The notes below the pieces were generated by a model. It saw only the letters and a list, made by a program, of their open reading frames with translations. It was not told the origin of the DNA and did no database searches. A stretch of 64,000 bases of DNA, from NCBI GenBank assembly GCA_949130485.1, contig OX422201.1:5943627-6007626 (forward strand), read 5' to 3'. This document shows positions 1 through 64,000 of the stretch, piece after piece; positions within the stretch are counted from its first letter, which is position 1; every line of letters starts with the position of its first letter. A program made the translations under genes and the position numbers. Source of the stretch: Agelas oroides (lineage: Eukaryota; Porifera; Demospongiae; Agelasida; Agelasidae).

Positions 1-337
1 ACATGCACACAAGCCACAGCAGTTAGGCTCCTGGTGAACCTTTGTACAATCATGCAGGTCATAGCTTTTTTCAATCATCGCTTGTCACTTCTATATTACA
101 TCACCATTGCTTGCCTATTTTATTCATTTCACAGGTATACCAAAATAGCATGCCTTTTCTCTTATGATACTGTGTGTGTGAAGTTTTATTATCAAACTGG
201 TATGGTGTGAATGCAACCTGCATGTGTGTGCATTAAAAACAAAACCAACACAAACGTATTAAATTTTATAATAAAGAAAATGATGGGTGCTCTCCAATGC
301 ACCCATCAGATATATTCTAGGTGGGGAGCAGTTGACG

Positions 338-2569
338 TCATCCAGTAATATCCAAGTCTGAATCTTCACTACAACTCATAACTTCGTCTGAAATACAAGA
401 GAGGCAAAAACATTGTGTATAGCAGTGTGAATACAAGAGAAACCAAAAACATCGTGTATAGCAGTCTGAAATACAAGAGGAGACCGAACAGTTTAATTTT
501 GTAAAGCTAGCTTGCAGCTGCCATCAATTGTGGTGGCCATGGTGATAGGGTTGATGGGACCACTGATGTTAGATGGGCACCTTAAAAAAGCTTGCAAACC
601 TTATGGCACTCGGAAGGGTAATAGATAAATTACCAGTCCAGTATATACAGAAGGGGTTACTAAAAAAATAATAGTTCAGGTAACAGAAGGGTTAATAAAT
701 ATACTAATAGCCCAAGGCAACAGAAGGGTTGATAATGGCTTAAGACAACAAAAGGGTTAATAAACAAATCAACAGCTCAGGGATTCTAGCTATAGCCTTG
801 TTCCTAGGTCAGTGCTGCAATTGGGGGTGGAGCCAGAGAACGACTGGACTATTATAGCTTGACTACAAAAGTAAATTACCTGAGAATAGTACCCCTCCCA
901 TAAAGGAGATGTCATGACAACTCTTAACAACGTAGGAAGAATCCACAAAGCACGGAATGTTACTACATGTACACTACTCACACAAAAGGTACCCACCCAG
1001 TCTTGTGTACCAAGTTTGGCAAAGTTCCTCTACATAGGTTCATACCACCCATCTCTTTCCACGCTTATAGTCTGGGCACAAGACTATATATAGTCTCATA
1101 AGCCCACTTTGCACAGAGACAAAGGGTCTAGTTTAGTGAGTTGTTACCATGCCAAAATACTGGTGTGACCAATCAGATTTGTGCTCTTCATTCGTTGTAA
1201 TGAAATTAGCAAATACACACACATCATGTTTGGCAGCTGTGCAGCTGTCAGTATGTTATACCTACAACAATAATCACATTCCCTGACTGGAACACAACCA
1301 GACTGTTTCTCTTGCAAAGGGCATACTATGTTTGCAAAGAAACTACCATGTAGCCTCGTTCCCAGGCCCGTTAGGGTTAACGGGCCTGGGAACGAGGCTA
1401 ACTACCATGAAGCTGTCTCATACTCGTCTCTTCCACTCACCACATAAAAACTCTGACTTTATTTTTCTAGCAAGGCCGTAGATGTCGGCAAATCCCCACA
1501 TAGGTCTGTCAATGGGAACACCAGTCCACGCCACTCCCTGGTCCTTCCCATCCACAAAATAATGAAGTTCTCCTTCCTTGTTTATCAGACAACCCACGGA
1601 CTGGCCTACTCTTAATGATTCCAAGTTAAAGTCAACTCTTCTTTCTTGTCCGTTGTGGTGTACAGTACTTGCTGACAATATCCAGTATTCATGACTTCTA
1701 TACAGGTCCAAAGCACCGCTAGGGACCGGGTGATCATCGGGACATGACACTGTAAATCCAAACCTCTGGAATAGTGCAGGGAAAAGACACACACAGCGAG
1801 ATAAGTATTCTCGTCTTTGTCACCATCTTTCCCAGGTGATTTCCTTGGGCTGTGATTTTGAACTTCCACACTAGCTCCCTCAACCTTTCCCGCCCATCCC
1901 TCTTTACTCCACTATCAAGACAGGTACTAGTCTCAGTATGGTAACGTTCTAGTTCATCTTTTTCGTCTACTACAATTTTGTTTACTCCAGTTTTGCACAT
2001 TCAAAGGGTTTAGCCCTAATCCTAGTGCTCTTCTTCACTGTGTAAGGGTCTGGTACCAAAACTAGACAGCTACGCATGACTAAGGTCTAAATTCCATACA
2101 GATGGATAGCCTTATTTCAGGCCTTCCTCACCACCAAGTTACATATTTAAATTAAGCGATCAAACTGCATGGAGTTGAAAATGCCACTAACCAGATTCAA
2201 AGGTAGCCTAATAGCCTATCATGGGTCTCACAAGCCACACCCCTCCCATGGCTTGTGAGGCTATTTATACACAGACTATGAATACTATACTCACAGGCAT
2301 GCCAATGATGTGCTCTAATTAAAATAATTCCCCTCCTCCTCCCCTCCAAAGATACCCTTGGCTTGTCACATAGCACTCACAATCGATCCTGCCCACCCTC
2401 CTCCCTTGTCCAGTAGTTTGACCTGAAACATAGCTCCAGTCGGGATTGGCTGCTCTGAAAACACGACCGCCTTGTTGTAACTGTCCACTCTGTGAGCCAC
2501 TGTCTCTTCCTCGTACAGCCGAATGTTCGGTCCGTGCTTGCGGTGGAACGCACCAGGACGGCCAGACAT
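338..2569 (-). CDS. Small single-NHR (Neuralized homology repeat) protein
   Basis: Three-exon model: 2569-2381, 1765-1441, 387-338; 564 bp, 187 aa, phases 0 and 1 close exactly. The ATG at 2569 follows an in-frame TGA, which fixes the start. Residues about 7-175 form one NHR domain: the FHxxHGxNIxLxxxxxxAxR beginning, then 'RFGFT', 'VGCLINKEGELHYFVDG' and 'PMWGFADIYGLA', all typical of Neuralized proteins. The last exon adds a short acidic tail (DEVMSCSEDSDLDITG) and stops. NHR domains bind other proteins; in Neuralized the domain binds Notch ligands and a RING finger follows. No RING or second NHR is seen here, so an E3 ligase role cannot be claimed. The terminal exon is the least certain part: short, but correctly phased with a good acceptor. 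Confidence 0.8.
1351..1400. mobile_element. Foldback element, 50 bp, 9-bp target duplication
   Basis: A near-perfect palindrome starting TAGCCTCGTTCCCAGGCCCG and ending in its reverse complement. It is flanked by the direct repeat ACTACCATG (1342-1350 and 1401-1409). It lies in intron 2 of the NHR gene and is a minimal copy of a family seen throughout the window. Confidence 0.85.
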
Positions 2570-2839
2570 ACCGCCTCATCCAGTTCTCTCCCTCAGCTAG
2601 AATATGAACGATAGCAAAGCACTATCGGTACGCCATGATGCACGATGCTTACTTAGCTTAAGTCTCGTTCCCAGACCCTCTCGAACACGTACGGGGAGTC
2701 TGGGAACGTGACGAACTATTCGAGGGTGTAAACCACGTGCCATCACCTCTGCTACACAAATGTTCAAAATGCACCAACGGACTACTATAGCATCCATGAT
2801 TACAGTGAAAACAGTCGACAAGATAAGTGTCGTATCGAA

Positions 2840-5800
2840 TCATTTGGTCTCTGGTGGCTTGCTATCTTCAGCAGTACCCGCCGAGCCTTCTGATGATGGT
2901 TGTGAGTCAGTATTGGACTCAGCGTTCTTTTCCTGCGATGTCTTCTCCTTTTCTTTCTTTTCACTCCCACCACTCTCATCTCTCTCCTGTTGGTCAGTTG
3001 CAGAGTCTTGTGTGCTCTCAACCTTTAATTTGGTCATCTCTTGGGCTAGTGTGTCCTCCTCCTTTGTAGACAATGCAGCCTGACATTTCTCAAATGCATC
3101 CTTGAACTTCTGTGCATCTGTGATAGTCAGGTGGGGAAATATACAGGCAAATCAGACTCTGAACACAAGAGCCTTATCCCACCACAGCATACTGTGCAGG
3201 TGATCTGTACATGTACATACGTACATACATACCTACATACATACATACATACATATGTGGCAGTCCCAGGTAGAAATCGAACATTATTCCGTTACATATT
3301 TTGACTGCGTTACCGCGTTCAAAGTGCTGTAGCGCAGAACTTCCGTTAAAGGTGGGGCTCATACATGTACATAGACTTATCAGGTATTCATGCATCTTTG
3401 CTGCGTGTATGAGGCCCGCCCTTAACGGAAGTTTTGCGCAACAGCGCTTCAAACGCGGTAACACGGTCGAATTGCACAATGGAATACTGTTCGATTTCTA
3501 CTCGGGACTGCCACATATATTCCCCAGACAGAGCAGCATGAGCCTGAAGGGTGAATGCTGTTCTGTCTGGGGAATGTAACTTATTTGTTGGATGTTACCC
3601 CTAGCAAACCACTGTCATACCATTATCACCACCACCCATTCCACTTCATGTTATTCCAGTTCAAAGATTTGGTTGCTAAGCAACATCCAACAAACATACA
3701 TACATACATACATACATACATGGAGTGAGATCTGCACTAAAAAGTGAGCATTGCATATGTGGCAGTCCCATGTAGAAATCGAAGATTATTCCATCTCATA
3801 TTTCGATCGCATCGCTGCGTTCAAAGTGCCGTATCGCTGAACCTCCATTAAGGGCGGGGCTCATACGTGCTTCGTAGACTCATTAGATATTCATGCATCT
3901 ACGAAGCACGTATGAGCCCCGCCCTTAAAACGGAAGTTGAGCGATACAGGGCTTCAAACGCAGCGGTGCAATCGAAATAATCTTCGATTTCTGCATTTAT
4001 GTGTGCATTTTGCAATGCAACACTGCATGTATGTATGATTGAGTGGGTAGCAACGACAATTGCTATCCATGATATATATTAAATATCATAATATATAGCT
4101 AAATAGCATGATATATAATTAATCATATACTTATTTAGTGTCAATACATTTACTCCCATAGAAAGGTGTGCAATTATTTTTGTAATTGCACAGGTAGGAA
4201 AGATTCTCATTGGACAAAAAATACAAAAACTACAAAACCGTGCAAGGTGTAATCGCTCACTGATTGGTCAGTAGCAATTTGCTGTAAACTATATTAACAT
4301 AATGTAAACTTGTAACTTGTAAGCAACAACAATTTGCTGTAAACTATATTAACATAATGTAAACTTGTAACTTGTAAGTGACAACAATTTGGTGTAAACT
4401 ATACAGTTTACTGTAAACTTGTATACTATAAACCACCACATCACATACATACTCATACTTATTATAGCATACTGTAAACTAGGCGAAGTTTATGATTAAC
4501 AAGTAACAGCATGTTTTCTCATGCAATTTGGGATTAATAGCACTCATGAATGGCATAATTGCACTCGGCTTCGCCTCGTGCAATTATCAGCCATTCACTC
4601 ATGCTATTAATCCCAAATTGCACTCGAAACCATGCTGTTAATTATACAAATAGCATGATATATAATAAATATGTTATAGTTATTAACCGCTCACGAGGGC
4701 TTTAGTAGATATATAAGCACACCGCCCGAGGGCGCAGCCCGAGGGCGGTGTTGCTTATATATCAACTAAAGCCCGAGGGTGCGGTTAATAACTGGCTTCT
4801 AGCCCGTTTGCGCATGCGCTTCAACGTGTTGCTATGTCAGCGGTGTGTTTATTTGTGAACGCAGCTGTTTTTCGAAGGTTGCACTAGTAGTCTAGCTAGC
4901 TTACAGGTACGGTAGTACTCAGTTACTTGTAGTAACAACCATTTTTGTCGTAGCTGCGACTTTGAAACCGTTCAACACTGCGATGGGCGACGACAGCCAG
5001 TCCGGAAACGGGCCCGAGTGGCGAAGCCTTATGAGAATTGACGGCTATGCCGTGATGCTTTCTGCTGTTTTCCAACAGCGCTGTTGACAAATTATGTTTC
5101 TGAAGGCCTCCTATGTCCACGAAACAAGCCTCAAAGCTAGCTTCGTAGCCACCGTGAGCACAGAGCGTTACCGGTTTGATTTTCGTCTCTTTGGGCTTGT
5201 TGGGGCTTGTCCGTGCGGCTTATTCTCGGACTGGCCATCGCTGTCGTCGACCCATTCTGTTATCGCAATGCTGAGCGGTTGAGAATGCACATAAAAAATT
5301 CTGCGTAACTCCAGGCAAATAAAGTTACCTGTACTTGATGCCCACGGGATACAAACTACAAGGCTTTATCTGAAATATAATGCACTCTATTACATAGCAA
5401 CCACATAGTAACGGGCTAGAACATGATATATAGTCAAATGTCGTGATATATAATAAATAGCATGATATATAATAAATATCATGATATATAGCTAAATATC
5501 ATGATATATAATAAATATCATGATATATAGCTAAATATCATGATATATAATAAATATCATGATATATAGCTAATTATCATGATATATAATAAATATCATG
5601 ATATATAGCTAAATAGCATGATATATAGCTAAATATCATGATATATCATGATATATAATAAATATCATGATATATAGCTAAATAGCATGATATATAACTA
5701 ATTAGCATGGTGTCATAATAGTCAACATTCTGGTTATCATATATTGCATGATGTCATGATGAGATCACCTGTTCTATCTAGAGCCCACCTGTATTACTTG

Positions 5801-8800
5801 CACTGAATTGCAGAGTCCATCGGTCAGAGAGTGGGTCATCCTTTAACTGAATGCTGTCAAATACCTCAAGACAATTGGGATGCCAATGGAAGATATAATG
5901 GGTGTAAGCCACCGAACACTCTCAGGCCCGTAGCCAGGATTTTTAGAAGGGGGGTTACATGGGTATGTGATTTGTATGTATGCAGTAAGATTGCTTCTGA
6001 GGCCATTTTGGGACAGAAGCAGAGCCGTAGTAGCTACATGGCTTGCCGAGTATTGCATCCAATTTTTGACTGTCCATGTATGCATTTCCTAAGCCAGCTG
6101 ACTTTGAATTTCCATGAGAGAAGGTACTAAGGTAACAGCAGGTGGGGTGACATCACTAGAAGGACAACTCTCGAGCGTCTGAACTAGCAACCAGACTCGT
6201 TTGGACAGCGATGATTCCAAGTAGCAGCGAGACTAGTGGACCATTTCAAACGGTAGGACACTTAATTAAAATGTACAATTAAGCGATGTATATAAAATCT
6301 TTTGGAGGTGAAAGAGGGGGTTCGAGCGAACCCCCTCAACCCCCCCTGCCTACTGGCCTGACTGTACAACAAAATTCAAGTGAGTGGTAATCCAAGTGAC
6401 TATGCAACAAATACTTCTATTAGTGATAGGGACTTGGATCAGTTAGTGGCAAGGATTAAACGACACCGTCCAATAAATGAATTTAGATGTTATGAGGCGA
6501 AAAGAGAGGAAAGTGAAAAGGACTGCAGCCGCCGGGAGTCGAACTCAGGACACCTCTGGCTTGAGTCACCAGTGCTCACCTGGCAGCCACTCAGTATGTG
6601 CCGTTAGAACTCCGTCAGGGGTTGACTGGAAAATTCTCTCCATCAAGAAAGAACCCATGCTGAGTGGTTTTCTCACTCTAAATACAGTAAATATAGAGGA
6701 TTGTGAGGGTTGGTGGTCGTCCGGCTGTCGTGGCTCAGTGACGGAGCACTGGCAGCTCAAGCCAGAGGTGGCGGCTTACACCCATTATATCTTCCATTGG
6801 CATCCCAATTGTCTTGAGGTATTTGACAGCATTCATGTCAACTTCAGTTCAAGGATGACCCACTCTCTGACCCATGATGGACTCTGCAATTCAGTGTAAG
6901 CAATACAGGTGGGCTCTAGATAGAACAGGTGATCTCATCATGACATCATACAATATATGATAACCAGAATGTTGACTATTATGACACCATGCTAATTAGT
7001 TATATATCATGCTATTTAGCTATATATCATGATATTTATTATATATCATGCTATTTATTATATATCATGCTATTTAGCTATATATCATGATATTTAGTTA
7101 TATATCATGATGTTTATTATATATCATGATATTTAGCTATATATCATGATATATATCATGATATTTATTATATATCATGATAATTAGCTATATATCATGA
7201 TATTTATTATATATCATGATATTTAGCTATATATCATGATATTTATTATATATCATGATATTTAGCTATATATCATGATATTTATTATATATCATGCTAT
7301 TTATTATATATCACGACATTTGACTATATATCATGTTCTAGCCCGTTACTATGTGGTTGCTATGTAATAGAGTGCATTATATTTCAGATAAAGCCTTGTA
7401 ATTTGTATCCCGTGGGCATCAAGTACAGGTAACTTTATTTGCCTGGAGTTACGCAGAAATATGTATTTTTTATGCGCATTCTCAACCGCTCAGCATTGCG
7501 ATAACACAGAATGGGTCGACGAGAGCGATAGCCAGTCCGAGAACAAGCCGCGCGGACAAGCCCCAACGGGCCAAAAGAGACGAAAACCAAACCGGTAACG
7601 CTCTGTGCTCACGGTGGCTACGAAGCTAGCTTTGAGGCTTGTTTCGTGGACGTAGGATGCCTTGAGAAACATAATTTGTCAACAGCGCTGTTGGAAAACG
7701 GCAGAAAGCATCACGGCATAGCCGTCAATTCTCATAAGGCTTCGGCGCCACTCGGGCCCGTTTCCGGACTGGCTGTTGTCGCCCATCGCAGTGTTGAACG
7801 GTTTCAAAGTCGCAGCTACGACAAAACTGGTTGTTACTACAAGTAACTGAGTACTACCGTACCTGTAAGCTAGCTAGACTACGAGTGCAACCTTCGAAAA
7901 ACAGCTGCGTTCACAAATAATCATACCGCTGACATAGCAACACATTGAAGCGCATGCGCAAACGGGCTAGAAGCCAGTTATGAACCGCACCCTCGGGCTT
8001 TAGTTGATATATAAGCAACACCGCCCTCGGGCTGCGCCCTCGGGCGGTGTGCTTATATATCTACTAAAGCCCTCGTGAGCGGTTAATAACTATAACATAT
8101 TTATTATATATCATGCTACTTATTATATATCATGATATTTATTATATATCATGATATTTATTATATATCATGCTATTTAGCTATATATCATGATATTTAT
8201 TATATATCATGCTATTTAGCTATATATCATGATATTTAATATATATCATGATATTTAGGCATATATATCTTGATATTTAATATATATCAGTGATGTTTGA
8301 TAAATATCAGTATTTTCTGAATATTTTTACATATGGCGCCCCATAAAGATGAAGACATGGTGAAGTCTCCTCTAGCTCAACTGAAGAACCCGGTCCTTAG
8401 TATCACCACTTGTTTGTAAGTGTGCTACTCTAGCTCAACTGAAGAACCCGGTCCCTAGTACCACCACTTGTTTGTAAGTGTGCTACTCTAGCTCAACTGA
8501 AGAACCCGGTCCCTAGTATCACCACTTGTTTGTAAGTGTGCTACTCTAGCTCAACTGAAGAACCCGGTCCCTAGTACCACCACTTGTTTGTAAGTGTGCT
8601 ACTCTAGCTCAACTGAAGAACCCGGTCCCTAGTACCACCACTTGTTTGTAAGTGTGCTACTCTAGCTCAACTGAAGAACCCGGTCCCTAGTACCACCACT
8701 TGTTTGTAAGTGTGCTACTCTAGCTCAACTGAAGAACCCGGTCCCTAGTACCACCACTTGTTTGTAAGTGTGCTACTCTAGCTCAACTGAAGAACCCGGT

Positions 8801-11800
8801 CCCTAGTACCACCACTTGTTAACCCTCGGCGCGCATGCGCAGCGAGGGTTACAGTACTTCGTTTGTCTGTCTGTCTGTCTGTTACAACTAGCTTGGCTCA
8901 CCTGGCGGCTAAATCTCTGAAGTTTGGACGCAGATAGGCTTCAAACCGAACGAGGATGTGTTTAAATTTCGCGATTTCGCCAAGAACGTTTTGTTCAAGA
9001 GTTATGCTGCTTGGCTCACCTGGCGGCTAAATCTCTGAAGTTTGGACGCAGATAGGCTTCAAACCGAACGAGGATGTGTTTAAATTTCGCGATTTCGCCA
9101 AGAACGTTTTGTTCAAGAGTTATGCTGCGATTCGTTTGCCACGGCGAGCGCTATTCGGCCATATTCTAGTCTGAGAACGAGTTCACGCGCCCTGGTCTGG
9201 GATCCCAGGAGCGCGCAGCCGCAGGTCGCGCGCCGCTGTGTCACGTGATCTTACACTATAAAAGGGGTTTCTGTGTCCACGTGGGCCTGTTTTCGATACA
9301 AAGCCCACATTGTGTGACGTGACAGTGATCGACGACTAAAGGAGTTGAAATATTCAAGGTATTTGTACCAAAATGCGTTTATTTCGAGCGTGTCCTAGTC
9401 AACTTTGACCTTCTAACTTGACAATATTGATTAAAACCGGCTTATAAGTCGGAGCTGTGAGTAGCCAGTGGTTGAATCGGACCGTTTGAAATTGCTAGTC
9501 CGCTACGATGTATAACGAGCAGCGAATGGCAATTAGAAATGGCTTACTTGGCAGTGATAAGCTACTGACATAAACCAATCCAGCCTAGTTACACGCTATG
9601 TACACAATTCAAACCACTGACTGGCACTGCCCAGGGCTTGCTAGCACGCTTGTTAACTTTGACCCAACTTGACAATGCTGATTATGAGCAATTTATACCA
9701 TTGAGCTGTTTTGTCACTGCTCTGTTGACTTCAGAGATAGCCTATGTAATCATTTAAGACTATAATAAGCCTGAAATGCATAAATAGAACTTACCATGAA
9801 CTAAATTTGTTAAACCTCATCACATGCAGAGGACGTTGGACACACAGATATAACTTGCACAGTTACGTACATGTACTGCCCTAATTACATTCTCCATTGC
9901 ATTCCAGCTTACAATTAGCTGCTGAAATGAACTAGCTCTACATCTATAACCGCTAGCCCCATGTCATCCCCAGCATGAATTGCACCCAGTATCTGCGCCG
10001 AGGGTTCAGCACTTCAGTGCTTTTCATTTGTAAGTGTGCTACTCTAGCTCAACTGAAGAACCCGGTCCCTACGTAGTACCACCACTTGTTTGTAAGTGTG
10101 CTACTCTAGCTCAACTGAAGAACCCGGTCCCTAGTACCACCACTTGTTTGTAAGTGTGCTACTCTAGCTCAACTGAAGAACCCGGTCCCTAGTACCACCA
10201 CTTGTTTGTAAGTGTGCTACTCTAGCTCAACCGAAGAACCCGGTCCCTAGTACCACCACTTGTTTGTAAGTGTGCTACTCTAGCTCAACCGAAGAACCCG
10301 GTCCCTAGTACCACCACTTGTTTGTAAGTGTGCTACTCTAGCTCAACCGAAGAACCCGGTCCCTAGTATCACCACTTGTTTGTAAGTGTGCTACTCTAGC
10401 TCAACCGAAGAACCCGGTCCCTAGTACCACCACTTGTTTGTAAGTGTGCTACTCTAGCTCAACTGAAGAACCCGGTCCCTAGTACCACCACTTGTTTGTA
10501 AGTGTGCTACTCTAGCTCAACTGAAGAACCCGGTCCCTAGTACCACCACTTGTTTGTAAGTGTGCTACTCTAGCTCAACTGAAGAACCCGGTCCCTAGTA
10601 CCACCACTTGTTTGTAAGTGTGCTACTCTAGCTCAACTGAAGAACCCGGTCCCTAGTATCACCACTTGTTTGTAAGTGTGCTACTCTAGCTCAACTGAAG
10701 AACCCGGTCCCTAGTACCACCACTTGTTTGTAAGTGTGCTACTCTAGCTCAACTGAAGAACCCGGTCCCTAGTATCACCACTTGTTTGTAAGTGTGCTAC
10801 TCTAGCTCAACTGAAGAACCCGGTCCCTAGTACCACCACTTGTTTGTAAGTGTGCTACTCTAGCTCAACTGAAGAACCCGGTCCCTAGTACCACCACTTG
10901 TTTGTAAGTGTGCTACTCTAGCTCAACTGAAGAACCCGGTCCCTAGTATCACCACTTGTTTGTAAGTGTGCTACTCTAGCTCAACTGAAGAACCCGGTCC
11001 CTAGTACCACCACTTGTTTGTAAGTGTGCTACTCTAGCTCAACTGAAGAACCCGGTCCCTAGTACCACCACTTGTTTGTAAGTGTGCTACTCTAGCTCAA
11101 CCGAAGAACCCGGTCCCTAGTACCACCACTTGTTTGTAAGTGTGCTACTCTAGCTCAACTGAAGAACCCGGTCCCTAGTACCACCACTTGTTTGTAAGTG
11201 TGCTACTCTAGCTCAACTGAAGAACCCGGTCCCTAGTATCACCACTTGTTTGTAAGTGTGCTACTCTAGCTCAACCGAAGAACCCGGTCCCTAGTACCAC
11301 CACTTGTTTGTAAGTGTGCTACTCTAGCTCAACTGAAGAACCCGGTCCCTAGTACCACCACTTGTTTGTAAGTGTGCTACTCTAGCTCAACTGAAGAACC
11401 CGGTCCCTAGTACCACCACTTGTTTGTAAGTGTGCTACTCTAGCTCAACTGAAGAACCCGGTCCCTAGTATCACCACTTGTTTGTAAGTGTGCTACTCTA
11501 GCTCAACTGAAGAACCCGGTCCCTAGTATCACCACTTGTTTGTAAGTGTGCTACTCTAGCTCAACTGAAGAACCCGGTCCCTAGTACCACCACTTGTTTG
11601 TAAGTGTGCTACTCTAGCTCAACTGAAGAACCCGGTCCTTAGTATCACCACTTGTTTGTAAGTGTGCTACTCTAGCTCAACTGAAGAACCCGGTCCCTAG
11701 TACCACCACTTGTTTGTAAGTGTGCTACTCTAGCTCAACTGAAGAACCCGGTCCCTAGTACCACCACTTGTTTGTAAGTGTGCTACTCTAGCTCAACTGA

Positions 11801-12379
11801 AGAACCCGGTCCCTAGTATCACCACTTGTTTGTAAGTGTGCTACTCTAGCTCAACTGAAGAACCCGGTCCCTAGTACCACCACTTGTTTGTAAGTGTGCT
11901 ACTCTAGCTCAACTGAAGAACCCGGTCCCTAGTATCACCACTTGTTTGTAAGTGTGCTACTCTAGCTCAACTGAAGAACCCGGTCCTTAGTATCACCACT
12001 TGTTTGTAAGTGTGCTACTCTAGCTCAACTGAAGAACCCGGTCCCTAGTATCACCGCTTGTTTGTAAGTGTGCTACTCAAAAAAACCTTCCACAACATAC
12101 ATGTACGCATTGTTACATACATGTGTGTTTTAGACATCCATTGCCCATAACTCACTCAAGCTCCCCCTCCCTCCAAAGTGCAGTATATGCATTATAGGGA
12201 TGAGGCCAAGTAATCACTTGTTAGAAGATGCATAAAATGTCTCTTACTTTCAGCATTCTTGAATCTGATCGCCAGCTGCTCTGGTTTTGCCTCCTCATCA
12301 GCAAAGTCAGCCTGTACTGTCCACACCCATGCCCGATCACTGCCTGCACTGGGCAGCAGCTTCATCTCCCTGGTTACTG

Positions 12380-12411
<32 letters not shown>

Positions 12412-15400
12412 GGAAAGAATCAACCAAGCTATCTGGGGAATGAATCCTGAGAGAGCTCCTTTAGACGCAGTAGCCAGGCCTCTTCCTTGCATGGGGAAAG
12501 AGGAAATATGCCTGGGTATGAGGCTACTGATGTAGCACTCAGCTCTGCAGCTTAAACTTGCCTAGCTTTACTCCAGTTTTTTTTAGTCTATTTTGCGTAC
12601 TACAAAACCGGAGCTGGGGAAGGCCTGGGAATGAAGCCAAGACGTATACCAACATGCAGAGAAAGCAGTCTTGATCAAGGGACCTTCATGGAAGAGGTAC
12701 ATGCATAAACCAGTTGAGATAGGACCACTATACTTGCAAACAGTGCAAACCAACAGCTGCACATAGCCTCCTCCCCAGGCTCTCCCTCGCACAAACATCA
12801 AAAGTATACACACAGGAAAAGCCTAGGGACACTTACAGAAGTGGTTAGCACAGATCTTGTGCGTCTTGTCTCTTCTCATGAGCAACCTCATCATATGATC
12901 TCACATGACTATCACATGATCTCACATGACTATCACATGATCTCACATGACTAACACATGATCTCACATGACTATACCATAATTATGTGAAGCCTAGGGA
13001 CACTTACAGAAGTGGTTAGCGCAGATCTTGTGCGTCTTGTCTCTTCTCATGAGCAACCTCATGTTCCCGCTTTTCTTGTTCTGCATCAGCTTTACCTCTC
13101 CTGTACCCCTCTCCTTCCACTGCGGGGGGTCAGCCATAGGATCAAAGCGAAAGAGCTTTGCTCGTCTGCAAGAAAAATGACGTATACTTTTAGTATGAAA
13201 TGTTGGAGAGCAAATAATAGCTAGACCACTCTCCAATTTGTCAAGGACAATTACTGTTCTACTTTCTTACACATCCACTCAAGCTGCTGAACATAAAGCT
13301 ATCTGATTGGTCAAAAATCTCATACATAGGTAGAAAGGAGGAAAGAGGGAGGAGGGGCCACTACCACCTCTAGTCTACCTAGGTAGAAAGAAGAAGGAAA
13401 GAGGGAGGAGGGGGCTGTTTGCAGGCCACTACCACCTCTAGTCTACCTAGGTAGAAAGAAGGAAAGTGGGGGTGGGGGGTGGGGGTCAGGGCACAAGATG
13501 TTCCCAAGTTGCAACCACCTCTAGTCTAGCAAAGGGCAGGGAGACTGATGCAGTGATGTAGAATGCATCAACCCACCACTCTACACAAAGTTGCAACCAC
13601 CTCTAGTCTAGCAAAGGGCAGGGAGACTGATGCAGTGATGTAGAATGCATCAACCCACCACTCTACACAAAGTTGCAACCACCTCTAGTCTAGCAAAGGG
13701 CAGGGAGACTGATGCAGTGATGTAGAATGCATCAACCCACCACTCTACACAAAGTTGCAACCACCTCTAGTCTAGCAAAGGGCAGGGAGACTGATGCAGT
13801 GATGTAGAATGCATCAACCCACCACTCTACACAAAGTTGCAACCACCTCTAGTCTAGCAAAGGGCAGGGAGACTGATGCAGTGATGTAGAATGCATCAAC
13901 CCACCACTCTACACAAAGTTGCAACCACCTCTAGTCTAGCAAAGGGCAGGGAGACTGACGCAGTGATGTAGAATGCATCAACCCAGCACTCTACACAAAG
14001 TTGCAACCACCTCTAGTCTAGCAAAGGGCAGGGAGACTGATGCAGTGATGTAGAATGCATCAACCCAGCACTCTACACAAAGTTGCAACCACCTCTAGTC
14101 TAGCAAAGGGCAGGGAGACTGATGCAGTGATGTAGAATGCATCAACCCACCACTCTACACAAAGTTGCAACCACCTCTAGTCTAGCAAAGGGCAGGGAGA
14201 CTGATGCAGTGATGTAGAATGCATCAACCCAGCACTCTACACAAATATTTCTCACAAGAAAATACATAGTCTCGTTCCAAGACCCTCACTACTGTGCATA
14301 CACTGCAAAAGAAGGGTTTGGTGGATACAGCACAAAATTTTTGAGCACTGAGGAATATTTTGGAGGTAACAATCTGATTGGTTCATTGGCCAATTATCTT
14401 GTACGTATCTGGCTTCCTGACCACAAGTACTTAGCCTTACTCATCACACCTTTACAGACTTACTTACACACTTCCAATATGCTTATGTACTATATTCACC
14501 AGACCCTCCTCTCTCGTGTGTGTGGCGTGTACTGTACCGAGGGTCTGGGAACAAGACTAGAAAATGCCTGGAATGTAAAATATGCTGGATACAATAGAAT
14601 ACCATAAATGGTCAGGTTAATATGAATGAGAGAGTGTGCACAAGTGCTGTGTGTAAAAGGAGAGAGAACATGGCTCACATTTTGAACTGCTCCTCTTCTC
14701 CCTCCTCCATCGTCTTCACCTCCATGGGCGGAAGCTTCACGAGGGGCTCAAAGTGGACGTCAGGACTCTCAACTACTTCCTCCTGTGAGAAGGGAAACAA
14801 AGGTGACCGTCTATCTTCAAACCGGCCCTACCATACACCTGCTGTGCACAACACCATCATTTGTGAGAATATAAATTCTGAGAAGTCATCATCTCCTTTA
14901 GCCACATGCCCAAGTGAGCGGGCTGGGTACGAGGCTACCATCTCCTTTAGCTGCGTGCCCAAGCGAGTGGCCTGGGTACGAGGCTACCATCTCCTTTCCA
15001 CATGCCCAAGCGAGCGGGCTGGGTACGAGGCTACCATCTCCTTTAGCCTCGTACCCAAGCGAGCGGGCTGGGTACGAGGCTACCATCTCCTTTAGCCTCG
15101 TACCCAAGCGAGCGGACTGGGTACGAGGCTACCATCTCCTTTAGCCTCGTACCCAAGCGAGCGGGCTGGGTACGAGGCTACCATCTCCTTTAGCCTCGTA
15201 CCCAAGCGAGCGGGCTGGGTACGAGGCTACCATCTCCTTTAGCCTCGTACCCAAGCGAGCGGGCTGGGTACAAGGCTACTATCTCCTTGTACTGAAAAAC
15301 ATGGTGCATTTGATGGTGAAAAATCACAGCTCTGTGCATAAAAACTGCACTTAGTGATGGGGGTTCAATCCGATAATGATCACAACCAATCAAAATGACG

Positions 15401-15675
15401 AAACTATAATCAACTTTAACCACAGAATGTTTTGGTGGAAATAGGTGTGGTGTAGTCCTTAATGTCTACACGGATACAAAATTTACCAACTCAGAGCACA
15501 AATATTGTAGCAAGGAGTTTCAGAGTACTTTGGAGTTCAATCATCATTTCGTAACATGTTCAACCACTATCAATGCTTCAAGCAGCCATACCCCCCACAC
15601 AGACATGGCTTCTCAGCCAAACTAAGTTATCTTCACTCCACCATTTGACTCAAACAATACCTTTTCCGCAGACAT
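2840..15675 (-). CDS. RANBP1: Ran-binding protein 1 (RanBP1)
   Basis: Five-exon model: 15675-15661, 14782-14679, 13165-13008, 12376-12248, 3117-2840; 684 bp, 227 aa, all phases agree. The start is MSAEK in a GCCACC-ATG context. The protein is one Ran-binding domain: '[20 protein letters not shown]', 'RAKLFRFD', '[14 protein letters not shown]', '[18 protein letters not shown]', '[19 protein letters not shown]' and '[15 protein letters not shown]', all close to vertebrate RanBP1. An acidic/Lys-rich tail of about 75 aa follows. RanBP1 binds Ran-GTP and helps RanGAP-driven hydrolysis in the cytoplasm during nuclear transport. Only about 5% of the gene is coding: intron 4 (12247-3118, 9.1 kb) carries most of the window's satellite and transposon DNA. 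It faces FKBP6 across a 187-bp gap between start codons, suggesting a shared promoter. Confidence 0.95.
3252..3519. mobile_element. TIR element, family A copy 1 (~268 bp)
   Basis: It begins CATATGTGGCAGTCCCAGG and ends with the inverse (CGGGACTGCCACATA). The arms stay complementary through the GTAGAAATCGAA box and an 'ACTTCCGTTAA' box, with ATTCATGCATCT near the centre. It sits beside a CATA microsatellite in RANBP1 intron 4. No ORF. Confidence 0.75.
3754..3997. mobile_element. TIR element, family A copy 2 (~245 bp)
   Basis: A second, diverged copy of the 3252-3519 element: same CATATGTGGCAGTCCCA end, same GTAGAAATCGAA box and same ATTCATGCATCT centre. The central arms (GGGCGGGGCTCATACGTGCT and inverse) are near perfect. 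The right end is degenerate, so the boundary is approximate. CATA repeats lie close by. Confidence 0.65.
4260..4440. repeat. Tandem direct repeat, AT-rich (~2.5 copies)
   Basis: The stretch containing CAATTTGCTGTAAACTATAT, followed by AACATAATGTAAACTTGTAA, is repeated almost exactly, then a diverged third partial copy follows. Non-coding, within RANBP1 intron 4. Confidence 0.6.
4505..4640. mobile_element. Foldback element (~135 bp)
   Basis: The arms ATTTGGGATTAATAGCA(C)TCATGAATGG and their inverse pair around the centre CACTCGGCTTCGCCTCGTG. The outer arms read AACAGCATG and CATGCTGTT. A long perfect hairpin without coding content, directly beside the giant inverted repeat. Confidence 0.65.
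5428..5712. repeat. ATATCATGATATATAATAA satellite, left arm
   Basis: About 14 units of 19-21 bp alternating '...ATAATAA' and '...AGCTA' joints. Each unit is itself palindromic (ATATCATGATAT). Mirrored in the right arm at about 6990-7335 and continued at 8096-8290. Confidence 0.8.
6380..6530 (+). pseudogene. Remnant resembling an integrase-core transposase N-terminus
   Basis: The frame reads [19 protein letters not shown] and then degrades. The pattern (I)SDxDLDxLVxxIKRxxP resembles the helical segment preceding the integrase core in invertebrate transposon-derived proteins; this is a recollection, not a search. No catalytic core follows. It lies in the spacer of the giant inverted repeat. 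Confidence 0.35.
6525..6605 (-). repeat. tRNA-derived SINE-like fragment
   Basis: On the minus strand a tRNA-like box A region (GTGGCTGCCAGGTGAGC) is followed by a good box B (GAGTTCGACTCCCGG, matching GTTCGANNCC). A related fragment in the opposite orientation (GTGGCTCAGTGACGGAGCAC) lies at about 6729-6775. Neither completes a tRNA cloverleaf, so these read as SINE pieces. Confidence 0.45.
8370..8819. repeat. 58-bp satellite, array 1 (~8 units)
   Basis: Head-to-tail 58-bp units containing CTCTAGCTCAACTGAAGAAC and GGTCCCTAGTACCACCACTT. Units are almost identical (CC/TC variants). The array is continued by array 2 after an inserted element. Confidence 0.9.
8820..10006. mobile_element. 1.19 kb element with 12-bp TIRs inserted in the satellite
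   Basis: It starts AACCCTCGGCGC and ends GCGCCGAGGGTT, and splits the 58-bp satellite. The left end adds an extra palindrome (GCGCATGCGC) and a GTCTGTCT run. A ~110-bp unit beginning GGCTCACCTGGCGGCTAAAT is tandemly duplicated (8893-9005 and 9006-9127). A GC-rich promoter-like block follows (see 9257). No ORF of note and no transposase, so it is non-autonomous. Confidence 0.65.
9240..9360 (+). promoter_or_regulatory. TATA-box promoter-like segment in the inserted element
   Basis: TATAAAAGGGG lies at 9257-9267. CACGTG E-boxes flank it (GTCACGTGATC just upstream, TCCACGTGGGC ~25 bp downstream). A possible splice donor (TATTCAAGGTATTTGT, about 9350) follows within 100 bp. This is a pattern call only; no coding exon is identified downstream. 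Confidence 0.4.
10027..12078. repeat. 58-bp satellite, array 2 (~35 units)
   Basis: The same 58-bp unit as array 1. It is highly homogenised, with recurrent single-base variants (ACTGAAG/ACCGAAG, TACCACC/TATCACC, GGTCCTT). One unit near 10071 has a 4-bp insertion. It ends about 170 bp before RANBP1 exon 4. Confidence 0.95.
12829..12898 (-). pseudogene. Partial duplicate of RANBP1 exon 3 with its splice donor
   Basis: About 68 bp nearly identical to 12992-13061, which is the last 50 bp of exon 3 plus its donor and a few intron bases. No acceptor or upstream part is present. Four copies of an ATCACATGATCTCACATGAC unit separate it from the real exon. Confidence 0.75.
13322..13467. repeat. Imperfect tandem repeat in RANBP1 intron 2
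   Basis: Three copies of a segment running CCTAGGTAGAAAG(A/G)AGGAAAG to CCACCTCTAGTCTA, purine-rich, growing toward the 82-bp array that follows and sharing CCACCTCTAGTCTA with it. Confidence 0.7.
13507..14245. repeat. 82-bp tandem repeat (~9 units)
   Basis: Units contain AAAGTTGCAACCACCTCTAG, GGGCAGGGAGACTGATGCAG and AACCCACCACTCTACAC. They are nearly identical (CCACC/CCAGC variants). The array lies in RANBP1 intron 2. Confidence 0.92.
14267..14559. mobile_element. TAGTCTCG foldback-family element, 293 bp
   Basis: It starts TAGTCTCGTTCCAAGACCCT and ends with its inverse (AGGGTCTGGGAACAAGACTA). The flanks GAAAATACA / GAAAATGCC are compatible with a decayed 9-bp target duplication. Confidence 0.6.
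14890..15290. repeat. 49-bp tandem array of a foldback unit (~8 units)
   Basis: The repeated unit includes AGCCTCGTACCCAAGCGAGC and GGGCTGGGTACGAGGCT, i.e. the ends of the TAGCCTCG family, joined by CACCATCTCCTTT-like spacers (ACCATCTCCTT). Early units are variant. It lies in RANBP1 intron 1. Confidence 0.85.
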
Positions 15676-15862
15676 GGTGGCTAGTGGCAGCAGTGTTTAG
15701 TCGTAGGTCGAGTCGGACTATCGAGGGGTGCGTAACAACTTTTTTCCCGCCACGTGTTGCTGTGGGAGACATCTCGTGATCAACCCACGTGGAGCTTGGG
15801 GGCGTGGTCGTACATCTTGTAGGTTCCGTCGCTGGACAACAGAAAACTCATTAGCAGCTGCA
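15676..15862. promoter_or_regulatory. Presumed bidirectional promoter RANBP1 / FKBP6
   Basis: The 187 bp between the two divergent start codons is relatively CpG-rich (GGTCGAGTCGGACTATCGAG, CACGTGTTGC, CCCACGTGGAG). I see no TATA box. Inferred from geometry only. Confidence 0.5.
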
Positions 15863-18800
15863 ATGGAAACGATTGAACCATTTGGATCATTCGACGATGT
15901 GTGGCGGGTATGGTTTAACACAGTTCATGGCTTGCAAGGATATTTATCCGTGCTTGCAGAATCACTCTAAATGGAGCCTATTCTCACTGCTTGAACAATT
16001 GAACTACAGTTACTGCTCCACAAAGTAGTTCATGTCTTGTCTTTTCCAGCTGCTCCTGGACCTTCTTACTGTCCAGAACTTGATCGCTTACATGTCAGCT
16101 GTAAGCAATCAAACACTGGATCTATTGGCCTGAGAATGAGGCATTTAAACATATGAACGGGTACCTCCACACCCTCACACACGCACAGCCTACCGCACAC
16201 TCTGTGTCGCTAAAGGATGGCATTGACACCCACCTTCTGTCAAGGGGAGAGGGAACCACATTTGAAATTGACGTCTCCCAGTCTCTGCCAAATGTGGAGG
16301 AAGAAGAGGCGTTTGACAAGGAGGAGGTATACAAGCACCTAAACTCAAACTGTGTCGGTGTTGAGGGAGACTCGGCATCAGACTCGGAGGATGCAATGGT
16401 AAGTAGAAAGATAGCCTCATGTTCTAGCTGGGCCCTGAGCCCAGGAACTGAGGTGCATAGGGAGGTTCGTATCATCCATACCAAAATTCCCCAGCTGCTT
16501 TTCTTCTACATACAGCCAGTAACTTTCTTCCTTATAGCCAGCAACTAGCTACCTCTGCTTGAGATTCAACACAAATTGTTGATTCGTGTATACCTCCAGC
16601 CCTAGTATCCCAGGCTGGGTACAAATGAGCATACAATGTTCTTTCTGTGGAACACAGCTGGCAGGATTTGGACATAGGGTTTTTGGCCACACTGTAGATA
16701 TCAATTTGTTGTGAATTCTATAGACCCCCTTTTGAGTGCATTGTGGTTGATATTCCGTGAATTCTATAGATCCCTTTTGAGTGCATTGTGGTCGATGTGA
16801 ATTCTATAGATCCCCTTTGAGTGCATTGTGGTCGATATTCTGGGAATTCTATAGACCCCCTTTGAGTGCATTGTGGTCGGTATTCTGTAGACCCCCTTTG
16901 AGCGCATGGCAGTTGGTATGGAGGACTTGGTGGGAGACGGTGGTGTGTTGAAGAAGACCATCCGTCCGGGGACAGGCCCGTTGGTCCCTGAGGGTGCCAT
17001 GGTGAGGGTGCACTACAATGGGTATCTGGAGTTTGCAGATGAGCCGTACGACTCCAGCCGATTACGCAACCGGCAACAGCAGTTCCAACTGGGAAAAGGT
17101 AATGTGAGCTGCAGTATAGCGGGGTACAGGTAGCTTCCTCTGATGTATTGTAGTATACTGTAGTATCCTGTGATGTACTGTCATATACACTGTAGTATCC
17201 TGTGATGTACTGTCATATACACTGTAGTATACTGTAATGTACTGTGATGTACTGTAGTATACTGTAATGTACTATAATATACACTGTAGTATACTGTAGT
17301 ATCCTGTGATGTACTGTCATATACACTGTAGTATACTGTAGTATCTTGTGATGTACTGTCATATACACTGTAGTATACTGTAGTATCCTGTGATGTACTG
17401 TAGTATTCTATAATGTACTGTCATATACACTGTAATATACTGTGATTTACCTACAGGTGAAGTAATACCAGGTTGGGAAGTGGGCCTTGCCTCAATGCGG
17501 AGAACAGAGTTGGCAAGGTTTCTCATTCGGCCAGGGTATGCATTTGGGGAGATGGGTTGTCCGCCTCGCATCCCACCCAATGCCACAAGTGAGCTATTAG
17601 AGTTATGCTTTGCTGTTAGACAAAGTGGCCTACACGTGCATATGCAGTTGAATGACAACTATGTACCCGACTGCAATGAGCTACATCAAGTATGGAATCA
17701 AACAAGAATTAATAATGCTCACTCAGGTTTACTCTATCCTCATTCCAAGGCCTTCCCTGGCTCCAAAGCTGGCCTGGGAATGAGGCTAGAACAGGAGCCG
17801 GTGGGGAAGGCCTGTGAAACATTTTACACCTACAATGTCATTGGATCCTCTCTCTGGAACTATTAATCTTCTTGTTTTACCCACACTCATGCAGTCATGT
17901 TTGAGATCGAGCTGATTAACTTTGTGGACCATCAGGCAGCAGACGCATATGCATCTCTGTCGCGGGAGGACAGGGAACAGGCAACAGTAGAGCAGCTCAT
18001 TGCTGTCGCCAATGTCGACAGAGAGGTGTGTTGCTGGTTGAGTAATGCTGTGTGATTCATGAGAGATGTGTTGTACCTCTTTCTGCTCACAGGCAGGAAA
18101 TGACTTGTTTCAGCAGAAGTACTTCGGAAGGGCAGCTGGCAAGTATCACAGGGTAAGTCCACACTCCAGTTACTTGCTAACAACTAAACTAGTTTGTTGC
18201 AAAGAATGTTCCCTAAATAAAGCCCTCGTTTGTTTGATGCGAGGCATGTAATTGTGCAGGGATGCCTTGGATGTATAAAGCAGTACTTTGGTGCTTAGCA
18301 TGTAGAGTCAATGCCTCTCAGATCCAGCCTGATAATCAAACTGTGTCTATGGATATTTACACCATCTGTTCCATGCTCCAATACTGCAGTGGATATGTTT
18401 TAAAAAAGATGCAGTGAGATCCAGCAGCAGTTTTGAACCAGAATGCTAGTCAGATGCTCTTACCAACATATTTGCTATATACTTGCCATGGAACTCGGTA
18501 CTTAATTTTAGCAAGACGGTAAAATTGTATGGGTGTAGAGCCGAGTCTTCCTATAGCAGTACTTCTAGCCTTCTCTATTTAGATTTGTAGAGGGCCTCAC
18601 AAACTGATAATAATAACCTCGTTCGTCTCCCTTCTTTCATTCACACAAGGCCATTCGTCTCTTGGAAAACGTTCGACTGAAGAACGAGGAGGAAGAGCGT
18701 CAGTGGAAGGAGGTGTTGGTGAAGCTGTACCTCAACTTGTGTCTCTGCAACCTGCGCCAGAAGAAGTCAAAGCCAGTCATCACCTACTGTAAGAAGGCAC

Positions 18801-20052
18801 TCGAACTGGACCCCAAGAACATCAAGGCACACTTCAGACTTGGACAGGTATGGCAGCTGTTTTGACATAGAATGACAGAGCTGGCATTAACCATGATGAA
18901 GCTAAAAACCCCTTTTCATAAAAGAAAATTATCCAGGAATGTCTGATTTTGAATACTGGCGTCTCCATTTCTAAACGAAAGTGTGTGTAGGTTGAGTAAT
19001 CATTCCCCCCTCTGAAACAAAAAGCTCACATTGAGATGTGAGCTTTTTGTTTCAGAGTGGTGCCTCATCATCCAGTGTGTATATTGCTTTCACGATACTG
19101 AAAATAAACTGTGCTGGGGTTGGTTTTAGGTCTGAAACCAGGGCTAGGTTCCTACATGAAAACATGGGAATGAGACTAGTGCACAGTTGGATGTGTAGTG
19201 TTGTGCTGTGCAATATCCCTGTACCCATTGCAGGCGTACATGCAGCTGAGTGAGTTTGACAAGTCTCGATCGTACCTCATCAAGGCAGGACAGCTGTTTC
19301 CCGGCAACACTGAGATCAGACAGGAGCTAGAGAAACTGGACAGGTTTGTTTCTGCCCTGGCATAGCTATTAAACTGGTTCACCTTCACAGTCACCACCAG
19401 TGAAGATTCAATGTGTTGTTCCAAGGCCAGCTCCCAGCTCTTTGTTCATGTGACTGGGAACGAGGCTATTGTATTGATTCACCTTTGTGGCCTAACCCAA
19501 ATTCATACACTGGAAACTGCAAAAAAAAAATGACGATATTCAGAGGCTCCTCGTGACCAGCTTTGTTTACCATGACTATGTCCATTGTTTACATTTCATT
19601 AAGGAGGGTGAATTTAGTATTGGGAGTTTGTGGCCAGCTTTTGCTTACCATGACCATGGTTTTGTTTCCACAGTTTACATTTCATTAAGGAGGATGAATT
19701 TAGTATTGGGAGTTAGACAACTCTGCTATTTATTGTATGGTATCATATCTTCTAAAGTGATATATTGTTTGGTCATACAAAACCTACAGCAACTAGAGGT
19801 GTATTTAATTGGGGCGTGTATCTATGCTTGCTTGCGGCCATATACCGTAAATTTTAAATGCGCACTTAAATATTTCCTGAAATTGAACATCCACGTGCAC
19901 TGCTACTGCCAGAGTGCAGCATTGGCAACCATAGTGGAGACGGCTCAAGTTTAAGCACTCACGGCACCTTACTTCTTGTTTGTCACAGCAGCTACGGACC
20001 GACCATCAACGGCAGGCTGCTCACAGACCGTACAAATTATACATGCTGGTGA
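15863..20052 (+). CDS. FKBP6: FKBP6-type immunophilin (FKBP + TPR)
   Basis: Ten-exon model: 15863-15907, 16050-16100, 16189-16398, 16891-17098, 17457-17588, 17895-18025, 18093-18152, 18650-18847, 19234-19343, 19989-20052; 1209 bp, 402 aa, every phase agrees. An acidic N-terminal region is followed by an FKBP domain (about 120-210: 'GVLKKTIRPGTGPLV', 'VIPGWEVGLASMRRTELARF', 'GCPPRIPPNAT', 'MFEIELINFVD') and three TPRs (about 240-370). 'FERMAVGMEDLVGDGGVLKK' aligns with the FKBP6 pre-domain helix. Vertebrate FKBP6 is an HSP90 co-chaperone needed in germ cells for piRNA-guided transposon silencing. Human FKBP6 has lost much of its isomerase site; this copy keeps 'VIPGW' and the Asp of 'YDSS'. 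The first two exons are the least certain. Confidence 0.9.
16700..16890 (+). repeat. Tandem array of pseudo 3' splice sites before FKBP6 exon 4
   Basis: About five copies of a ~42-bp unit with ATTCTATAGACCCCCTTTGA and GTGCATTGTGGTCGATATTC end exactly at the real acceptor (CTGTAG|ACCCCCTTTGAG, exon from 16891). Each unit thus repeats the acceptor AG and the first ~12 exon bases. Confidence 0.75.
17130..17456 (+). repeat. Degenerate tandem repeat in FKBP6 intron 4
   Basis: Multiple variants of TGTAGTATCCTGTGATGTAC and TGTCATATACACTG with a period near 32 bp fill almost the whole intron up to the acceptor. Confidence 0.75.
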
Positions 20053-20689
20053 GATTGCTTCAGGTAAGGGTCATGCATACACAACACTCATAAACGCTAG
20101 TGATTCAGCTCATCATTTCAACGTGAAGCTTAGTCTATTCATGTGCATGTAGCCATAGTAGCTGCTTGCTCAGGCTCGCCCCCACAATGTTCTACATTTT
20201 CTAGTTGGCATAGCTGTACAGCTGCAGAGAATCTTACACAACAGGTGTGCTACTCTGTGTCAAACCACACAGTAATTTGTGATAACAGTAAAGCCATATT
20301 CTAACTTGTAGTTTGTAACTTAATTAAACTATCCCCCAATGTAGACCAACAATATTTTGCATGTAATTTAGGGTAATTTAAAGGCTTTGTCAGGTGTATG
20401 GCATAGCCCAGAGTTTTTACCATAAGTAGGTGCACAACTTATGCTAAGCCAACCGGTTTTGTAACACAGCAAAACCATCTGCTGCTGCATAAACTACCAA
20501 TTGTGCTTTAGCATGTGAACAATGGGAACAAAACCAGTACACAAAACCTGTTTTACTGCACTATGTACATGTGGTATTGGAGTTGTTCAGCTTGTTTCCA
20601 TACCTCCACAGTGCTTGTCTGTGCATGACTGGTGCTCAACTACCTGTTTCAGTGTAACTTCTTAAGCATGCTTAGCATGTGCAGTACAT

Positions 20690-21107
20690 GTGGCATTTGC
20701 TGCAAAACAAGTCAAACCTGTAACCCTAGTACCTTATAATTATCTAGGTGATACATAGCTCACAACGTAGGGACGTACTGATCTTCTATCATATTTGGCA
20801 GATCTAGATAATTTTACTTTGTAAGAGATGGCCACCCACTAAAGTCATCACATGTTCACAAGCCGACAGCTCAGTGTGATTTACCTGTCCAAGTCCATGC
20901 TCACTGGCAAATCCACACCTCTTTACAGCTGGAATGTTTATCTTTAAGTTTGCCCCCCCCGTTAGTTGTTTGTACTTAGCAATCCAATCACCTCCACCCA
21001 TTCTCCTATTGGTTGTTAGGACCAAATAGTTAGTTGATGCAAACAAGACAACTCCAGTAAAGATGATAAACAGAATGCTGAGGGTGCACAAGATGAAACT
21101 AAAGAAC
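20690..21107 (-). CDS. Possible membrane-protein exon(s), unassigned
   Basis: An open frame on the minus strand encodes a hydrophobic helix (FILCTLSILFIIFTGVVLFA) followed by ~45 soluble residues and a good donor after 'EHGLGQ' (about 20884). A possible next exon (about 20703-20655) would add a short tail and a stop in phase. There is no ATG at its start; an acceptor-like TTCTTTAG precedes it, so it would be internal. The parent gene is not found, and chance coding is possible. Confidence 0.25.
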
Positions 21108-21232
21108 ACAACATTGTTGTGTGTGCAATTATATAAAACTGACTACAACAGAAAGAAAAATATAACAAACTTTATAAATGTGTTCTATGGCTACACATCA
21201 TCCACATAAACAGAATAGACATACAGTTTGTG

Positions 21233-23721
21233 TCAGTACTTAGGCTCCCATTCTGTCCCCACAGCCCAGTCCTCATTGTAAACTGTCTGAAATGCACTCA
21301 CAATGTCGGGGTTACTTAAAACCACCAGCAAGTCCCTGTTGATGCTCTGTTGTGTTTCCGAGTAGGGAGGGTACGAAGTACCAGGTGGAAAGTCACTTGG
21401 GCTCCAGTTTCCTGCAGGAGTAGGTACAAAAGCCAGGTCATTATCACAATTTTTATTATCTTTATTTCTACCATCATCTTGTCACTGTAGCAACAAGCTG
21501 GTTAGGCAAGCTTTCTTAAGTTGACCTTTTTCTCCATACTGAAAGGGTTATAATCCCATAGTAACAGATGCAACAATGGTGTAATGGTTTTTGAATGGGG
21601 TATAGCCAATGCCACAACAATGCATGTTGGTTTTTTTTACACAGCCTCAACAATGGGTACTAAACTGTTTGTTTAAGAACACGAGAACACTCACCTGTAC
21701 TGAGGTGAACTTCTTTGCCATCAATAATCCAGACCTTTTCATGTGTAAACTCAAATCCAGTGAAGGACTTTCGTATCTTTCCCTTCATGCCTGCCTTGTA
21801 GAGTGTACCATAGCAATCCTGAGGAGAAAAAGAATCACAGATGAAAGACGAAATCTGTTGGTGCAAGTTTAGTAGTAAAACCTCAACAAATTTGGTAGCT
21901 AGACAAGAAATTAAATTAGTCTAGGGTTTTAGGTTGAATATCCTCTGAAACAAAATGAAAAACAGCTGTAAGTTTGGCTCTAGCTGACCTGGGCATCCCT
22001 CCAGTCTCTGTAAGAGACTATTCTGTCAGAGACAAGCAAGGTGACATTGACACCCTTCTGCCATAGGTCCAGGAGCTCTTTGCATATCCCATCATCAGTG
22101 ATTTGGTAAATGGCCACCTGTGGAATGTGTTGTGGTGCAAAAAGAGATAGGGAGAGTCTGAAATAACCTGTTTCTTGTATGATTTTTAGCAAAAACCAAT
22201 ACATGGGTATAGGATCAAACGTCCTTACTTCAAGCTATTGTGTCTGTTGTTAAGTAACATGTAATTGTGCATGAGAATCTTACCGCTAGTGAAGATTGGA
22301 CGTCTGAAAGGTAGGAAAGAAAGACATCTCGAGCATTATCAGGTGAGGTGTACGCACCCTTGATTGCCACACCAGTGTAGGTCTTGAGTTGGGTCACATA
22401 AGCCCCGTTGATTCCAGGTGGTGGGGGAACAGTGAAAGCCATATACGACGCATCAGTTATGAACTTCATCTCATCCTCTGTGTACGAGTTATCAACATAA
22501 TAGTCAGTGGATCGGCTCCAATCATACTCAAACACAGATTGGTAGTAGGCTACTGCAGAACAGCTGCAATCCTCTATTACCACTCCCGCTTCTCGGTTCT
22601 TTGTGAACGATGTTTTACTGAAGTTTACAGAAGAGACAGAAGTTTTCTTCCCTTGGTCGATGACCATGAATTTTGAATGCATGAATGTGGTGGTTGTGTA
22701 GAAACGAATTTCCACACCATTCAGACTCAGCCAATCAAGTGGAGTGATTTGGCCCTGGCAAGTTGGCTGGGAGTAGTTGTTTGTGAGCATGCGAACCTTG
22801 ACCTGCTTGACATGAATCGCATTAAGCAGTGCTGGAAAGACTGGGAAGGCCTCGTTTCGCTGGTTATCCAGAGTGCACCCGATACACTCATTATCACACT
22901 CCTTTTTGTAATGAGTGCAGTAACTCCAACTGTCAAAACCTACGAAGGGAGGAAGGGGGGGAAGGAGAGAGTAATAGTATAACCTAACCACAAATGTCTG
23001 CACAAATTGGCTTCTGTGTGACCGCTGTATCAAAAACGGTGGGGCTGAAATGTGCACGTGGAACGCGTGGGGTCCTGTCTCCGAGTGCCGGTCACCCCAG
23101 CGTAGCTGATGCGGACGAGTGTCGGGTCTTACGCAGCGGGTAACTCTGTACAATATCTAGTACAGGCATGCCATTGAACAGGGAGATGAGACTGTTTACT
23201 GTTGTTGTACCTCCTGCGCCCGCCACAAAATGCGCGGTTATAATTAATTATACCCGCCAAAAAATGCGCGCCAAGTGAATACAGGATCTAGGTACTAGGT
23301 ATAGGACAGCTATACTCGCTACACAATGGCATATGGTGACAGCGTCCGCATACTGCCACCACCCAGCTAGCTGAGCTGCATCGCCCCAGGCATGGTATTG
23401 CAGACATGCAACAAAACATGCACAGAACATGCACAAAACATAAACACAGTCGTGTAGCTACGTAAACAAAACGTGCAACTGACCTGGCGTGTAAATGTCG
23501 ATTGTTTCGGTTGCGGACTCGATGAGGCTAATGTAGGTATCCAACGAGTGGTCTGGCGAGAAGTAAGGTGTCACAGTGCACATATCTTCGCAGTTTGAAG
23601 CCGGCTTGAATCGTGCATCGTAGGTCTGCGTCTGGTGATTGTAGCACAGGTCAGAGGAAAGCGCTAGGCCCAGACACGCAGCAAACACTGAGAAAAGTAA
23701 ATGCCAGCTTCTTTCATCCAT
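21233..23721 (-). CDS. Secreted/lumenal phospholipase D-like protein (two HKD motifs)
   Basis: Five-exon model: 23721-23484, 22939-22284, 22117-21989, 21818-21695, 21411-21233; 1326 bp, 441 aa, phases close. An N-terminal signal peptide (LLFSVFAACLGLALS) follows the ATG at 23721. The two catalytic half-sites are HSKFMVID (H near residue 167, then SVNFS) and HEKVWIID (H near 367, then STGNWS). Both fit HxKxxxxD, so both halves of the active site are intact. Many cysteines suit a secreted or lumenal protein. The closest familiar animal relatives are the PLD3/PLD4 group, which act as lysosomal 5' exonucleases, but those are type II membrane proteins and similarity outside the motifs is low. I would not assign lipase or nuclease activity. 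Confidence 0.88.
22985..23160 (+). repeat. Dispersed repeat with conserved GTCACCC core (copy A)
   Basis: It shares GTCACCCCA-GCGTAGCTGATG and a downstream GCGGGTAAC with the repeat at 63405-63595. The GTCACCC...GGGTGAC ends of the other copy could pair as a stem. It lies in intron 1 of the PLD-like gene. Confidence 0.5.
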
Positions 23722-24025
23722 AGCTGCTCGGCACGACGCGACGATGTAGTCGGAGCCTTCTCGCTCACACAATTTTTTTTGCGCTTAGTTGGTTGTAATT
23801 GTGTACTTAGTAACTATTTTTGTGTTTTGAGATCGTGAATCGCTGCTATTTTATTCTGATTACCCCGCCTAAATTTCGCGCTCGCGGCAAAAGCGCGCTA
23901 GCGGCGGGGAAAATGTTGCGGTTTGCCACAAAAAAATTTGTCACATGCACACGTCTGGTATGACCCCCGCCCCCTTCCCCTTTCTATTCTCTCCACACTA
24001 CAGAGCTGTGAAAAAGTTCAAGGCA

Positions 24026-24355
24026 ATGGAGAAGTCCATGTGCAGTAAAATGTTTCATTTTACCCCAGGTGAGGCACAAAGCATCTTGGGGTGAGCCTGA
24101 GTGAGCATTATTGATCCTCCTGCATAGCCATACTCAGGCAGTTTAAAGCGTACTTGCTTTCAGTGAGCAGCCTGGCTTGTCTGTCTTGCATAGTCCATAC
24201 TTGAGTTAGCTAACAGAAACCATGCCAGAGGTAAGTCACTGTATGTGCTGCAAATGCAGCTGTTCAACTTGATGAAGCACCAGCTAGCTATTTTTATACT
24301 GTAACATATGTACATTAGGGTATATACTACAGTTGCACTTAAATTAAGTGTTCAG

Positions 24356-24399
<44 letters not shown>

Positions 24400-26372
24400 A
24401 AGGCTCTTTTCACTCTCTATCTTTCACCCTCCTCCTGCTTTACCTCTTATATACAAGTACTGAAATACCCATTCCCCAGAAATTTTGTTTAACAAGTATT
24501 GCGTGTTTTTGTACTCTGTCTCATAGGCCAGAATTGGCCTGTTGCCTTGTGGCGTGACAATAAAATTTCATTCATTCATTCATTCACAAGTGTCAGGCTC
24601 ATCCCAATTAGCCTCGTCCTCAGGCTCCACCCCAAAAAATTGGGAAAGGGGCCTGCATGGTTACACTTGCACTTTTCTTGTGAGGGGGTGGGGTTTGGGC
24701 ATGAGACTGTCATCACTTGCAGTACAACATGAAGCTGGGCGGGGCCTGGGAATGAGAGGCCAACCTTTACTGTTTCCACAGGATACAGTAATAGAATACA
24801 GTTCTGATTCATTTGCAGCACATACGCTGCTCATGCCAAACCACAATCAGTTGAGTTGCAGTAGAATATCTGCTTGGTTGTATCAATTAACTCCTGGCTG
24901 TGGTTTAGCAGGAGTGCATGTAAATTGCACGTGGTGAGAACACAAATTTAGGAACAGGACTGGCTTTGGGCGAATGTGCTGCTCTGATTGGTTAACACCA
25001 TCAACTAAGCCCGCAAATTCAAGGAACTGCTGGCTGTGGTTTTAGCATGAGCACAGCACATGTGAATTACACGTGTTGAGAATGTGTACAAATCTGCTGT
25101 ATACATATCAAAGTTAATATTTCACTTCGGGTTCTGGTATTGCATGTACCACAGTAAGCGTTCATGATTTAGGAACAGGATTTTGGGTGAATGTCCTCAG
25201 GTGATTGGTTAAACCATCAACTAAGACCACAATTGCACATCCCTAAGCATTTCTGGACAGGTCAGGAGAAACGAGAGCAGTTTTCGTTAAACCACAACAA
25301 TGAATACTGTGTACTTTTGATGTCCATAACTAGTCTCGTGTCCCGCCCACGTGCGCCTCCCAGCGAGAAACGGTCTGGTGAACGAAGTCAAATTTCTTGG
25401 GCTTATTACCCAAAACGGGTAATGACCAATGAGATTGCGAGATCTGTAATTATTACGTAGCACTTCCCTTACAACAGTAAAATTTGTTCATCTCCATTCG
25501 AGTATCCGTACCTTTTTTGAGTGGGTTGGCCGCAAAATGTTTTGATCGTTGGTAGGTTACATTGTCACAAAAGCGTGCGCTAGCCCAAGAAATTCGACTT
25601 GGTTCACCAGACTGTTTCTCCTCGTGAGAGGGTGGGGTCTGGGGACGAGACTAGTCCATAACCTGCCACTGATCTCTCATATTTTGTAGCAAGCAACACC
25701 GACTCTAGCACTGCTTGCAGTCCTGCTTCAACAGAAAATGAAAGACTCTTCAAGGAGAAGCTAAGGTATAGGGTATACATTGATTCCCTTGCTGTGTTTT
25801 GACTTTATTCCCCCATTGCTCTAACACAGTGCCTTCAAGGCAAACCAGGACATGATGGAGCTCGTCCTTCCAGCCTCCCTTGCACCAGAAGAGATTGCAT
25901 GTGCAGAAGAGGTTGCCAAAAATCTTGAACTTCTAACAGAGCTGGTAAGTGATTTGTGTACTAGTAACCGTTACACTATTTGTGTGAGGTATCCTACTAC
26001 CAGTAGTTATCTGCTATGGTTCAAGTACCTTAGCCCATAACTGTATCAAGAAAGAGATAGTCTTGTTCACAGGCCAACTATATCTTGGTTTGTGTTAACA
26101 ACTAATGCATGAAGGAGTGAGGTAGGCCTGGGGCTAGCAGAGAGAGAATAGCAATACAACCTAGTTTCTCTGTTGGATGGGAGGTCTCAGTTATGTAGTC
26201 TTGTACCCTGACCCCCCCACCTTCCTCCTCCTCAAGAAAAATGGTTAACCCCTTTCCTCTTGCATACATAAAACAGGTTGCATGATTTTATATTTTCCTC
26301 CAGGGAAGTCATGGAGTCAGGATTACCAAACCAGGTGTGACTGAAGATGGTGACATACAAATTCCTTCCTAG
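24026..26372 (+). CDS. Small unknown protein (~100 aa)
   Basis: Four-exon model: 24026-24068, 25690-25765, 25830-25944, 26304-26372; 303 bp, 100 aa, phases close. Exons 2-4 look truly coding: 'ENERLFKEKLSAFKANQDMM', then the acidic helix 'APEEIACAEEVAKNLELLTE', then 'GVRITKPGVTEDGDIQIPS' and a stop. It is soluble, with no signal or membrane segment. Exon 1 is a guess (MEKSMCSKMFHFTPA) chosen for phase and a good start context; an alternative ATG at 24222 does not phase. I do not recognise the family. Its 5' end faces the PLD-like gene about 300 bp away. Confidence 0.5.
25331..25653. mobile_element. TAGTCTCG foldback-family element, 323 bp, perfect 9-bp target duplication
   Basis: Flanked by GTCCATAAC at 25322-25330 and 25654-25662. 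The ends are TAGTCTCGTGTCCCGCCCAC and its inverse GTGGGGTCTGGGGACGAGACTA. The inner arms (CGGTCTGGTGAACGAAGTC, TTTCTTGGGCT) pair with ACTTGGTTCACCAGACTG and AGCCCAAGAAA. Confidence 0.85.
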
Positions 26373-26709
26373 CTGAGAGAAATTTCTTTCATAACTCAAA
26401 TTATTCTAATCCCACAAGTTTCACACTATTATCATGGAATCTACCAATAATTAACACAAACTCATATTCAATTTCACCTGCTATTGTTGTCAGTATGTAC
26501 TCATGAACACTTTCAACCATGCTGGTTCTGAGATTCAGCGTTCTTCTGCTGTTTGAGTTCCTTCCTGCTATCACTTATCATGGTTCAGTTTCAATTTATT
26601 CTTTGTTTATGCTCCTAAACAAAACCCAATTAGTTTTAACACTGAAATATAGAATGGTTTCTTCATACTGGTATTTCCATGCACCAGTCACAGACTGATG
26701 TGTAATATA

Positions 26710-27708
26710 TTAATCTCTCTTTGTTTTTATCTCCACTTTCTTGGTGCTAAACACTGGGGTTCTAGCTACCCTGAGCATAATGAGCAGGGGCATCAGCAGA
26801 TACCCCCCATATGCCAGGCCAAAGAGGAGGCGGTCCTTGGTGGCGTACTTTCCATAAAGCTCCTCACGAAGGACTACCACCATTGTCAGTAGCAGCCCCC
26901 ACCCCCACATCAAAGCTGTGTGTGAAGAGGAGGAAGGAGTCAATTGTGCTGGTAGAGGCCTGGGAACAAGATAGCCTTGGACTCCACAGTGCAAACATTG
27001 ACTGGTGGACTTACTTGGAACCCTAATCCACTCCTTCTCAAAGATGAAGGCATAAATGGCTACCATGTAGTATGGAACATAGACAAATGGACTGAACCAG
27101 GCCATTGTTTCATACCTGCAGAGAAGAGATAAACATAGCTATCTCTTGCAATCATGAAATACATACCCCCCCCCCCCGGCTTAGTAAAAAGGGGGGCTGT
27201 AAGCCTCATTCCCAGTTGACCACCCAGTTTTGTGTTGTCTGTAGTGTGTGTGTGGGAGAGACCACCACTTACCACATGGGGTTATGTCCCACTAGTGGGT
27301 CGACTGCTTCACACCACCAGGCATAGTAGTGCAGGATGAAAGCCGGGGGCCACCACCCAAACTCCAGATCCTCCATTGCTAGGATGGAGCCATACACAGA
27401 CTGTGTCCAGTCTGAGTGGGGTGTAGAAAATCATGTGGAGCCTGGAGGCTAAGTTATAACCTTGTCCCTAGTCCCATACCCAGCTTCCTGTTGCAGGAAG
27501 TTTGGCAGGGGACTGAGACCAGCAGAGAGTGAGCTTAACCTATGAGCTTCATGTACATATGTCAAGTACATAATTTTTGCAAGCCACACCCCTTTACCGA
27601 GTATTTGTCGATCCATTCTATCTTACCGATGGTTGCTGCTATCAGGAGGAAGACTAGGAACACGGACACGACGAACAGGTCTACCGGTCTGCGCAGTATG
27701 GAGGCCAT
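26710..27708 (-). CDS. TMEM97: TMEM97 / sigma-2 receptor-type EXPERA protein
   Basis: Four-exon model: 27708-27627, 27411-27273, 27115-27015, 26915-26710; 528 bp, 175 aa (human TMEM97 has 176). Four membrane helices: 'LFVVSVFLVFLLIAATI', then, after the 'WWPPAFILHYY' loop, 'FSPFVYVPYYMVAIYAFIF', 'LMWGWGLLLTMVVVL' and 'LFGLAYGGYLLMPLLIML'. 'EKEWIRVPS' and 'YLLMPLLIMLR..R.P.F' match TMEM97, and the Lys-rich tail fits an ER-retained protein. TMEM97 is an ER/lysosomal protein of the EXPERA superfamily (with EBP and TM6SF), linked to cholesterol transport and NPC1 levels. It is divergent from GCKR upstream (+). Confidence 0.88.
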
Positions 27709-28171
27709 TATGACAGCTACAGGTTAGATCTGTCCAATGCTTACTCTGATGCGGTCTGACGCTCAGAGTGGGAATGGAATCTGGACTACAGTTCAGCCCC
27801 GCCCACTCACTCATGCATGCAAAGATCTAGCCATAATTCATGCTTCAGTGGAGTTATGTTCAGGGTCCAGCTTGCGTGGCCAGACTTGGCACGCAAGACT
27901 ACATCTTTTGCTAGATTTTGGACTGGCAAATAGTCTGTTTTTTGGAAGTACCCGGTACCATTGCGTCTTAGTTTTGGTACTGCCTATAAATGCAAGCAAA
28001 TACTAATAGGTGGGACTTTAACCGGACTGTTGGTCAACAGTCACACAAGTCAAGTGCTTCCACCTCTTTCCATCACATCGAACCTTGTTAGTCTCACAAG
28101 CCAGACCCACAATCTGAGAATACTTGGAGTCAGAGGCATTGCACTGTCATCTCTAGACTGTTAACCACGGA

Positions 28172-31100
28172 ATGGCCAGCCATCAGACAGATAACGTTCA
28201 TCATCCTCCAAATACTCTCCAGTCCATCACTGCCCCAGCCAGCTCAGAGTGGCAGGGGCTCAGAAGAGATGGTTTATCTCACTCCACAGAGAACTGGCCT
28301 CAGTGGTCGAATAAGATCAAGAGTGACTGCTCAGAACATACACACACAACGTACAAAAATAGAAAACGCACGTACATACACAAAGATAGAGGAACACACA
28401 CACAAACAGGTAGAAGAAACACAAAATAAACAAAAATGACACCAAGACGTGAAATGAAATATTTTCTACCTGTATAATTAGAAATTTGCCCAACCACGTG
28501 GCCACATCATGGCACATGACGATGGCTATCAGGATCACAGAGCTTTCCAACGAGCTGACATTGAATATTGACACAGCTGATGCAGTGGTGAGCAATGCCC
28601 CAGCGCTTTAGATTTCTGCATGAGTAGAGGGGGGTGTGGCTGCACACCTTGCACTGCACTGCCAGTTCCACTACCCTTTCAGTATCGGCACGCGGACGTA
28701 CTGAAAGCGATCGGCGCTGCGGGACGGGGGTCTGGCTTGCGAGACTACCTCGATGCATGCACGACTTCAATGCACGTTGACATCTTCATTTCACTGCACA
28801 CACAACAGGGTATTGTTCGTCTCCTCAGACAGAGTGATGCCCAGCTGTTTGCAGGTTGGGGTGCTCATCCCAGCATCAATGATGTCACAACCCTGGAGAC
28901 AATTGACTGCTTAGCTAACAAGGCAGTCATGCTGCTTCAAGTAAGTCTTACAGGAGTACCAAGGCACGCAGACCTGGCAATGAGCAAAACAAGTGGTTCT
29001 GTAGGATGCATGATGACCACTGCTTGTATAGCATGTTAAAATTTAATGTCAAAAGTTTTTCATTCAAATCAACAACAAATTTTAACTAGTGTTAAGGGTA
29101 TCTACCACGCTGGCCTCTATGCACAGTTTGTTGAATTGCAAATTTGTGCAAAACAAATTTAAACAGCTTGCAAGCCAACATCATCAGAATTATTTTTACA
29201 GAATATACATATTGATATACATTCTCAAGAAACTCTTAATTGATAAAATCTGTTGTCTTCCTTTGCAGGGTGGCCATGGTGCAAACAGTGTATGTGAGAA
29301 TGATATAACTTGAATGATACATGGATACGGTACTGCAAGTTACCATATATATACATACCCACAGGCTATTGTGTTCAGTGGGTGTGGCACAAGCGGAAGA
29401 ATAGTACGTGAGATCCGTAGGTCAGGAGATGCATGCTCATGAGTACCTTAAACGTTAAACTACTGATCTAAGCTAGAAATCTTCCATCTTTATCTTCTTT
29501 GTACCCAGGCCTGGTTGTGTAGCCATGGCTTCAATAGTATCCTCCGACAGCTAGGGAAGGAGCCATGTTTTGGCTACCTCCTCTCAGGAGGGGACGAATC
29601 ACTCATAATTAGCAATGAACTCCCTGAGGATGACCCACCGTTAGGTAAACCACTAATCACAGGGTGAACTTTGACCTGTTTGACGTATAAGTAGTTCCAC
29701 ATGCAATTGTTTTGCTCCATCTCAGCTTCTTATTGGATCATTCAAAAACAATTAATTCTGATGACATTGTTTTTGTTTACTATTGTAAGCTGAAGCATGT
29801 AGTAGGACTGCCCCTGTGTTTAACGATGCTATATAAAAGGTAGAAAACCAAGGTGGACAAAGTGACTCCAAACAACCCTCCCTTCGTGTAACGTGTTTAC
29901 ATTATTTATAACGACACTCTATTACAGGTGCTGAAGATTTGAAAAGAATGACTGCAGAAGCTCAACAAGTCATGGTAATATTAGCCTTCTACACTTCAAC
30001 AAACTTTTTTGATTAGTTATTGTTTTCCTCTTTCTGTAGTTCTTTGGCATAACTTGTGGGCTTTCGGCTCCCTATGTTGCTGGACAAATAGATTATGCCA
30101 TGCGCCAGCCGAACTATACCACGGTGCTTGTGGGATTTAACCCAGTGACCCTGGCCAGGGACACTCCCATTGAGAAATGGCACAAAACGTGCAGAGATGT
30201 AAGTGGCTGCATGCATGTGGAGGGAATTGCTTGCATAGCCTTGTTCCCAGACCCCAGCCCAGCTTGTGGGATATAGTCTGGGAACGAGACTGGTGGATCA
30301 AATCAAGCAATCAAACTGTAGGGCCATTGCTCCATAGACCATGCACTAGCTTTAAGTCGTATGTAAAAATTACAACTCTTTCACTCCTTTACAGACATTT
30401 CTCGAGCTAGAACAGCTGTCACAGAAGTCTGACAGAGCAGTCATCCTCAACCCCATTGTAGGCCCCGAACCAATCACCGGTACGCATTGAATACCTGCAA
30501 AGAGAGAGCTGATACTATTGCCTTCCAAAGTGGGCACTGTGTGAGCCTGGACCTGGAGTTCTAGTAGCTGTGCATGAACTCATTGGTATGGGACAGTGGC
30601 GGATTTAGGGGGGGGTAAGGGGGGTGCAAATGCACCCCCCTTTGGCGGCTAATAGTGTATTTTTGCGTACATAACTGCACAAGCTCGAGTCCATCAAATG
30701 ATTATGCAGCAGTGGCATGCAGCAACAACAACCAGGCACAGTTACACACTCACGTATCAGATCTCCAGATGTTTGACTAGGCCTAGAGTTGCTTCAAGAT
30801 ATTCAGTTCGGACTTCCAGCTATTTTAAACAACTCACTAGCTAGCTACCAGTCAGTACTCAATACTTCAATACTCAGGTCAGACAATAATTACGTGTGGC
30901 ATGAATGCATTCACGTGACCAGAAGTGGGCGTGGCAACCCAAAAATTTTCAGGTGAGCTTCACGCGCCAGTGGCTAAACCCCCCTTTCTAAATTTCTAAA
31001 TCCGCCACTGTGGGACGTACTTTAGTTAGTAAGTAACCAAGCCAGCTTTTCTTGACTTGATCACTTCAGGATCCAGTCGCATGAAGGGAGGCTCAATGAC

Positions 31101-33610
31101 AGCAATTCTACTACACACAATCTTTATCACTGCTCTCTCCAGAGCGTTTGGGACCTCCTGCTGGAACCAGTTAGCAAATCCCCCAGTGGACGGTGATGTT
31201 GCTCTAACAAACTGTAACCATTCTGCAATGACGGAGAATTTAAAGTCAGAAGGTTTAGTTGAAGAAGATGCTCTGCAAGTGAGCAGTTGTGAGAACACCA
31301 AAGTGGAGCCGTTTGATGGAGGTGCACAACAAAATGAAGGGCCAAAGTTTTGTCACTCCTTGAGTGGAAGATACAAAGAAGTTGCAAGCACAGTTGATAC
31401 ATTTGCAGCCACTTACCAAAGTGCATACAGGTGGGTCTGAAGACAAAGAAGGAAGAAACATCAGAAGACAGACATGGACACACGTCATAAAAATAAGACC
31501 AGACATAAGACCCTAGCTTGCAAACAGTTAAAAGGCTGATATAATGGCAGATCTGGGAATGAGGCTACATTAGACACTGTACCTACTTCTCACTTCTCCA
31601 GGCCAGCAGAAGGGATAGCTTCCCTGATAAGCCTTGCTGCCAACTGCCTGAGACATCCTGATGGACACCTTTACTACATTGGAGCAAGTGTGTTTGGCAT
31701 CCTAAGGTACAGCACCATTGTCATTGCTATTGGAGACAGTTATCCCATACACCTTACCTATACTCATTATTGTAGTTTGATAGACAGTTCTGAGATGGTG
31801 GACACGTATGGTGCAGCTCTGGATGAAGTGAGAGGTTTCGTGCTTGGAGGATGGGAAGCATGTGGCAATCATGAAGGTCTGTCTGTCACACATGCACATG
31901 CACACACACAAACACACACACACATACACACGCACACACACTAATTTGTTGCCTCTTCCTCACAGGTGACATTTCTGACAAGGGCAGCTTGTTTCGTGTC
32001 TCCACCTCACACTTTGAAGTAGACCTTCTCCCACACCTGACCAGCCATGATGCCGTTATCTGCCTGTGCTCCTCAGAGGAGGATGGTAGCCAGCTGCAAG
32101 ACATCATGGAGAAGTTAGTGACTAGCATTCACCAAGATGTCTCTCAACTTAGCTTGCACCATAGCTGTCTTGAGAATGGATAACCACCATGGCTCTCAGA
32201 GTGGTCTGGCTATGGGGTAGCTAGTGTATTTGCTCATGCTCTTCCTCGACGACCTGCAGAGTGTTGTCAACTCCTGCAAAGTGTGGTCTACTTGTTCTCT
32301 GTGGACAAAGCAACACACGAGACACTCAACCCAAGCACTTCCACAGCCTCCTGGGCAGACGGTTGGTGCTTACATAGCTCTCTCTAGCCTTGTACCTAGG
32401 CTGTTTGGTAGGAAAACAGTCTGGAGGTGATCCCTCAGAGTTCATAGCCTAACACTCATGGAGTATCACCATCTACAGGTACCAAACCACTGTCTTAGTG
32501 ACCTTGCCCCAATTCAACGTCCTTGGAACAGGTATGTAAAATAACTTCATTCCCAGTCTGCTTTTTTGAGGAAGGAGATGACCTGGGAATGAGACTGATA
32601 TGTGATGTGTGTTCACTTACCCATGACTCTAGAGTCTATATTTGCTGGCTTTGCGTTGAAGCTGATTCTGAATGCAATATCCACCGGTGCCAACGTGCTG
32701 AAGGGAAGAGTGTACGGGAACACTATGATCAATCTCACAGTTGCCAATGACAAGGTCAGTTGCCATGGATACTGAATACATCATTCTCGTGATAAACTGA
32801 ACCTGATTGGCAGTTGTTGTTATTGGTATATGTACAAGGTAGTTTACACTGTAAACAACAGAAGGGTGAATAGCAGTTGCTCTCCTGTTTGTTTCTCAGC
32901 TGTATTATCGTTCAGTTGACATCATCTCTGAGTTGAGTGGGGCAGGTGAGAAAGCAGCTGGAACTGCACTGCTTAGAGCAATCTACAGAGATGACGATGC
33001 CGAGAAGGTAGGTGGAATTGTAAGATCTTTTTCTGGAATAGGAGAAAGTGTATTGTTCTTCTGAGAATACATGTAGTTGGAACCAGACTAGCTTCTTCTA
33101 TACTCTGCAGTGTACTTTGTGTTCCCAGGCCTTCCCTGCCTCCAGTTTTTGGAGGTCGGGAAGGCATGCGAATAACGTTGGCACCTTGGGGGTGTGGTTT
33201 ACACTAAACTGCTAGTTAATTGCTATTCCATGAGTGTAGTCAACACTGTGTGGTGGTATGCCAACTATTCCTGCAGTACACATCCCAGCCGATATCATCC
33301 CACATAAGAGCCGCCATACAGCAGAACATGGTAAGCTCTTAATCCATAGGTGGAGAATTTTGTTGAAATAGTAAGACTGTTTGGTGTGATTTTAGTCTCG
33401 TTCCAGCTCCTTCAGGTCACTGACAGTGTGCATATTGTAAGCAGAACCGGGGAAGGTCTGGGAATGAGGATAGGAACTTCATTTGTTGATTCTGTGCAGG
33501 TCATTCCTGTGGCAGTGGTGCTGGCCAGTGGGAGGTCCAGAACAGTGGCTGAGGCACTTGGCTTGATCACTGATGCTCACAGTTTGAGGACAATCATCAA
33601 ACCACGATGA
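28172..33610 (+). CDS. GCKR: Glucokinase regulatory protein-type double-SIS protein
   Basis: Eighteen exons assigned: 28482-28587, 28809-28940, 29269-29289, 29365-29403, 29509-29644, 29928-29974, 30040-30198, 30395-30479, 31070-31430, 31602-31706, 31776-31876, 31966-32113, 32260-32361, 32479-32531, 32633-32754, 32900-33007, 33277-33330, 33500-33610; 1990 bp, exactly in frame (662 aa plus an unresolved N-terminus, possibly from ATG 28172). SIS1: 'ITELSNELTLNIDTADA', 'GIVRLLRQSDAQLF', 'VFSGCGTSGRI', 'ITCGLSAPYVAGQ', 'NPIVGPEPITG', 'SSRMKGGS'. SIS2: 'YYIGASVFGIL', 'LNAISTGANVLKGRVYGN'. GCKR binds and inhibits glucokinase, sensing fructose phosphates; the fold derives from bacterial MurQ etherases. 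Relative to human there is a ~70-aa insert in exon 31070-31430. No glucokinase is in the window. Confidence 0.9.
30596..31011. mobile_element. hAT-like non-autonomous DNA transposon (~415 bp)
   Basis: The ends are AGTGGCGGATTTAGG and AAATCCGCCACT. The flanks TATGGGAC and TGTGGGAC match at 7 of 8, suiting an 8-bp hAT target duplication. No ORF. It lies in a GCKR intron. Confidence 0.6.
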
Positions 33611-33913
33611 TCTTCTATAACATACAGAGGACCAGAGGAACAATATTTCTGCATTATCTGTTTGCTATAGTTTTGTATGTGTGCATAAAATGACACAGGT
33701 AAATATCATTACTGTAGTAATTATTGTTCTAATTATAGACCAAAGCTGCAGTCCAGAAAAATTGAAAGAGGTATAACATCAGCTGCATGAACCTGCATTT
33801 CTGCATTATCTGCTTGGCTATAGTTTTGTAGGTATGCATAAAATGACACGGGTAACAAGTATAATCCTTGTTCTAATTATAGACGAAAGCTGCAACTCAG
33901 AAAAATTGATATA
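33610..33913 (+). repeat. Duplicated segment upstream of RFESD
   Basis: 33635-33770 and 33798-33910 share TTTCTGCATTATCTG, CTATAGTTTTGTA, GCATAAAATGACAC and TTGTTCTAATTATAGAC-AAAGCTGCA. The second copy ends 3 bp before the RFESD ATG, so the 5' flank or leader has been duplicated. Confidence 0.7.
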
Positions 33914-35078
33914 ATGTCAGCTGAACCTGGGCCTGAAGCCAGTACTGTTGGTAGCAGTGTAGCCAGGGTAGGGGAGGGCTTCCATCTTGTGTCCTCGCTT
34001 AGTGAGCTCAAGAAGAGTGGAAGAAAGAGAGTGGCTGTGGGAGACAGGGTGGTGGTGGTCTTCCATGTTGCAGGCCAGCTCTATGCTCTGGATTACTTCT
34101 GCTACCGTGAGAGAAAACTTAGTAGCATGTCTATATGTTACAAACACCGACACACCTCATGCTCAGTGATCCATGGCATTGGGATGGGTGTGGCCTCTAA
34201 GTCACATGACCGCCTGGCTATATAGTATAATTAGGTTTTCTGTCCTACAGATGCAGGTGGACCACTTGAGCTAGGAGACATTGAGGTACCATGTATACAC
34301 ACTTGTAGTCTCATACCCATACCAGTGGCCTGGGAATGGGGTGCATACATTTCTTGGAATGAGACTCGTTCATGACTATATAAACAACTTTGTAAACGGT
34401 CCTTGATCCTCCTCCTTACAGGACTCACATGGCCGTCTGTGTGTGGTGTGTCCGTGGCACAAGCACACCATCACTCTGGACACGGGGGAGAGTCTCTACA
34501 CTGCCATTGACCCTGCTAACCCAAGGATGAGAAGATACAACTGCTCGAAGGGAGTGAAGCAGGTGTGTGTGTGTAGTGAACTCTCACCTCCACCAGACCA
34601 TACTAAGCCCTATACCTGTTATATAGGAGGGTGTACACTCCTGAGCTGCACTGTCATTTCAATATTTCTAGCCCTGTTTCGAGGAGTGTGTAATTTAGAA
34701 ACGGGAGCAAGAATAGGTGTTCTCTTTCTTCTGCTCTCTTTGTTACTCGATTGAGACATGTGAAGTCTAGCCGGCTTACCTACAACCCTCCTTAGAAGCC
34801 TGGGAACTATGTCAACTCACCATACATTGTTTAGTGTGAGGCCATGTAAATACTTGGGTGTGGTAGCTTAATTATCTCCCCTCCAGAGGGTCCACCATGT
34901 GAAGATGGAGGGAGACCAAGTCTATGTGAAGCTATCAGACACCTCCACCTCTGTAGACTCGGACCATTACTTCCAGGAGGAGTTCAGAGAACTGAGAGAA
35001 AACACGCTCAAAGAACCGCTGCTGCGCCATGCCCCCCTAAGAGTACCGTTGCATTCCAGTAGAACAGGTCTCAAGTGA
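33914..35078 (+). CDS. RFESD: Rieske [2Fe-2S] domain protein (RFESD)
   Basis: Four-exon model: 33914-34106, 34251-34285, 34422-34562, 34887-35078; 561 bp, 186 aa, phases 1, 0, 0. Cluster ligands are the Cys/His of 'CYHAGG' (the His codon is completed across intron 1) and 'CPWHK', giving the full CxH...CxxH set. 'YALDYFCYHAGGPLELGDIE' and 'SKGVKQRVHHVKMEGDQVYV' follow the vertebrate RFESD plan. No signal peptide or membrane helix is seen, so this is a soluble Rieske protein rather than the respiratory-chain subunit. The cellular reaction is unknown even in vertebrates. It lies 303 bp downstream of GCKR on the same strand. Confidence 0.92.
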
Positions 35079-35897
35079 TGTCATTGTGCAGACACCATTT
35101 TTATTATTTATTTTGAAGGGTGAGAGGGGACAACAAATCTGTCTGTACAATACTGATCTTGATCAAAGATAATTATTTTGTCATCTTTTGTTAGTACGTA
35201 TTTTATTATTTATTTTGAAGGGTGAGAGTACATGACTGTCTGTCTGTACAATACTGATCTTGACCAAAGTCTGGGAAAGATTGTACCGTTTTCTGTTCAT
35301 ATACACCGCTATACTTGTAAGTGGTTATGAAACAAGTGCAAACCAGTGTAACGCAAAGTGATCAACAGGAGAAATGAGACAAAACAGAGTGTTGTACAAC
35401 ATAACAAACAAGTGACAGGGTTAATAAAAAGGTTTTATACTGATCAAATCAGTTTAACAAGTTGATTTCCAAACTGCATGAAGGGCTACATTTCACCAAT
35501 TTCAAACTAGTCCCATTCTCAGAATGGACTGGGAATGGGACAAGAGCAGTGTACACATTTACATGACGTAGCAAGACGTATACAAAGTGACAACATGTAT
35601 AAATGAGTGAAGAATCCTAATTTGCACGTATTCATCACGTTTTCGACTTCCATTTCCGTCGTTTCTATATGAACAAGAAGAAGAGAGAGAAAATAGATGT
35701 CTATGAGTACATATCATGTGACACAGTGCTAAGAGATGCCTATGGTTATAATGGATTTATGAGTACGTATCATGTGACAGTGCTCTGTGGAGACCCATGC
35801 ACACTGCCAAGTTTGAATCAACTTGAAATGTGATTAGTCGACGAGTATTTCCAAACAATCTTGATTGGACTCCATTAGTCCCTCAGTACGAGTGTTT

Positions 35898-36336
35898 TAG
35901 CCTCGTTCCCAGGCCCGCACCCAGCTTCCCGTCACTTGCAGTATGGTTAAGCGGGAGAGGGCCTGGTACATTTTCTCACGTGAGTGACATTACGTACAGG
36001 GCAAATTATGTGAACGTGGGCATCACGTAAACCACAAACAACTTCGCCCGCACGCACGCACTAGAGCGCGACTATTCCGAGTCGAAAGATGGCAGTGCAC
36101 GAAGGTGATTTTATGTCGCTCTTCACGAGACAGTCGGGAGGACAGAGAGTTTTACCAAGGCAAAACAGTGACGACACACAGCAACATTTTAGTCGTGCTC
36201 GCCCATGTTCAATTAAAGTCTTTCTACCGTCTTTCTACCCTTGACATCACTCATGTGAGAAAATGTACCAGGCCCTCTCCCGCTTAACCGTACTGCAAGC
36301 GACGGGAAGCTGGGCGCGGGCCTGGGAACGAGGCTA
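35898..36336. mobile_element. TAGCCTCG foldback-family element, 439 bp
   Basis: The ~90-bp arms begin TAGCCTCGTTCCCAGGCCCG and extend to ATTTTCTCACGTGAGTGACAT, with inverse at 36243-36336. The flanks CGAGTGTTT and TGGGTGTTT match at 7 of 9. The 250-bp interior is unique and CpG-rich, as if host sequence had been captured. Confidence 0.75.
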
Positions 36337-36629
36337 TGGGTGTTTCCCATGGCACAAGATACTGCTGGAGAAGTCTTATGACTTCTTCTAGCTGTGACCA
36401 GCTGACCAACCCTAGATGACATAGTGGTCTTGGGGTTTGCGATAAATGGCTGAGACAGTTTTTATTGTACAACCCAACTACAGGTTTCCACTATCATGAT
36501 AATTTGATAGTGTTGCCATGGATACACATCCCTAAATGATGCCAGGTAGATCAACAACATAATGAACATCAGTTGAAGGTACACCATCCATCACTATACG
36601 GTGCCCACTGCCATAGTAACAGGATATGG

Positions 36630-36894
36630 GTATGCACAAGAGCGCATAAGAATGGGCAGCTAGAGTAAGAGCGTGTAACTCCGTAAAAGTTGAAACAGGT
36701 CGAAATTTACCGCCAGTACTAAAAATATAGTAACATGTACTGCGCATGCTGCATAGACATAAGCCATTGTTTGCTAAGCACGTGACCGGGTGTTCTATTT
36801 TTAGTACGGTTCAATAATTTTGACCCGACTACGGGCTTCTATTGGAGTTACACACTCTTACTCTAGCTGCCTGTTCTTATGTGCTCTTGGTATG
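36630..36894. mobile_element. TIR element, another family (~265 bp)
   Basis: Arms 36630-36681 and 36844-36894 pair over ~50 bp (AAGAGCGCATAAGAATGGGC, AGCTAGAGTAAGAGCGTGTA). Weaker inner pairing lies around AGTACTAAAAATA. No ORF with support. Confidence 0.65.
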
Positions 36895-38299
36895 CAATTG
36901 TTCCCATAACACTAGTAGCTAATTAATTAATTAAACCACTCCAGGTTCTGGGCCCTTCAATTATAGGCCCTTCAATTATAGACCATTAACCCACAGGTGC
37001 TGGGTGTGTATAATATACTGTCTACATGAAACCATGCAAACAGCTGCTCTAATGTGCAAGATCCTATACTCACAGTGTTGGCACGGCAACAGTCTATTTG
37101 ATCATAACATAAACAGAATTAGTGATTATTAGCTGAAAGGTACATTAATGGTAGACACATGTATGTGTTTACATTTTGTCTTCATTAAAGTAGTGTGTAA
37201 GCAATATAATAATGTAATTATCTCAGAAACCACCAGGTACTAACCACTGATTAACCCATTGGTGTTATTTGCCCCATCTGGGCCACATGTCAACTACAGC
37301 TATGTTGTACGGGGGGGGGGGGGGGTAGGACAAGCTCACATGCACTCAGCAATCTGATGGTGTAATGCTCAGTGAAATTGTCTGATTCCGTGTGCTACAG
37401 CCCTTATTGAGTGCTTTTTGTGCAGTTTTCAAGAGTGCCCGTTGTGTTGCTAAAACTAAAACATATGCACTTTGGTTTGCTGCTGCAATTGGTAACATGC
37501 AGTTTTCTCGGCATGGAAGGTGGGCTCACCCATATCCAGGGATTTCTCTGACTTTCCGACAATGTAGAAATGTTCTACCCTAATAACAAAAGTGTTCCAA
37601 GCATTGATCCTCATTGGTCCCCTGGCAAACTTGGATGCTATGAGCACTTCTTGTTTAATCTCTGTAAATCCCTGTGAACTTGCCGCATACCTAATAATGG
37701 AATATAATTTTTTCTTAGAGCTTGTCCTACCCCCCTGATGTAGTACTAGATTCTTTTTTGGAATGCTGTAGCAAGAAACCTAGTGCATGGAGTAAGCGTT
37801 CTACTGGACACCTCTAGTTGGAGATGACCTCGCCGGGCATTTAGCATCTAACTGGTAAGTTGTCCAGCTGGTAATCTAGTCATAACAGCTGCCATTTTCG
37901 AAAATCCTTGTTGATTGTGAAGAGCTTCTAATGGACTTGTTAGACTATGCTACTGCCTCCTGTTGGCAGGGAACCAAACTATGGTCACAACTGCTCACCA
38001 CCACGAGCGTGACACTGGATCACATGTTTAACACCTGACCACACGTTTGACTCCATAGTGGTACCAAATATGGGAACGTATGTGGAACCAAATATGGACG
38101 TACATGGAATGGTTAGTCTTAATTCCCTGGTTTGAGTTTTTGATTGTTTGCGGTATGCAAAAATGGAGAGGGAAGGCCTGGGAGATCGTGTCATGTGAAC
38201 AACATCAATGTCTATCTAGGTAGACAGAGGGGAGGAAGGATCTAAATGATCTTGAGGCCTTGTATCTATTCCAGTGCTGAAGTCCCAAATCTTCGTGAA

Positions 38300-41200
38300 G
38301 CTGAAACTCACTCCTCCTTCAGGATGAAGAACATGTGCATTCTTTTGTTATTCAGATCTCCTAGGTATACTGTAAGCAATCAAAAACTGGCGAAGGTCTA
38401 GGAATGGGGCTACAGAATGGTTCTACTGTATGTTATCATAGCTACTGCACACAATCAACATGATGCAACAGCTAGTGGTTCTGGCCTTTATGGGAAGAGG
38501 GATATTGCTCATATTCAGTTTCACCAAATGTGACCTTTGTAACATCTAAATTTCCTGGGGGGTATGTCCCCAGACTCCCCTACATGGCTGAACCAGCTGG
38601 GTACTCTTCCCAACTTCCCTCTGTCTGTCAAGCAATTTCCCTGTTAACTAAAATACCCTGTACAAGATGACAGCTGAAAGGGTCATTACAATGTGTGTAT
38701 ATACACCCTCAAATTTCAAGATGACAGCTGAAAGGGTCATTACAATGTGTGTATATACACCCTCAAATTTCAAGATGACAGCTGAAAGGGTCATTACAAT
38801 GTGTGTATATACACCCTCAAATTTCAAGATGACAGCTGAAAGGGTCATTACAATGTGTGTATATCCTCAAATTACAAGCTTACAGTTATGCTAGATCTTA
38901 GATTAAGGGATCAGAAGTGAGTGTGAATCTTCCTAGCAATTTTTCTATCTATAGTTACTCCACCCTCCCCCCCCCCCCTACCTAATTAATTACTCCCTCT
39001 CTGACCCTTCCTCCCTCCCTTCCTTACCTCTGCTTTCAACTCTACTCTATCATAGTACAGAGTAGGAGGAGAAATGTACTCAGTGGGGTCCATTTCAATG
39101 TACACATCTTCTGGTTGGTCCTCCTCCTCCTCATCCTCCTCCTCTGTGGGTGGGAGGCCAGTGGTGGCTGGGTGCATCTCAACATACGACTCTTCACATT
39201 GGTCTGTGAGCATGAGTGACAGGTAGAGGAGGGAGGGAGGAAGAGGGAAGGGAGGGGGAAATAAGGGGTGGGAAGAGAAGGCAAAGGAGAGAGAAGGGGT
39301 GGGAAAAGAAGGGCAAGGGAGAGAAGGGGTGGGAAGAGAAGGGCAAGGGGAGAGAAGGGGTGGGAGAGAGAAGGGGTGGGAAGAGAAGGGCAAGGGAGAG
39401 AGAAGGGGTGGGAGAGAGAAGGGGTGGGAGAGAGAAGGGGTGGGGGAGAGAAGGGGTGGGGGAGAGAAGGGGTGGGGGAGAGAAGGGGTGGGGGAGAGAA
39501 GGGGTGGGGGAGAGGGAGAGAGAAGGTATGGGAATTAAGGGGAGGGAAGTGGGTGGGGTGATATTATGCATATATGGTAACCAGAAGAGTGATACAGTTG
39601 CTATGGAATGCATATCATCTAATAACCTAATATACACAATGTTGCGTGGAGGCTCAAGTGTTCATAAGTGGGACTGCTGTAACAAGACAGGAACAATGTC
39701 CGCCCACATGAGACAAGCCAGTATCCTATCAGGTTACCACAGCACACTACAGCCATTGTAACAGCTGTATATGTAGTCAGTGACCCCTTCAAGGCCATAT
39801 CATAGCATGCCTAGCAGATCGTGTTACGTACTTCAAGGCAAGAGTTCAAAGTCACTGAAAGGTACTACACCAATGTAAACAACCGGAGATGAATGCACTT
39901 GGGGGACTATCAAGGGCCATCATAGTATTGTCAGCACTTCCCTTAGCCCTACTCTACTTCTGAATAAGCACAAGTGCATTAGCCATGTTAGCCTTTGATA
40001 AATGGGGTTAGAACCATTTCCTATAGCCACGTAATGTTCAAACTGAGGTGTCATACAATTGCAATATGTCTGTTACATATACACTTGGGAAATTAATATT
40101 ACACAATGTACAACCCTTGTTACCCTGGTAACCTGGCTAAAAATAAAGCTTATCATAAGAGTTCAATTTTCAGTATCATATGATAATAACTAGATGAATG
40201 CAGGGCATTGTGGGGCGAGCCTGAGCAAGCAGTATGCCAAGGACTACAATTGCGCATGCGCAGTTCGTACACACGCGCGCGTACCCTTTCGCACTTGTCG
40301 AGGTGTCGAAGTTGGCGTGGTGTTTAGTAAGAAGTAAAGTTGCTGTTTGCTTACTGTGCCTCATCCAAGTGTAGAAATGACAAAGGCAGCGTTGTACATT
40401 ATTCACACAGGAATGACCTCGTAATTGAAAGTCTTCAATTCTTGGCCAACCCACATCTAGTTTTCTGCCTAGGGGTGAGAAACAATGAATTGGTTTGGAA
40501 GAGGCTAACATGCAATTTTTTGTGTACACAATCACCGTTATGGTTTATCAATTTTTGTTGTAAACAACATGACATTACACTAATAATGATATAAAAGTGA
40601 TGACATAATATTTCCTGTTTGCATGAGAGCTTACATTGGAGTTTCTATCGACCAAATGAGCTTCAAATGGTAGTTTTTTACACATTGCCAGTGAGTTAGT
40701 GGATGTTGGTTGGTTCAGTTTTTCCATTAGGGCTGTGTCATTGCTATCTCAACACCATTGTTGGTAGCCACAAAAGTTTTCCATTTTTTCTATGACATTT
40801 TCTCTGAGAGTTTCTACTCCAGGTTGCTGAACGTCGTGCTGGCTAGAAGAGTCTATATTTTGCATCATCATTGTCTCTGGCAGATTGTGTAGTGGAGACA
40901 ATTGTGGCAAATGCTTCCCATTCTTGCTTACCTGGGTAGCCTCGTTCCCAGGCTCTCCCCACTAAGAAGGGCCCTCCCCCCTCTTAGTTGGGAGAGCCTG
41001 GGAACGAGGCTACACCTGGGTACAGTTCACTGAAATCACACAGCTATTGCTTGAATTCTTTGTTGTTAAAGATCACCTGACGGATGGTGTCCTTTTCCTC
41101 CTTGACGTCGGCTTCTTCTCTTGCGGTCACGGAAGCCATGTACGCTAATGCGCTATTGGAAGCCCTACATACTTCATGCGACCAAGCGCGGCGCGCGGGT

Positions 41201-44200
41201 GATTCTCTTGCGGTCACGGAAGCCATGTACGCGAATGCGAAGCCCTACATACTTCGTGCGACCAAGCGCGGCGCGCGGGTGACGGTCGTACGATAATGAT
41301 AATAATAATAATAATAATGATAATACATATATGAAATCTCCCAGCTGTACCGTCTATGTGGGGCTCGCTCAGGCTCGCCCCAATAATAGTATGTCTGGTG
41401 AAAATTAACATCAAGCCCTAGGGCATGTATGCCAACCCTTGTTGCCTTGGTAACCTTGGATAATGGTTCCACTGTTTGAACTACCATCTCAGAGTTGAGA
41501 CTTCAGCAGCGGTAGTTCACAAGCAATTAGTGGAGGAGGTGAGTCACAACATGCTGCCAACAGCAGTGAAATGTGCAAGAACAGCACCAGAGATGCCATA
41601 ATAGGTTTGATTGAGGGCATGTCTTTTACGTACTTATTTACAGGTATATATAACTATCAAAGAGTCAGTTCTCTAAGTAGGGATGGTGCCGACACACACA
41701 ACATTTAAGCAAAAGCCATAAACTTGTTTACTATAAACTCCAGCCTTCCTATTTGAGTGCTTTGTAGAGAGATCTAGCAGTATCGCACATGGTTCACCTT
41801 TTGCTAGTTCCTCAGCTGTCAAATGAGTGATGCCTGCACTTGTATTCTGCTGCTCCCACGCACTCACTGGATTAATGTCCACGTAGTCATCCACACCTCC
41901 GATGTCTGGCTCTCCAGGTACAACATACACATCTTCAGTTGTCCCCTCCTCACCATCAAATGTTGCATCTCTTGATGCATTTACTTTTGTACCAATAGTT
42001 CTAGCTAGTTGGCTCTTTGGTGGGATGGGAGGAGGTGGGGCAACTCTTCTTGGTCTCCTACGCATGGAGTCACTTTCGCTTCCTTTGGGAGGAATTTCTG
42101 GTGGTGTACCCTCTGATTTCAATTTATCAACGACTGGCGTGTGTTTAGCTCTTCTTAAACTGTTTTTGTGTCGAGGTAGGGGGAGGGGAGCGTTCACATC
42201 AACCGGTTCATAGATACTATCATCCAGCTGCTGTGAATGGGAATCAGTACTACTAAACAAACTGGCAGGTGAGGTTTCATTCGGGAGCGTTGGACAGGTA
42301 GCATAGGGGTTGCTAGACCGGGGAGACTCAAAGGTGGAAGAATCAGTTGCACTTCTGTCCAACGGGTTCAGGGGAGGTTGAGTTTCGTTATTCTCTAAAA
42401 GGTCCACGTCTTCATAGTTGTGTGGTTCTTGACGACGCAATGCTGTAGGGGAGTAGTTTCTTACATGGGAGAGAGGAGAGGAGGAAATGGTAGCACATCT
42501 ATCTCTGTGATCTATGACTCTTTTTAGGACAACTGGGCTAGGTGGAGGAGGACGGGGAGGCCTTGGCTTACTCTGGGGCGACCTTGAAACTGTAACTGGT
42601 GTTGTGTCAGGTGCAGCAGCTGCACGTTCTCTTGGTTCAGTGAGGGTACCAGGTAGGGATGGACCCTCAGGGACCGAAGTAGATCTCCTGAGTGGTTTGG
42701 GATTTGCTCTCCTTGGTTGATCACTCGTCTCTTCTTCATGTGCAGAGCTGGATGGTGGCAAAAGCAATGTTTTGCGCCTTGGAGCAGGGATGGGGCGATT
42801 GGTGGGTGGGGAGGATGTGTGTGTATCTGGGGGTTGTGCTTTATCTAGTGTTGGTAAGGACAAATTAGGAGCCTTCCGAGGGGGTGACCCTATGTGTTCG
42901 CATATGTGTGGGTGTGGATGTGTGTGGGTGTGCATGTGTGTGCATGTGTGCACAGTATGGTAAGAGGGTAGCAGTAAATACGTTAAAAAAGGTAAAAATT
43001 GGTACTGGAATTTGGCATAGGTTGAAGTGCCCATCTGCTCCTCAAGTCACACACTTTATTAGATCACTTCACACATGCATCCACTTCAGTAGCAAGTGAC
43101 AATGAGTGGAAATATGCTCTAATCAGAAAATATTTCTCACCGGCCTTATGTCTGGGGGCAGGAGTGGGCTTCTTCTGGTCAAAAGAACTCATGGTGTTTG
43201 ACCGCATGGGTTGTCTAGGGTTCCTTCTTGGGACGGGCGGCTGCTGCTGGTCTGACATTTGACAAGGATTGTCTGGAATGAAGCAGAGCATGTTCTAACA
43301 ACACAAAATAGCATGGTTCTCAGAAGTTTTCAAATCACAGTCAGCCATTACATCATTGACACAGTGCTACATTTGCACATGTACACATAAGTGTGAAGAA
43401 CAGCTCTAATTGTTGTTAGATGTTGTCCCCCCCACCACCACCACCACCACCAGCTTATGCAAAGCATTTAACCCCCTGGACAATAAACAGTAGGACACCT
43501 GGATTTAATAATCAGCCCTGGACAAGGCATGTATTGCAGTATGAATCCCTTGGACAAAACGTATCAAGCCCCTGGACATCCAGTGTAGTAGAGCACTACC
43601 CCCTTGACAAATAAGATCTGAGACCTCCCTCCCCAAACTGGTCATCTGAGGGGGGTGTACAGAAATAGCCCATTAGAAGGTGTTCCCACAAAATAATTCT
43701 ATGACTAGAGGAGACCAGCTTTGTAGCAGGAAGAAAGGCATCTTAAACAGTGCACACGGTTAGCTACTCCAAAATCAACCCACTTATATAGAATGTGGGA
43801 GAACATCAGTGGTACAATTTGTTGCTGTTGGCACTCTGTCTTAAGGAGGCATAAACACACCTGACCAGACGCAACAAATTATGGTACTCCCTAAAGCCAT
43901 AATTCTGCTTGCGTATCTGTAAACACACTTACTGCTTGCCACTCCAGGCTGCAGATCCACTACCAAATACGCTAGGTCCCTCCGCCTTCTGACGTTCAAT
44001 ACGCTATGGCTTCGGGCAACCTTTCTCCCAGCGTCTGTCTCGATTGGCTTGTGCTGCGGAGGGAGAAATTTGGGCGGCGGGATGTGACGGACGGGTACCT
44101 GGCTCGACACGCAGAGTTGTTGCAGAAATTTAGGCGGAGGAATGTGACGGACAGGTATTTGGCTTGACACGCAGACTTTTTCGGTGTCAATATCACTCTT

Positions 44201-44437
44201 CTTGGTACTGATTGGAGTTAGGTACGGCTGTGGCACAGCAAGGGGACTGTCAATCACCGGTCGATTGCGCGCTTGGCGCCAGCTCGATGGAGATACGGGC
44301 ACTGAACTCGTTCCGCGTAATTTAGGTTTGGGCCCTTTCTTCCGGGTGGAGAATTCCATTTGTTGTTGTTGTTGGTCACGCATTGCGCTCGAATGATTAT
44401 CAAATATCACCATGAATCTTGGTTCAACAAAATTCAT
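38300..44437 (-). CDS. Proline-rich docking/adaptor protein with tyrosine motifs
   Basis: Exons: 44437-43933, 43272-43141, 42889-41732, 39203-39028; phases 1, 1, 1, 0 agree. The 3' exon is unresolved: an acceptor near 38318 would give a short 'EE-stop' end. The ATG at 44437 opens 'MNFVEPRFMVIFD'. About 657 aa recovered, no folded domain. It is rich in SH3 ligands (QPPVPRR, PTPAPRHK, PIPAPRR, PPPIPPK) and phosphotyrosine-type sites: YVEM and YIEM (YxxM, PI3K p85 SH2 type), YEDV, YEPV, YVDI, YVVP. Exon 1 has an internal duplication (CVSSQ[I/V]PVRHIPPPKF twice). Content resembles GAB/DOK/IRS-type docking proteins, but no PH or PTB domain is seen, so family membership is open. A role in tyrosine-kinase signalling is inferred from motifs alone. 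Confidence 0.65.
38663..38874. repeat. 54-bp tandem repeat (4 units)
   Basis: Units contain AAGATGACAGCTGAAAGGGT and TACAATGTGTGTATATACAC. 54 is a multiple of 3, so both strands show open frames with an 18-aa repeat; this is a by-product, not a gene. Confidence 0.92.
39215..39545 (-). repeat. Purine/pyrimidine-asymmetric repeat upstream of a splice acceptor
   Basis: On + it is (GGGAGAGAAGGGGTG)n-like with almost no pyrimidines. On the sense (-) strand it is a ~300-nt polypyrimidine run that ends about 10 nt from the acceptor of the 39203 exon. G-quadruplex and triplex potential. It also creates spurious long + strand ORFs. Confidence 0.85.
40937..41012. mobile_element. TAGCCTCG foldback-family element, 76 bp
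   Basis: The palindrome TAGCCTCGTTCCCAGGCTCT...inverse has a short interior (AAGGGCCC). Flanks TTACCTGGG and ACACCTGGG match at 7 of 9. It lies in the adaptor gene's third intron. Confidence 0.8.
41044..41300 (-). repeat. CpG-rich ~75-bp direct duplication with start-codon-like frame
   Basis: Two copies share CTTGCGGTCACGGAAGCCAT and CGACCAAGCGCGGCGCGCGG. On the minus strand both begin ATG-GCT-TCC-GTG-ACC-GCA; the inner copy reads MASVTAREEADVKEEKDTIR and then Q at a possible donor. It could be a first exon or promoter of an unseen transcript. No partner exon found. Confidence 0.4.
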
Positions 44438-44857
44438 GTCGCCGAAGTGAACTAAAGTATAGTACCCGCACTATGTGGGCGGGGCTGGCCGCAGTGACGT
44501 TTCGGAGCGGAATGCAGGATGTCCTCGGTAATAATGAGCGCGCGAGCTTGTCACCTATTCCATGTAGCTCGGGACTGATGAACAGCTCCTAATGTGGTCA
44601 CAGCCATTGAGTACTCATGTGATCTTGTTTTAACATCTACTAGTTAAGCCCAGTACAGCTGGCGAAGGGAACTGAGGAGGACATGCAGCTAAACATGGCG
44701 TTGAGGTTCAGCAATCACACCAAACACTAGCTTTGCCAACGAGCACACAAACAGGGTTACACTCAGACCCACTTCACCAGGCCAAACCAAAATGAATATG
44801 CAGCTGCAATTTATGTTCTAATAACGCACAGTCTTCATATTTGTACAGCCTGCAGCA
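44438..44857. other. Intergenic gap
   Basis: Between the adaptor start and the end of the fusion gene, both on the minus strand. The adaptor-proximal part is CpG-containing (GGGCGGGGCTGGCCGCAGTG), as expected for its promoter. Nothing else seen. Confidence 0.5.
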
Positions 44858-47800
44858 TTAACTTCGTTTTGTGGATGGCTGTGCATCAAACTTCAGTAAT
44901 GACAAGTTTTTTCTTGGACTGATGGTGCTATTATTCCACATAGTAGCTGGAGTAGTGTAAACAGTGATACAAAGTACCATGAGCCTCGGATCTGGTTTAC
45001 TGGGACGGTTTGGTGGACCTGGGTGTGTTTCTTTTGTGAGCTCATCACTGTACTCTCCCCTTCGGTTTTGATTTACAGCAACAATTTTAAAACGGTACTT
45101 GGTGTTTGGCTTGAGGTTTGGAATTTGTACACTCCGGTCTGATTTTTGTGATATTGGCATCTTTTTCCACTCTCCTCCAACTTCTTTGAACTCTACTTCA
45201 TAGTGTGTGACTGCTCGAGAGAAACGGTGAGGTTTATCCCATTTTATTTTAATCCAATCATGTGATACATCAGTAACATCAAGCTTCTGTGGCTTTCCAG
45301 GGACCAGGTTATGTGCTGGTACTTCAATGTGATCACTTGGTTCACTTCTACAAACTTCATTTTCCACTAACACTCGGAAATAGAATGAATCATCTTTGAG
45401 GGGTATATCCTTCTTTATGACTCTATCACATTTCATGGGAAATGGCTTCTCATAATCAGTCCACTCTGCATTAGGGTCCTCTTCAGTGCATACTTGGACT
45501 ATGAGCTGAGTAACTGGGCTTCCATTTTCATCCTTCTTGTTAAACCTTGGGACAGTGATAGTAGCTTTCTGGTCTGATAGCACTTGTATATCTGGTTTAC
45601 TGGGACGGTTTGGTGGACCTGGGTCTGTCTTCTGGGACACCTCCTGACTATATTTTCCTTCTTGGTTCCCATTTTTTGCACAAACACGAAACCAATAGTC
45701 AGTATCGGGATCAAGGTTTTTGAATGATGCACACATCTTAGTGCAAGGCACAGTTGTCTTGTGTGTCCATAAGCTCTCACCATTTGCTTTCATTTCCACT
45801 TCAAATTGTTTTGCAGCTCTTGGGCAAGCAAAGGGCATTTTCCAGCAGAGTTGTATTTCATTGCAAGTTACTTTAGAGAATTCAACATTCTGAGGTGGAC
45901 CTGGTATTAAGTCTTTTTCAGGCACTGCAACCCACTCACTTGGCTTACTCTCTCCGATTCCATTTACCATTACAACTCGAAAGTAGCATGCATTATTGGC
46001 AAGTTGGATGCCTATTTGGATTTCAGGTGGACCCGTGTCCATGGGAAGCCTGCTACAGCAAAGTTTCCAGTTGGTGTATGTTGCAGAGCACTCCTCAATC
46101 TTAATGAGAGTAATATGGCTTCCATTTTGCTCCTCCTCAGTTAGTTTATTAATGTTAATGAGAACTTTTCTGGCAGATACCACTTCTATTACTGGTTTTG
46201 AGGGTTGGCATGGTGGGCCTGGAGCTGATTTGATTTCAAGCACGTCACTCCATTCACCATATTTTGCCTCATTTTTGCCACGAACTCGAAAACTATATAC
46301 AGTAATGGGTTTGAGGTTTGAGAATGTAGCAATTAATTTTTCCACACTTTGATAAGTGGGCTGACTGCTACCTTCCTGTTGCATCTCCACTTCATACTGC
46401 TTTACTGCTTGTGGTTGAGCATCAGGTTTATCCCAGGAAACAGTAATTTTGTTGTGCAATGTACCTGTAACCCAGAGGTTTTCCTTTTCCTGGAAATTTT
46501 GTGGTAGCCCAGGGATCAAGTATGGCGCTTGAAATATATCACTGGGATCACTAACACCAATGTCATTCTTCATTCGAATTCGAAAACATTGCATGCAATT
46601 TTGAAGTACTATATCATTTTTAATCAGTGTCATACTGGTATCGGCTTCAAACTTGTCAGATGACCAGTGGTCACCCACAGCTCTCTTTTCAATTATGACA
46701 TGAGTAACAGGGCTTCCATTTTCATCCTCTTTGTTGAGCCGCTGAACTGCAACAATGGCCATCTGAGGGGCAGTAATAGTCACTTCTGGCTTTGATGGTT
46801 TGCTGGGTACACCCGGGCTTGTTCGAGTATCATACACCTCTGATGATTCCCCTTCCTTGTTCTCATTCACAGCACGAACACGGAACCTGTACTTTGTGTT
46901 TGGCTTCAAGTTCTTAACTGCAGCAGTCAATAAATCTGATTGGGTTTCAGCAATTACATGCCATACACCAGTGATAGTTCCACTCTGCACCTCATATGTC
47001 TTCACTGCAAATGGATGAATGTTGGGCTGACTCCACCTTAAGGTGATCTGATACATTCCATTATCCGAGTTAATATCTTGAGGAGGCCCAGGAATCAGTT
47101 CACTGGTGGCTACTATTGTCCAATCACTTGGTTCACTTTCACCAACACTGTTCTTCATTGAAACTCGAAAATGGTAGCTATAGAAACTGTCACATGTAAC
47201 ACAATCCAAGGGAAGGTCTTTTGTCATATGTGTATCTTTGATATTTCCATGTGGTTCTACTGGAAAGTGTGTCACTTTCAACGGAGTGTCTTGTAATTTG
47301 CTCTCAACTATGACATCAGTAATTTCACTTCCATTGTCATCATTAGGCTGCAGTTGCTGTATGAGTATGGTAGCTGTTGTGGAAGATTTAAGCCTAATAA
47401 TTGGTTTTTGAGGCTTGTTGGGCTTGCCTGGAGGAGTTGTCACTGTTAACTCTTCACTCCATTCTCCTTTGTTGCCGTGCATGTGGATGCAGACCCCATG
47501 GACACGTAAATGGTACTTGACATTTGGTTTGAGGTCAGTTATCACTATGTGCATATCTGGAGTCATGCCAGAATTTATCCATTCATTTCCTTCTATTTTT
47601 CTTTGCACTTCATAATTCCAGGCTGCATCTGTGTGAATGATAGGTCTTCTCCATGTCATTTCAGCGACCATGACATCCTCAGGTTGACCAGAAATCCATT
47701 GTGCTTTCTGCTTGAATACTTTCTCTTTTGCAGGACCAACTGCTTTGGCCATGTAATCCTCTTCCAATTTGGTTAGTCTCACATCGTTTTCCTGTTCAAC

Positions 47801-50800
47801 CAACTGATCAAATAGCAATCTGCACCGCTCAGAAGATCTTTCTTTGTTCTTTGTCACAAAGTGATGCAATTCACCCCTCACAAGCACCATTCTCTGGCCT
47901 GCTAGTCCTCCTGTTGCCTCATACTCACAAACACATTTTTTAAACTTAGTCAAGATATCCATTTTCTTCCTACAAATGTTTGAAAGAGCTGCATCAACTG
48001 GAGCAGTATTCAGAGTTGGCATGTAAAAATCAGCTTTTTGTGTGAGGATTAACTTGCATTCTTCAAAAACTTGCTGATGGAATGCCATGAGTGTTGTTGG
48101 GGGATGTTCTTCATCATCCATTGTGCCCTCCTCTAAGGGGTATTTTGGGTCGAGAATTTCGACCATTTTCATCCGATACTGCTGAACTAGTTCTTCAGTA
48201 AGATCTTCAAGTTTCTGAATGATTGTCGCATACAAGCTTCCCTCTATAATAATGTTTTCTCCTGAATTGAGTGCCTTAACATACTCTTGTGCAAGATTAG
48301 CAACCATTGAGCCATCTAGACTAGCACTGAGTCCTGGTTTTAGCTTTACACTGGACAATAGTTGTTGGACTACTTCTTTAATTGCTGCATTAAATTTTGG
48401 AGAGACTTCTTTAGGTGTCTCTGCTGGATTGTCACAAAATGGATGAGGAATTACTTTGCATTCCAGAGAAGGGAAAAGATGTAGCATGACCCGCACAACT
48501 TCATCTGAAGCGGAATAGCATGGCTTTTCACTTTGAACAAGAACTTTAGCTTTAATGTACTGAGTCCATGTTTGTGGGTTGCCATTTTCATCCTTCTGTA
48601 GTTTTACTGCTTGATTGCGAATAAGCCAAACAAAATCTGGAAAGTATTTCTTAAGGTGAGCAAGGTGTTCCTGTTTGGAGTCATCTTGGACGAGGGCAGT
48701 TGAAAGGTGTGTAAAACAGCTATAAGCAAGCAAGAATATATAAAGCGTTTAGTAACTTTTCAAACATTTACTGGTAGATGTTTGCTCATGAGTCACATGT
48801 ATTACAAAATCACTTTAAGGACATAAAATTCTAAATTACTAACAAAATTAATACTACAGATAAACATACATATGGTACCAGTATGTACAGAACATGCCTC
48901 AGGCAAGGATGAATGTAGGCATGGTTTAAATTCTCGTGCCCACAAGCTCTGCAACAAATCTAGTTGGGTTAAACCAGTTGATCCACTAAGTCATGTTTTT
49001 GCTGCACAAACCATCAGAACTCCCACTGTTGGGCCAGATATTTCCTTTTCCAGTCAAGCTACTGCCTACTCTTTCAGGCCTGCTAGACCTGGATGTTCAG
49101 TTCCATAGCTTTCCTTATCACTGTAGTTATACTATCCACCAGGAACACTGCTAGTTGAATAATGTTGAAACAGCAGGTTCCTATAATTATTCATCTCTCA
49201 AATTGTTAGACAGCCTAATTTACATGTATACTATTGCATTCCTAATTGCTTCCATTACTGGTTAAATTATATACAAAACAAACCACTTTGTTATTAGCTA
49301 AGACAAGTCTGTTTTACTGAATGTTACCTCATTTTCTGAAGGTCCTTACTCCTGGGCACACCAGTTGAATTGTAGATAAGGCAGGAGCTTAGAAGAGTTG
49401 TCATGACGAGAAGGTTAAATACACCAACACTGTTAAAGTCTCCAATAGCATCAGTCCCCTCAGTGTCTAGAAGCAGTAGTACAAACTCTTCACACTCAAG
49501 GGCAGTTGTGCCCATCCACACTCCATGTGTACAGGGTTCTATTGTATGCCCCACTTTAAAGGCATCAGGTGAACCCAGCAGTTGAGAGAGAAAGTAGGAC
49601 TTGCCACTACGATAGGGACCACAAATAGTCAGGATTGCTACTGGTTTCTTGATGTCTCGTAAAAGCAGTATAGCTTCTTCATTGAGCTTTAACTTGTTAT
49701 CATGTAGAGAAAGTAGGACAACTGAATGAGTTCCAGGAGGAGTTAGCTTACGTAGACTGAACCTTGACGATACGGGATGAGTTTCTGGGTGGCGAAAAAA
49801 AAGTTCAAAATAGCAAAGAAATCAACAAAGTGCTGTTTAGCAGACTGAGTGACAAACGATTGTCTTATTAACCACTTTTGCATCCAGTGGCTAATCAAGG
49901 CAGGCAGCAATACAAGGAAGGACAAACTTCCACATATGTCACATATCTATGAGACTAATTAGAGTGGCAATCTAGCTGTTACTATGCAGGGAGAGCTACA
50001 GAAGTAGTGTACATTCACATACTCACATGGTTTACAAACAGAAAAAACATGAGAGCTTACCTTTATTATAGCGAGTGAGAGATTGGAGCTGCAGCTGGTT
50101 ACAACTAGCAGGAGTTTGTATCTCCTCTGCTTCTTGTTGAGTAGCTTCAATCAAGACAGTCTGCAGGTGCTCAATTTGCTTTCTTGCATGGCTAGCTGCC
50201 TCCTCCAACTTCTTGTACCTGTGACTGCTGCTTTGCTGGTACTTTTTAATTAGAGATGTTCTCTCCTCAAGGATACTCTCAAGGTGCTCACAGCGATAGA
50301 CAGAATCCTGATTGAATGCTTTTAGTCGAGAAGTTTCTTCCTCCATGACAAGAAGCTTGTTTGTGCTTTTAGAGACTTGTTTTTCTAGTAGATTTATCTT
50401 TTGTTGTAATTCTTGGCAAGTGGATCTCATTTGAATAACCTAAAATTTGTTACAAATAATATCAATTGTAAAATACTTCCTTAATTAAGCCTTTAACCAC
50501 TGAATTTTACTCTCTACAGGTCTTTTTAGGCCCCTCCAAATCAATTCTCATCCCCCCTACACAGAGAACTACATACAGGTGGGTGGGCAAGCCTGAAAGT
50601 GAAGACTAATCCTTATGACATCACTTCTTGTTGTGAATAATGTACACTGTAATCACATTGCAACTACAAAAACACTTCCTTTGTCATTTATATGCTCAGT
50701 TGAGGTACAGCAAACAAAAACAGCAAACTATTTCATGATTCTTCCACTCTTCCACTTCTAGGCTCTTAGCAGAAAAAAAAAATGTGCACATGAAGATCAA

Positions 50801-53800
50801 CCTTTGGGGAGTCAAAGGTTGATAGTGTTGTCATCCGGAGCATTTATATAGACAGTTTATATAGTGAAGATATATTGAGGGGTGATCTGCAGTTAGATCT
50901 GTTCAAGGCAAACCTTAAAAATCGAAACAGAACAACGTTTATATAACTTAGTATATTCACACCTCAGAACCTCTTTGCTTCACTTGCTTCGTCAGTCGTT
51001 GTACTTCATCCTGCTTATCTTTCAGTTCCCTTCTTAATATCCGGATCTCATGTAAACTGCGGGACTTAGACTCAGCCATTTCCTTCTCAAGTTTTTTCTG
51101 AATCTCTTGTTGCTAAAGTGGGTTCATTCAGGCGTAATTAATACAAAACAAGTATTTTGATCAACGTGCTGGTCTGTACATATATAACCGAAATACAGAA
51201 TATGTATCTCTAAAACATGCAGTCTCACATTCTCAATTCCATGTGTGGGAGAGAGGGGGATAAAACTAGGCCATCAGTACCTATATTCTGAAAGATGAAA
51301 ATCAGGCACCAAGTGTGGTTTATTACCTACCCCCATGGAGCTACTCAAGAGCGCATGATGATATAATTTCTTATTGCGGAGGGAGGAGGATAAAAAATGG
51401 CGTCATCATGTGCTCTTGAGCTACTGGTATGTACATAGTAGAAAATATGATCTCTGACATTACGTTACATATGTTATATCGACACCCACTTCCAAAATCA
51501 TAATAGGAGGTGGGATCAGTTAGAAACATACTCTGCCCACCTTTAGCATCTCATGTAAACTGCGGGATTTAGACTCAGCCATTTCCTTCTCAAGCTTCTT
51601 CTGGATCTCTTGTTGCTAAAGTGGGTTCATTCAAGTGTGAACAAGTATTTTGATCAACATGTTGGTCTGTGCATACATAACTGAAATGCAGAATATGTAT
51701 CCCTAAAAGTCTCATTCTCAATTGCATGTGTGGGAGAGAGGAATAAAACTAGGCCTTCAGTACCTACATTCTGAAAGATGAAACTCGACTTAGACACCGC
51801 TGAGTGTGGTTTATTATCTACCTCAATGGAGTTACTGGTATGTACATAGTAGAAACATGATCTCTGAGTTATAGACACTTTTGATCGACACCCACTTCCA
51901 AAAACAAAATAGGAGGTGGGATCACATACTCTGCCCACCTTTTGAAGCTCTCTGTGCACGTGCAGAAAATCATGAAACTGTCTTGGATGCTGCTCACTGA
52001 GTCTTTTGAGCTGTGCATTCAGTGATTGGGTGGTTGGTCGCTTGTTTTGGTCATCAAGAAGACACTCCATTGCTAGTGGGTACAGGCAGTGGTCCTGGCT
52101 CATTTCTCTTATTACGCTCATCCTTTTTGCAATTTGCATCTTCCCCTTTTCTATATACTCAAATGGTACTTCATGTACATTAGGAAACTTTTGTGTTACT
52201 GCATGCAAAGTTAGTGTCCCGAAGGAAAACACATCAAGTTTGTAATTGTAATGAGGGTTTTCTTGAAGTGCCTCAGGTGGCATAACTGCAATTGTGCCAG
52301 GTGCAAATGTGTGGGATTGCTTGCATGTCATGAGATCAATTATCTTCGCAACACCAAGATCAGCAAGTTTTCCCTGCATATCAGTAGTTAGCAGGACATT
52401 CCTAGCTTTCAAATCTCGATGGATGATTGCTGGGGTTTGGGTATGCAAGTAAAGGAGGCCATAAGAGACATCCAGCAATATGGAGATCTTGATGGGGAGG
52501 GGCATGTTTGGGTTTTCAGTCAGACAATGATGCAAGTCCATATGCAGGTACTCCATCAGTAGCATTAGGTCTCCCTCACGCTTTCCGTAGCACACACCAA
52601 GAAATTGTACTATATTCGGATGTCTCAATCTGCTTAGAATTATGCACTCCCTGCGAAAATTCTCACAAAGCATTTTTTTCTCTTGAGTGCTAACAGCCTC
52701 ATGCTGTCCATAGCCTTGAAGGATATCATGCAAACGTTTTGCAATGCATGGCACTCCATTTGCTTTGACCTCATAGACTGCTCCAAATGATCCACGTCCC
52801 TTCACGTGCTTGTCTTCCAATAGTCCTTCGACATTGCAGATTTCGTAAGATTTCAGTTCGTCAGCTATATCTTGTTTTGGGTTAGATGGCTGAGCACCAG
52901 CATTGACTTTTTCAAATGGATGCTCATCAGCATTAAAATTGGGCTGCAGATTGAAGGTTTAACAGTTCAACATATACAAGTAATATGTATGTATGTATAT
53001 ACACACATACATATGTATATACATGTACCAGTAAACAGGTTATACAAGTGTAGCTACGTCTTTACAGGATATACACAACTATAGCATGAGGCATAAATAG
53101 CAACATGAACAAATTCGCAGTTTGCCAAACTATATATAAAGTGAAAAAAAGGCTCCCTGATGATTCAAGGATGAACTCTACTATACTAGTAATGATTGAC
53201 TTGGACAACTATTTACATCAGCTGCAACTGCCACCATGTAGGGATGGTGCCCACAAGATACCAGTGTACTGCAACCACTCCCCCTCCAACCCATCTCAAA
53301 TAGAAATCATACTATTATCTGTTATAGCAAATTGCTATCTGTTTTTGGGGACACACTGCTGTGTCTCATGGTATAAATAAAAATTATAAAAAGATTATAG
53401 ATTATAGACCACATTTAGAAGCATGATTCGATAATACATGAATGAAGTGCATACCATTTTATTTGTTGCATGAGCAGTGATGTTCATTGGGTAAATACAA
53501 TTGTATGAAGGTTTGGGTGAAGATAGTCCTGTGCCCAGCCAAATCCGTCTTTAAACCAATCAGCAAGCTTTTGTGACTGAGTGCCTACCTATTGTGTGGG
53601 CTAAGCAGTAAGTAGTCTGTGTTTACAAGCTAAGCCGACTTCCATCATTTTACAGTTGTTACAATGAGCAGGTTTTCAAGACTAGCAAGCTTATGTGTGT
53701 TGATGACCCAGTGTGACGAATCAAGTCTGAGCCTTCTACTTGTCTTTATATATACCAAGTTAGCTTTAGCATTGCAGTAGCTTGAAGGCCCATTTGTAAT

Positions 53801-56351
53801 TGATGACAAGTGTATGCACTTGCTAAGGCTCTCCCCACAATGTCCTGCATTCCTCAGATAGTAATCAAGACCACAGTACATAGACCATGCATGTAGCTAC
53901 GCATAGCAGCAGAGTTTATGAGCAATTCAAGCTGCCTCTTGCAGAAGGCATGAGGCAGTGCACAGAATAGCTTGCCATAAAGCACACAATGTACTTAGAA
54001 AATGTTATAATGTCTTACTTGAACCTTTAACAGTGTAACACCTTAGTATGACTAATAACATTATGAACACACCTAGCCTCGTTCCCAGGCCCCACCCAGC
54101 TTTCCGTCGCTTACAGTACGGAAACGGCTTTTCCATACCGTACTGCAAGCAACGGAAAGCTGGGTGGGGCCTGGGAACGAGGCTAGAACACACCTTCATT
54201 TTCAATGGTGTTGTCTGCAGGAGACGCTCAAACTCCATGGGATAGATGCATTGCTCCTCCAGCATTACTCTCTGAATGTGCTGCCTAGCAAACATGTCTA
54301 AAGATTCTCGTGCCATTCTCGTGACATACTTAACTAGGTTAGTGGGGAAGAGCCACGTGATGCCTAAGCACCCTTCAGCAATGTTGTAGAGTATCATTGC
54401 AGGTTGGGGGAGGACAAAGTGGATTGCAAGTGACTCCCACAGTTCAAAGACATAGCTGAGGGAGTGTTCAGTGATGTTAGCCTTGACTTTGACAGAAAGC
54501 TTTTTGAAAACGCTTGGTGGCGGAAGAGCTGGAAGTTTCTCATCAGCTGAGTGCTCATAGTTAGTGGCATCCAGGTATGTTTGGATCTGCAGAGTGAGAA
54601 TGTGACCTGTTAGATCTTTCTGGTATTCTTCCATCATAGTCTTCAGCTCATTGTCATCACCTGCAAACTGCTCAATGATACTCTGCAGAAGGTAGTAGTT
54701 GAGGTAATCCCACATCTGGTATTTGCTGAGTGCACGAAATATTTCAGCCAGGCTTGTAGCAGACTCTACTACTGTGGTGACTGTACCACTTCCGTCTCTG
54801 GAGCCAGGAGAGGAGTACATCGTGATAAGATGTGTCTGGAAATCTTCAATGTTGATGTTTCTACCTCGTAGCCTTGTGCAGCTTGTTGTCACTAGTGTGG
54901 AAAACTTTCCTTGAATCCGTAAAATGTTGCGTCGTGCAACAGCTTCAGTGGATGGGTTTGTGAAGGATGGACTTTCTGGTTTTGTGATGGATGGAGTGCC
55001 AGTGCCTAGAAAAATACAAGAAGTGTTCTCTTTATGAATTTTGGTCCTGTTTTATAATGTGTTTCTTCGGATTGTGCAATCTCTGTAGCCTCATTCCCAG
55101 GGGGGGGCCTGGGAACGAGGCTACAATCTCTGAGTGAAAGCTCCAATACCAAGAATATATACTTGATTTGCTACTCTGCAGCTAGGATCCCACAAACAAC
55201 CTCTGTAAAGATATTAACAGCTATGTTGTGATTAACTCCTGATGTCCACCTGACGTCCAGGGTAAATCACTGTACATAACCAATTTCACAATGCCTTCCC
55301 TGTATAGCATTAAATGCTGGATGAGAAGGCTCGTGTATCAAAAAGCTAGGCAAGTCAGTGGAAGGTCTCATACATATCTAGTCTCCAGAGAAGAAAACAC
55401 TGTGGTGCTTTGCTATGGCAGTAATACTGAGGCTCACAGCTAGCCACCAGACTGAGTATTCAATGCATTGCTGATAAACAGCATAATAATTAGCAAACTC
55501 TGGATACGGATGGAGTGCATGCATGCACAAGCTGTTACTAGTTAATCAAGCAACTGTTACAGCACAATTATACTTCTTGCTAGCTAGCTATAAGTATCAT
55601 GCAGTTGACACAATCTCCCTATGAGGATGTATCTTGCTCTCTTTCACGATATTTGACTTCACTGGGATCTTTCACACATAGAGCTTTGAACTGCCCTGAC
55701 TCAGTAGCACGCATACTCCAGTATATTCTGCATTGAACATGTGTCCAGACTCCACGTATGCCCGGTCTCTGCCATATCTAAGTTGTTGCAAACTGTTCAT
55801 ACAGAGGCTGATGTTCACAAATTCAATGCTATGTTGAATTTAACGTACTGACTTCAAAAATTTTGGTTGGACAGACAGACGGACAAACAAAACCCACTTT
55901 TTGCATTTGTGTGTATGGCAACAAAATTCCTGTTTTAGCGAAATATTTGGTTACTATAGGTTGGTTACTATCCTTCTCATCCTAATTCAAAGAACAAAGT
56001 GCTGGAAAGGTGAGCTGATACCTGAGTGAAATTTATTTGTACCAGCTAGAACAACAAATTAAAGTAGCTTACTTGGAGGTACTTTTTGAATGTACTTCTG
56101 TTCGATCCTTTCTGCCACAGTCTTCTCCCCCATCTGCTGAAGAGTTCCCACCACATCTCTCCATGAGGCACTGGGTATGCGCCGTAGCCATAGGGAAAAT
56201 ATTTCTCGTTTCCATCCATCACACCCTTCAGCAGGGTGGCTCCTCTGAATCTGGTCTAGCTCATAGTCTTGCAAACCAAGGTAGAGTCCCAGCTTACGCC
56301 AGTCAGAAACACTGACCAGCTCATTGCAAAGGGTACCAGTGTCCAGTTTCC
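44858..56351 (-). CDS. DEATH-kinase-coiled coil-GBP GTPase-FN3 fusion protein
   Basis: Eight exons: 56351-56073, 55005-54194, 52943-51939, 51615-51541, 51112-50963, 50439-50061, 49784-49328, 48719-44858; 7019 bp, all phases agree, ~2340 aa; the 5' exon with the ATG is not found. Order (recovered numbering): DEATH domain 1-93 ('DWRKLGLYLGLQDYELDQI', 'ASWRDVV'); helical region 94-364; kinase ~408-660 (GRGSFGAVYEV, IAKRL, HRDLKARNVLL, DLG, PPE), TKL/RIPK-like; coiled coil 700-900; GBP/atlastin-type GTPase ~925-1090 (P-loop GPYRSGKS, HTIEPCTHGVWM, DTEG, FPDFVWLIRN); GBP-like helical region to ~1395; nine FN3 modules to ~2290; a 45-aa tail. It is presumably cytoplasmic: no signal or membrane helix seen. 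DEATH domains self-associate in death and immune signalling; GBPs assemble on membranes or pathogens. A joined role is inference. Odd points: RN where GBPs have RD, DLG for DFG. Confidence 0.85.
50963..51900 (-). repeat. Tandem segmental duplication inside the fusion gene
   Basis: 51115-51310 and 51617-51785 are near-identical intron stretches (AAAGTGGGTTCATTCA, TATTTTGATCAACNTG, GTGTGGGAGAGAG). Exons 51615-51541 and 51112-50963 begin with the same 20+ residues (QQEIQKKLEKEMAESKS...). The 51541 and 51939 donors lie in matching sequence too. So one ~500-bp unit with a coiled-coil exon was duplicated. Confidence 0.9.
54074..54185. mobile_element. TAGCCTCG foldback-family element at a splice donor, 112 bp
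   Basis: Perfect 9-bp duplication GAACACACC at 54065-54073 and 54186-54194. The arms TAGCCTCGTTCCCAGGCCCC, ACCCAGCTTTCCGT pair with the inverse. The right duplication overlaps the donor of exon 55005-54194 of the fusion gene. Confidence 0.9.
55086..55123. mobile_element. TAGCCTCG foldback-family element, 38 bp (shortest copy)
   Basis: Perfect 9-bp duplication CAATCTCTG at 55077-55085 and 55124-55132. Only the two ends remain, joined by a G-run (CCCAGGGGGGGGCCTGGG). It lies in the first recovered intron of the fusion gene. Confidence 0.9.
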
Positions 56352-56785
56352 CTAGATATGGTGGAATATTAAACCTACCTCACACACCATTTGTTTCACA
56401 ACGCAGTCACAAAACAAAAGACAAAAGAGTGGAGCTAATAATGATTGTGTTAAGTATGAAACCTCTAAACACTGTGTTTCCTTATTTTAAGCACTGACAA
56501 ACCAATGCGAAATTAATGCTCTCTCCTCAAAGCAGTTCAGTTGTAAATAGCTGCTACAGCTGGTGGACTCTGTATATGTAGGGATAGCATGGACACAATG
56601 AATGCTGTACAAACTTGACAACAAATGCTTAAGCACCCATCCTTGACATCAAAAAGCTTCGCATATAATTATATATATATATATATATATAGAAGACAAT
56701 ATAAAACTGTGTAGTAGTAAGTGTTGCCTTTCCCTCTCTAGTTTGGGCTCATTTCAATCAGGATAAGATTTTGCTATTTTTACAG

Positions 56786-57655
56786 ATTGGTATGTGCAGA
56801 ACCTCTGCTTCAGTTCATCAGTGGCTCTTCTGCAGCCATTTGTGGAAGAGCAGTTCTAGCAGCAGCAAGCTGCACCAGGGATATCTCAGTGGAGGCTTGT
56901 CTATTGATTGTGCAGGGCCTGCGTTACCGTGACCTGACAACTTACTACCAAAGATATCCACACACAATTTTACAAAAACTGTTATTCTGTACACATTTTG
57001 TTGAGTAGGTGAAACGACACAAATTGATATTTAGTAGGCCAAATAAGAGCTTAGTCAAAATGAGACAATCCCTCTACTATTACCTTCCATCTCTCTTCCT
57101 TCTCTCTCCTCTCTAGGAGCTGAAGCCCCTCTAGTTTTGTCCCCTTGTGCATGTGTTATTTGCAAAGGCAGTCTCCGAGTGTGTGAAGCAGCTCTACCAG
57201 TCTGCTCATGTTGCTGGGTATTCCTTGCCAACTGTAAGTGACTCCTTCTCTTTTTTCTTGATACATCCAACCCTACATATATGCGACAGTGGAGGAACTG
57301 CATTCAGGGGAATTGTATGGGACCATCCATTGTAGGATATCCGACTATTTGACAGCCTGGGCGTTGCATGGATGCAACGCCATAGGCATTACTGTTAGAC
57401 AAGTGGATTGTGGGTTAGGGTAAGGTTGGGCAGGTGAACACTAAATGCCACAGTTGTCCTTCATGCACCGGGAGTAAGATATCTTACATGACGCTCGGAC
57501 ATAATCTTTAAAGTGGGCGTGGCTGGAACTGTAACAGCGCAAGATCTCTCATACAGACTGGATAACTACATATTAATTTTTTACCTCTCTCCCAGCTTCG
57601 TCCGGGTCTTTCTGCCATGTTTGCTGTAGCAGGCAGCGATGCATGTACCCGGTAG
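56786..57655 (+). CDS. Possible 3' exons of an unknown + strand gene
   Basis: 57168-57233 (AVSECVKQLYQSAHVAGYSL..., good donor) joins in phase 0 to 57596-57655 (LRPGLSAMFAVAGSDACTR, stop). An upstream open stretch from an acceptor at 56785 reads 'LVCAEPLLQFISGSSAAICG' and 'RDISVEACLLIVQ', helical in character, but no convincing donor links it to 57168. I do not recognise it. It would lie antisense to the 5' region of the fusion gene. Confidence 0.35.
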
Positions 57656-57938
57656 AGCACTCACTAGACTAACTAGTCCCGTGCCGTAGAGATGATTAGG
57701 TTGGCAATTGACCTTGAATCTCATTACAATGAGTAATAACCTTGAGCCTCATTCCCAGACCTGGGAGAAAGTAGTCTGGGCATAAAACTAGAGATTACTG
57801 AGGTGTTTGCTTTGCACAAATGTATTTAGCTGTACAAGCTACCCTTTACTTTCAAAAATGGAGAGAGTTTGATAAAAGTTCATTCAACTATGATACTAAC
57901 TAGAGATGCTAATTACAGGGTCAGTTTTCCACTGTTGG

Positions 57939-60900
57939 CTATCTTCTCCGTGTCTCCCTCACAGGCAGTACATATCTCTGGGGCACACCCAGAGGAGGGG
58001 AGTACCCCTCAGGATAGGTAGTGTCCTCAAACAGAACAGAGTACTCTGAGTGCACCTGGAGAGAGAGGGGAAGAGGAAGAAAGACGGAGAGGAAGAGCCA
58101 TCTTATTGCAGAATAGCCATACATAAATGCACAAAGTCCCAAAATATTACTATGGAGTCAACACCCACAACACACAACCACTCACATCCTTTGGTTGCTC
58201 ATGGATAATAGCTCGGTAGAAGCATGTGGTCTGTGGGTACAGTGCTAGCACAAGCTGTGGAGACAGCAGTTGGACAACAGCAGGTGAAACAGTTACTATA
58301 ATGCTAACTCTAGGAGGCTCACTTGTTTAGCTCTGAAGAGTGCCTCTGGGTAGAACTGAGGGTCAGCTTTGTAGATGGGCAGTGGAATGATCCTTCTCTT
58401 ACTCACATTGTACCGCCTGCAGTGACAGTGGAAGAGTTACCAGAACCTTCTCCCTCCCTCCCTCTCCTCCTCTCCATCCCTCCACCTATCATTATTCCTC
58501 CCTCACCTCCTCTCATTGTGTCCCTCCTCATCAATGTCATCCACAATGTATCTGTGGTTGTGAGAGTTGTAAGAAACCACCTCAGCCAGGATCCATTGCT
58601 CTTCCCCATCTTCTGTACGCACCCGTGCTGCAACCTGTGGTGTGTGAAAGGATGGGGGAGGTGAAGATAAGAAGAAAAAAAGGAGTGGGAGCTTAATGCT
58701 CCAAGTATGGTTGGTATTCCACCAAGTTGAACTGCCTGACCTGGTCTGAGGGTTTACACTTGTACTTATCATCAACAGGAACACAGCCACACAGAGGAGG
58801 GGGGCTAGGAGACGAAGGAGGATGATAACAGCCACTGTGACAGCTAGTGGGTAACAATGTCAGGATATTACCTTTCTCCTGGCTTCCCCCTCCACACAGG
58901 CTGCTCCAAGGCAAACTGGTGGAGAACTGTCATCAACATGCCTCGACGCCGCCTCCTGGAATGCCAGAGAAATGAGAAATCATACTAGCCCCTTCAACAT
59001 TGTGCAATGTGTAATACAGTAGTAGCAGTAAGTGAATAGCTATATTGTTCTGACTTTTCACAAGCATGGCAATGAGGTTAAGGGTCATGGTGGACTACCC
59101 ACAGAGACAAATATGAAAACAAAGCAGTAAATAAGTACAATGTATGGGCTAGTCTGCACAAACCAAGCATATTTTCCAGTACAACATTCATTTATCACAT
59201 GACAAGGGTATAAATTGAGCAGACAGTATTCATGTAAGAACTCTGTGCAAAATTACAACAAGGAATATTCGTACATCATTGGATGTCACTCGGCAAAAGA
59301 TCAGAGAAAACTGAAAAAGGGGTGTAGCTACTCGATTTCTAAATTTCAGCACATCTCATCACCATAAAGCTTTCATAACACACTATGTTAGCACTATGTA
59401 ATTTTTTAAATGAAAAGTGACCACAATCAGTTTACCATGTGTACCATTAGCCTCGTCCCCAGGCCTTGGGGGAGGGGAGAGCCTGGGTACAAGGCTAGGG
59501 TACCATGTGTACCATCAGCCTTGTCCCCAGGCCTTGGGGGAGGGGAGAGCCTGGGTACAAGGCTAGGGTACCATGTGTACCATCAGCCTTGTCCCCAGGC
59601 CCTGGGAGAGGGAAGAGCCTGGGTACAAGGCTAGGGTACCATGTGTACCATCAGCCTTGTCCCCAGGCCCTGGGAGAGGGAAGAGCCTGGGTACAAGGCT
59701 AGGGTACCATGTGTACCATCAGCCTTGCCCCCAGGCCTTGGGAGAGGGGAGAGCCTGGGTACAAGGCTAGGGTACCATGTGCAGCAACCATTACCCTCGT
59801 CCCCAGGCCTTGGGGGAGGGGGGAGCCTGGGTACAAGGCTAGGGTACCATGTGACAAATAATATAGTTAGTAGCGGGACTTGCTTTGCATGTCGGATGTC
59901 AGACACAATAGGCTGAGTGGCGGGTCGAGCTGTACAAAGGTCAAGAGATATGAAAATGAGAGCTTTACTGGTGTAGCTAGTGAGGTGAAGACATACATTG
60001 CTTCTCTCCAATTTCTTGTCTGACTTCAGCAATCTTGTCCAGACCTTGCTCTATCAGTCTGTTAGTGAGAGAGAGAGAGAGGAGGGGAGTGGGAGAAATG
60101 GAAGCTAACATGGAACTCTGATAATACCGAGCTACTAGAGTCAACTTACGCTAGTTCTTTCTTGGCATCTTGAAGAGCATTCAAGTACAGTCCTTGAAGC
60201 TTCTGCTTGAAGTACAGTGAAACTGAGGATAAATGTAAGCATACGTAACAAGCAGAGAGAGACCTTGCCTAATTCCCAGACTGTCGTCTTCAGTTTGATC
60301 ACAGTTAGTTGTGTATGGACAGCAGGTGACTTCCCACGCGTGTAGTCAGCAGGTGACTTCCCACGCAACAATTGGGAGGTGACTGTTGTACATACCGTAG
60401 ATCTGGAAATTTTCGTTGTAAAAATATTTCCGTGGTTGCGTAAACCACGGAAAAATAACAACAACATGAAATACATTTTACAACTGATAATCATTACGGT
60501 CAGCACATTTCGTACACACGGTTTCACAGCACAGCTAGCTAGATATTTTGTGCAAGATGGCCTCTTCTTCAATACCCGCAGGTGACTTGTGGCAAATGCG
60601 TGACAATTTTCTTATTATCCGATAAATTGTTCGTCTTTACTGCCACAGTACGTCCCTACAGTGTTTCCAGATCTACGGTACCAAGCTAGTGCTATTGCAA
60701 TAGCAACGTTCTCAGCCCCCTGCCCAACTTTCTGCCTCCTCCAGCAGTAAAGTGGGAACAACAGAAAGTTGGGTAGGGACCTGGGAACAAGGCTACTGTT
60801 GTAGCCAGCCTACACTTGTTTTCACTTGCTGATTATCATGTGAGAAATTCTCTCTTCCTTGCTGTCTTCCATAGCTAGACTCTCACTACAACTTTCTGCG

Positions 60901-61350
60901 CATATGATAGCGGTACCCAGTGGCTCACTTTGACAGTTGCTTTTACCTGTTGCAAAGCCACTATAACAAGGGAAAGTCTGGTAGACTGCCTAAAGTGAGG
61001 GTCTGGCTAGACAGGACTGGTTCCTTGCATCTGGGGGTAAGGATGTATTTGCTGGGTACTGTACCTCTAAGTTCATTTTTCATTTTCTCGTGGGTCTTTC
61101 TGATACCCACAAGTGTCTGTTCACCATTTTCCCTCTCTTCCTGCGTAAGAAGATAAAAGGTCAACACTGTCACTCTATTTAGTGCCCGCTCTTTCCCACC
61201 TACCTGGGTTTGTTTGATCAGAGATTGCAGCTCCTGTAACATGGACGCTACGGTGGAGGTCACCTCTGTCGAGTGAGCCTCCCGAGAGGTGGAGGAGCCG
61301 GAGGAGTAGGACGAAGACCCCAAAGCAGCGATCTTGCCACCGCGAGGCAT
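57939..61350 (-). CDS. SGF29: SAGA-associated factor 29 (SGF29), tandem Tudor protein
   Basis: Eleven exons: 61350-61204, 61140-61065, 60222-60150, 60058-59997, 59929-59884, 58955-58872, 58804-58741, 58634-58507, 58416-58323, 58254-58186, 58055-57939; 960 bp, 319 aa, all phases agree. The N-terminal coiled coil ('LQELQSLIKQTQ', 'RKTHEKMKNEL', 'LDKIAEVRQEIGE') is followed by the SGF29 C-terminal tandem Tudor: 'PPPLCGCVP', 'VAARVRTEDGEEQWILAEVV', 'YIVDDIDEEG', 'IIPLPIYKADP', 'QLVLALYPQTTCFYRAIIH', 'YSVLFEDTTYPEGYSPPLGV', 'QRYV'. The DDIDEEG, YPQTTCFYRA and FEDT motifs forming the H3K4me2/3 pocket in human SGF29 are kept. It is a SAGA/ATAC histone-acetyltransferase reader subunit in the nucleus. 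Exon 59929-59884 needs a GC donor (GCAAGT). It is head-to-head with EMC6. Confidence 0.93.
59448..59860. repeat. 68-bp tandem array of a foldback unit (~6 units)
   Basis: Units contain CATCAGCCTTGTCCCCAGGC and GAGCCTGGGTACAAGGCTAG, plus a GGTACCATGTGTACCATC-like linker. Each unit is a foldback element relative with its linker. It lies in the SGF29 GC-AG intron (59883-58956). Confidence 0.9.
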
Positions 61351-61722
61351 TATTAACGATCACTAGGCCTATTTCGTTCTTTGGGGGTTAACTGCTTAAA
61401 ACTAGTTTCAAAGGAGTTAAAGAGCACATGGAAGATGTAGTACATGATGATACATGAGGACATGCAAGGTGAGCTCCTACTTTCTCTCTCTTCTTTCCTC
61501 GTATACTGTAGCCAGTGCAGGAGCTGCCACTGGGTTTCATGTAAAGTGTCTTGCCTTCCTCCTTTAGAACTGGAGAATACTCTGTTCAAGGCACTGCACA
61601 AGTAAAGCCACTACTGCATACCCCATACCAGTAACTGGAATCAAGACTGTGAGCTTCTCTGCCACAACCAGCCAGATTGACCTGCAGAACTATTTTCTTG
61701 AAAGTGACAGCTGTCTTACAAA

Positions 61723-62037
61723 ATGAGTGGACTGAAGGGGGAGGTCTTCAATGAGAGAGCGGTGAGAAACAACTATGCCGTGATAGAGTATTGCCGCACG
61801 TCAGGAGCTGCCATTTCAGGGGCCACAGCCGGAATACTGGGACTGACAGGTCTCTATGGATTTGGATTCTTCATCATATATTCTGTGTTCTTCTCGTTCC
61901 TCTTGGCCTTCAAGGCTGGCACCAGCTGGAACAGATACTTTACCACAAGAAGGGCGGTCTGGTTTGATGGGATTCTCGGAGGACTCTTCACATATGTTCT
62001 GCTATGGACATTCCTCTATGGGATGGTGCATGTCTAG
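61723..62037 (+). CDS. EMC6: ER membrane protein complex subunit 6 (EMC6)
   Basis: An intronless 104-aa frame from an AAAATGAG start. '[18 protein letters not shown]', '[16 protein letters not shown]', '[14 protein letters not shown]' and the C-terminus '[19 protein letters not shown]' are almost invariant in animal EMC6 (human 110 aa). Hydrophobic segments at about 28-46, 47-66 and 83-103 match its three helices. EMC6 belongs to the core of the ER insertase that places tail-anchored and multipass proteins in the membrane. It is divergent from SGF29, with a 372-bp gap between start codons. Confidence 0.96.
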
Positions 62038-62402
62038 GTTTCATACTTCACGTTTCACTGTCTGAGTTTGTTTCAGTGACTATCCTTTTGGACTTATCTT
62101 ACATGTAGCTTACATAACCATTTGTGAAGTGTGCTAGTGCAAATTGAACTGCTTGTCCATTAAATGACTATGTTTGCTAAGCGGTCTCTTCCCAGGTGGT
62201 GAGGCTGCCACTATCTGTAGCTGTCCTCTCCGCATTCCATTCCATTAAAAATTTGCATTGCAGGGGAACACTATGCAAGGGGGTAAAAAAAAAGTGCACT
62301 TAAGGAGCACTGCTCCAATGCAAAGTCATATTGTGGGTATGTCAGAACAGTCAGATGATTCAATCATTCAAACAAGAGACGAAGAAACATTATGAAGTGG
62401 TG

Positions 62403-63879
62403 CTAGTCTGTCAGTTTGGCCTGTAGTCCAAGCCACTGCATGACCTGGTCAGCTGATTCCTGGTCCTTAAAACTGGCCAGCGTGACCAGTTCTGACTTGG
62501 AGAAATGAAATGAGGGAAGCTTCTTCTTCTTCTTTACCACTGTTGATGAGCCAGTGGCAAATGGCTGAGGAAGCTTTGGTAGGGCTACTGATGGAGGGGG
62601 ACTGTGTATATGTGTGTGTGTGGGGGGGGGGGGGGGGGGGGGGGGAGGGGAGGGGGGGATTGAGGGGGAGAGGGAGGAGAAGGGGGAGAATACAGGGACA
62701 GAAAGGCCCTCCTTCCTTATCCCATACACACACTCTTAATTCTTCTCATTCGTTTAATGTGAGCTTACACCAACTTTAAGTTGCGTGGTCTTTTCTGTGG
62801 CTTGTCACTGTCTCGAATTCTGGGCATACGTGTGTGTGATTTATATGGAGGAGGTTGTCTGGTACTTTGTCCTGCAAGATGGGGGTGGTGTTTCCCCACA
62901 CAAGAAGAGGAGGCATGTAGCTTGACTCTGGAGCCAGCCTTCCTCAGTTTCTGGCTGCTCACTCCTAGCTGCCACTGCAGGTGTTGCTCCCACCTCTGCT
63001 GCTCAGAAGACTGATGCTGCATTCTGCCAATTTCATGGTGCTAATAGAAGTGAGCAAAGTTCAGCAAACATTACCAGTTAGTACGTATGGTTGTACAACT
63101 TTCATTTTTCCAGCTCACCTTCCCCTTCTCCCTGTCCAGTTCCTGGCTTGTCTTCGTAAGCAACTCCTTCACACTCTGCAGCTGATTTGACAGTGCAGCT
63201 GTGTTTTGCTTGGCTGATGAAGGAGAGGTTAGTCCTATAGTTTTTGTAGCAGTACCACCATTAGTGCATGGTGCTCCTGGTTTTAGTATTCACCTGCTTT
63301 GTTAGCATTTACTAGCTTCTGCTGCATTCTGTGGGCGTGTTCTTGTGCTGTCATCAGCTCTGTGGACGGTTAACAATAGACACTGTGAGTAGAAGGCATT
63401 CTTGCATGCATGAGATGGCAGTCCCCATCTCCCTGTCACCCTAGCCTCGTCCCCAGGCCCCACCCAAAACTCGGGAAACCCGATTTTTGGGCAGGGCCTG
63501 GGGACGAGGCTACTGTCACCCCACCGCAGCTGATGAGGCCTGGTATTGGCTGAAACGCGTCCTGTGCAGTGGGTGACTTTACATGACATCTAGGCCTAGT
63601 TTTTAGGGAGATGTGGTTCGTTGATTGTTCATGTATTGCTTAACCCCACTGGGGCTTCTCATTACATTATGTGAAGATGCCAGCCACTTAACTTATACGA
63701 GTGTGAGACAAGACAGGTTGCCAGTACGTTGACATTTATTGCAGGATGCCTTGATGGGGAGGAGATGTAGATACCTGCTTTGGTGATTTCATAAGTCCTC
63801 TGCAGAGTTTGAATTTCTCTTTGCTGTTGGAGAAGTAATTTCTCCAATCTCGACTGCTCTTTCACCATTTGTGCCCGGC
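62403..63879 (-). CDS. Coiled-coil protein, 3' part (gene runs off the window)
   Basis: Exons seen: 63879-63775, 63359-63294, 63213-63119, 63040-62769 and a terminal frame ending at 62403. The first three join in phase 1, the fourth in phase 0. Sequence: heptad-rich 'VKEQSRLEKLLLQQQREIQT', 'MTAQEHAHRMQQKLVNA', 'ALSNQLQSVKELLTKTSQEL', then a basic Gln/Arg/Pro-rich region ('RMPRIRDSDKPQKRPRNLKL') and the C-terminus 'HFSKSELVTLASFKDQESAD', 'VMQWLGLQAKLTD'. The join to the last exon does not phase (62769 ends phase 2, the last frame needs phase 1), so a small exon or different donor is missing. Not recognised; centrosomal or ciliary proteins look similar but that is a weak guess. Confidence 0.6.
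62615..62665. repeat. Long G-run (G-quadruplex-prone)
   Basis: After a (GT)n stretch, over 30 nearly uninterrupted G on + (C on the sense strand of the coiled-coil gene), just before its last exon's acceptor region. Length is likely to be unreliable in assemblies. Confidence 0.85.
63405..63595 (+). repeat. Dispersed repeat with conserved GTCACCC core (copy B), interrupted
   Basis: It matches the 22985-23160 repeat: GTCACCCCACCGCAGCTGATG, then AACGCGTCCTGTGCAGTGGG and GTGAC. GTCACCC and GGGTGAC could pair. It is split by a foldback element at 63442-63512; removing one 9-bp duplication restores continuity with copy A. Confidence 0.6.
63442..63512. mobile_element. TAGCCTCG foldback-family element, 71 bp, in another repeat
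   Basis: Perfect 9-bp duplication CTGTCACCC at 63433-63441 and 63513-63521. Ends TAGCCTCGTCCCCAGGCCCC and inverse. Confidence 0.9.
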
Positions 63880-64000
63880 CTGGATATACATAAGAGATGA
63901 TTTACCCTATACGTACGTAGTGACACTGTTGGAGCTATATGCATGGCCAGGAGTATAGAAGGAGGTTGGAAAGGGGAAAGCTTGATACACCCTTGGCCCA

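What the first reader, a model, noticed from the sequence alone, without database searches (positions are those of the whole stretch)
44858..56351. A single gene joining DEATH domain, protein kinase, coiled coil, GBP-type GTPase and nine FN3 modules
Seen: eight exons on one strand with no intervening opposite-strand gene, and all seven junctions keep phase through 7019 bp. Domains are clear by motif: DEATH (DWRKLG...), kinase (HRDLKARN), GTPase (GPYRSGKS, DTEG). Known: DEATH adaptors plus RIPK-like kinases start cell-death and NF-kB signalling, and GBPs are interferon-induced GTPases that assemble on membranes and pathogens. Inference: an all-in-one immune sensor or effector in which GTPase assembly could trigger the kinase and DEATH domains. 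I know of no described protein with this order.
Basis: partly seen in the sequence, partly recalled or inferred. Interest (0 to 1): 0.93.

Follow-up and report, generated by a model that had tools for sequence, protein, structure and literature searches.

The report
Sponge death-adaptor, kinase and GBP fusion gene
A sponge gene appears to join, in one protein, a death-adaptor front, a protein kinase, a coiled coil, a guanylate-binding-protein GTPase with an unusual change at its guanine-reading site, and a chain of fibronectin-like modules; it looks like a new combination in a known family of mix-and-match immune proteins.

Summary
The genome (259 Mb) is probably a sponge's. All 3 E2 relatives read with their flanks have a Death exon just upstream. 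The closest GBP-FN3 paralogue has a Death-E2-like exon upstream, then a linker exon homologous to the start of our kinase exon, then GBP-FN3, without kinase. So kinase and coil probably entered an older Death-E2-linker-GBP-FN3 gene. The kinase and GBP exons lack a start codon of their own. I put one gene at about 0.75; no transcript was seen. Death-TRADD-N proteins with variable C-termini, including kinases, are published for the sponge Amphimedon (PMC8195603); E2 resembles TRADD-N by eye, without profile support. I did not find this order in print, but could not see that paper's supplementary list. New variant of a known kind.

The parts
57084..57090 (-). candidate first coding exon, ATGGAAG|GTAATA (Met-Glu-Gly), phase 1; one of 7 candidates
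   Evidence: not tested by transcript
56073..56351 (-). Death-domain exon, phase 1 in and 1 out
   Evidence: Pfam Death 2.7e-8; open frame
54194..55005 (-). exon 2, 'E2' module: helical first half, TRADD-N-like second half (residues about 163-256 of the exon, by eye), phase 1 in, 0 out
   Evidence: 143 matches in own genome; no Pfam family; alignment A4
54073..54186 (.). MITE-like hairpin, 49-nt arms 96% complementary, with GTGTGTTC on both sides, just inside the E2-kinase intron
   Evidence: and sequence
52872..52943 (-). linker (PNFNADEHPFEKVNAGAQPSNPKQ) at the start of the kinase exon, homologous in DNA to the PA linker exon
   Evidence: alignment score 37, 0 of 18852 background stretches as high
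51939..52871 (-). TKL-type protein kinase; K, HRD, DLG motifs kept; ATA (Ile) where P0070-P0072 and P0074 begin with M
51541..51615 (-). coiled-coil exon 4a, hybrid made by tandem duplication
   Evidence: 51950-51573 repeats at 51552-51070 (51070 is the end of the stretch compared), 329 of 359 aligned bases identical
50963..51112 (-). coiled-coil exon 4b
50061..50439 (-). coiled-coil exon 5, phase 1 out
   Evidence: heptad periodicity of residues 699-885, 0 of 2000 shuffles as strong; no coiled-coil predictor was run
49328..49784 (-). GBP exon 1: P-loop GPYRSGKS, DTEG
   Evidence: Pfam GBP 1.3e-22; GBP1 at 2.3e-29 over the joined exons
44858..48719 (-). last exon: rest of GBP G domain, short helical part, nine FN3-type modules (about 47692-44995), short new tail, stop
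48614..48616 (-). Asn codon in G4 motif (LIRN) where relatives have Asp

Best explanation
One gene encodes a cytosolic immune-type signalling protein: Death - E2 (helical plus TRADD-N-like) - TKL kinase - coiled coil - GBP - FN3 array. It probably arose when a kinase-coiled-coil segment entered the linker exon of an older Death-E2-linker-GBP-FN3 gene, close to the kinase's former start codon. Mechanism, inferred: the GBP-FN3 part binds a target or partner GBPs; the coil and clustering bring kinases together; the Death-E2 front recruits further Death proteins. Because its G4 Asp is Asn, the GBP part is more likely a binding or clustering module with weak or altered nucleotide use than a GTP-driven motor. 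Shown: open frame, domains, paralogue structure, G4 change. Inferred: splicing in vivo, signalling role, direction of the kinase insertion.
For: Open frame through 7 junctions. A Death exon lies upstream of E2 in 3 of 3 E2 relatives read with flanks, each a Pfam Death hit, with a phase-1 donor and a fitting TACAG acceptor in each. 11 of 58 E2 hits have a listed Death hit within 4 kb upstream (I pasted 58 of 143 E2 hits and 17 of 150 Death hits, picked because they looked near, so this is a lower bound and no frequency). P0066 carries Death (22.1 bits, just under the cut-off of 22.6), E2 and ankyrin in one ORF. PA paralogue: Death-half plus E2-like exon ending in phase 0 at AAG|GTAAGG, linker exon phase 0 to 1 ending at GTAAGT, GBP exon phase 1; linker homologous in DNA to our kinase-exon start, 0 of 18852. 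No in-frame ATG before the kinase core or the GBP P-loop. Kinase-coil junction: in 7 of 7 close kinase relatives (P0068-P0074) the last Lys is followed by Val, a GTN codon, as a conserved donor read through would give (protein only). Annotated Ephydatia P0148 has a kinase (Pfam) followed, by eye, by a coil and a Cys/His-rich end. CC-GBP intron 276 nt. dN/dS against PA: 0.376 GBP exon, 0.338 GBP rest plus helical, 0.441 first FN3 stretch. G4 change.
Against: No transcript was seen. The E2-kinase gap is 1250 nt, holds an AATAAA at 53463, a MITE 7 nt past the donor, and 8 loose first-exon candidates for a separate kinase gene; the donor AAG|GTGTGT is not the commonest form. PolyA motifs do not help either way: four of the seven introns carry one and the 386 nt after the stop carry none. 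PA has no kinase, so the full order is known from this locus alone. PA's E2-like part is distant (4.9e-5 with the window E2 profile; 20% identity) and its Death half gets nothing at 0.05 for the whole ORF and 0.081 when cut out. The linker was noticed by eye before it was tested, and its protein-level comparison was not significant (724 of 5000). No contig length linked kinase relatives (P0070 on 304795) with GBP-FN3 relatives, a weak test. TRADD-N got no profile support and the low-confidence E2 model shows no strands.
Confidence: 0.72

Rival explanations
1. Two adjacent genes: a Death-E2 gene ending in the intron that holds the MITE, and a kinase-CC-GBP-FN3 gene starting in that gap.
For: 1250-nt gap with AATAAA at 53463 and 8 loose first-exon candidates in phase 0; reading through the E2 donor gives a stop near 54005 after a MITE-derived tail; E2-kinase nearness alone is expected about once by chance (my estimate from the counts).
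Against: The kinase exon opens with the linker that in PA lies between E2-like and GBP exons, in matching phase 0 in both loci.
Confidence: 0.15
2. Three genes, or a kinase-CC gene beside a GBP-FN3 gene, merely neighbours.
For: GBP-FN3 without kinase and this kinase type without GBP exist elsewhere in the genome.
Against: 276 nt for a 3' end, a promoter and a first exon; only 2 candidates with any GT donor; the GBP exon has no ATG and needs a phase-1 exon, as in PA.
Confidence: 0.08
3. A decaying copy: the gene is used at most in parts, as the G4 change and the shortened FN3 tail would suggest. It does not exclude the other readings.
For: G4 Asn; homology to PA ends near 45000 and PA/PB are longer, 2024 and 1819 aa open frames against 1296.
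Against: No frame break in 7019 nt; another copy of the last exon, P0001, keeps the frame with few residue changes; dN/dS below 0.45 over the three GBP-FN3 parts compared, though this averages both lineages.
Confidence: 0.1

Closest known systems
Death-TRADD-N lineage-specific expansion of the sponge Amphimedon, NCOA6 clade (Kaur et al. 2021, PMC8195603; outline, passages and sections 8, 10, 11, 12 read)
   Same: N-terminal Death unit, then a second module with a tiny residue plus Ser/Cys turn (37 of 38 rows of A4, counted by eye), then a variable C-terminus; S/T/Y kinase among the published C-terminal partners; large family (143 matches here)
   Different: GBP fusions are reported there for the DEDD2 clade, for which sponges are not listed, and not with kinase and FN3; TRADD-N identity of E2 not confirmed by profile here
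PA/PB paralogues, C19:3936001-3976000 and C19:4070001-4110000 of the same genome
   Same: GBP exon 67%, GBP rest plus helical part 74%, FN3 array, upstream Death-E2-like and linker exons (PA)
   Different: no kinase or coiled coil; Asp at G4; longer FN3 array
Sponge kinase-coil family (Ephydatia P0148; four copies at C3:12.41-12.51 Mb)
   Same: kinase 51-54% identical; coil nearby in P0148 and in the 2 of 4 C3 loci that I read
   Different: Cys/His-rich end, by eye, instead of GBP-FN3
Human GBP1
   Same: P-loop, DTEG, overall G domain (2.3e-29)
   Different: D184 equivalent is Asn; helical part short and followed by FN3; no CaaX end
TNNI3K / RIPK2 kinases
   Same: TKL-type kinase domain
   Different: other domains differ (recalled)

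Membership tests
GBP family | G domain with P-loop and DTEG | tested here: met
GBP family | G4 R-D guanine-specificity motif | tested here: not met
   LIRN
GBP family | GBP_C helical domain | tested here: inconclusive
   PF02841 3.6e-4, 20.5 bits, under the cut-off of 24.3, profile positions 5-58 only (the typed piece lacks four residues near its start by my slip, outside the matched part)
GBP family | GTP hydrolysis and self-assembly | not testable with these tools
   needs biochemistry
Death-TRADD-N family (PMC8195603) | Death-like domain at the N-terminus | tested here: met
   the true N-terminus is not settled
Death-TRADD-N family (PMC8195603) | TRADD-N domain | tested here: inconclusive
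   strand-helix-strand-strand-helix-strand-like pattern and G-C/S turn by eye in A4; no TRADD-N or NCOA6 model among the families shown; no PDB profile hit; model pLDDT 50, helices only
Death-TRADD-N family (PMC8195603) | variable C-terminal partners in an expanded family | tested here: met
   P0060 MATH and a RING-like match, P0066 ankyrin; Pro-rich tails; sacsin downstream of L032, fusion not shown
RIP kinases | RIPK kinase domain as closest relative | tested here: not met
   TNNI3K first, RIPK2 lower, among solved structures only
RIP kinases | Death, CARD or RHIM after the kinase (layout recalled) | tested here: not met
   Death lies before the kinase; no Death or CARD in the Pfam hits of the later exons; RHIM not searched
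Sponge kinase-coil-zinc-finger-like family | kinase followed by coil | tested here: met
Sponge kinase-coil-zinc-finger-like family | C-terminal Cys/His-rich end | tested here: not met
   GBP-FN3 follows instead

The most novel reading that the evidence does not exclude
The GBP-FN3 part is an integrated decoy: a GBP look-alike with a natural D184N-type change that no longer cycles GTP, kept as bait or as a joiner of real GBP coats, and wired to a kinase and a Death-E2 front that raise the alarm when it is engaged. This would be an animal parallel to plant receptors with integrated decoys.
Probability: 0.13. Interest if true: 0.82.

Novelty: new variant of a known kind. Interest (0 to 1): 0.56.

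Why it matters
It would put an adaptor (Death-E2), a kinase and a GBP-type pathogen-coat GTPase in one chain, where vertebrates use separate proteins, and a paralogue that lacks the kinase suggests how such a chain can be built step by step. The Asn at G4 makes the nucleotide question directly testable.

Tried and rejected
Structure of E2 (24-row alignment A2): pLDDT 50, not used for a fold search. Structure of the GBP rest plus first FN3 modules (A5, 5 rows): pLDDT 49, not used. No fold search was run. PDB profile searches for E2 gave only chance-level hits. Pfam on the 38 members of A4 gave no TRADD-N or NCOA6 model among the 25 of 69 families shown; 3 of 38 matched DED weakly (best 0.067); ten cut pieces gave none either. 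The protein-level linker comparison was not significant (724 of 5000 shuffles as high); only the DNA alignment was. Linking kinase and GBP relatives by equal contig length failed; our own kinase was not in the list, so coverage there is partial. P0001 and P0002 look like this species' own copies in another assembly (99.7% to the window's last exon, 100% to PB), so they are not independent relatives. dN/dS of the kinase against the C3 copy could not be computed (saturated); a first run on the GBP exon used a wrong frame and was redone. PolyA motifs were uninformative.

Papers. PMC8195603: outline, passages and sections 8, 10, 11, 12; its figures and Figure 4 source data, which list all architectures, were not seen, so this order might be in that list. 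PMC2714978, PMC5571548 and PMC12909245: passages only; the last species' genome is 575 Mb, so it is not this one. All other papers: search listings only; searches listed none. In the searches meant to find this order (open-access library) no listing pointed to it.

Full report
The window belongs to a 259.3-Mb assembly in 141 contigs (G000:C19:5943627-6007626).

Observation. The eight exons and 7019 nt were rebuilt exactly. The frame is open to a stop at 44858. The first exon given starts at an acceptor in phase 1, so the true start lies upstream; a neighbouring gene on the same strand carries an SGF29 tudor domain at 58509-58859 (4.3e-8), which limits the room. ATGGAAG|GTAATA at 57090 would give Met-Glu-Gly and then the Death domain, but the rule that found it gave 7 candidates.

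A missed domain. Exon 2 has no Pfam family. It has 143 matches in this genome, its own included and a few copies split in two; 14 others are nearly full-length at 59-68% identity, the rest more distant or partial. The public set holds 23 relatives within the length limits of the search, some perhaps from this species. In all three relatives whose surroundings I read (L031, L032, L033) a Pfam-recognised Death exon lies upstream on the same strand, and each has a phase-1 donor and a fitting TACAG acceptor before E2 (other acceptors are listed too, so this is compatibility, not proof). P0066 has Death, E2 and ankyrin in one ORF, the Death match just under its cut-off, and P0060 has E2, a RING-like match and MATH. 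This resembles the Death-TRADD-N proteins with variable C-termini that PMC8195603 reports for Amphimedon, 357 proteins. By eye the second half of E2 shows the expected order of strands and helices and a tiny residue plus Cys or Ser at the turn in 37 of 38 rows, which fits the motif described in section 8 of that paper. But no profile search confirmed it, and the low-confidence model (pLDDT 50) shows helices only. I treat TRADD-N as likely, not shown.

One gene or several. The strongest evidence is the paralogue PA (and its near-copy PB, 99.7% over 35.8 kb). Its GBP exon is 67% and its GBP rest plus helical part 74% identical to ours, with no match to our kinase, coil, E2 or Death at 1e-4. Yet about 7 kb upstream on the same strand is an exon with a Death-like second half and an E2-like module (the Death part scores 0.081 when cut out, and nothing at 0.05 in the whole ORF), ending in phase 0 at a good donor; then a linker exon that begins CTGCAG|CCCAAT like our kinase exon and ends in phase 1 at GTAAGT; then the GBP exon in phase 1. 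The DNA around the linker start aligns to ours with score 37; none of 18852 random stretches of the fetched loci reaches it, the best being 34. I had noticed the likeness by eye before testing it, and the protein-level comparison was not significant (724 of 5000). In the window the linker runs straight into the kinase, where Ile (ATA) stands at the place where P0070, P0071, P0072 and P0074 begin with Met; a gene caller's start can be GTG or TTG, so this is suggestive only. I read this as kinase plus coil entering the linker of an older gene. Loss of the kinase from PA is the other direction and is not excluded.

Other junctions. Kinase to coil: in 7 of 7 close relatives (P0068-P0074) the last Lys is followed by Val, a GTN codon, as expected if the donor is conserved and read through by the gene caller, and a tandem duplication has copied exon end, intron and exon start with 329 of 359 aligned bases identical while keeping the frame. 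Coil to GBP: 276 nt, two first-exon candidates with any GT donor, no ATG before the P-loop. PolyA motifs do not decide anything: four of seven introns carry AATAAA or ATTAAA, the coil-GBP intron does not, and neither do the 386 nt after the stop. The weakest junction is E2 to kinase: 1250 nt, an AATAAA at 53463, 8 loose first-exon candidates, and a MITE-like hairpin at 54073-54186. Genome-wide, of 143 E2, 114 kinase and 17 GBP matches, only this locus has any two within 20 kb. These lists are lower bounds, and PA's E2-like exon is not among them.

The GBP part. The joined GBP exons match GBP1 at 2.3e-29, and the alignment puts Asn opposite the Asp of the R-D motif. The seven other sequences in which I read the site, PA, PB, two places on C17, two on C22 and P0003, have Asp, as has P0002, which equals PB; P0001, another copy of this locus, has Asn; P0004 and P0005 do not cover it. 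PA and PB are near-copies, so these are six lineages at most. In human GBP1 D184N is called dominant negative and reported to lack GTPase activity (PMC2714978), or GTPase-deficient (PMC5571548); that it shifts preference to XTP is recalled. dN/dS against PA is 0.376 for the GBP exon, 0.338 for the rest plus helical part and 0.441 for the first FN3 stretch of 485 aligned codons, so the sequence has been constrained, averaged over both lineages. The FN3 array ends early compared with PA: homology stops near 45000, followed by a short new tail that P0001 shares.

Mechanism. I think the protein works as a clustering switch: GBP-FN3 for binding, coil for multimerising, kinase for output, Death-E2 for recruitment. 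Only the domains are shown. The boldest reading not excluded is an integrated GBP decoy.

Novelty. Kinase fusions in the sponge Death-TRADD-N family and GBP fusions to DEDD2-clade TRADD-N are in print. The combination with FN3 in one chain turned up in none of seven searches of an open-access library, judged from listings, and the supplementary list of PMC8195603 was not seen. Hence a new variant of a known kind.

Noticed in passing
C19:3936001-3976000 and C19:4070001-4110000 (L009-L016): Two copies of a GBP-FN3 locus, 99.7% identical over 35.8 kb, with different FN3 array lengths (2024 and 1819 aa open frames). Their GBP exons lie 133435 bases apart, the same number as the length of the contig that holds P0002, identical to PB: perhaps an assembly doubling, perhaps chance.
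   Followed up: partly
own genome: The E2 module has 143 matches, many on C1, C2, C3 and C11, several inside open frames of about 1000 aa that I did not read; Death has at least 150 matches (150 of 870 candidates scored; the window's own is not among those listed).
   Followed up: partly
L027 (C19:6007627-6017626): Beyond the window's end lie a Death exon (2.2e-11) and a SEFIR domain (3.9e-9) on the minus strand, near a stretch that reads N.
   Followed up: no
window 54073-54186: MITE-like hairpin with 49-nt arms just past the E2 donor; 24 nt of an arm recur at 55100-55123.
   Followed up: partly
window 51950-51070: Tandem duplication spanning the end of the kinase exon, an intron and the start of the coil exon made a 25-codon hybrid exon in frame.
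   Followed up: yes
L032 297-728: A sacsin domain (2.8e-38) follows a Death-E2 pair on the same strand; fusion not shown.
   Followed up: no
L028-L030, C3:12.46-12.52 Mb: Two kinase paralogues have coil-like ORFs on the same strand; one also has, upstream, an ORF with a Cys/His-rich end like that of Ephydatia P0148 (by eye).
   Followed up: partly
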